Origin: Bacillota bacterium
GTDB taxonomy: Bacteria > Bacillota_I > Bacilli_A > Erysipelotrichales > Coprobacillaceae
Length of the DNA: 32,434 nucleotides
Assembly (NCBI GenBank): GCA_030540195.1
Contig: JAUNWT010000018.1
Location: forward strand, 1-32,434
Direction of reading: 5' to 3'
A program made the translations under genes and the position numbers. Of this stretch, positions 1-32,434 are shown one piece after another. The notes beneath the pieces were generated by a model. The model was given only the letters and a program-made list of their open reading frames with translations, did not search any database and was not told where the DNA came from. The number at the start of each line of letters is the position of its first letter. Position 1 is the stretch's first letter.

Positions 1-32
1 TCGTTAAACTAACGAGTTAGCACCATTTTTTT
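1..32 (+). terminator. 3' half of an intrinsic terminator cut by the window edge
   Basis: TCGTTA-AAC-TAACGA forms a hairpin at 1-15, and GTTAGCACC-A-TTTTTTT follows. The arrangement suggests a longer palindrome whose left arm lies outside the window, ending a plus-strand gene to the left. The missing arm is inference. Confidence 0.5.
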
Positions 33-52
33 GTCTTAAACTTCTAAAGTCA

Positions 53-92
53 GGTTTTGTGTAAAGATTATGTTAAACTTCTTTACAAAACC
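53..92. terminator. Hairpin after the Na/Pi gene, possible weak terminator
   Basis: GGTTTTG-TG-TAAAG (53-66) pairs with CTTTA-CAAAACC (81-92): 12 base pairs with a 2-nt bulge. It starts right at the stop codon of the minus-strand Na/Pi gene. There is no clear U-run on the minus strand, so it may only protect the 3' end. Confidence 0.35.
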
Positions 93-1040
93 TTAACAAT
101 TCTTTTTAAAACAGCTTTCAATAAATAAAATCATATATCTATAAAAAGGGAAAATAAGCAGTGTAGTAACAATATTGAAGAAGCCATGAATAAATGCAAG
201 TTGCAAACGAGGTGATACAGGAACATAAAAACGAAATGTTAAAAAAAGATGATAAAAAGGAGTCAGGAAAATCATAAAAAAAGTCGTTCCAATAACATTA
301 AATAAGAAATGAAAAAGAGCAGCTTTTTTTGCGGAAGAATTGGCTTTAAGGGCAGAAAAAAAAGCAGTAATGGTTGTACCAATATTACAACCAAAGATAT
401 ATGGGATAGCAACATAAAGGGAAATGGCTTTTAAATGGTACATTTGTTGGACAATGGCAATCATGGCACTTGATGATTGAATAAGGGCAGTTGTGATGGT
501 TCCACCGAGCATGGCAAGAATAGGATGATTGGTAAAAAGGGTCACTAATTGAATAAATTCAGGAAGTTTAGTAATGGCTTCAAGACGTAAGGACATCAGT
601 TCTAGTCCATAAAATAAACAACCAAGTCCAAAAATAATTTGTGCGAGACCTTTTATTTTAGGATGATTAGAAAATAATAAACAAAAGGCACCAATAATTA
701 AAAAGAAAGAAGCATATTGAAAAAGATCAAAGCCCACAATAAAGGCGGTAATGGTTGTACCAATATTGGCTCCCATAATAATCCCAATACTTTGCGAAAA
801 GGTCATAAGGTTTGCGTTGATTAAACTGACGGTTAAAGCGGTTGTGGCAGAACTTGATTGAATGATACAAGTTATAAAACAACCAATAAGAATAGCCTTA
901 AAAGTAGAAGAGGTACATTTAGAAAGAAGATTTTTTAAACGTGTTGGCGAGAGTTCTTGTAAAGAAAGAGAAAGATAGTCGATACCAAATAAAAAAAGTG
1001 CCAGACCGATTAGAATAGAAGTCCAAGAAACTTGGTTCAT
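93..1040 (-). CDS. Na/Pi-cotransporter family protein (short form)
   Basis: A 315-residue membrane protein with the inverted-repeat signature of the Na/Pi-cotransporter II family. QSSSATT (61-67) and GANIGTT (90-96) in the first half are mirrored by QSSSAM (187-192) and GCNIGTT (216-222) in the second. Members move phosphate with sodium across the cytoplasmic membrane; some bacterial members have other or unknown substrates. Many bacterial homologues carry a C-terminal PhoU-like cytoplasmic domain and exceed 500 residues. This one stops after the membrane part. The ATG has a GGAGG site just upstream on the minus strand. It is divergent from the ABC exporter gene at 1135, with 94 AT-rich bases between them. 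The family call is firm; the substrate is inferred. Confidence 0.88.
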   Translation of the reverse strand: MNQVSWTSILIGLALFLFGIDYLSLSLQELSPTRLKNLLSKCTSSTFKAILIGCFITCIIQSSSATTALTVSLINANLMTFSQSIGIIMGANIGTTITAFIVGFDLFQYASFFLIIGAFCLLFSNHPKIKGLAQIIFGLGCLFYGLELMSLRLEAITKLPEFIQLVTLFTNHPILAMLGGTITTALIQSSSAMIAIVQQMYHLKAISLYVAIPYIFGCNIGTTITAFFSALKANSSAKKAALFHFLFNVIGTTFFMIFLTPFYHLFLTFRFYVPVSPRLQLAFIHGFFNIVTTLLIFPFYRYMILFIESCFKKNC

Positions 1041-1134
1041 GAAAAAGCCTCCTTTTTCATATTTTAAAAATAATCATTTTTAACTAGAAAAAATATTATT
1101 TCTTTGTAAAAATATATGAAGGGGGTGTTTTTAT

Positions 1135-2874
1135 ATGAAAGGTAGATGGAAGAAATTTTTATCTTATTATAAAAATTATAAAGTCTTATTTTTTAAAGAT
1201 ATGTTTTGTGCCATGGTTTCGGCAGCCATTACACTTGTTTATCCCATGATTACACGTTATATTACCGGAACAATTTTAAATCAACCAAAAATTGATTATT
1301 CTAAGATTTATATACTGGGAATTTTTATGCTTTGTTTGATTGTTGTTGAATATTTTTGTAATTATTTTATTGGTTATTTAGGACATGTCATGGGTGTCTA
1401 TATGGAAAGAGATTTACGTAATGAATTATTTAGTCATTATCAAAAATTATCTTTTCGTTTTTATGATGAACAAAATACAGGGCAATTGATGTCACGTCTA
1501 ACGAATGATTTATTTTCTTTAACCGAACTTTATCATCATGGACCAGAAGATATTGTGATTTCTATTATTAAGTTTATTGGCGCTTTTATTTTACTTTCAT
1601 ATATTAATGTCAAACTCACTTTGATTTTATTTGCAATCTTACCATTTATGTTTTTATTTGCTTGGTATTATAATAAAAAGATGAAAAAAGCTTTTAAAAG
1701 AAATAAAGAGAGAATTGGTGATATCAATGAACGTATTGAAGATAATTTATCAGGAATTCGTGTTGTTAAAAGCTTTGCAAATGAAGATCAAGAGTTAGAA
1801 CGTTTTGACACACAAAATGGATATTATGTAAATGCTAAGAAAAATAGTTATTATTATATGGGAAGATATAATGCAGGACTTACTTCTTTTACGAGTTTAA
1901 TAACGGTTTCTGTTATCTTTTTTGGAACTTTATTTATTTCTTATGGTAGTATTAATGTTGCAGATTTAATTGCCTTTTTACTTTATGTCACGAACTTGAT
2001 AGATCCCGTTAAAAAGCTTTTAAACTTTACCGAACAGTTTCAAGAAGGGGTTACTGGTTTTGAACGTTTTATGGAAATACTAGAAATTGAACCAGATATT
2101 CAAGATACAAAAAATGCAGTTGTATTACAACATGTTGAAGGGAATGTCACTTTTGATCATGTTTCATTTCGTTATAATGAGCAAACACCTTATGTGTTAA
2201 ATAACATTAACTTAGATGTAAAACCAGGGGAGTATATTGCTTTTGTTGGTTCATCAGGAGTTGGTAAAACAACGATTTGTTCTTTGATTCCTCGTTTTTA
2301 TGAAGCAACTAAGGGAAATGTTTTTATTGATGGAATCAATGTTAAGGAAATCAAACAACAATCTTTAAGAGAAAATATTGGGATTGTTCAACAAGATGTT
2401 TACTTATTTACAGGAACAATCATGGATAATATTCGTTATGGAAATTTACAGGCGAGTGATGAAGAAGTCATTGAAGCCGCTAAAAAAGCTAATGCGCATG
2501 ATTTTATTATGGAATTAGAAGAAGGGTATGATACAGATTGTGGACAACGTGGTGTTAAATTATCTGGAGGACAAAAACAACGTATTTCAATTGCACGTGT
2601 CTTTTTGAAAAATCCACCAATTCTTATTTTTGATGAAGCGACAAGTGCTTTAGATAATGAAAGTGAAAGCATTGTGCAAGAATCTTTAGAAAAATTATCT
2701 CAAGATCGTACAACTTTTGTTATTGCGCATCGTTTATCAACGATTAAAAATGCGAAACATATTTGTGTTTTAACGGAAAATGGCATCGAAGAACAAGGAA
2801 GTCATGAAGAATTGATGAAATTAAATGGAAGTTATGCAAGATTATATAATATGCAATTTAAAGGGGAAGAATAA
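1135..2874 (+). CDS. ABC exporter, fused membrane and ATPase domains
   Basis: A 579-residue half-transporter of the MsbA/LmrA-like exporter type. An N-terminal six-helix membrane domain (about 1-310) is followed by a nucleotide-binding domain. Visible motifs are Walker A GSSGVGKTT (about 371-379), signature LSGGQKQR (about 476), Walker B ILIFDEATSALD (about 495-506) and the switch histidine in VIAHRLST. All ATPase motifs are canonical, so a homodimer with two active sites is the simplest model. The substrate cannot be read from sequence; lipids, peptides or drugs are typical. The start has a strong AAGGGGG site. The HAD phosphatase gene begins one base after its stop, so the two are cotranscribed. 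Confidence 0.93.
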   Translation: MKGRWKKFLSYYKNYKVLFFKDMFCAMVSAAITLVYPMITRYITGTILNQPKIDYSKIYILGIFMLCLIVVEYFCNYFIGYLGHVMGVYMERDLRNELFSHYQKLSFRFYDEQNTGQLMSRLTNDLFSLTELYHHGPEDIVISIIKFIGAFILLSYINVKLTLILFAILPFMFLFAWYYNKKMKKAFKRNKERIGDINERIEDNLSGIRVVKSFANEDQELERFDTQNGYYVNAKKNSYYYMGRYNAGLTSFTSLITVSVIFFGTLFISYGSINVADLIAFLLYVTNLIDPVKKLLNFTEQFQEGVTGFERFMEILEIEPDIQDTKNAVVLQHVEGNVTFDHVSFRYNEQTPYVLNNINLDVKPGEYIAFVGSSGVGKTTICSLIPRFYEATKGNVFIDGINVKEIKQQSLRENIGIVQQDVYLFTGTIMDNIRYGNLQASDEEVIEAAKKANAHDFIMELEEGYDTDCGQRGVKLSGGQKQRISIARVFLKNPPILIFDEATSALDNESESIVQESLEKLSQDRTTFVIAHRLSTIKNAKHICVLTENGIEEQGSHEELMKLNGSYARLYNMQFKGEE

Positions 2875-2875
2875 T

Positions 2876-3640
2876 ATGGAAAGAAAATATATATTTTTTG
2901 ATATTGATGGGACACTTTTAGATGATAATCCTGGAGGAAAGATTTTAGAAAGCACATATCGTACGTTAGATAAATTAAAAGAAAATGGACATTTTGTTGC
3001 TATTGCGACAGGGAGAGCACAATATATGGCAATGGATGCTGCTAAAGAAGCCCATATTGATTGTTTAGTAACAGATGGAGGAAACGGTATTACTTTACAT
3101 AATGAACTTCAATATATTAAACCGATTGACTTTGTTCAAGCCAATCGTGTGATTGATCAATGTATTGAACATCATTTACCATTTGCAGTTGCTTTAGGAA
3201 ATGAAGCTGTTTTATATACAAATCAAAGTGATCAAAAAGATCAAAAACTTCCTGTAAAATTAGTTGTTGATGAAAGTATAGACTTTCATCAAGTAAAGGA
3301 AATTTATAAGGTTTTTATTGAATGTAGTGAACAAGAAGAAAAATTATTGGATTTAGGAACTTTGGAATATATGCGCTATTTTAAAGGACAAATTATTATA
3401 GAACCCGCAGATAAATATAAAGGTATTTTAGAAATGGTTCATTTATTAAAAGGTGATGAAAAGGATATTGTTGTCTTTGGTGATGGCTTGAATGATATTT
3501 CTATGATTGAACAAGCACCTTTAGGCATTGCTATGGGTAATGCAATCGATGAAGTAAAAGCAGTCGCAAATTTTGTAACCAAAAGAAATGATGATGATGG
3601 TATTGAATATGCTTGTCGTCATTTTGGCTGGATTGATTAA
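2876..3640 (+). CDS. Cof-type HAD-superfamily sugar-phosphate phosphatase
   Basis: A 254-residue HAD hydrolase of the Cof/IIB type. The catalytic motif FDIDGTLLDD (aspartates 9 and 11) is at the N-terminus, ATGR is motif II, and GDGLND (about 201) is the Mg-binding motif near the C-terminus, with a cap domain between. These cytoplasmic enzymes usually dephosphorylate sugar phosphates or flavin and pyridoxal phosphates; the exact substrate is unknown. I chose ATG 2876 rather than an in-frame ATG at 2825, which lies inside the ABC gene. ATG 2876 has an AAGGGGAA site (2861-2868) at good spacing and puts the DxD motif at the usual distance from the N-terminus. Confidence 0.9.
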   Translation: MERKYIFFDIDGTLLDDNPGGKILESTYRTLDKLKENGHFVAIATGRAQYMAMDAAKEAHIDCLVTDGGNGITLHNELQYIKPIDFVQANRVIDQCIEHHLPFAVALGNEAVLYTNQSDQKDQKLPVKLVVDESIDFHQVKEIYKVFIECSEQEEKLLDLGTLEYMRYFKGQIIIEPADKYKGILEMVHLLKGDEKDIVVFGDGLNDISMIEQAPLGIAMGNAIDEVKAVANFVTKRNDDDGIEYACRHFGWID

Positions 3641-3673
3641 ATAAAATAAGCTATACTATAAATGGGTGAGATT

Positions 3674-3928
3674 ATGGAACTAATTAAAGATTTTTTAATC
3701 ATTATTGGTATTTTTGTATGTATGTCTTTAGGTATTTTCTTTTTACTTCATAGTGGTGATGCCAAAAAGAAAACGAAACAAACAATTCAAGATACAAGAG
3801 ACAGTATTCAAGAAACAAACCAACAACTCGATGATGTTTTAGAACAATTACAAGAAATGAACGCCCCTTTAGAAAAAGCAATGAAGGCAGTACGTTCTTT
3901 CAATGATAAAGTTTTATCAAAAAAATAA
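3674..3928 (+). CDS. Small membrane-anchored coiled-coil protein
   Basis: An 84-residue protein of unknown function. One hydrophobic helix (about residues 4-25) is followed by a charged, glutamine-rich segment (KKTKQTIQDTRDSIQET and onward) that should form a coiled coil. The layout resembles small DUF948-like or divisome-associated proteins, but I cannot assign a family. An in-frame ATG at 3662 has no ribosome site. ATG 3674 has GGGTGA close upstream, so the later start is preferred. A TATACT box at 3652-3657 may give it its own promoter, though no good -35 is visible. Confidence 0.65.
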   Translation: MELIKDFLIIIGIFVCMSLGIFFLLHSGDAKKKTKQTIQDTRDSIQETNQQLDDVLEQLQEMNAPLEKAMKAVRSFNDKVLSKK

Positions 3929-3938
3929 TCGAGGAATG

Positions 3939-3966
3939 TTGACAAAGCTTAAATATTATCTATAAT
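3939..3966 (+). promoter_or_regulatory. Sigma-A promoter of the T-box operon
   Basis: Perfect TTGACA (3939-3944) and TATAAT (3961-3966) separated by 16 bp, directly before the T-box leader. The predicted start is near 3973. Confidence 0.88.
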
Positions 3967-3972
3967 ACAGGT

Positions 3973-4205
3973 ATATAAATAAACTCAATGAAAAAGAGAG
4001 TAGTTTTATTGGATATGTTAGAGAGCCTATGTTGGTGGAAATTAGGTATTGAAAATAAAATGAAGCGCACTTTGGAGAGGGTTATCTGAATACATAGGAT
4101 AACAAGCTAACCAGCTTTAACGGTGAGGTGGATATGTTTATCATATCAACAAGAGTGGTACCGCGGAATCTTTCGTCTCTTAGCAATCGCTAGGAGACGT
4201 TTTTT
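3973..4205 (+). promoter_or_regulatory. T-box leader (tRNA-sensing), likely arginine-specific
   Basis: The T-box sequence AGAGTGGTACCGCGG is at 4152-4166. Stem I has AGAGAGCC and GGTGG in its distal part and a UUUUAUU/AAUAAAA stem next to the specifier loop. The loop reads GAAGCGCAC (4062-4070) opposite AGUA. The specifier is usually followed by a purine, and CGC (4066-4068) followed by A fits, giving arginine. GCG (alanine) is the alternative. The bulge base after UGG is U, which suits a tRNA with discriminator A (or G by wobble) and argues against histidine (C73). Uncharged tRNA would stabilise the antiterminator and allow readthrough into the uptake operon. T-box identity is firm; specificity is inferred. 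Confidence 0.93.
4174..4205 (+). terminator. T-box attenuator terminator
   Basis: CGTCTCTTAGC (4174-4184) pairs with GCTAGGAGACG (4189-4199) with one G-U pair and a 4-nt loop, followed by six T. It is mutually exclusive with the antiterminator formed by the T-box sequence. Confidence 0.9.
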
Positions 4206-4230
4206 ATTGGGTAGAAAAGGGGAAAAGATT

Positions 4231-4995
4231 ATGAAAAAAGTATTAAAATTAATGTTAGCGCTTGTGATGACTTGTGCTATTGCTGGATGTTCATCTAGCA
4301 GTAAAAATGATGCTGATGTGACAATTACAATTGGAACATCACCTGATTATGCACCTTATGAATCATTAAATAAAAAAGGTGAAATTGTTGGTTTTGACGT
4401 AGATATGGCAAAATTATTTGAAGGTTATTTATCTGATATGGAAGGTAAAACTTATTCATTAGAATTTAAACAAATGGATTTTGATAACATCGTTACTCAA
4501 ATTCAAGGGGATCAAATTGATTTAGGTATTTCTGGTTTTACTTATAGTGAAGATAGAGTTGTTGAATGGTCTGATCCATATTTAGGAACTCAACAAGTTG
4601 CTGTTGTACCAAATGGTTCTGCAATTACTTCAAATGATCAATTAGTTGGTAAAAAATTAGCTGCTCAAACTGGAGCTACTGGTGAACAAGCTGCTAAAGA
4701 AGTTGAAAATGCCGATGTTGTTTCAATGAAAAACGTACAAGATATTTTCAATGGTTTAGCAAGTAATCAATATGATGCAGCAATCGTTGATTTAGGTGTT
4801 GCTAAACAATATGTATCTAGTGGAAACTTTACACAATTAGATGGTTCATTAATGGATGAAAAAAACTATGTTATCGCTAAAAAAGGTAATACAAAAATGA
4901 TCAAATTAATGAATAAATGTATTAAAAAATTCTTAGCTTCAAAAGATTACGATAAATTATGTAAAAAATATGATTTATCACCATTAGAAAAATAA
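4231..4995 (+). CDS. Amino acid ABC transporter substrate-binding lipoprotein
   Basis: A 254-residue periplasmic-type binding protein (SBP_bac_3 family). It has a lipoprotein signal MKKVLKLMLA... ending in lipobox AIAGC, with cysteine 20 as the lipidation site. Features typical of polar amino acid binders follow: PDYAPYE, GFDVDMAK, and DLGISGFTYSEDR. It captures an amino acid outside the membrane for the permease and ATPase encoded next. An in-frame ATG at 4123 lies inside the T-box leader; ATG 4231 has an AAGGGG site, follows the attenuator and gives a proper signal peptide. If the T-box is arginine-specific, the ligand is probably arginine or a related basic amino acid. Confidence 0.93.
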   Translation: MKKVLKLMLALVMTCAIAGCSSSSKNDADVTITIGTSPDYAPYESLNKKGEIVGFDVDMAKLFEGYLSDMEGKTYSLEFKQMDFDNIVTQIQGDQIDLGISGFTYSEDRVVEWSDPYLGTQQVAVVPNGSAITSNDQLVGKKLAAQTGATGEQAAKEVENADVVSMKNVQDIFNGLASNQYDAAIVDLGVAKQYVSSGNFTQLDGSLMDEKNYVIAKKGNTKMIKLMNKCIKKFLASKDYDKLCKKYDLSPLEK

Positions 4996-5020
4996 AAAAT
5001 TATAGAAAAGGGGTATAGAA

Positions 5021-5704
5021 ATGTTTGTAGCTTTTTCAAAAGTGTTTACTCCTGAAAACTTACTTTACTTTGCTAAGGGTGCAGTAGTATCACTTTTACT
5101 TGCTGCTGTATCCCTTTTATTTGGTATTGTTTTTGGGATTTTAGGATCTTCAGCAAAAAGATCAAAATATAAAATTTTTAGAATAATTGGAAATGTGTAT
5201 GTTGAAGTTATTCGTGGCACACCAATGTTACTTCAAATCTTGATTTTATTTTCAGTTATTCCATCTATCTATACAGCATTTACAGGAAATGTTTTAAGAA
5301 TTAATGTCTTTTTAATTGGTGCCATTGCTATGTCTATTAACAGTGGTGCTTATTCAACAGAACTTATTCGTAGTGGAATTAACGGGGTTGATAAAGGACA
5401 ATGGGAAGCTTGTGAAACATTAGGGCTTTCTTATAAACAAACAATGAGACTTGTTATTTTACCACAAGCCTTCAAAAGAATTATTCCACCAATGATCAGT
5501 GAATTTATTACATTAATTAAGGATTCTTCATTAATCAGTTGTATTGGTGCGGTTGAATTATTAAAATCGGCTCAAGTAGTTGGAGCACAATATTACGATG
5601 TTATGTCACCTTATTGTATTGTTGCTGTTTATTATTTAATTATGACAATTAGTATTTCTTATTTAGGTAGATATGTAGAAAAGAGGTTAGCTGAAAGTGA
5701 TTAA
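5021..5704 (+). CDS. Amino acid ABC transporter permease
   Basis: A 227-residue polar amino acid permease (BPD_transp_1, HisM/GlnP type). It has several membrane helices and the cytoplasmic EAA loop, seen as [12 protein letters not shown] followed by [22 protein letters not shown] in the N-terminal half is characteristic of the family. It forms the membrane channel and docks on the ATPase encoded next. An AAAAGGGG site precedes the ATG. Its last codons overlap the start of the ATPase gene by 8 nt, consistent with translational coupling. Only one permease gene is present, so it probably works as a homodimer. Confidence 0.94.
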
Positions 5705-6422
5705 AGTTGAACATATATCAAAACAATTTAAAAAAGTAAAAGCAGTTGACGATGTTTCTCTTGAAGTAAAAAAAGGAGAAATCGTGTGTTTGATTGGGCC
5801 TTCTGGTTCAGGTAAGAGTACAGTTTTAAGATGTATTCATGGTTTAGAAGTACCAGAAACAGGACATGTATACCTTAATGGAGAAGTCTTAGATCCAAAG
5901 AAATCTAATTATCAAGAATTAAGAAATAAAATGGGATTTGTTTTCCAACATTTCAACTTATTTCCACATATGACGGTTTTAGAAAACTTAACACTTTCAC
6001 TTACAAAAGTACGTCACATGGAGGAAGAAAAAGCCAATGAAATAGCTTGTAACTATCTTACAAGAGTTGGCTTATTAGATAAAAAAGATGAATATCCAAA
6101 CAAACTTTCAGGTGGACAAAAACAAAGGGTAGCGATTGCGAGAAGCTTATGTACAAGTCCTGAAATCATGCTTTTTGATGAACCAACAAGTGCCTTGGAT
6201 CCAGAAATGGTTATTGAAGTATTAGAAGTTATGCAACAACTTGCTAAAGAAGGAATGACAATGATTGTTGTTACTCATGAAATGGGCTTTGCTAAAACAG
6301 TTGCAGATCGTGTTATTTTCTTAGAAAATGGTAAAATCGTTGAAGAAAACGATGCTAAAGCTTTCTATGAAAATCCTAAAACTGAACGTGCGCAAGATTT
6401 CTTAAAGAAGGTTATGCACTAA
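5697..6422 (+). CDS. Amino acid ABC transporter ATP-binding protein
   Basis: A 241-residue ATPase of the GlnQ/HisP family. Walker A is GPSGSGKST (34-42), the Q-loop lies in [13 protein letters not shown], the signature is [13 protein letters not shown], Walker B is [13 protein letters not shown] and the switch histidine is in VVTHEMGFA. The start is GTG at 5697 inside the end of the permease gene, with GAGG about 10 nt upstream. The stop overlaps the next ATG by one base. It powers uptake by the binding protein and permease of the same T-box operon. Confidence 0.95.
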
Positions 6423-7534
6423 TGAAACTACAACGTTTTGAAGTAGAGTCTTATATGACTTTACATGAAAATAACTGTCGATATAATTTGGCAGATACAG
6501 TTGCTAAATCTCTAACTTTAAAGGAGTTATTAGCGTATGATAAAAAAGATTCATTAGAAGATTTAATGAATCTTTCTTTAGATTATGGTGCTATTGAAGG
6601 TTCTCATGAATTAAAAAAAGGCATTTTAAGTTTGTATCAAAGTGGCGATGATGAAGAAATTGCCATCTGTCATGGTGGTGTTAATGCCAATGAACTGGTT
6701 TTAATGACATTACTTTCAACAAATGATCATATTTTATCTTTTTTACCAACATACCAACAACTCTATAGTTTTCCTGAATCTTTAGGGGTAGAAGTTGATT
6801 TTATTCATTTAAAAGAAGAAAATGAATGGAAAATTGACTTTGAAGAATTAGAAAAAAATATTAAAGAAAATACAAAAATGATTTGTTTGAATTTACCAAA
6901 CAATCCTACAGGAACAACTTTAAATCATGAAGAAATGCAACGCCTTATTCAAATATGTAAAAAACATGATCTCTATGTTCTTGTTGATGAAATCTATCGA
7001 GGACTTTATCAAGAAGAATCCATTAGTGATTTTTATGAAAAAGGAATAGCAACTTCAGGTCTTTCTAAAGTTTTATCAACTCCTGGACTTCGTATTGGTT
7101 GGATCAAAACAAAAGATAAAGAGCTTATTCGTTTGATCAATGAAAGACGTGATTATTCGATTATTAGTAGTGGACCTATTAACGATTATTTAGGGGCACT
7201 TACTTTAAAATATAGTAAAGAGATTTTAAAAAGAAATCGTGAGATTTTAGAAGAAAATAAAAGTTATTTAAAGAAATGGCTACAAGCACATCCACATCTT
7301 TCATGTGTTATACCAGAATATGGAACGGTTTGTTTTCTAAAATATGATTATCAAATAGATTCAAATACTTTCTGTGAAACATTACAAGAAGAAACAGGTG
7401 TTTTCTTTGTTCCTGGATGTTGTTTTGATGTAGAAAATCATTTACGTTTTGGACTTGCAAATGATCCACAAATTGTCAAAGAAGGCTTAGATGTATTTTC
7501 AAATTGGTTAAAAAAATTAGACACTTCAAGATAA
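6422..7534 (+). CDS. PLP-dependent aminotransferase, class I/II
   Basis: A 370-residue fold-type I pyridoxal-phosphate enzyme. Visible motifs are NNPTG (160-164), the PLP-ring aspartate in VDEIYRGLY (D189), the Schiff-base lysine in SGLSK (K216) and the substrate-carboxylate arginine region PGLRIGW. It is the last gene of the T-box operon; its ATG overlaps the ATPase stop by one base. Its expression should therefore follow the same amino acid starvation signal as the transporter, suggesting it acts on the imported amino acid or a product of it. The specific reaction is not identifiable here. Transamination is likely, but lyase or cyclase chemistry occurs in this fold. Confidence 0.85.
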   Translation: MKLQRFEVESYMTLHENNCRYNLADTVAKSLTLKELLAYDKKDSLEDLMNLSLDYGAIEGSHELKKGILSLYQSGDDEEIAICHGGVNANELVLMTLLSTNDHILSFLPTYQQLYSFPESLGVEVDFIHLKEENEWKIDFEELEKNIKENTKMICLNLPNNPTGTTLNHEEMQRLIQICKKHDLYVLVDEIYRGLYQEESISDFYEKGIATSGLSKVLSTPGLRIGWIKTKDKELIRLINERRDYSIISSGPINDYLGALTLKYSKEILKRNREILEENKSYLKKWLQAHPHLSCVIPEYGTVCFLKYDYQIDSNTFCETLQEETGVFFVPGCCFDVENHLRFGLANDPQIVKEGLDVFSNWLKKLDTSR

Positions 7535-7547
7535 AGAAGTGTCTTTT
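7519..7547. terminator. Bidirectional terminator between convergent genes
   Basis: AGACACTTC (7519-7527) pairs with GAAGTGTCT (7536-7544), with T-rich tracts on both strands (TCTTTTATT on plus, TAATTTTTTTAA on minus). The stop codons of both the aminotransferase and the flippase gene lie inside it, and the two coding regions overlap by 9 nt. Confidence 0.85.
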
Positions 7548-8830
7548 ATTATGATTTTAAAACAATAAATTGCGCTTAAAGTTAAGGTTGTAATCAATCC
7601 TGTAAATAAGCTAATTAAAATCGCATTAACATAAAGATAATGAGATAAAGTATAGGTCAAAATGATTTCTAAAGTACATTCAATTATAGAGATGATAAAC
7701 ATGACTTTGTTTTTATTTTTAGCTTGTAGAATTGTTGAAAGAGGAGTTTGTAAATAAAATAGTAAAAAAGGAAAAGCCATGTATTTTAATTGTTGATAAC
7801 CACTTGTTGTATTGTAAAGAATCATAAGTGATTGTTTTGGAAAAAAATAGAAAATCAAAGTAAAAGGAAGTCCAATAAGAAAACAAATAAGTAAGGCATA
7901 GAGCAAATGTAAAAAAGTATTACTTTTATGATAATAGAGATCATCTGTTGCAATAGGTAAATAAAGACGATAGATAATCGTACAAAAAAAGGTTGGTGTA
8001 ACAAGCATGGAAACAACGTAGCCAGAAAGGATGGCGTATTGGTCTTGAATAAAATTTTGAGTTAAACCAAGTCGAGTTAAAACATGGATCAAAAGAATAG
8101 GTTCTAAAAAATTCATAAAACAATGATAAAGCCGTGAACCGGTTAAAGGTAATGAAATATTAAGTAAATCTTTTATAATTAAATTTTGTTTGTTGATGTT
8201 TTTTAAAGGAGTAAAAGAATATTTTTTACGACTTAAAAGAAGCAAATAAATAATTGACATTAATTCACCAAAGCTCATTGATAAATAAGCAATTGTTACT
8301 AAAAAAGGCAAGGAGGAACTTAAAGGATTTTTTAAAAATAAGTAAGTAAATAAAAGACGGGATGTTTCTTCAACAATTTGACTTTTAGCGATGACATAGA
8401 CATGACCTTTTGCTAAATAATAATTTTTAATAATGCCACTAATTGCAATTAAAGGAATAAAAAGCAAAAAAGATAAAATAGGATAAAGTGTATATTCGTT
8501 TTTTAGTAAGGAATGAGCAATGAATGGACTTAAAATAAAGAGAGTGCCACAAATAACAATGACTGAAAAAAATGATAAAAGAATGGCGGTAATAATGACT
8601 TTGTAGTTTTTATATTGAGGATGTAATATAAGACGAAAAACAGCAGAAGGAATTCCGACTTGTCCAAGAGTCAAACACAAAGAAAGTGTTGGCATAATGA
8701 CAAGATAAAGAGACATGGCTTCTAAAGGGAGAAGCCTGGAAAGTAACATTCTATTTAAAATACTAAAGATTTTAGATATAGCCGAACTTGCAGAAAGAAT
8801 AATAAATGAATTGATAAGTTTTCTTTTCAT
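7526..8830 (-). CDS. SpoVB/MurJ-like polysaccharide flippase
   Basis: A 434-residue polytopic membrane protein of the MVF/MATE-like flippase superfamily. The N-terminal pattern (SFIILSASSAISKIFSIL then NRMLLSRLLP, and LGQVGIPSAV) is typical of SpoVB and related oligosaccharide or lipid-linked precursor flippases. It has roughly twelve to fourteen hydrophobic segments. It likely moves a lipid-linked cell-wall or polysaccharide precursor across the cytoplasmic membrane. In Bacillus, spoVB lies close to comN, secDF, recJ, apt and rel. The same neighbourhood is seen here, but this gene is inverted relative to the rest. Lipid II flippase, spore cortex or capsule function cannot be separated from sequence alone. 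Confidence 0.85.
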   Translation of the reverse strand: MKRKLINSFIILSASSAISKIFSILNRMLLSRLLPLEAMSLYLVIMPTLSLCLTLGQVGIPSAVFRLILHPQYKNYKVIITAILLSFFSVIVICGTLFILSPFIAHSLLKNEYTLYPILSFLLFIPLIAISGIIKNYYLAKGHVYVIAKSQIVEETSRLLFTYLFLKNPLSSSLPFLVTIAYLSMSFGELMSIIYLLLLSRKKYSFTPLKNINKQNLIIKDLLNISLPLTGSRLYHCFMNFLEPILLIHVLTRLGLTQNFIQDQYAILSGYVVSMLVTPTFFCTIIYRLYLPIATDDLYYHKSNTFLHLLYALLICFLIGLPFTLIFYFFPKQSLMILYNTTSGYQQLKYMAFPFLLFYLQTPLSTILQAKNKNKVMFIISIIECTLEIILTYTLSHYLYVNAILISLFTGLITTLTLSAIYCFKIIIKDTSLS

Positions 8831-8860
8831 AAAAGACTTCCTTTATGTCGAATTTTCATC

Positions 8861-8866
8861 TATAAT
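8861..8866 (+). promoter_or_regulatory. Probable -10 box for comN-like gene
   Basis: TATAAT at 8861-8866 lies about 20 bp before the gene, but no convincing -35 is seen (TTCCTT at 17 bp spacing is poor). Confidence 0.45.
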
Positions 8867-8890
8867 AGATGAAGTGGGAGTTGATTTGTG

Positions 8891-9181
8891 ATGAACGAAA
8901 AACTGGATTATAAATTCGGTAAGTATGATTTAAATTTTTTAATTAAATTAAAAGCACATGATTTTCGTAAGCAAAATATAGATAATATATCAGAAAAACA
9001 AATAAGAGATTATTTGTTTAATATTAAATGGAAATCTCAAAAGAGTCTACCAATGTGTGATATTATTGATGATGTAATGAATTTACAATTTTCTGAGATT
9101 TTTGATTATTTAAGTGTACAAGCTGTTAAAGAAGCAAGTACACTCGATTTAAAAGCATTTCAAGAATTCATTTCAAAATAG
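8891..9181 (+). CDS. comN: ComN-like post-transcriptional regulator
   Basis: A small soluble protein of 96 residues from ATG 8891 (97 if the GTG at 8888 is used; GGGAG at 8876-8880 suits either). The core YLFNIKWKSQ, DIIDDVMNLQ and FDYLSVQA matches the ComN/YrzD family pattern of a lysine-tryptophan segment followed by a short helix and a YL..QA motif. B. subtilis ComN affects comE mRNA and sits in the spoVB-secDF-recJ region; that position beside a SpoVB-like gene and recJ supports the call. secDF is missing here. A terminator covers the stop codon, so readthrough to recJ should be partial. Confidence 0.75.
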   Translation: MNEKLDYKFGKYDLNFLIKLKAHDFRKQNIDNISEKQIRDYLFNIKWKSQKSLPMCDIIDDVMNLQFSEIFDYLSVQAVKEASTLDLKAFQEFISK

Positions 9182-9200
9182 TTGGTTACAACTATTTTTT
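9176..9200 (+). terminator. Terminator after comN-like gene
   Basis: AAATAGTTG (9176-9184), loop GTTA, CAACTATTT (9189-9197), and a run of six T ending at 9200. The stop codon TAG is in the left arm. It lies only 16 nt before recJ. Confidence 0.8.
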
Positions 9201-9215
9201 ATTTAAGGAGATTTT

Positions 9216-10844
9216 ATGAACTGGGATATAAAAGAAGTACATAACTATAATGAATATATGCAAAAATATTCAATTCATTCTTTACTTGCAAAGATTTTTG
9301 CCCAAAGAGAATATAATGAACAAGATGTTCAAGGACATACTTCAAAGAGATTAATTTATCATGATTTTTCATTGTTTTTAGATGCGGATTTAGTTTTAGA
9401 CCGCATACAAGAAGCTTTAGAAAATGATGAAAAAATATGTATTTATGGAGATTATGATTGTGATGGAATCTTATCGACAACAATTCTTGTTCAAGCCTTT
9501 CTAGAGTTAGGTAAGAAAGTAGGTTATCATATTCCAAATCGTTTTGAAGATGGTTATGGATTAAATAAAGAAAGAGTCCAACAAATGTATGAAAAAGGTT
9601 ATACGTTATTGATTACCGTGGATAATGGCATTAAAGCGTATGAAGCGATTGATCTTGCCAATGAACTAGGGATTGATGTCATTGTTATTGATCACCATGA
9701 TTATGATGAACTCCCTGATGCCTGTGCCATCATTCATACAAAAATGTCACCGGATTATCCGTTTAAAGAAATATGTGGAGGTTTTCTTGCGTATAAATTG
9801 GCGAGTAGTTTACTTGGAAGACATGATAAATATTTATTCTCTTTGGCGGCCATTACAACAATTTCAGATATGATGCCTTTAGTTGATGAAAATAAATCGC
9901 TTGTTTCACGGGGACTTCAATTTATGAACGAAGAGAAATATTTTCAATTAGAGCTTTTAATTGGAGAAAATCAAAAATATAATACAACAACTTTAGGCTT
10001 TAATATTGCACCTAAAATCAATTCTTTTGGAAGACTACCAGAGCTTGTTAATCCAAATCATTTAGTACGTTATTTTTTAAAGGATGTTGATCAAAAATTT
10101 GCGATTCAAATTTCTCAATACGCTAAAAAAATCAATAGTAAACGACAATCGCTTACAAATGAACAATACAAAAATATTTTAGAAAATAGTCAAAAAGAGG
10201 AATTTTTATACAGCTATGATCAAGAAGTTCATGAAGGAATCGTTGGGTTGATTGCTGGAAAATATACCCATGAATTTCAAAAACCAAGCTTTGTGATGAA
10301 ATATGATGAAAAAAATGAAGTCTATCGAGGAAGTGCTAGAAGTGTTGAAAGTATTCCTTTAAATCAAATCTTTGATGATTTAAAAGAGTATTTTGTACAA
10401 TATGGTGGACATGCTTTAGCGGGTGGTTTTCAAGTGGCCAAAGATGAAGTTCTAACTTTAAAAGAGGCATTACATACCTATTTAACAACACATACTTTTT
10501 CTGATGAAAAATACTTAGAAGGAATTGAAATTGATTTAAATGAATTGACTCTTCCAGCAGTGAGAGAGTTAGAACTATTAGAACCGTATGGTCAATGTAA
10601 TGAAGAAATGAAATTTGTTTTAAAAGACATTACCAATTTTACAAGCCGTGTTTTATCTGATGGAAAACATTTACGCTTTGATATTCCTTTAAATAAAGGA
10701 AATTTACAAGCACTTTATTTTAATTGTTCAAAAGAAATTGAACAATTACAACAAAAAAAGACAATTTCTTTAATTGGAACTTTAAAAATTAATAAATATT
10801 TAAATACAGAATCAATAAATATGATTATAGAGGATATGAAATAG
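9216..10844 (+). CDS. recJ: Single-stranded-DNA exonuclease RecJ
   Basis: A 542-residue DHH-family exonuclease. Motifs are GDYDCDGI (about 78-85) with metal-binding aspartates, the DHH motif in VIDHHDYDELPDA (about 159), the conserved PKINSFGRL segment, and the DHHA1 glycine motif GGHALAGGF. RecJ degrades single-stranded DNA 5' to 3' in recombination and repair. At 542 residues it is close to the E. coli enzyme but lacks the long C-terminal extension of Bacillus RecJ. It has a good AAGGAG site before the ATG and is followed by apt and rel, the usual Firmicutes order. Confidence 0.95.
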   Translation: MNWDIKEVHNYNEYMQKYSIHSLLAKIFAQREYNEQDVQGHTSKRLIYHDFSLFLDADLVLDRIQEALENDEKICIYGDYDCDGILSTTILVQAFLELGKKVGYHIPNRFEDGYGLNKERVQQMYEKGYTLLITVDNGIKAYEAIDLANELGIDVIVIDHHDYDELPDACAIIHTKMSPDYPFKEICGGFLAYKLASSLLGRHDKYLFSLAAITTISDMMPLVDENKSLVSRGLQFMNEEKYFQLELLIGENQKYNTTTLGFNIAPKINSFGRLPELVNPNHLVRYFLKDVDQKFAIQISQYAKKINSKRQSLTNEQYKNILENSQKEEFLYSYDQEVHEGIVGLIAGKYTHEFQKPSFVMKYDEKNEVYRGSARSVESIPLNQIFDDLKEYFVQYGGHALAGGFQVAKDEVLTLKEALHTYLTTHTFSDEKYLEGIEIDLNELTLPAVRELELLEPYGQCNEEMKFVLKDITNFTSRVLSDGKHLRFDIPLNKGNLQALYFNCSKEIEQLQQKKTISLIGTLKINKYLNTESINMIIEDMK

Positions 10845-10864
10845 TTTCCTTGATAATAAAAGTT

Positions 10865-10873
10865 TGTTATAAT
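10865..10873 (+). promoter_or_regulatory. Extended -10 promoter for apt
   Basis: TGTTATAAT at 10865-10873 is an extended -10 box. The -35 region (TTTCCT at 17 bp) is poor, as is common for extended -10 promoters. GGAGGAG (10881-10887) and the apt ATG follow closely, so the transcript would have a very short leader. Confidence 0.65.
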
Positions 10874-10895
10874 AGAAATAGGAGGAGTACATAAA

Positions 10896-11414
10896 ATGGA
10901 CTTTAAAAAATATATTGCTGACATCAAAGATTTCCCAGAAGAAGGAATTATCTTTAGAGATGTTACACCTTTATTAAAAGATAAAGAAGCTTATAAAGAA
11001 ACAATTGATACTTTTGCAAAATGGGCTGAAGGATTAGGAGTCAACGTAGATGTTGTTGCTGGTCCAGAAGCAAGAGGATTCTTATTTGGATGTCCTGTAG
11101 CTTATAAAATCAATGCAGGATTTGTCCCTGTAAGAAAACCAGGAAAATTACCGAGAGAAACTGTTTCAGCAAGTTATGCTTTAGAATATGGAACAAATGA
11201 AGTACATATTCATGCAGATAGTATTAAACCAGGAGAAAATGTTATTATCGTGGATGATTTACTTGCTACAGGTGGTACTGTTGAAGCAACAATTCAACTT
11301 GTTGAAAAACTTGGTGGTAAAGTTGTAGGAATTGCCTTTTTAATCGAACTTGAGGCTTTAAAAGGAAGAGAAAGATTAAAAGACTACAATGTTTATTCAA
11401 TGTTAACTTATTAA
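10896..11414 (+). CDS. apt: Adenine phosphoribosyltransferase
   Basis: A 172-residue type I phosphoribosyltransferase. It makes AMP from adenine and PRPP in purine salvage. The PRPP-binding motif [13 protein letters not shown] is at about residues 117-129. The N-terminal [20 protein letters not shown] and the segment [10 protein letters not shown] are typical of Apt. Length matches the family. A GGAGGAG site precedes the ATG. It is followed by rel, and this apt-rel pairing is common in Firmicutes. Confidence 0.97.
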
Positions 11415-11416
11415 GT

Positions 11417-11438
11417 AAAAGAGAGGAGACTCTCTTTT
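11417..11438 (+). terminator. Hairpin between apt and rel
   Basis: AAAAGAGAG (11417-11425), GAGA tetraloop, CTCTCTTTT (11430-11438): nine perfect pairs with a short T tract. It probably causes partial termination after apt. Confidence 0.6.
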
Positions 11439-11459
11439 ATCATATGAGGGGGTTATAAT

Positions 11460-13688
11460 ATGAAAGAGTTTAAAAAAGCTGGAGATAAAGTCACAATTGA
11501 AGATGTCTATGAATCATGTAGACGCTATATTACTAATGAAGATGATATGAAGCTTATTAAAAAAGCTTATGATTATATCATGGTTAAACATGAAGGACAA
11601 AAACGTAAAAGTGGGGAACCTTATACGATTCATTTGATTTGGGTTGCTTATATTCTATCTACTCTACAAACAGGCCCACTTACAATTACGGCAGGTCTTT
11701 TACATGATGTCATGGAAGATTGCGATGTATCACGCGAAGAAATGGTCAAAGAATTTGGTGAAGAAGTGACAACCCTTGTTGAAGGAGTTACGAAGATTTC
11801 TAAGATGCCATTTAAAGATGAAGCAGATGTTTATGCGGAAAACCATCGTAAAATCTATATTGCTATGGCTAAAGATATCCGTGTTATCTTGATTAAATTT
11901 GCCGATCGTTTACACAATATGCGTACGTTACAATTCATGCCCCCAGAAAAACAAAAACGTATTTCTCGTGAAACGTTAGAAGTCTATACACCAATTGCCC
12001 ATCGTTTAGGGTTAAGTGATATTAAAACAGAATTGGAAGATCTTTCATTATCTTACTTAGACCCAATTGCTTATCATGATATTGCTCGTCTTCTTCAAAC
12101 TAAACAAGATAAACGTAAAGAATCAGTGGCGAAAATGATGGAAGAAGTTGAAAACTTATTAAAAGAAAATCATTATCAATATCGTATTTTAGGTCGTGCC
12201 AAATCTATTTATAGTATTTATAAAAAAATGTTTAAAAAACATAAACGTTTTGATGAACTTTATGATCTTTATGCACTTCGTATTATTTTACAAGATAAAT
12301 TAGATTGTTATAGTGTTTTAGGTTTGATCCATGACCATTATCGACCAATTCCAGGGCGTTTCAAAGATTATATTGCCATGCCAAAGCCAAATATGTATCA
12401 GTCACTTCATACTTCTGTTATTGGCGAAGATGGAAACACTTTTGAAATCCAAATTCGTACCGAAGAAATGGATGAACTTGCTGAACTAGGGGTTGCGGCT
12501 CACTGGCGTTATAAAGAAGGAAAAGGCTATTCTGCAAAAGATGAACAAAAAGAAATTGGGGAAAAACTTCAATGGTTAAGAGAATTTATTTCTTTGTCCG
12601 ATGATATTAAAGATGGCGATGCTAAAGAATATTATGATTCAATTTCACGTGATATTTTTGAAGCCAATGTTTATGTTTTAACGCCACAAGGAAAAATTGT
12701 TGAACTTCCTAATGGTTCAACACCGGTTGATTTTGCCTATCGTATTCATACAGAAGTAGGACATCATACAGTTGGTGCTATTGTTAATAATGTCATGGTG
12801 CCTATTGATACAAAATTAAATACGGGAGATGTTTGTGAAATTAAAACCAACAAACAATCTGCTGGACCAAGTGAAGACTGGCTAAAATTTGTAAGAACGG
12901 CAGGAGCACGTAATAAAATTCGTACTTTCCTTGCTAAAAAAGAAGCTGAAACAAAGAAAGATACAATTGAAGATGGTAAGAAAATCTTAAAAGATGAAAT
13001 CAAAAAACGTGGTCTTGATGAAAAGAAATTCTTGGATCCAGAAACTTATAAAACTTATTTAGGGGCTTTTGGAGCAAGAAGTTTAGATGATATTCTTTAT
13101 TTCATTGGGAAGAAAAATCTTTCTGTTGCGACACTTCTAGAAAAAGTAAATCCTAAAAAAGCTGGATTCTTTGATAATTTATCTAAAATCTTACAAAGAA
13201 ATAATGAACAAAGAGAAAAATTAGAAAAAACAACATCAAATAACGGCGTTGTTGTTAAAGGCGTTTCAGGATTAAAAATCCAATTATCTAAATGTTGTAA
13301 TCCAATTCCAGGAGATAAAATTACGGGTTATGTTTCTCAAGGACAAGGAATCAAAGTCCATCGAGTAGATTGTCCAAATATTAAACAAAAGGAAATTCAA
13401 AATCGTTTAATTGATGTTTACTGGGATTTTGCATCACTTTCTAATTTAAAATTTGATGCTGATTTACAAATTGATGGTTTGGATCGTACAAATTTATTAA
13501 ATGATATTATTACTGTTTTAGGACAAATGAAAATTAATATTTTAAATATTCATGCTGATGCTTCAGATGATGGAAGAGCCTTGATTAAATTAAAAATCGG
13601 GGTGGATGATGCAGAACATTTAAATCGTGCAATCGCCAATCTTGAACGTATTCAAGGAATTTATGAAATCAAAAGAGTTATTCATTAG
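11460..13688 (+). CDS. rel: Bifunctional (p)ppGpp synthetase/hydrolase Rel
   Basis: A 742-residue RelA/SpoT-homologue. The N-terminal HD hydrolase domain has HDVMED near residue 83 and FADRLHNMRTL. The synthetase domain (about 240-350) includes DLYALRIIL and AMPKPNMYQSLHT. A TGS domain (about 395-455) with VLTPQGKIVELPNGSTPVDF, a conserved-cysteine segment with CCNPIPGD, and a C-terminal ACT domain complete it. It makes and degrades the starvation alarmones pppGpp and ppGpp in response to uncharged tRNA on the ribosome. HD motif residues look intact, so hydrolase activity should be retained. The ATG has a GAGGGGG site. A terminator lies directly at the stop. Confidence 0.97.
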   Translation: MKEFKKAGDKVTIEDVYESCRRYITNEDDMKLIKKAYDYIMVKHEGQKRKSGEPYTIHLIWVAYILSTLQTGPLTITAGLLHDVMEDCDVSREEMVKEFGEEVTTLVEGVTKISKMPFKDEADVYAENHRKIYIAMAKDIRVILIKFADRLHNMRTLQFMPPEKQKRISRETLEVYTPIAHRLGLSDIKTELEDLSLSYLDPIAYHDIARLLQTKQDKRKESVAKMMEEVENLLKENHYQYRILGRAKSIYSIYKKMFKKHKRFDELYDLYALRIILQDKLDCYSVLGLIHDHYRPIPGRFKDYIAMPKPNMYQSLHTSVIGEDGNTFEIQIRTEEMDELAELGVAAHWRYKEGKGYSAKDEQKEIGEKLQWLREFISLSDDIKDGDAKEYYDSISRDIFEANVYVLTPQGKIVELPNGSTPVDFAYRIHTEVGHHTVGAIVNNVMVPIDTKLNTGDVCEIKTNKQSAGPSEDWLKFVRTAGARNKIRTFLAKKEAETKKDTIEDGKKILKDEIKKRGLDEKKFLDPETYKTYLGAFGARSLDDILYFIGKKNLSVATLLEKVNPKKAGFFDNLSKILQRNNEQREKLEKTTSNNGVVVKGVSGLKIQLSKCCNPIPGDKITGYVSQGQGIKVHRVDCPNIKQKEIQNRLIDVYWDFASLSNLKFDADLQIDGLDRTNLLNDIITVLGQMKINILNIHADASDDGRALIKLKIGVDDAEHLNRAIANLERIQGIYEIKRVIH

Positions 13689-13718
13689 AATTATAGTTTT
13701 AAACTATAATTCTTTTTT
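13688..13718 (+). terminator. Terminator of rel
   Basis: GAATTATAGTTT (13688-13699) and AAACTATAATTC (13701-13712) form a near-perfect palindrome followed by six T. Confidence 0.85.
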
Positions 13719-13732
13719 AAAAGAGGGAAACT

Positions 13733-14353
13733 ATGAAAAAAGAAAAAGAAGTTATTCATTTTAAAGATGGAACAACAAAGACAGAAGAAACAAAAGAATA
13801 TGCACCAGAGGACGGTTTTATAGAAGATGACTACTTATTAATGGAGGATAAAGGAGTCTATCATAAAGGATATCAAACGAGAAAAACAATCAAAACAAAT
13901 GATCCTCGCATTGTTCGAGCTTTTCTTAAATCGTTTTGTCTGCTTTTTCTAGGAATTGGTTTGTTTTTACTGATTATTCATCAATGGGTGTTTGGAATGA
14001 TTTTTGTTTTAACAAGTGTATACATCTATAAAATGGAAAATCAAAAAAATGATGAAAGAGAAAAAGAATTTGTTAAAAATTCTCAATATAATAAGCAAGA
14101 CAAACAGGTTATTAATGATTTTAAACAAGAAATAAAAGAGGAAACAAAAAATACTGTTTCTAATACATTTTCTAAAGAAAATGGTAAACAATTTAAAAAA
14201 ATCTTTATTTTACTTTATAGTATTATTACTTTTTTGATTGTTTTATTGTTAGGAATTTTTATCAGTTGGTTATTAGCGTTGTTTATTTTATGTTTGCTTG
14301 CCTTTGTGGGAATTCTTTATTATGTATTTATTAATTATTTATTTAGGCATTAA
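13733..14353 (+). CDS. Unrecognised membrane protein
   Basis: A 206-residue protein I do not recognise. A hydrophilic, acidic N-terminus (about 1-60) precedes two close membrane helices (about 63-102). A lysine- and glutamate-rich cytoplasmic linker (about 105-150) follows, then two more hydrophobic helices (about 153-203). AGAGGG lies upstream of the ATG. It stands between the rel terminator and the bidirectional terminator shared with asnA, and no promoter is obvious. It may be transcribed by readthrough from rel. No catalytic motif is visible. Confidence 0.7.
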   Translation: MKKEKEVIHFKDGTTKTEETKEYAPEDGFIEDDYLLMEDKGVYHKGYQTRKTIKTNDPRIVRAFLKSFCLLFLGIGLFLLIIHQWVFGMIFVLTSVYIYKMENQKNDEREKEFVKNSQYNKQDKQVINDFKQEIKEETKNTVSNTFSKENGKQFKKIFILLYSIITFLIVLLLGIFISWLLALFILCLLAFVGILYYVFINYLFRH

Positions 14354-14382
14354 AAAAATCTATCGTTTGGATAGATTTTTTT
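14352..14382. terminator. Bidirectional terminator between membrane protein gene and asnA
   Basis: AAAAAAATCTATC (14352-14364), loop GTTTG, GATAGATTTTTTT (14370-14382). The A and T flanks give a U-run on either strand. It separates two convergent genes. Confidence 0.9.
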
Positions 14383-15388
14383 ATAATAAATGAATATTAT
14401 TTTTTTCGCATTCATCAATCATTTCTTGAGGCCAGATACTTGCTTGTACTTCACCGATATGAGCTCTATTTAAAAGTAACATACAAAGTCTTGATTGACC
14501 AATACCACCACCGATAGTGTAAGGTAATTCTTTATTGACGATTGCTTGATGATATGGAAGATTTAAACGATCTTCACAATTTTCTTTCTTTAATTGTTCT
14601 ACTAAAGAATCTTCATCCACACGGATACCCATTGATGAGATTTCTAAGGCACATTGTAATGGTTCATACCAGAATAATAAGTCACCATTTAATTTCCAAT
14701 CATCATAATCTGGAGCACGTCCATCATGTTTTTGACCGCTTTGTAAAATATCACCGATTTGCATAACAAAGACACAACCAAATTCTTTACAAATTTTATT
14801 TTCTCTTTCTTTAGCTGTTAAATCAGGATATTGGTTTTCTAATTCTTGTGCGGTAATGAAATGGACACGATCTGGTAAACGATTAACAACATGAGGGTAT
14901 TTATACCAAACTTCATGTTCCATATGTTTAATGACTTTAAAAATCTTTTTAACATGATTTTTTAATGTTGTAATATTACGATCTTCTTTTTCAATGACAC
15001 GTTCCCAATCCCATTGGTCAACATAGTAAGAATGAAGATTATCAACCTCTTCATCTTTTCTAATGGCATTCATATTTGTATAAAGCCCTTCACGAACACC
15101 AAAACCATATTTTTTAAGTGCCATTCTTTTCCATTTAGCAAGAGAATGAACAACTTCAATATCATCATTTTCAAAACAACTAATTTGGAAAGAAACAGGT
15201 TTTTCAACACCATTTAAGTTATCGTTTAAACCACTACTTTTTTGTACAAAAAGAGGTGCTGAAATTCTTTCTAACATTAAAGCTCTTCCAAATTCTTTTT
15301 GAAATGTATCTCTTATGTATTTAATTGCTTCTTGTGTTTGTCTTAAAGATAACACAGGATCATAGTTTTCTGGAATAATGAGATTCAT
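14381..15388 (-). CDS. asnA: Aspartate--ammonia ligase (asparagine synthetase A)
   Basis: A 335-residue AsnA, near the usual 330. It makes asparagine from aspartate, ammonia and ATP in the cytoplasm. Its fold is related to class II aminoacyl-tRNA synthetases. Family-typical stretches include [31 protein letters not shown], and near the C-terminus [16 protein letters not shown] and ASIWP. The open frame runs 28 codons further upstream, but ATG 15388 has a GGGGG ribosome site and starts the conserved N-terminus [11 protein letters not shown]. It is divergent from proB. A possible minus-strand promoter (TTTCAT, 16 bp, TAAAAT) lies at 15417-15444, with low certainty. Confidence 0.97.
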
Positions 15389-15485
15389 TTTATTTTCCCC
15401 CTTAATAATATGTTTTATTTTATCATTTATCAAAATATATGAAAGATAATAATAGATATAAAAATATATCAAATGTATTCATTTG

Positions 15486-15514
15486 TTGTCAATCAGCTAT
15501 CTTTTCTGTATAAT
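15486..15514 (+). promoter_or_regulatory. Promoter of proBA
   Basis: TTGTCA (15486-15491), 17-bp spacer, TATAAT (15509-15514), about 25 bp before the proB ATG. Confidence 0.8.
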
Positions 15515-15541
15515 AAGAAAAAATGAAAAGTAGGTGTAAAC

Positions 15542-16663
15542 ATGAGAAATTTAGAACATGTCAAACATGTTATTATAAAAATTGGTTCTACTTCTTTATG
15601 TAATGAAGATGGACAACTAGATAAAGAAAGAATTTTAAAGCTTATCCAACAAATAGCAGTTTTAAAACGAAAAGGGTTAAAAGTGACCCTTGTTTCATCA
15701 GGAGCAATTTCTTCAGGAATGGGTGTTTTAAATTTAAGTGAAAAACCCACAGAAATTTCTAAAAAACAAGCACTTGCAGCTATTGGACAAGCACATTTAA
15801 TGCAAATCTATGAAGATTTATTCTCTTTGTTTCATTTAAAATGTGCCCAAATTTTATTGAATCATGATGATTTTGATCATCGTAAACGTTTGATGAATTT
15901 AAGTTATGCCTTATCTTCCATCTTAGATTATGATGTGATTCCTATTATTAATGAAAATGATACATTGGCAGTAGATGAAATTAAAGTAGGAGACAATGAT
16001 ACGTTATCGGCCTTATTATTACCAATTGTCGATGCGCAATTACTTGTTTTAGTTTCAGATATTGATGGACTATATGATGATAATCCTCATACCAATCCTA
16101 ATGCAAAATTATTAAGTGATATTGCACTTGTCGATGATAAAATTATGAACTTTGCGAAAGATTCAAGCAGTCAATTTGGTACAGGAGGTATGGTAACAAA
16201 ATTACGTGCCGCTAAAATTGTCAATGACTATGGAGGAGATATGGCTATTGTCGATGGTAATAATGAAACAGCCCTTATTGATTTATTAGAAGGAAAACAA
16301 ATCGGAACATATTTTAGTGGGAAAGCAGGGCGTACTTTAAGCGCTAGAGATCATTGGATCATGTATCGAAGTTCTCCTAAGGGAAAAGTCATTATTGATG
16401 ATGGAGCTTGCGAGGCTTTAAAAACACATACAAGTTTGCTACCTAAAGGGATTAAAGAAATAGAGGGCTCTTTTATGCAAGGAAGTGTCATTGATGTTCT
16501 TTCTTTTAAAGGACAATTGATTGCTAGAGGAATTACGAATTATTCAAGTGATGAGTTAAAATTGATAAAAGATCATCATAGTAATGAAATAGAAAGTATT
16601 TTACATTATAAAGATTATGATGAAGTGATTCATGCAGATAATCTTGTTATTAATAAGGGGTGA
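15542..16663 (+). CDS. proB: Glutamate 5-kinase
   Basis: A 373-residue ProB with an N-terminal amino acid kinase domain (IIKIGSTSLC, VSSGAISSGM, INENDTLAVDE, GTGGMVTKLRAA) and a C-terminal PUA domain (about 280-370, starting near KGKVIIDDGA). It phosphorylates glutamate in the first step of proline biosynthesis. Full length is about that of E. coli ProB. It has its own promoter and is followed by proA after four bases, so the pair is one operon. Feedback inhibition by proline is usual in the family. Confidence 0.96.
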   Translation: MRNLEHVKHVIIKIGSTSLCNEDGQLDKERILKLIQQIAVLKRKGLKVTLVSSGAISSGMGVLNLSEKPTEISKKQALAAIGQAHLMQIYEDLFSLFHLKCAQILLNHDDFDHRKRLMNLSYALSSILDYDVIPIINENDTLAVDEIKVGDNDTLSALLLPIVDAQLLVLVSDIDGLYDDNPHTNPNAKLLSDIALVDDKIMNFAKDSSSQFGTGGMVTKLRAAKIVNDYGGDMAIVDGNNETALIDLLEGKQIGTYFSGKAGRTLSARDHWIMYRSSPKGKVIIDDGACEALKTHTSLLPKGIKEIEGSFMQGSVIDVLSFKGQLIARGITNYSSDELKLIKDHHSNEIESILHYKDYDEVIHADNLVINKG

Positions 16664-16667
16664 AATC

Positions 16668-17897
16668 ATGATTAAAGAACAACTGAAAGAAGCGAAAAAA
16701 GCTTGTCGTTACATGCAAAATATTAAACCAGAAATAAAAAATAAAGCATTAAAAAATATTTCTGAAGCGTTAATTCAAAAAAGTGATTTAATTATACAAG
16801 AAAATCAAAAGGATATTGCAGAAGCTAAAAATAATGGGATTAAAGAATCAATGGTTGATCGTTTATTGTTGAATAAAGAACGCATTGAAGCAATAGCAAA
16901 TGATATTTTAAAAGTAATTGATTTACAAGATCCTATTGGAAATCTTGTAAGAGAGATTAAAAGACCTAATGGTTTAGTGATACAACAAATCAGAATTCCT
17001 TTAGGAGTGATTGGGGTAATTTATGAATCAAGACCTAATGTCACCGTAGATATTGCCAGTTTATGTATTAAAACCAATAATGTTTGTGTTTTAAAAGGTG
17101 GTAAAGAAGCCATTCATTCAAATCGTATCTTAGTTCAAATCATTAACGAAGCTATTAAAGATCTTTTACCAGCACATACGGTTACGCTTATTGAAACAAA
17201 AAAACGTGAAGAAACTTTGGATTTAATTCAAGCCCATGATTATTTAGATGTCATTATCCCTCGCGGAAGTGCAGGGCTTATTCAATATGTTGTTAAAAAT
17301 GCAACTGTTCCAGTAATTGAAACAGGGGCAGGAATTTGTCATCTTTACGTTGATCAAGAAGCTAATCTTGATATGGCTTTAGAAATTGCGAAAAATGCAA
17401 AAATTCAAAGACCATCAGTATGTAATGCAATTGAAACGATTCTTGTTCATCGAGAAATTGCTCAAGAATTTTTATCAAAGCTTCAAGAAGCATTTAAAAA
17501 TGTACAAATTTATGGTGATGAAAAAACAAGAGAAATCATTGATTGTTTAGAAGCGACAGAAAAGAATTATGCCACAGAATATGATGATTATATTTGTAAT
17601 ATAAAAGTCGTAGAAGATATTGAAGAAGCCATTGAACATATTTATAATTACTCAACTAAACATTCAGAATCAATTATTACCGAAAATAAAGAAACCGCAA
17701 AATATTTTATGGAATCTTTAGATTCAGCTTGTGTATATCATAATGCATCCACACGTTTTAGTGATGGGGGAGAATTTGGTTTTGGGGCAGAAGTAGGTAT
17801 TTCAACGCAAAAACTTCATGCTAGAGGTCCACTTGGCTTACAGGAAATCACTTCTACAAAATATATGATTTATGGAAATGGACAAGTAAGGAGTTAA
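16668..17897 (+). CDS. proA: Gamma-glutamyl phosphate reductase
   Basis: A 409-residue NADPH-dependent reductase of the aldehyde dehydrogenase superfamily. It converts glutamyl phosphate to glutamate semialdehyde, the second step of proline synthesis. Recognisable segments are GVIGVIYESRPNVTVD, VLKGGKEA, IIPRGSAGLI and the catalytic cysteine region VIETGAGICHLYVD. RFSDGGEFGFGAEVGISTQ and HARGPLGL near the C-terminus are ProA hallmarks. I chose ATG 16668 over the in-frame ATG at 16632, which lies inside proB. The former has a GGGG site and the expected N-terminus. A terminator overlaps the stop. Confidence 0.97.
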   Translation: MIKEQLKEAKKACRYMQNIKPEIKNKALKNISEALIQKSDLIIQENQKDIAEAKNNGIKESMVDRLLLNKERIEAIANDILKVIDLQDPIGNLVREIKRPNGLVIQQIRIPLGVIGVIYESRPNVTVDIASLCIKTNNVCVLKGGKEAIHSNRILVQIINEAIKDLLPAHTVTLIETKKREETLDLIQAHDYLDVIIPRGSAGLIQYVVKNATVPVIETGAGICHLYVDQEANLDMALEIAKNAKIQRPSVCNAIETILVHREIAQEFLSKLQEAFKNVQIYGDEKTREIIDCLEATEKNYATEYDDYICNIKVVEDIEEAIEHIYNYSTKHSESIITENKETAKYFMESLDSACVYHNASTRFSDGGEFGFGAEVGISTQKLHARGPLGLQEITSTKYMIYGNGQVRS

Positions 17898-17913
17898 GAC
17901 TCCTTCTTTTTTT
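17888..17913 (+). terminator. Terminator of proBA
   Basis: AAGGAGT (17888-17894), loop TAAG, ACTCCTT (17899-17905), then C and seven T. Confidence 0.85.
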
Positions 17914-17925
17914 ATGAAAAATTAA

Positions 17926-17985
17926 TTAGTGTACTAAATATATTGACATTAATTAGTACACTAACTATAATGTTTAGTATACTAA
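17926..17985 (+). promoter_or_regulatory. MarR-operon promoter with three operator palindromes
   Basis: TTGACA (17943-17948), 17 bp, TATAAT (17966-17971) is a near-ideal promoter. Three copies of the 12-bp palindrome TTAGTNNACTAA surround it: TTAGTGTACTAA (17926-17937) upstream of -35, TTAGTACACTAA (17953-17964) in the spacer and TTAGTATACTAA (17974-17985) over the start site. Centres are 27 and 21 bp apart. This suggests strong autorepression by the MarR protein encoded next. Confidence 0.88.
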
Positions 17986-18005
17986 CTAATAGGAGGAGGT
18001 GTCTT

Positions 18006-18470
18006 ATGGATCCATTGGAATTTGAGGATATTAAAGAGATCTTTCTACAATTTAAATCTCTCCATAAAAATATTCATGAACTTACCAGTAAAAAAAGTAG
18101 TATGGAAGGATTATCGGCTGATCAATGTTATTTATTAGGTCTTATTGATCATTTTGATCATCCAAATCAAAAAATACTGGCAGAACGTTTAAAAATCACA
18201 CCAGCTACTTTATCGGTAAGGTTACAACGTTTAGAAAAAGCAGGTTTTATTGAAAAAGTTGTAAGTAGACATGATAAAAGAAATGTCACATTACATATTA
18301 CGGAAAAGGGAAACAAAGAAATTGAAAGTTGTAAAGATGGTATGAAAATGTTTACAACACGTTTATTTGAAGGAATAAATAAAGAAGATTTAGATAGAAT
18401 GAAAACGTATTGTCAAATCTTTGAAAAGAATATTCGTTTAATGAAGGAGGAGTTAGATGTTCAAGATTAA
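18006..18470 (+). CDS. MarR-family repressor of the exporter operon
   Basis: A 154-residue winged-helix regulator. The DNA-binding helix-turn-helix is in QKILAERLKITPATLSVRL with the wing near EKVVSRHDKRNVTLHIT. N- and C-terminal helices should form the dimer. The frame is open from 17943, but that would start in the promoter; ATG 18006 has an AGGAGGAGG site. Its own promoter holds three palindromes, so autoregulation and control of the two downstream ABC genes are likely. Its stop overlaps the first ABC gene by 14 nt. This is the usual MarR-ABC-ABC arrangement of inducible multidrug exporters; the inducing ligand is unknown. Confidence 0.93.
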   Translation: MDPLEFEDIKEIFLQFKSLHKNIHELTSKKSSMEGLSADQCYLLGLIDHFDHPNQKILAERLKITPATLSVRLQRLEKAGFIEKVVSRHDKRNVTLHITEKGNKEIESCKDGMKMFTTRLFEGINKEDLDRMKTYCQIFEKNIRLMKEELDVQD

Positions 18471-20679
18471 AGGATATTTAAAAAAATTCTGGTATTTAAT
18501 TCTTGCATGTATATGTTTATTATTTGTACAAGCTCAAACGGAATTAACTTTACCAGATTATATGAGTGATATTGTTTCAGTAGGAATTCAAGCAGGAGGA
18601 TTTGCGTCACCGGTTTCGGATGTTTTAACGGAAGAAACATATCAACATTTATTATTGTTTGTTAATCAAAAAGATCAAAAAATAGTAAAAAAAGATTATA
18701 AAAAAGTCAATCAAGTTGATCAAGATCTACTTGATACTTTTCCTAAAGCGAAAGGAAAAACAGTCTATCAATTAAAAGATTTATCAAGTGATGAAGAAGA
18801 AAAATTAGAAGATATTTTAATGAAACCGATGTTAATTATTAATTCGCTTGATAGTATGGATACTTCTAGTGAAGAGTATCAAGAAAAATTTGGTCAATTA
18901 CCACCAAATATGACAATTTATGATGCGATTTCTTTTATGGATGAAAGTCAAAAATCAAAGATGTTTGAAGATATTGATACAAGAATGGATACGATGGGTG
19001 AAAGTACTTTAAAAATTGCGGCTGGTAATGGTGTTAAAGCCGAATATAAAAAATTAGGTGCTGACATTGATAAAGTTCAAACAAATTATATTTTTAAAAC
19101 AGGTTTAAAAATGTTAGGAATTGCCTTACTTGGAACAGTGGCTGCGATTTCAGTCGCTTTCTTTGCAACAAAAGTCGGTGCTGGGGTGGCACGTGCTTTA
19201 AGAAAAGATGTTTTTGAAAAAGTTGAAAGTTTTTCAAATGAAGAATTTAACCGTTTTTCAACAGCTTCATTAATTACTCGTACAACAAATGATATTACTC
19301 AAGTACAAATGGTAACGATGATGCTTTTACGTATTGTTTGTTTTGCACCAATTATTGGTATTGGGGCTTTAATTAAAGTCTTAAAAGAATCACCATCAAT
19401 GACATGGATCATTGCAGTTGTTATTCTTGTTATTTTTGGAGTTATGGCGGTTGCTTTTGCAGTAGTTATGCCAAAATTCAAAATTATTCAAAATCTAATT
19501 GACCGTTTAAATCTAACAATGCGTGAAAATTTATCAGGAATGCTTGTTATTCGTGCTTTTGGTAATGAAAAACATAGTGAGGATCGTTTTGATAAAGCCA
19601 ATAAAGATGTTACAAATCTCAACTTATTTGTTAATAGATCAATGGCTTCTATTATGCCAATTATGATGTTTATTTTTAATGTGGTTACTTTAATTATTGT
19701 TTATTATGGTTCTAAACAAATTGATTTAGGAAACTTAGCGATTGGACAAATGATGGCCTTTATGCAATATGCAATGCAAATTATTATGGCTTTTTTAATG
19801 ATTGCGATGATTGCTATTATGTTGCCTCGTGCTAGTGTTGCTGCTAATCGTGTTTATGAAATTATTGAAACTAAGCCAACGATTCAAGATCCTGCAAATC
19901 CAGTTGCTTTAGATGAAAATAAAAAAGGACTTGTTGAATTTAATCATGTTTCATTTGCTTATCCAGGAGCAAGTGAACCGGTATTAAAAGATATTGATTT
20001 TGTCGCTAAACCAGGACAAACGACAGCTTTTATTGGTTCAACGGGTTCAGGAAAATCAACACTTATTAATTTAGTTCCTCGTTTTTATGAAGTCAGTGAA
20101 GGAAGTATTAAAGTTAGTGGTGTAGATATTCGTGATATGACACAACATGAATTACGTAATCATATTGGTCTTGTTCCTCAAAAAGGAAATTTATTTTCAG
20201 GAACAATTCGTTCTAATTTAAAATATGGAGCACCTGATGCAACAGATGAAGAATTAGAAGAAGTCATTCGTATAGCTCAAGCAAAAGAATTTATTGATCA
20301 AAAAGAAGAACGTTTTGATATGGAAATTTCACAAGGTGGAACAAACGTTTCAGGTGGTCAAAAACAAAGACTTGCGATTGCTCGTGCCATTGCAAAAAAT
20401 CCAGATATTTATATTTTTGATGATAGTTTTTCAGCACTTGATTTCAAAACAGATGCTAAGCTTCGTCAAGAATTAAATCAACTTGTGAAAAAGACAAAAA
20501 GCACAGTTTTATTAGTAGGACAACGCATTGCTTCTATTATGGATGCAGATCAAATTATTGTCCTTGATGAAGGAAGAATTGTTGGTAAAGGAACACATGA
20601 TGAATTAATGAAATCATGTCAAGTTTATCAAGAAATTGCTTATTCTCAATTATCTAAGGAGGAACTAAGTCATGAGTAA
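18457..20679 (+). CDS. Heterodimeric ABC exporter subunit with degenerate ATPase site
   Basis: A 740-residue exporter half. After the first helix comes a hydrophilic insertion of about 170 residues (roughly 35-205), predicted outside the membrane, before the remaining helices. A similar TM1-TM2 insertion is known in some heterodimeric exporters. In the ATPase domain, Walker A GSTGSGKST (about 527-535) and signature VSGGQKQRLAIAR are normal. Walker B ends in aspartate (IFDDSFSALD) instead of glutamate, and the switch-loop histidine is replaced by glutamine (VGQRIAS). This marks the inactive-site subunit. It overlaps marR by 14 nt and the second subunit gene by 8 nt. Likely function: drug or peptide efflux. 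Confidence 0.94.
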   Translation: MFKIKGYLKKFWYLILACICLLFVQAQTELTLPDYMSDIVSVGIQAGGFASPVSDVLTEETYQHLLLFVNQKDQKIVKKDYKKVNQVDQDLLDTFPKAKGKTVYQLKDLSSDEEEKLEDILMKPMLIINSLDSMDTSSEEYQEKFGQLPPNMTIYDAISFMDESQKSKMFEDIDTRMDTMGESTLKIAAGNGVKAEYKKLGADIDKVQTNYIFKTGLKMLGIALLGTVAAISVAFFATKVGAGVARALRKDVFEKVESFSNEEFNRFSTASLITRTTNDITQVQMVTMMLLRIVCFAPIIGIGALIKVLKESPSMTWIIAVVILVIFGVMAVAFAVVMPKFKIIQNLIDRLNLTMRENLSGMLVIRAFGNEKHSEDRFDKANKDVTNLNLFVNRSMASIMPIMMFIFNVVTLIIVYYGSKQIDLGNLAIGQMMAFMQYAMQIIMAFLMIAMIAIMLPRASVAANRVYEIIETKPTIQDPANPVALDENKKGLVEFNHVSFAYPGASEPVLKDIDFVAKPGQTTAFIGSTGSGKSTLINLVPRFYEVSEGSIKVSGVDIRDMTQHELRNHIGLVPQKGNLFSGTIRSNLKYGAPDATDEELEEVIRIAQAKEFIDQKEERFDMEISQGGTNVSGGQKQRLAIARAIAKNPDIYIFDDSFSALDFKTDAKLRQELNQLVKKTKSTVLLVGQRIASIMDADQIIVLDEGRIVGKGTHDELMKSCQVYQEIAYSQLSKEELSHE

Positions 20680-22522
20680 TGAAAGAAGAAGACAAGGGCC
20701 TCGTGGACCAATGGGTCGTGGGATGAGAGGTAATGGTGAAAAAGCCAAGAATTTTAAAGGAACATTAAAGAAATTATTTGTTTATTTAAAACCTTATTAT
20801 TTTAAATTAGCGGTTGTTATTGTTTTTGCAGTAGGATCAACAATCTTTACGATCGTAGGACCAAAGATTCTTGCTAAAGCAACAGATAAGTTATCTGAAG
20901 GGATTATGGCAAAGGTAACAAATACGGGCGGAATTGATTTTGATTATATTGGTATGATCTGTTTGATTCTTGTTGGTTTTTATCTTGTCAGTGCACTTTT
21001 TAGTTTTATTCAAGGATTTATTACATCTTCGATTTCACAAAAAGTTGCTTATGATTTAAGAAGTTCTTTATCTAAGAAGATGTCAAGAATGCCTTTAAGT
21101 TATTTTGATAGACATTCTAGTGGAGATACTTTAAGTAGGGTAACGAATGATATTGATACAATTGCCCAATCACTCAATCAAAGTTTATCACAAGTTATTA
21201 CATCATCTGTTACAGTTGTCGGAATCTTTATTATGATGCTTACGATTTCAGTAAAGATGACTTTGATTGCGGTACTTGTTTTACCACTTTCTATGTTACT
21301 TATTATGTTTGTTATGAAACATTCCCAAAAGTATTTTAGTAGACAACAAAAAAGCTTAGGGGATGTCAATGGTCATATCGAAGAAATGTATGGAGCTCAT
21401 GATGTTGTTAAAGCTTTTAATGGAGAAGATGATTCTGTTAAAACTTTTAATGAATATAACGATGCTCTTTATGATTCAGCATGGAAATCTCAATTTTTAT
21501 CAGGATTAATGCAACCTTTAAGTAACTTTGTGGGAAACTTAGGCTACGTTGGTGTTTGTTTATTAGGTGGTTTCTTAGCGGGTGGTAATACGATTACAAT
21601 TGGTGATATTCAAGCGTTTATTCAATATGTACGTCAATTCAATCAACCAATTGCTCAACTTGCTCAAACAATGAATATGTTACAAAGTACAGCAGCGGCT
21701 GCAGAACGTGTTTTTGAATTCTTAGAGGAAGAAGAATTAGAACCTGAAACAGTTAAAATTGAAACTAATGAAGTTGAAAAACTCCATGGTTCAGTTACTT
21801 TCAATCAAGTAAACTTTGGTTATCTTCCAGAAAAAACAATTATCCATGATTTCAATATGCATGTTCATGCGGGACAAACAGTAGCTATTGTTGGTCCAAC
21901 TGGTGCAGGAAAAACAACGATTGTTAAATTGTTGATGCGTTTTTATGAATTGAATAAAGGTTCTATCATGATTGATGGTCATGATATTAAAGATTTTTCA
22001 AGACATGATTTAAGAAGTTTATTTGGAATGGTATTACAAGATACATGGCTCTTTAATGGAACAATTAAAGAAAACTTGATGTATGGTAAATTAGATGCCA
22101 GTGATGAAGAAGTAAAAAATGCTTGTGAAATGGCATATGTGGATCATTTTGTTAATACCTTGGAAGATGGGTATGATACGATTCTTGATGAAGAAACCTC
22201 AAATATTTCACAAGGGCAAAAACAATTATTGACAATAGCTAGAGCGTTCTTAAAAGATCCTAAAATTCTTATTTTAGATGAAGCAACTTCTTCAGTTGAT
22301 ACACGTACAGAAGTACTTATTCAAAAAGGTATGGAAAAATTAATGGAAGGACGTACAAGCTTTGTTATTGCACACCGTCTATCAACGATTCGTGATGCCA
22401 ATACAATTATCGTTATGAAAGATGGAGATATTGTAGAAATTGGTAATCATGATGAATTGTTAGAAAAAGGTGGATTCTATGCCTCACTTTATCAATCACA
22501 ATTTGAAGGTAGTGAAATTTAG
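20672..22522 (+). CDS. Heterodimeric ABC exporter subunit with catalytic Walker B
   Basis: A 616-residue exporter half. A basic, glycine-rich N-terminus (RRRQGPRGPMGRGMRG) precedes six membrane helices and an ATPase domain. Walker A is GPTGAGKTT, Walker B is ILILDEATSSVD with the catalytic glutamate, and the switch histidine is in VIAHRLST. The signature is altered to ISQGQKQLL (glutamine for the first glycine). The altered signature would face the degenerate Walker site of the partner subunit, so the pair should have one active and one inactive site, as in TM287/288- or BmrCD-type exporters. Its start overlaps the partner gene by 8 nt and a terminator follows the stop. Confidence 0.95.
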   Translation: MSNERRRQGPRGPMGRGMRGNGEKAKNFKGTLKKLFVYLKPYYFKLAVVIVFAVGSTIFTIVGPKILAKATDKLSEGIMAKVTNTGGIDFDYIGMICLILVGFYLVSALFSFIQGFITSSISQKVAYDLRSSLSKKMSRMPLSYFDRHSSGDTLSRVTNDIDTIAQSLNQSLSQVITSSVTVVGIFIMMLTISVKMTLIAVLVLPLSMLLIMFVMKHSQKYFSRQQKSLGDVNGHIEEMYGAHDVVKAFNGEDDSVKTFNEYNDALYDSAWKSQFLSGLMQPLSNFVGNLGYVGVCLLGGFLAGGNTITIGDIQAFIQYVRQFNQPIAQLAQTMNMLQSTAAAAERVFEFLEEEELEPETVKIETNEVEKLHGSVTFNQVNFGYLPEKTIIHDFNMHVHAGQTVAIVGPTGAGKTTIVKLLMRFYELNKGSIMIDGHDIKDFSRHDLRSLFGMVLQDTWLFNGTIKENLMYGKLDASDEEVKNACEMAYVDHFVNTLEDGYDTILDEETSNISQGQKQLLTIARAFLKDPKILILDEATSSVDTRTEVLIQKGMEKLMEGRTSFVIAHRLSTIRDANTIIVMKDGDIVEIGNHDELLEKGGFYASLYQSQFEGSEI

Positions 22523-22548
22523 AAGCAAAGAAAAATTTGCTTCTTTTT
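22521..22548 (+). terminator. Terminator of the exporter operon
   Basis: AGAAGCAAA (22521-22529), 6-nt loop, TTTGCTTCT (22536-22544) followed by T-rich sequence. Confidence 0.8.
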
Positions 22549-22549
22549 C

Positions 22550-22579
22550 TTTTCAAAATATGTCTATATATGATATAGT
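22550..22579 (+). promoter_or_regulatory. GntR gene promoter with overlapping palindrome
   Basis: TTTTCA (22550-22555), 18 bp, TATAGT (22574-22579) is a plausible promoter. The inverted repeat CTATAT-ATG-ATATAG (22564-22578) covers its -10 and could be an autoregulatory operator. AT-rich palindromes also arise by chance. Confidence 0.5.
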
Positions 22580-22600
22580 ACAAGCCGAGGGGATGATGTT

Positions 22601-23317
22601 ATGGTTAAAAGAAAACCACAATATGTCAAAATTAAAGAATATATTATTCAAAATATTGAAGATGAAAAATATAATGAAAATGAACAAATTGAAAGTGAAC
22701 ATACTTTATGTGAACTTTTTGGTGTCACACGAATGACAGTACGACAAGCTTTAACTGAATTAATTAATGAAAATGTGATTTATTCAGTACCTAAAGTAGG
22801 TTCATTTGTCTGTAAAAAATCAAGATTTAAAAGTTTTGATGGATTAAATAGTGTTACAGAAGACTGTGCGAAGAAAAAAGAAGAATGTACAAGTCATGTT
22901 GTTTTAAATGAACTTGAAGAAGCCACTGATTTAATGAAAAAAGAAATGGCATTGGAAGATAATAAGGTATGGCATGTTAAACGTGTTAGGCTTGTAAACG
23001 GTGAACCGTTATGTTTTGAAGATGATTATTGTAATTATGATTTAACAGGAGACATTCCTTTAGAAGTATCAAGTACATCTTTATTTAATCATTTTGAAAA
23101 TGATTTGAATTTACATATTGCTTTTTCTGATCAACAAATTGATGCAGTTTTAGCGGGTGAAGAATTAGGTAAATATTTACAAGTTGATCCAGTAACACCA
23201 CTACTAAGAGTTTTATCAATCACATGTTTACACAATGGTAAATGTATTGAATATGGGTATACTTATTATCGTGTAGACAAGTATACTTTTAACCAAGTTG
23301 CATATCGTAGAAAATAA
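22601..23317 (+). CDS. GntR-family regulator, HutC/UTRA type
   Basis: A 238-residue transcription factor. The N-terminal GntR winged helix (about 8-75) contains QIESEHTLCELFGVTRMTVR and QALTELINENVIY. The C-terminal UTRA ligand-binding domain (about 95-235) has VWHVKRVRLVNGEPLCFEDDY and the closing ECGYTYYR-like pattern IEYGYTYYRVDKY. UTRA proteins sense sugars, phosphosugars or other small metabolites. No metabolic operon is adjacent, so the effector and targets are unknown. It has its own promoter and terminator and may act elsewhere in the genome. Confidence 0.92.
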   Translation: MVKRKPQYVKIKEYIIQNIEDEKYNENEQIESEHTLCELFGVTRMTVRQALTELINENVIYSVPKVGSFVCKKSRFKSFDGLNSVTEDCAKKKEECTSHVVLNELEEATDLMKKEMALEDNKVWHVKRVRLVNGEPLCFEDDYCNYDLTGDIPLEVSSTSLFNHFENDLNLHIAFSDQQIDAVLAGEELGKYLQVDPVTPLLRVLSITCLHNGKCIEYGYTYYRVDKYTFNQVAYRRK

Positions 23318-23339
23318 AAGGATGTTGTCAAATCCTTTT
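23316..23339 (+). terminator. Terminator of the GntR gene
   Basis: AAAAGGAT (23316-23323), 8-nt loop, ATCCTTTT (23332-23339), then ATTTT. The loop contains the -35 box of the next gene. Confidence 0.7.
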
Positions 23340-23352
23340 ATTTTGATATAAT
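23325..23352 (+). promoter_or_regulatory. Promoter of small export protein gene, nested in a terminator
   Basis: TTGTCA (23325-23330) sits in the loop of the preceding terminator. TATAAT (23347-23352) follows after 16 bp with an extended TGA before it. Confidence 0.75.
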
Positions 23353-23377
23353 AGAAATGTTAAAAAGGAGATTTTAG

Positions 23378-23836
23378 ATGAATTATTTATATATTGCATT
23401 AATATCGATGGTACCTTTAATAGAACTTAGAGGGGCAATTCCTGTATCTCAAGGATTAGGTTTACCAATTATTCCATCATATATTGTTTGTATTCTTGCT
23501 AATATGGTACCTGTACCTTTTATTTACTTATTTGCTAGAAAGATTTTAGTATGGGGTTGTGATAAACCTGTTATTGGAAAATTTTTCACTTGGTGTTTAG
23601 ATAAAGGTGAAAGAGGCGGAAAGAAACTTCAAGAAAAAGTAGGAAGAAGTACTTTTGTCGCTTTATTATTATTTGTAGGAATTCCACTTCCAGGAACAGG
23701 TGCATGGACAGGAACACTTGCAGCTAGTATTTTAGATATGGATTTTAAATCAACAACTATTGCCGTTATGCTAGGTGTTTTACTTGCTGGTGTAATTATG
23801 ATGGCGGTTAGCTTTTTAGGATTTTCGTTAATTTAG
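23378..23836 (+). CDS. Small multi-drug export family membrane protein
   Basis: A 152-residue membrane protein with the pattern of Pfam Sm_multidrug_ex (PF06695). It starts LIELRGAIPVSQGLGLP and has a central GIPLPGTGAWTGTLAAS motif, with about four hydrophobic segments. The family name comes from early drug-resistance annotation, and a real export role is not well established. The ERGGKKLQEKVGR loop is cytoplasmic or re-entrant by analogy. It has its own promoter and a terminator overlapping the stop. Confidence 0.85.
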   Translation: MNYLYIALISMVPLIELRGAIPVSQGLGLPIIPSYIVCILANMVPVPFIYLFARKILVWGCDKPVIGKFFTWCLDKGERGGKKLQEKVGRSTFVALLLFVGIPLPGTGAWTGTLAASILDMDFKSTTIAVMLGVLLAGVIMMAVSFLGFSLI

Positions 23837-23860
23837 AAGTATCTTTATACTTCTTTTTTT
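23835..23860 (+). terminator. Terminator before cinA-like gene
   Basis: AGAAGTAT (23835-23842), loop CTTT, ATACTTCT (23847-23854) and a T-run to 23860. The stop codon TAG is at its 5' edge. Confidence 0.85.
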
Positions 23861-23875
23861 GTAAGGAGGACAATT

Positions 23876-24916
23876 ATGAACGTAGAAATTATTAATGTTG
23901 GAACAGAATTATTACTTGGAGAAATTGTCAATACCAATGCTACTTATTTACAAAAAATGTGTAAAGAATTAGGTTTTAATGTTTTCTTTCAAACAGTAGT
24001 AGGTGATAATCCACAAAGATTTTTAGATTGCTTAGATATTGCGTTTAATAGAGGATGTGACTGTGTCATCACAACTGGAGGATTAGGACCAACAGAAGAT
24101 GATCTTACAAAAGAATTATCCGCAAAATATTTAGGATTAGAAATGATTTTTGATGAAGACGAAGCGAAAAAAGTCAATGATAAATGTTGCTTTGTAACAC
24201 AACTTGATAAAGTTAGTGATAATAACTTTAAACAAGCTTACTTTCCCAAAGATTGTTATGTGTTAGATAATCCCATTGGTACAGCCAATGGTTGTGTGAT
24301 GTCTAAAGATAAAAAAATGATTGTTAATCTTCCTGGACCACCTAAAGAAATGACCTATGTTGTTGATCATCAATTAAAACCTTATTTAGAAAAATATCGT
24401 CAAGCAAAAATCTATACGTATGATTTAGTAACACAAGGGATTGGTGAATCAGCAGCGGCTACGTTAATTGATGATATCGTTCAAAGTCAAAAAGATGTTT
24501 CTATAGCTTTATATGCTTCAGAAGAGTATGTAAGGGTAAGACTTGGAGTGAAAGCAAAACATCAAAGTGAAGCAGATGAACTTGTTAAACAAACAAAAGA
24601 AATGATTGAAGAAAGATTGAAAGATTATCTTGTTGAAAATCCTAATTTATTTGAAGAGGTAATGAAAAGAGTGAGTGGATTCACGGTTTTAAATGAATGT
24701 GATTTTTCTTTAAGTGATTATTTTGTTAATAATGGAGGACCAGTCTTTATTCATTTAACTTTAAAGAAACATCCATTAGGTGAAATTGTTCATGTGTTAT
24801 TGAAATATAAAGAAAAAGAAATATCTTTTGATATTCCTTTACTTGTGAAAGCAAGTCTTTCTTTACCTAAATTAGAATCTAAATTGATTTATCGAATTGA
24901 TCAATTAATTCGATAA
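23876..24916 (+). CDS. cinA: CinA-like protein with degenerate C-terminal domain
   Basis: A 346-residue protein. The N-terminal MoCF/COG1058 domain is well conserved: INVGTELLLGEIVNTN, TTGGLGPTEDDLTKE and VNLPGPPKEM. In CinA this half is linked to ADP-ribose pyrophosphatase activity. The usual C-terminal nicotinamide-nucleotide amidase domain is about 160 residues and opens with an AES-TGG-type motif. Here only about 80 residues follow GFTVLNECDF, and the TGG-like active-site stretch is absent. The protein is therefore shorter than the usual 410-420 residues. An AAGGAGGA site precedes the ATG. Its 3' end overlaps the convergent LysR gene by 38 nt. Confidence 0.88.
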   Translation: MNVEIINVGTELLLGEIVNTNATYLQKMCKELGFNVFFQTVVGDNPQRFLDCLDIAFNRGCDCVITTGGLGPTEDDLTKELSAKYLGLEMIFDEDEAKKVNDKCCFVTQLDKVSDNNFKQAYFPKDCYVLDNPIGTANGCVMSKDKKMIVNLPGPPKEMTYVVDHQLKPYLEKYRQAKIYTYDLVTQGIGESAAATLIDDIVQSQKDVSIALYASEEYVRVRLGVKAKHQSEADELVKQTKEMIEERLKDYLVENPNLFEEVMKRVSGFTVLNECDFSLSDYFVNNGGPVFIHLTLKKHPLGEIVHVLLKYKEKEISFDIPLLVKASLSLPKLESKLIYRIDQLIR

Positions 24917-25760
24917 ACTTTAGAGTTGCTTGTGACAAGCTTCTTCTTTTAAGATAAGCATAACCAATGCTTCTTGAAGGAAGAGGCTTTTTTAATTGTA
25001 TTTCATAGACTTTATTTTTGTCTAAAAAATCATGAGAAAATTCTTTAACAACACAAGCATTTCCTAAATTGGCATGAGTAAATTCTAATAAAAGATGATG
25101 AGCCCCTAATTCCATTTCAGGATTTAATAAAATACCATGTCTTGCAAAGTATTTATCAATATAATTTCTTGAATTACTTGATTTTTCCAAAAGAATAAGA
25201 TTCTTTTTCGCAATTTCTTGATAGCTGTAAAGATGATCATCTTTTTCTTTAGAAATAAAGATATCATGAATCGTTAAGCATTCTTTCATGGCGAGACTTT
25301 CATCATCATAGGGAAGATTGATAAAGGCAAGGTCAATCGTTCCATTTTTTAAATGTTCAACTGTTTCAATAGAAGTTCCATTAACAACATTAATTTTGAT
25401 TGTTGGATAAAGATGATGAAATTGTTTTAATAGGTCAATTAAGTAATTTTCACAAATTGAATCACCAGCGCCTATATTTAATTGACCAGAAAGTAATTCA
25501 TTATAATGAGAAAGTTCATTTTCAACACTGGTAATTAAAGCTAAAGCTTCGGTAATGTTTTTATGAAGCAACATGCCTTCTTTAGTAAGAGTAACTCCTT
25601 TGTTTAAACGAATGAAGAGCTGTGTATTAAGTTCTTTTTCTAAAGCATGGATTGTTTGAGAAACAGCAGATTGAGAAATGAATAAATTTTTTGCTGCTTT
25701 TGAAAAAGAAAGGGTAGAAGCTGCTTCATTAAATATCTTATATTGTTCTAGTTTTATCAT
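24879..25760 (-). CDS. LysR-family transcriptional regulator
   Basis: A 293-residue LysR protein. The N-terminal helix-turn-helix is LSFSKAAKNLFISQSAVSQT (about 17-36), followed by the linker helix and a periplasmic-binding-like effector domain (GQLNIGAGDSICENYL onward). It is divergent from purA with a 110-bp gap containing the inverted repeat AATATAT-T-ATATATT (25780-25794). Binding there would control its own gene and perhaps purA, but LysR regulators often act on unlinked genes. The effector domain is most like the CysB/CysL-type group in general outline only. Ligand unknown. Confidence 0.93.
   Translation of the reverse strand: MIKLEQYKIFNEAASTLSFSKAAKNLFISQSAVSQTIHALEKELNTQLFIRLNKGVTLTKEGMLLHKNITEALALITSVENELSHYNELLSGQLNIGAGDSICENYLIDLLKQFHHLYPTIKINVVNGTSIETVEHLKNGTIDLAFINLPYDDESLAMKECLTIHDIFISKEKDDHLYSYQEIAKKNLILLEKSSNSRNYIDKYFARHGILLNPEMELGAHHLLLEFTHANLGNACVVKEFSHDFLDKNKVYEIQLKKPLPSRSIGYAYLKRRSLSQATLKFIELIDQFDKSI
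24928..24950 (+). terminator. Weak terminator of cinA-like gene inside LysR coding region
   Basis: GCTTG-TGA-CAAGC (24928-24940) followed by TTCTTCTTTT, 12 nt past the cinA stop. It lies within the 3' end of the opposite-strand LysR gene. Confidence 0.45.
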
Positions 25761-25797
25761 ATTAGCACTCCTTATATCAAATATATTATATATTAAT

Positions 25798-25826
25798 TTT
25801 ACTTATATTAAAATATAGCATATAAT
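25798..25826 (+). promoter_or_regulatory. Probable purA promoter
   Basis: TTTACT (25798-25803), 17 bp, TATAAT (25821-25826), 44 bp before the purA ATG. No purine riboswitch or recognisable PurR box was seen in this gap. Confidence 0.6.
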
Positions 25827-25867
25827 AAAAATGTATGAAAAAGCCAATGATAGAAAGGTGGAAATGA

Positions 25868-27148
<1,281 letters not shown>

Positions 27149-27163
27149 TAAAGGAGGTCTTTC

Positions 27164-28711
27164 ATGAAAAGAGAATTAGTTATTGTCATGGATTTTGGTG
27201 GGCAATACAACCAATTAGTTGCACGTCGTGTTCGCGAATGTAATGTTTATTGTGAGATTTATTCTTATAAAACACCTTTAGAAAAAATTAAAGAAATGAA
27301 TCCTAAAGGAATCATTTTAACTGGTGGACCAAATAGTTGTTATTTAGAAGATTCACCAACTTATTCTAAAGAATTATTTGAATTAGGTATTCCTGTATTA
27401 GGATTATGTTATGGTGCTCAATTAATGCAACATGTTTTAGGTGGTAAAGTTGAAAGAGCAGATGTAAGAGAATATGGTAAATCAATTTTATTAGTTGATC
27501 AACCTGAATCTAAAATCTTAAAAGGTGTTCCTGAAACTTCTACAGTTTGGATGTCACATTTTGATTATATTTCAAAAACAGCACCTGGATTTGAAATTAC
27601 AACACATACAAAAGATTGTCCAGTGGCATCTTGTGAAAATAAAGAAAAAGATTTATATGCTATTCAATTCCATCCAGAAGTTTTACATAGTGAATATGGT
27701 AAAACAATGCTTTCTAACTTCGTCTTAGATGTATGTAACTGTGCTGGAGATTGGCGCATGGATTCTTTCGTTGAAGAACAAATCAAAGCTATCAAAGAAA
27801 AAGTAGGTGATGGTAAAGTATTATGTGCTTTATCAGGTGGTGTTGATTCTTCAGTTGCGGCAGTTTTACTTTCTAAAGCAATTGGTAATCAATTAACTTG
27901 TGTCTTTGTTGATCATGGTTTACTTCGTAAAAACGAAGGGGATGAAGTAGAAGCTGTTTTTGGACCTGATGGAAATTATGAATTAAATTTCATTAGAGTA
28001 AATGCTCAAGAAAGATATTATGAAAAGCTAAAAGGCGTTACTGAACCAGAAGCTAAACGTAAAATCATTGGTGAAGAATTTATTCGTGTTTTTGAAGAAG
28101 AAGCAAAGAAAATTGGAGCAGTTGATTTCTTAGTACAAGGAACAATTTATCCAGACGTTGTTGAAAGTGGTCTTGGTGGAGAATCTGCCGTTATCAAATC
28201 ACATCATAATGTTGGTGGATTACCAGATCATGTTGATTTTAAAGAAATTATTGAACCATTACGTGATTTATTTAAAGATGAAGTACGTAAAGTTGGTTTA
28301 GAATTAGGAATTCCTGAATACTTAGTATTTAGACAACCATTCCCAGGACCAGGTCTTGGTATTCGTATCATTGGTGAAGTTAATGCTGAAAAAGTAAGAA
28401 TCGTACAAGATGCTGATGCAATCTATAGAGAAGAAATCGCTAATGCTGGATTAGATCGTTCAATCGGTCAATATTTTGCCGCTCTTACAAACATGCGTTC
28501 TGTAGGAGTTATGGGTGATGAAAGAACTTATGATTATGCAATCGCCTTACGTGCGGTTAATACTATTGATTTCATGACAGCAGAAGCTGCAGAAATTCCT
28601 TATGAAGTATTAAATAAAGTTATGTCACGTATTATAAATGAAGTTCGTGGGGTAAACAGAGTAATGTATGATATTACAAGTAAGCCTCCAGGAACTATTG
28701 AATTCGAATAA
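27164..28711 (+). CDS. guaA: GMP synthase (glutamine-hydrolysing)
   Basis: A 515-residue two-domain enzyme that aminates XMP to GMP. The N-terminal class I glutamine amidotransferase domain has [17 protein letters not shown], the nucleophile cysteine in [11 protein letters not shown] and the histidine-glutamate pair in QFHPEV. The ATP pyrophosphatase domain has the P-loop [12 protein letters not shown] and the C-terminal dimerisation domain ends in KPPGTIEFE. An AAAGGAGG site precedes the ATG. The 3' end of guaA is a known insertion target for integrative elements, and accessory DNA begins right after this gene. Confidence 0.98.
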
Positions 28712-28772
28712 TTTGATGTTATTTTGTAACGAATACGGTTCACAAAATTAGCAACAAATAATATCCACAAAT

Positions 28773-28820
28773 AAGGATACAAAACAGGTAATACAAAAGC
28801 CTGTCTTGTGTCCTTTTTTT
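28773..28820 (+). terminator. Terminator of purA-guaA
   Basis: A 16-nt arm AAGGATACAAAACAGG (28773-28788) pairs with CCTGTCTTGTGTCCTT (28800-28815) with one G-U pair and one mismatch, followed by T to 28820. It is 60 nt past the guaA stop. Confidence 0.85.
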
Positions 28821-29071
28821 GTTGAAAATAAAGAGTTTGCGAGGTGTTGTAAACAAGATAGGTAAGAGGTATGGAGAGAGGACAGGTAGCAGGTGCCAAA
28901 CTTGAAATAATACTATGGTAATGAATGCTGTCAATGGGGATAATGATGAAGACAGTTAAAAGTGAATATACTGATATTCAAAAAAAATCCTGTGAATAAA
29001 GTTATGTGGATTGTTAGAAAATTATCAAAATTCGGTGATTATAAGAATGATAACGGTTCTATAAATTAAAC

Positions 29072-29227
29072 TTTGATATAGATGATGTGAGTGGAAGCAC
29101 AAGATAGTGTTCTGATTTAATGAAAAGGCAGGAGATAAAACTGGATAGTGATGAGCTTTATGAAGAATTCTAGAGAATTTGTGATGAAAGTGTTGGCAAA
29201 GATGATGATAAAAAAGGAGGAAGATAA
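29072..29227 (+). pseudogene. Broken reading frame of unknown origin
   Basis: In one frame the sequence reads FDIDDVSGSTR, stop, CSDLMKRQEIKLDSDELYEEF, stop, then RICDESVGKDDDKKGGR and a final stop. The stops are at 29105-29107 and 29165-29173. The charged, protein-like composition and Asp/Glu-rich pattern suggest former coding sequence. I cannot name the family. Confidence 0.35.
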
Positions 29228-29292
29228 GATGTGGAATATGGACAGAGAAAGTTGTAAATTGAGAAACCTATATGTATAATAATTTTAAGAGA

Positions 29293-29540
29293 GTGATTAT
29301 AAATATTGAATCAATATCTGATTTGAAAAATTATACAGAAGTATGGAAAGAAGTTGATACAACAAACGGATTTTTCCTTACAAGAAATGGGTATACTGAG
29401 TAGGAAATCTTACTATGGAAGAGATTGATAAGCTTGATTATTACAAAGTGTCATGTACTTTTTTTAATTGCAGAAAATAAGAAAAAGCAAATAAAGAAGG
29501 TTGAATTGATGTTGATTATTTGCCGAAAAAGCTGAGGTAA
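29293..29540 (+). pseudogene. Decayed Phd/YefM-type antitoxin gene
   Basis: The N-terminal frame from 29293 reads INIESISDLKNYTEVWKE, then FFLTRNGYTE and a TAG at 29401-29403. This matches the family pattern IS(D)LRNYTEVL...VFLTKNG. A second frame, from 29415, continues with MEEIDKLDYYKV, a TAA at 29478-29480, then KANKEG, a TGA at 29502-29504 where tryptophan is expected, and IDVDYLPKKLR, which fits the YefM C-terminal pattern EGWIDVDEL. So there is one frameshift and several nonsense codons. The intact ancestor would bind a RelE/YoeB-type toxin and repress its own operon. Confidence 0.75.
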
Positions 29541-29815
29541 ACCAAGCTTTATGTATAAATTAACAGATGTAAAGTGATAAGCTGCGGAAATTTAATAGAT
29601 AGATTATCTGTTCATAGGGAAAACAAATTGCTACAAGAATTGTGATAAAGATTATGGAAGTAAATTGTGGACTTCTGAATAGTCTAAAAAAGGTGCATCT
29701 GGTAAACTTTGCTTGGGATTTATACATCATATAGTTATGCATTTTATAAAATAAAAAATTCTTGTATTGAAAATGACGTAAAATCAAGGTTTTTGGGCGA
29801 TTAAATGTTACTAAA
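29541..29815 (+). pseudogene. Possible remnant of the cognate RelE-type toxin
   Basis: Directly after the broken antitoxin gene, three frames hold scattered toxin-like fragments, such as QIATRIVIKIM, KKGASGKLCLGFIHH and KIKVFGRLNVTK. Their order and spacing loosely suit a RelE/ParE protein. Every frame is interrupted several times. The call rests mainly on position after the antitoxin. Confidence 0.25.
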
Positions 29816-29844
29816 TGTACGCAATTAGTAACAAATTAGTAACA
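29806..29844. repeat. TTAGTAACA repeats next to integrase stop
   Basis: TTAGTAACA occurs at 29825-29833 and 29836-29844, 11 bp apart (one helical turn), with an inverted copy TGTTACTAA at 29806-29814. A one-mismatch copy, TTAGCAACA, is at 28748-28756 near guaA. The layout suits arm-type binding sites of the integrase at one element end. Confidence 0.5.
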
Positions 29845-29848
29845 AAAA

Positions 29849-30982
29849 TTATACTTTTATTTTGTTGATTTCAGTATATAGTTTATTAATAACTGTATCG
29901 GTATAAGTATCGAAAGTAATATCTTTCATTTTGTGACCAAGAATTCTTTTTCTAGAAAATACATCAACATTATTTAATTGACAAAGAGTAGTGAAAGTTA
30001 CCCTTGTATCATGTAGTGTGTGTTTCATGTTCAATTTTTCTATGTATGGCTTGAAATGATTTTTGAAAAAATTATTATAGCTTTGGTCAATAATCCTTTT
30101 CCCTTTATGCAATAACAATTCAATAACATAAGGTTTAATACAATCATGTATAGGAACAACTCTATTTTTACCAGCTTCTGTTTTCAACCCTGTGTAAAAA
30201 TAAGATACTTTACGTTCAACACCATCATCATTACATATAACATCAATATGTATGTCTTTTCTATCGATATTAAGTAATTCATTTGCTCTTAAGCCACTAA
30301 AAATATAAATGAGTATAATTTTAGCTATGTCGGTGTTTTCGCTTCTTAGACACTTAATTTCATCAATTGAGAATTTATAGTGCTTTCCATTTTCTTCAAG
30401 TTTTCCACATCTTATAAATTCTGTATAATCATCATCACGATTGATGTATTGATGTATTACGGCATATTTAAAAATTTTACAACATAAGGCTTTCATGTGT
30501 ACTTTTGTTCCTTGGCCACATTTATCTTTATCGAAAATTAACTGCAGGTCTTGAAGCGTTATTGTATTTATTTTTCTATCGTATATTAATTTAAAATGTT
30601 TGATCCATGAATTATATCCGTCACGCGCTGATTTTGATAGAGATACAAATTCTTCTAAATCTAATATTTCAAAGATTTCTTTAAATGTTGGAACTTTACT
30701 ATCATGTCTTTCCTTAACTTTGTTAAATATATTAGGAGATAATTCTTTTGCTTCTTTATCGTTGATTTGTTTATTAACAGTTAAATGATAAAGTGATAGT
30801 GCATTTAAAGCTTCAAGTTCAGTTTCAAAAGTACCAATGGTTACTTGTTTTTTCTTACCTGTAACAAGATCATAATCTTCGCTTGTAATTTTGGCACAGT
30901 AGGGTTTTCTACGTTTGCCTGATAGTTTTACTACAGTACCACTATTATTTGGTCTACGCTTATATGTAACTTTTCTAGCCAT
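29849..30982 (-). CDS. Tyrosine recombinase (integrase) of an integrative element
   Basis: A 377-residue integrase from ATG 30982. The N-terminus (about 1-60) is basic and resembles an AP2-like arm-binding domain, followed by a SAM-like core-binding domain (about 97-185) and the catalytic domain. All catalytic residues are visible: R232 (SGLRANELL), K267 (TGLKTEAGKNR), H324 and R327 (HDTR), H350 (ILGHK) and the tyrosine nucleophile Y360 (DTYTD). It should integrate and excise a mobile element. The open frame extends seven codons to a TTG, but AAAGGA just inside that extension is the ribosome site for the ATG. It transcribes toward guaA. Its leader faces a predicted antisense RNA and contains a hairpin enclosing the ribosome site. 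Confidence 0.92.
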   Translation of the reverse strand: MARKVTYKRRPNNSGTVVKLSGKRRKPYCAKITSEDYDLVTGKKKQVTIGTFETELEALNALSLYHLTVNKQINDKEAKELSPNIFNKVKERHDSKVPTFKEIFEILDLEEFVSLSKSARDGYNSWIKHFKLIYDRKINTITLQDLQLIFDKDKCGQGTKVHMKALCCKIFKYAVIHQYINRDDDYTEFIRCGKLEENGKHYKFSIDEIKCLRSENTDIAKIILIYIFSGLRANELLNIDRKDIHIDVICNDDGVERKVSYFYTGLKTEAGKNRVVPIHDCIKPYVIELLLHKGKRIIDQSYNNFFKNHFKPYIEKLNMKHTLHDTRVTFTTLCQLNNVDVFSRKRILGHKMKDITFDTYTDTVINKLYTEINKIKV

Positions 30983-30985
30983 AAT

Positions 30986-31023
30986 AAAAACACGTCCTTT
31001 CAATTATATTTGCCTTGAACGTG
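30986..31023 (-). promoter_or_regulatory. Leader hairpin enclosing the integrase ribosome site
   Basis: On the minus strand CACG-TTCAA (31023-31015) can pair with TTGAA-AGGA-CGTG (31003-30991), placing AGGA in a bulge. Five T follow at 30990-30986, just before the ATG. It could sequester the ribosome site or act as a weak attenuator. The pairing is direct reading; its function is inference. Confidence 0.45.
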
Positions 31024-31030
31024 CTCTATG

Positions 31031-31039
31031 TGGTAAAAT
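31031..31039 (+). promoter_or_regulatory. Extended -10 promoter of the predicted antisense RNA
   Basis: TGGTAAAAT (31031-31039) has the extended -10 form. TTGAAC at 31015-31020 is too close (13 bp) to be a normal -35. The predicted start is near 31046. Confidence 0.45.
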
Positions 31040-31045
31040 TGAGTA

Positions 31046-31132
31046 CGTAAAAGGACTTTTGAGATGGTTCTTTTTATGAGTGATATTGGCGTATCACTCG
31101 TTTACATCCTAGTTGGCGCTAGGGTGTTTTTT
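31046..31132 (+). ncRNA. Predicted antisense RNA with twin UUGGCG-loop hairpins
   Basis: About 87 nt opposite the integrase leader. Hairpin 1 is GAGTGATA (31078-31085), loop TTGGCG, TATCACTC (31092-31099). Hairpin 2 is ACATCCTAG (31104-31112), loop TTGGCG, CTAGGGTGT (31119-31127) with one G-U pair, followed by six T to 31132, so it doubles as terminator. UUGG fits the YUNR U-turn motif known from loops of regulatory antisense RNAs such as those of pIP501- and pT181-type plasmids. The integrase mRNA would carry complementary CGCCAA loops. A 32-codon frame overlaps it (see separate entry). RNA status is predicted, not shown. Confidence 0.6.
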
Positions 31133-31162
31133 CATATTTTGGTTTACATTTTTTTCAAATAA
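31064..31162 (+). CDS. Possible 32-residue hydrophobic peptide
   Basis: ATG 31064 follows AAAAGGA (31049-31055) at 8-nt spacing. The frame encodes a small hydrophobic peptide beginning MVLFMSDIGVSLVYILVGA, with an arginine at position 20 and a lysine C-terminus. This resembles the size and character of type I toxin peptides. Against it, the TTGGCG terminator hairpin and its T-run lie inside the frame, so most transcripts should end before the stop codon, and T-rich DNA encodes hydrophobic residues by default. Low confidence as a real gene. Confidence 0.25.
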   Translation: MVLFMSDIGVSLVYILVGARVFFHILVYIFFK

Positions 31163-31164
31163 TA

Positions 31165-31192
31165 TTGAAAATTGAATTGAATTAAGTATAAT
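31165..31192 (+). promoter_or_regulatory. Promoter of the DUF3800-adjacent RNA
   Basis: TTGAAA (31165-31170), 16 bp, TATAAT (31187-31192). The predicted start is about 31198, right at the first base-paired segment of the RNA. Confidence 0.72.
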
Positions 31193-31197
31193 ATAAG

Positions 31198-31304
31198 TAC
31201 CGGAGGGCAACCTCGACTGGTCTATAAATGATGACTGATTAAAGTAATTAAGCGTACTGTAAGTACGTCAGCTCATTTAGGAAGTGGCTTAGGCCACTTT
31301 TTTT
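31198..31304 (+). ncRNA. Structured RNA tail-to-tail with the DUF3800 gene
   Basis: About 105 nt bounded by a good promoter and a clear terminator. A 5' hairpin has GAGG (31203-31206), GCAA tetraloop and CCTC (31211-31214), extended by ACC/GGT (31199-31201 with 31219-31221). A central stem pairs TAAATGA (31225-31231) with TCATTTA (31273-31279). Inside it TGAC (31232-31235) pairs with GTCA (31267-31270) and GTAC-TGTAA-GTAC (31254-31266) makes a hairpin. The terminator is AAGTGGC-TTAG-GCCACTT (31282-31299) plus T. It has no ribosome site or useful frame. Structured RNAs named DUF3800 motifs have been described beside DUF3800 genes; whether this is one of them needs a covariance search. Confidence 0.7.
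31282..31304 (+). terminator. Terminator of the structured RNA
   Basis: AAGTGGC (31282-31288), loop TTAG, GCCACTT (31293-31299), T to 31304. On the minus strand it lacks a U-run, so it does not end the DUF3800 transcript. Confidence 0.88.
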
Positions 31305-32055
31305 ATGGCAATAATAATTTTATTTTTAAAAAGGAATTAAGCTTTTGATTTAATTCTAGGCTTGTAGTTGAATTTAAAGCTGTTTTTCTAACATGACCAG
31401 CAATTAAATCAGATGCTTGTATTGAATAAACTTTCTTTGAGTCCATATATTCAACATCAACATTTAATTTTCCAAATATAATAGGCTTATGACGTATATT
31501 ATAATTGAAATTATATATACCGTTTGCTAACTCTTCATTAATGCTTTCTTTAAGGGAATAGTAGCCATTGCTTTTTGTTGATTGTTGATCAATACGAATC
31601 ACTAAATTTAAATCTTCTTGAGGATCAATGATTCCTTCTTCAATGTAATAGGTAACTATTTTTTTGATTATCATTTTTTGAGCATAATCAGTATATCTTC
31701 CTTTACTGGCTTTTGAACTTAATATGTTTGGATAAACTTTATGATTGTTAATAATAACTGCATAGGTACAATGCTGTTTACAAAGATTAATCATTCGTCG
31801 TTTATGACTGCTTTTTATATTGATACTTTTTATTTCAGGACATTCATTTGTGCAATTATCAGCGTTATTACAATATCTGCATTTTATGTCGTTCAATATT
31901 GATTTATATCTTCGATTAAATCTATCTTTCTCTGATGCACTTTTAAAAACAATTCCAGCAAAAACAGATACATCTTCTTTAGGTGTTAATTTTCCTGAAT
32001 CATCCATGAATATGTAAATTGTTAATGTCTTCGTTTTTGTTTTTACCGTATCCAT
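31303..32055 (-). CDS. DUF3800-family protein with a cysteine cluster
   Basis: A 250-residue protein with DUF3800 (PF12686) features. The N-terminal acidic motif is IFMDDSG (D18, D19) followed by FAGIVF. The central acidic residue is D156 (VIRIDQQ), and the C-terminal motif is IQASDLIAG (Q213, D216). The spread of acidic residues fits an RNase H-like fold suspected of nuclease activity; the function is unproven. An inserted cysteine group, C59-X2-C62-X5-C68-X3-C72, with C92 and C96 later, may bind zinc. AAAGGAGG precedes the ATG. It is 27 nt downstream of the frameshifted gene and upstream of the integrase, all on the minus strand. Its stop abuts the terminator of the structured RNA on the other strand. 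Confidence 0.8.
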   Translation of the reverse strand: MDTVKTKTKTLTIYIFMDDSGKLTPKEDVSVFAGIVFKSASEKDRFNRRYKSILNDIKCRYCNNADNCTNECPEIKSINIKSSHKRRMINLCKQHCTYAVIINNHKVYPNILSSKASKGRYTDYAQKMIIKKIVTYYIEEGIIDPQEDLNLVIRIDQQSTKSNGYYSLKESINEELANGIYNFNYNIRHKPIIFGKLNVDVEYMDSKKVYSIQASDLIAGHVRKTALNSTTSLELNQKLNSFLKIKLLLP

Positions 32056-32082
32056 TTATCATTCCTCCTTTTCTAAATATGG

Positions 32083-32434
32083 TTAGATTGATTTTAAAAA
32101 TTTATTTTTTAGAATATTGAAGTATTTTTCTTCATCAAAGAAATCATTGTAATATAATTCATTAATCATTGATTCAAATAGTTGTTTATCACAATAATTT
32201 ACAGGTAACGGATAAAAAGCATAAACTTCATCTATCATTCCTGGCTCAAAGAATTTTTGATAATGAACAATTTGTTCTATTATTCCTGGAGCAAATGTGA
32301 ATATTATATTACACATTTTTTCTAATTCTTCTTTATCTCTAGATTTTAAAAATTCTCTACCATATGTTAATGAAAAAACTCTAGTGCTAGTATAAATTTA
32401 GTACCAGTTAAATAGAAATAATGTCTCAAAAAAT
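32083..32434 (-). pseudogene. C-terminal part of a frameshifted unknown gene, cut by window edge
   Basis: An open frame from ATG 32316 gives 77 residues (MCNIIFTFAPGIIEQIVHYQ at the start). Coding-like sequence continues upstream of that ATG (LTYGREFLKSRDKEELEK) without any start codon. In another frame further upstream, FYLTGTKFILALEFF runs to the window edge. The two join exactly at a run of six A (32373-32378; T on the coding strand), and one extra base there would give a continuous EFFSLTYGREF. So this is a single-base frameshift, a sequencing error in a homopolymer, or slippage. The protein is acidic and aromatic; I do not recognise the family. It likely shares a transcript with the DUF3800 gene. 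Confidence 0.6.

Follow-up and report, generated by a model that had tools for sequence, protein, structure and literature searches.

The DUF3800 gene near the end of the window (the whole 32,434-nucleotide stretch analysed here) lies tail to tail with a structured RNA, and comparison with relatives supports the view that selection maintains this RNA as a transcription unit of its own, evolutionarily tied to one clade of DUF3800 proteins. Judged from its placement among relatives, the RNA most likely acts in trans. The window copy is an ordinary, convergent member of the DUF3800-I family of Rfam with nothing distinctive about it, and that family, known but unexplained, has already been described together with its association with DUF3800 genes: Rfam 15 lists DUF3800-I as covarying, and an association of DUF3800 with putative non-coding RNAs is cited in PMC10910872. 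What is added here is the argument that the RNA acts in trans, together with a specific, testable model resembling toxin-antitoxin systems.

The RNA and its convergent gene

Comparison with Rfam, a check proposed in the first-pass annotation of this DNA, assigns 31192-31311 (plus strand) to RF02969 over the full length of the model (positions 1-115 of 115; 73.8 bits against a gathering threshold of 44.2 bits, E 8.5e-10), with a DUF3800 gene adjacent, as expected of the family. The features of the locus are as follows.

31165..31192, plus strand: promoter of the RNA, TTGAAA-16-TATAAT; the top promoter match of the region
31199..31304, plus strand: DUF3800-I RNA, predicted transcript of ~105 nt; full RF02969 model, covariation in 63 distinct relatives
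31198..31222, plus strand: stem P1 with GCAA loop and a bulge on the 3' side; Rfam consensus and single-sequence fold
31225..31279, plus strand: three-way junction core P2/P3/P4; Rfam consensus and per-helix pairing in relatives
31225-31230 with 31274-31279 and 31234-31237 with 31269-31272, plus strand: P2
31238-31240 with 31246-31248, plus strand: P3
31252-31257 with 31263-31268, plus strand: P4
31280..31304, plus strand: Rho-independent terminator (stem of 9 bp plus U-tract) that overlaps the DUF3800 stop codon
31303..32055, minus strand: DUF3800 gene, 250 aa, predicted RNase HII-like fold; Pfam PF12686, AlphaFold2 and Foldseek

The anatomy previously read from the letters holds up throughout. 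The promoter matches consensus at 11 of 12 positions and, because of its location, the transcript is predicted to run from ~31199 to ~31304. The GNRA-capped hairpin is P1, and the nested multi-stem core and strong terminator are seen in the single-sequence fold, which has a minimum free energy of -32.1 kcal/mol (z = -3.0; 1 of 200 shuffles equally stable). The RNA contains no open reading frame of at least 30 aa, in keeping with its described lack of coding potential, and gene and RNA do end together, the T run of the U-tract (31298-31304) overlapping the stop codon of the convergent gene. P3 has only 3 bp and is open in the single-sequence minimum; the three-way junction is that of the Rfam consensus. 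Among relatives the P1 hairpin is conserved and its GNRA cap is not. Just upstream of the promoter, at 31104-31133, lies another terminator-like hairpin followed by a T-run, which would shield the RNA from upstream transcription.

The protein belongs to PF12686 (42.4 bits, E 1.5e-10; curated cut-off 21 bits). Its AlphaFold2 model (pLDDT 93.7, pTM 0.90) was compared by Foldseek with solved structures, among which RNase HII 1eke ranked top (E 6e-5, probability 1.0), followed by other RNase H2 structures; the likeness to RNase HII is one of fold, at 12% identity and a TM-score of about 0.5. Across 71 sequences D18, D156, D216, K76, R120 and K131 are invariant; in a second comparison of proteins, residue 19 is D or E. 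As in RNase HII (rnhB), a D-(D/E) closes the first strand and two more Asp are conserved, and these residues may correspond to the D-E-D-D active site of that enzyme. DUF3800 differs from RNase HII in its extra insertions and its RNA partner, and catalysis by it is putative. An RNase H fold was reported earlier for a Cas12a2-linked DUF3800 protein (PMC10910872). A search of the PDB by sequence returned no relative, and PADLOC models gave no match to the locus at E 0.1. The protein was not placed in the ToxN/AbiQ fold family: its Pfam and PHROG matches are to DUF3800 or unnamed families, and its predicted fold matches RNase HII.

Pairing and covariation among relatives

Relatives were found by protein alone, giving 113 loci (71 in genomes and 42 in viral contigs), of which the genome sample is skewed to the clade of the window by the closer protein alignment used as query. 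With 14 RNAs of the same order as its basis, a covariance model detects the RNA at 66 of the 71 genome loci and 40 of the 42 viral loci; a weak match at L159 brings the total to 107 of 113 with an RNA beside or near the gene. The prospect, raised beforehand, that homologous loci would consistently lack the RNA was therefore not borne out. Within 316 genomes of the same order, a DUF3800 protein occurs in 58 and the RNA in 17. Where the RNA is clear, the neighbouring DUF3800 proteins make up a single coherent group, well separated in score from the next-best DUF3800. Another clade's DUF3800 genes are immediately preceded by DUF3800-XI RNAs (RF02975; L033:1412-1459 and L041:1410-1457), so different DUF3800 clades carry different RNAs.

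Six loci have no RNA nearby. Two are cut by contig ends (L068 and L075), and L140 stands at a contig end in a genome where a different contig carries an RNA 117 bases from its end, the pair probably having been split by assembly. L146 and L147 hold intact-looking DUF3800 genes, and both genomes have the RNA elsewhere. The last, L162, comes from a Saccharibacteria genome in which neither the covariance model nor comparison with L159 found an RNA; it is the one relative with none detected in its genome, and its gene has in-frame TGA codons. Saccharibacteria read TGA as glycine.

The stems covary strongly, a check that the first-pass annotation had proposed. Standard pairs fill 92.8% of pair cells across 63 distinct RNAs, against 76.3% after shuffling and 36-49% with slid partners, and cells with double changes number 372, against 92 after shuffling, and affect 28 of 35 pairs; the structure guided the alignment, a bias in its favour, and the margins are nonetheless large. 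On pairs predicted afresh from that alignment, double changes occur in 20 of 25. Pairing is standard in 98-99% of cells in outer P2, P3 and P4 and in 76% in inner P2. Pairing with the gene and covariation together support the earlier claim of a dedicated structured RNA, transcribed separately and linked to a DUF3800 protein with a nuclease-like fold.

Three arrangements around a fixed promoter

The 107 pairs fall into three arrangements: the RNA is convergent at the 3' end of the gene in 55 (the type in the window), on the same strand downstream in 31 and on the same strand upstream in 21, counts that are not independent, several viral loci being near-copies. In the convergent type, the RNA mostly ends no more than about 10 bases from the stop codon, and most downstream RNAs start 14 or 60 bases past it. 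Most upstream RNAs end shortly before the start codon, RNA and terminator preceding the gene by 5-20 nt. In a tree of 114 proteins the arrangements match three protein clades, with just two changes needed. The downstream arrangement is probably ancestral, because sub-threshold relatives of the RNA lie on the same strand downstream of more distant DUF3800 genes (L018, L019, L021 and L023).

Across these arrangements the promoter stays in place. A sigma-70 promoter (a TTGACA/TATAAT pair) stands in a fixed register before P1 at 54 of 54 convergent, 11 of 17 downstream and 12 of 17 upstream distinct loci, compared with averages of 3.9, 1.0 and 1.2 matches at other offsets. The RNA therefore appears to start at its first stem, as its own transcription unit. 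Trans action follows as the most likely mode: the place and orientation of the RNA with respect to the gene are free to differ, and such moves would be tolerated by a trans-acting RNA but hardly by a leader element or an antisense RNA.

The cysteine cluster of the window protein, by which the first-pass annotation proposed to collect homologues, does not mark the RNA-linked proteins as a whole. Cys 59/62/68/72 form a four-cysteine insertion restricted to the convergent clade (40 of 55 proteins, including that of the window) and absent from the downstream and upstream clades. The C-terminal proline (31303-31308 in the window, and in relatives) is invariant in the protein alignment and probably reflects a constraint at the protein level, since it is kept in all three arrangements. 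At several loci of the downstream type (L065, L152, L154 and L161), the -35 hexamer of the RNA lies within the end codons of the DUF3800 gene, Leu-Thr-Phe-Pro-stop.

Unlinked RNAs and broken genes

An unlinked, conserved RNA is what trans action would predict, and such RNAs occur in the genomes of L146 and L147. In one (G316) the unlinked RNA adjoins a broken DUF3800 gene; in the other (G317) it stands alone, apparently at the same site, the same neighbouring protein following it. From promoter to terminator the two RNAs are 89% identical and their flanks 55%, a comparison that represents a single evolutionary event in two sister lineages. The RNA is also retained where the gene is truncated (L007), frameshifted (L083) or split by insertion (L087), with L173 a further case of a gene damaged in one of these ways, and at L114 an IS91-like transposase gene separates gene and RNA. 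A dead gene beside a kept RNA was not taken as proof of an antitoxin, the gene being a much larger mutational target than the RNA.

Two further candidates were set aside. L007, considered as an orphan RNA, holds the truncated DUF3800 gene. Orphan phage RNAs were considered as counter-defence decoys; among the viral-contig matches listed, most were due to chance and the true ones were adjoined by DUF3800.

Genomic neighbourhood

The placement of the pair on a mobile element, as first annotated, is upheld in part. Two genes lie on the side of the RNA away from DUF3800:

27164..28711, plus strand: guaA (GMP synthase), possible integration site; Pfam GATase and GMP_synt_C
29849..31003, minus strand: tyrosine integrase gene of the putative mobile element; PHROG integrase, E 2.1e-35

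The integrase gene, which also has Pfam Phage_integrase and Arm-DNA-bind_4 matches, each below its cut-off, stands between the RNA and guaA, a known integration site. The contig ends at 32434 with the far end of the element beyond it, and neither attachment repeats nor a second attachment site in the genome was found; a 37-base weak match in another contig, considered as such a site, is probably due to chance. The stretch that separates guaA from the integrase gene (28712-29848, some 1.1 kb) contains short open reading frames only and looks like decayed mobile-element sequence. Repeats of TTAGTAACAAA occur at 29826-29846, near the integrase stop.

Among relatives, integrases make up 7 of 59 flanking proteins in the set dominated by phage contigs and 4 of 81 in the convergent set. 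The neighbours of the convergent clade are mostly diverse chromosomal genes, and its pairs may represent a small mobile cassette. The DUF3800 gene lies near the integrase end of the Streptococcus prophage Javan110 and near one end of the satellite Javan632; such frequent phage and satellite locations suggest a possible role in defence. No Cas families were found among the tallied neighbours of DUF3800 genes. In the nearest relative, from Thomasclavelia (about 75% protein identity), a gene with a PemK/MazF-like toxin domain is next beyond the RNA (L092:1495-2316). Overall, tRNA genes are denser in the 2 kb around DUF3800 genes, and DUF3800 genes outside the RNA-linked clade adjoin tRNA genes at L018, L023 (six in a row), L032, L035 and L042. 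We did not treat this enrichment as meaningful, as integration into tRNA genes explains it equally.

Relation to known systems

The closest tested analogue is AbiF/RCd22 of a Clostridioides difficile prophage, whose RNA antidote works both in cis and in trans by binding the toxin (PMC12373285). Like the RNA described here, RCd22 is about 100-130 nt long, contains an Rfam motif, has its own SigA promoter and terminator and is adjacent to its prophage toxin gene (PMC12373285). The proteins differ, however, the toxin Abi_2/AbiF there and an RNase HII-like DUF3800 protein here, as do the RNAs, with two repeated motifs in RCd22 and one three-way-junction unit here; moreover, activity is demonstrated for the RCd22 pair, whereas the DUF3800-I pair is known from sequence comparison. 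The type III systems ToxIN, CptIN and TenpIN likewise combine a structured RNA with a nuclease-like protein, and the upstream clade has the ToxIN order of RNA, terminator and gene, an order that occurs in that clade only. DUF3800-I departs from them in its RNase HII-like protein fold, in the lack of tandem repeats and in an RNA that is transcribed from its own promoter and that occurs downstream, inverted or unlinked. The tandem-repeat antitoxin upstream of terminator and toxin that characterizes type III was not found in the window, where the RNA is a single unit and convergent. The TPR-DUF3800 proteins of Cas12a2 and type VI-F loci share the Pfam domain and the RNase H fold (PMC10910872; PMC12669027), and differ in their reported TPR fusion and CRISPR context.

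Proposed mechanism and alternatives

We propose that the DUF3800 protein is an RNase HII-like ribonuclease that would be harmful when free, and that the RNA, folded and transcribed from a consensus promoter of its own, would bind the protein and block it. Phage infection or loss of the element could lower the RNA and free the enzyme, which might then cleave RNA or RNA-DNA hybrids. In the upstream clade, where the terminator lies just before the gene, read-through would set the ratio of RNA to mRNA, as in ToxIN. We favour, at about even odds, a type III-like toxin-antitoxin or abortive-infection module in which a single-unit, three-way-junction RNA would restrain an RNase H-like enzyme. Its logic would be that of type III toxin-antitoxin systems and AbiF, although the toxin would have another fold and the antitoxin would be one unit with a three-way junction. 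Among the readings suggested when the locus was first described, 'RNA-inhibited, type III-like' fits the comparative evidence best. A wider proposal, plausible though falling somewhat short of an even chance, is that DUF3800-I pairs form a distinct family of RNA-controlled toxins or abortive-infection effectors, in which an RNase HII-like toxin is neutralised in trans by a one-unit RNA with a three-way junction, and that other DUF3800 motifs are sister antitoxins of sister toxin clades.

Several considerations weigh against an antitoxin: unlike ToxI, the RNA is not a repeat array; the unlinked RNAs go back to a single event; one relative, L162, has no RNA detected in its genome; and an activating cofactor accounts for the comparative data equally well. 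Such a cofactor is the main rival, a ribonucleoprotein effector in which the RNA would serve as an essential structural cofactor or as a sensor and switch the nuclease on, phage nucleic acid being one possible target; without the RNA the protein would be inert. It draws on the same obligate pairing, trans action and conserved unpaired core, and DUF3800 proteins at Cas12a2 loci have been proposed to function in interference or crRNA handling (PMC10910872; PMC12669027). In Legionella, an accessory DUF3800 gene beside antitoxin genes scored essential in Tn-seq (PMC7811196), which is unexpected of a toxin gene; provided that the gene is one of this group, the result counts against a simple toxin, and it fits a non-toxic role. 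We nevertheless consider the effector rather unlikely, though a serious contender, given that the RNA has no recognised target-sensing part and that in AbiF the RNA is an inhibitor (PMC12373285). Essentiality beside antitoxin genes could also suit a reversal of roles, in which activity or harm would come from the RNA, or the RNA would be a regulatory sRNA, and DUF3800 would process, degrade or restrain it, as its RNase H-like fold would allow. Such a reversal is improbable: the RNA persists with the broken genes of L007, L083 and L087, and the L007 genome has no other Pfam-level DUF3800 match.

The option of an RNA-guided nuclease, also put forward initially, is strongly disfavoured. Its appeal lies in the RNase H-like fold, as found in other guided nucleases, and in loops that differ between close relatives (43% in the P1 loop and 27% in the P3 loop, against 6% in the core). 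These variable parts are confined to short hairpin loops of about 4-10 nt and the terminator, however, no variable unpaired stretch of guide length was found in the close pairs compared, and in all arrangements the RNA starts at P1 and finishes in the terminator. A similarly slight probability attaches to the RNA being a cis element that regulates the DUF3800 gene as a leader, an attenuator or an antisense RNA. Some attenuation is likely in the upstream clade, where RNA and terminator sit directly ahead of the gene, but the other two clades have the RNA downstream or on the opposite strand, overlapping just the last codons, and the RNA has its own promoter and conserved unlinked copies. Cis-regulation or antisense action was thus rejected as the general mechanism, position and strand varying by clade while the promoter register does not.

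Rfam contains several DUF3800 RNA motifs without a known function, and the evidence that one of them is a trans-acting partner of an RNase HII-like protein makes its role testable. If DUF3800-I is an antitoxin, the widespread phage, satellite and chromosomal modules in gut Bacillota would represent toxin-antitoxin or defence systems of a new RNA-protein class, which would also offer a mechanistic model for the DUF3800 proteins beside Cas12a2.

Elsewhere in the window, a T-box leader (3979-4183; RF00230, 133 bits) directly precedes an ABC-type amino-acid transport cluster comprising a solute-binding protein, an ATPase and an aminotransferase.
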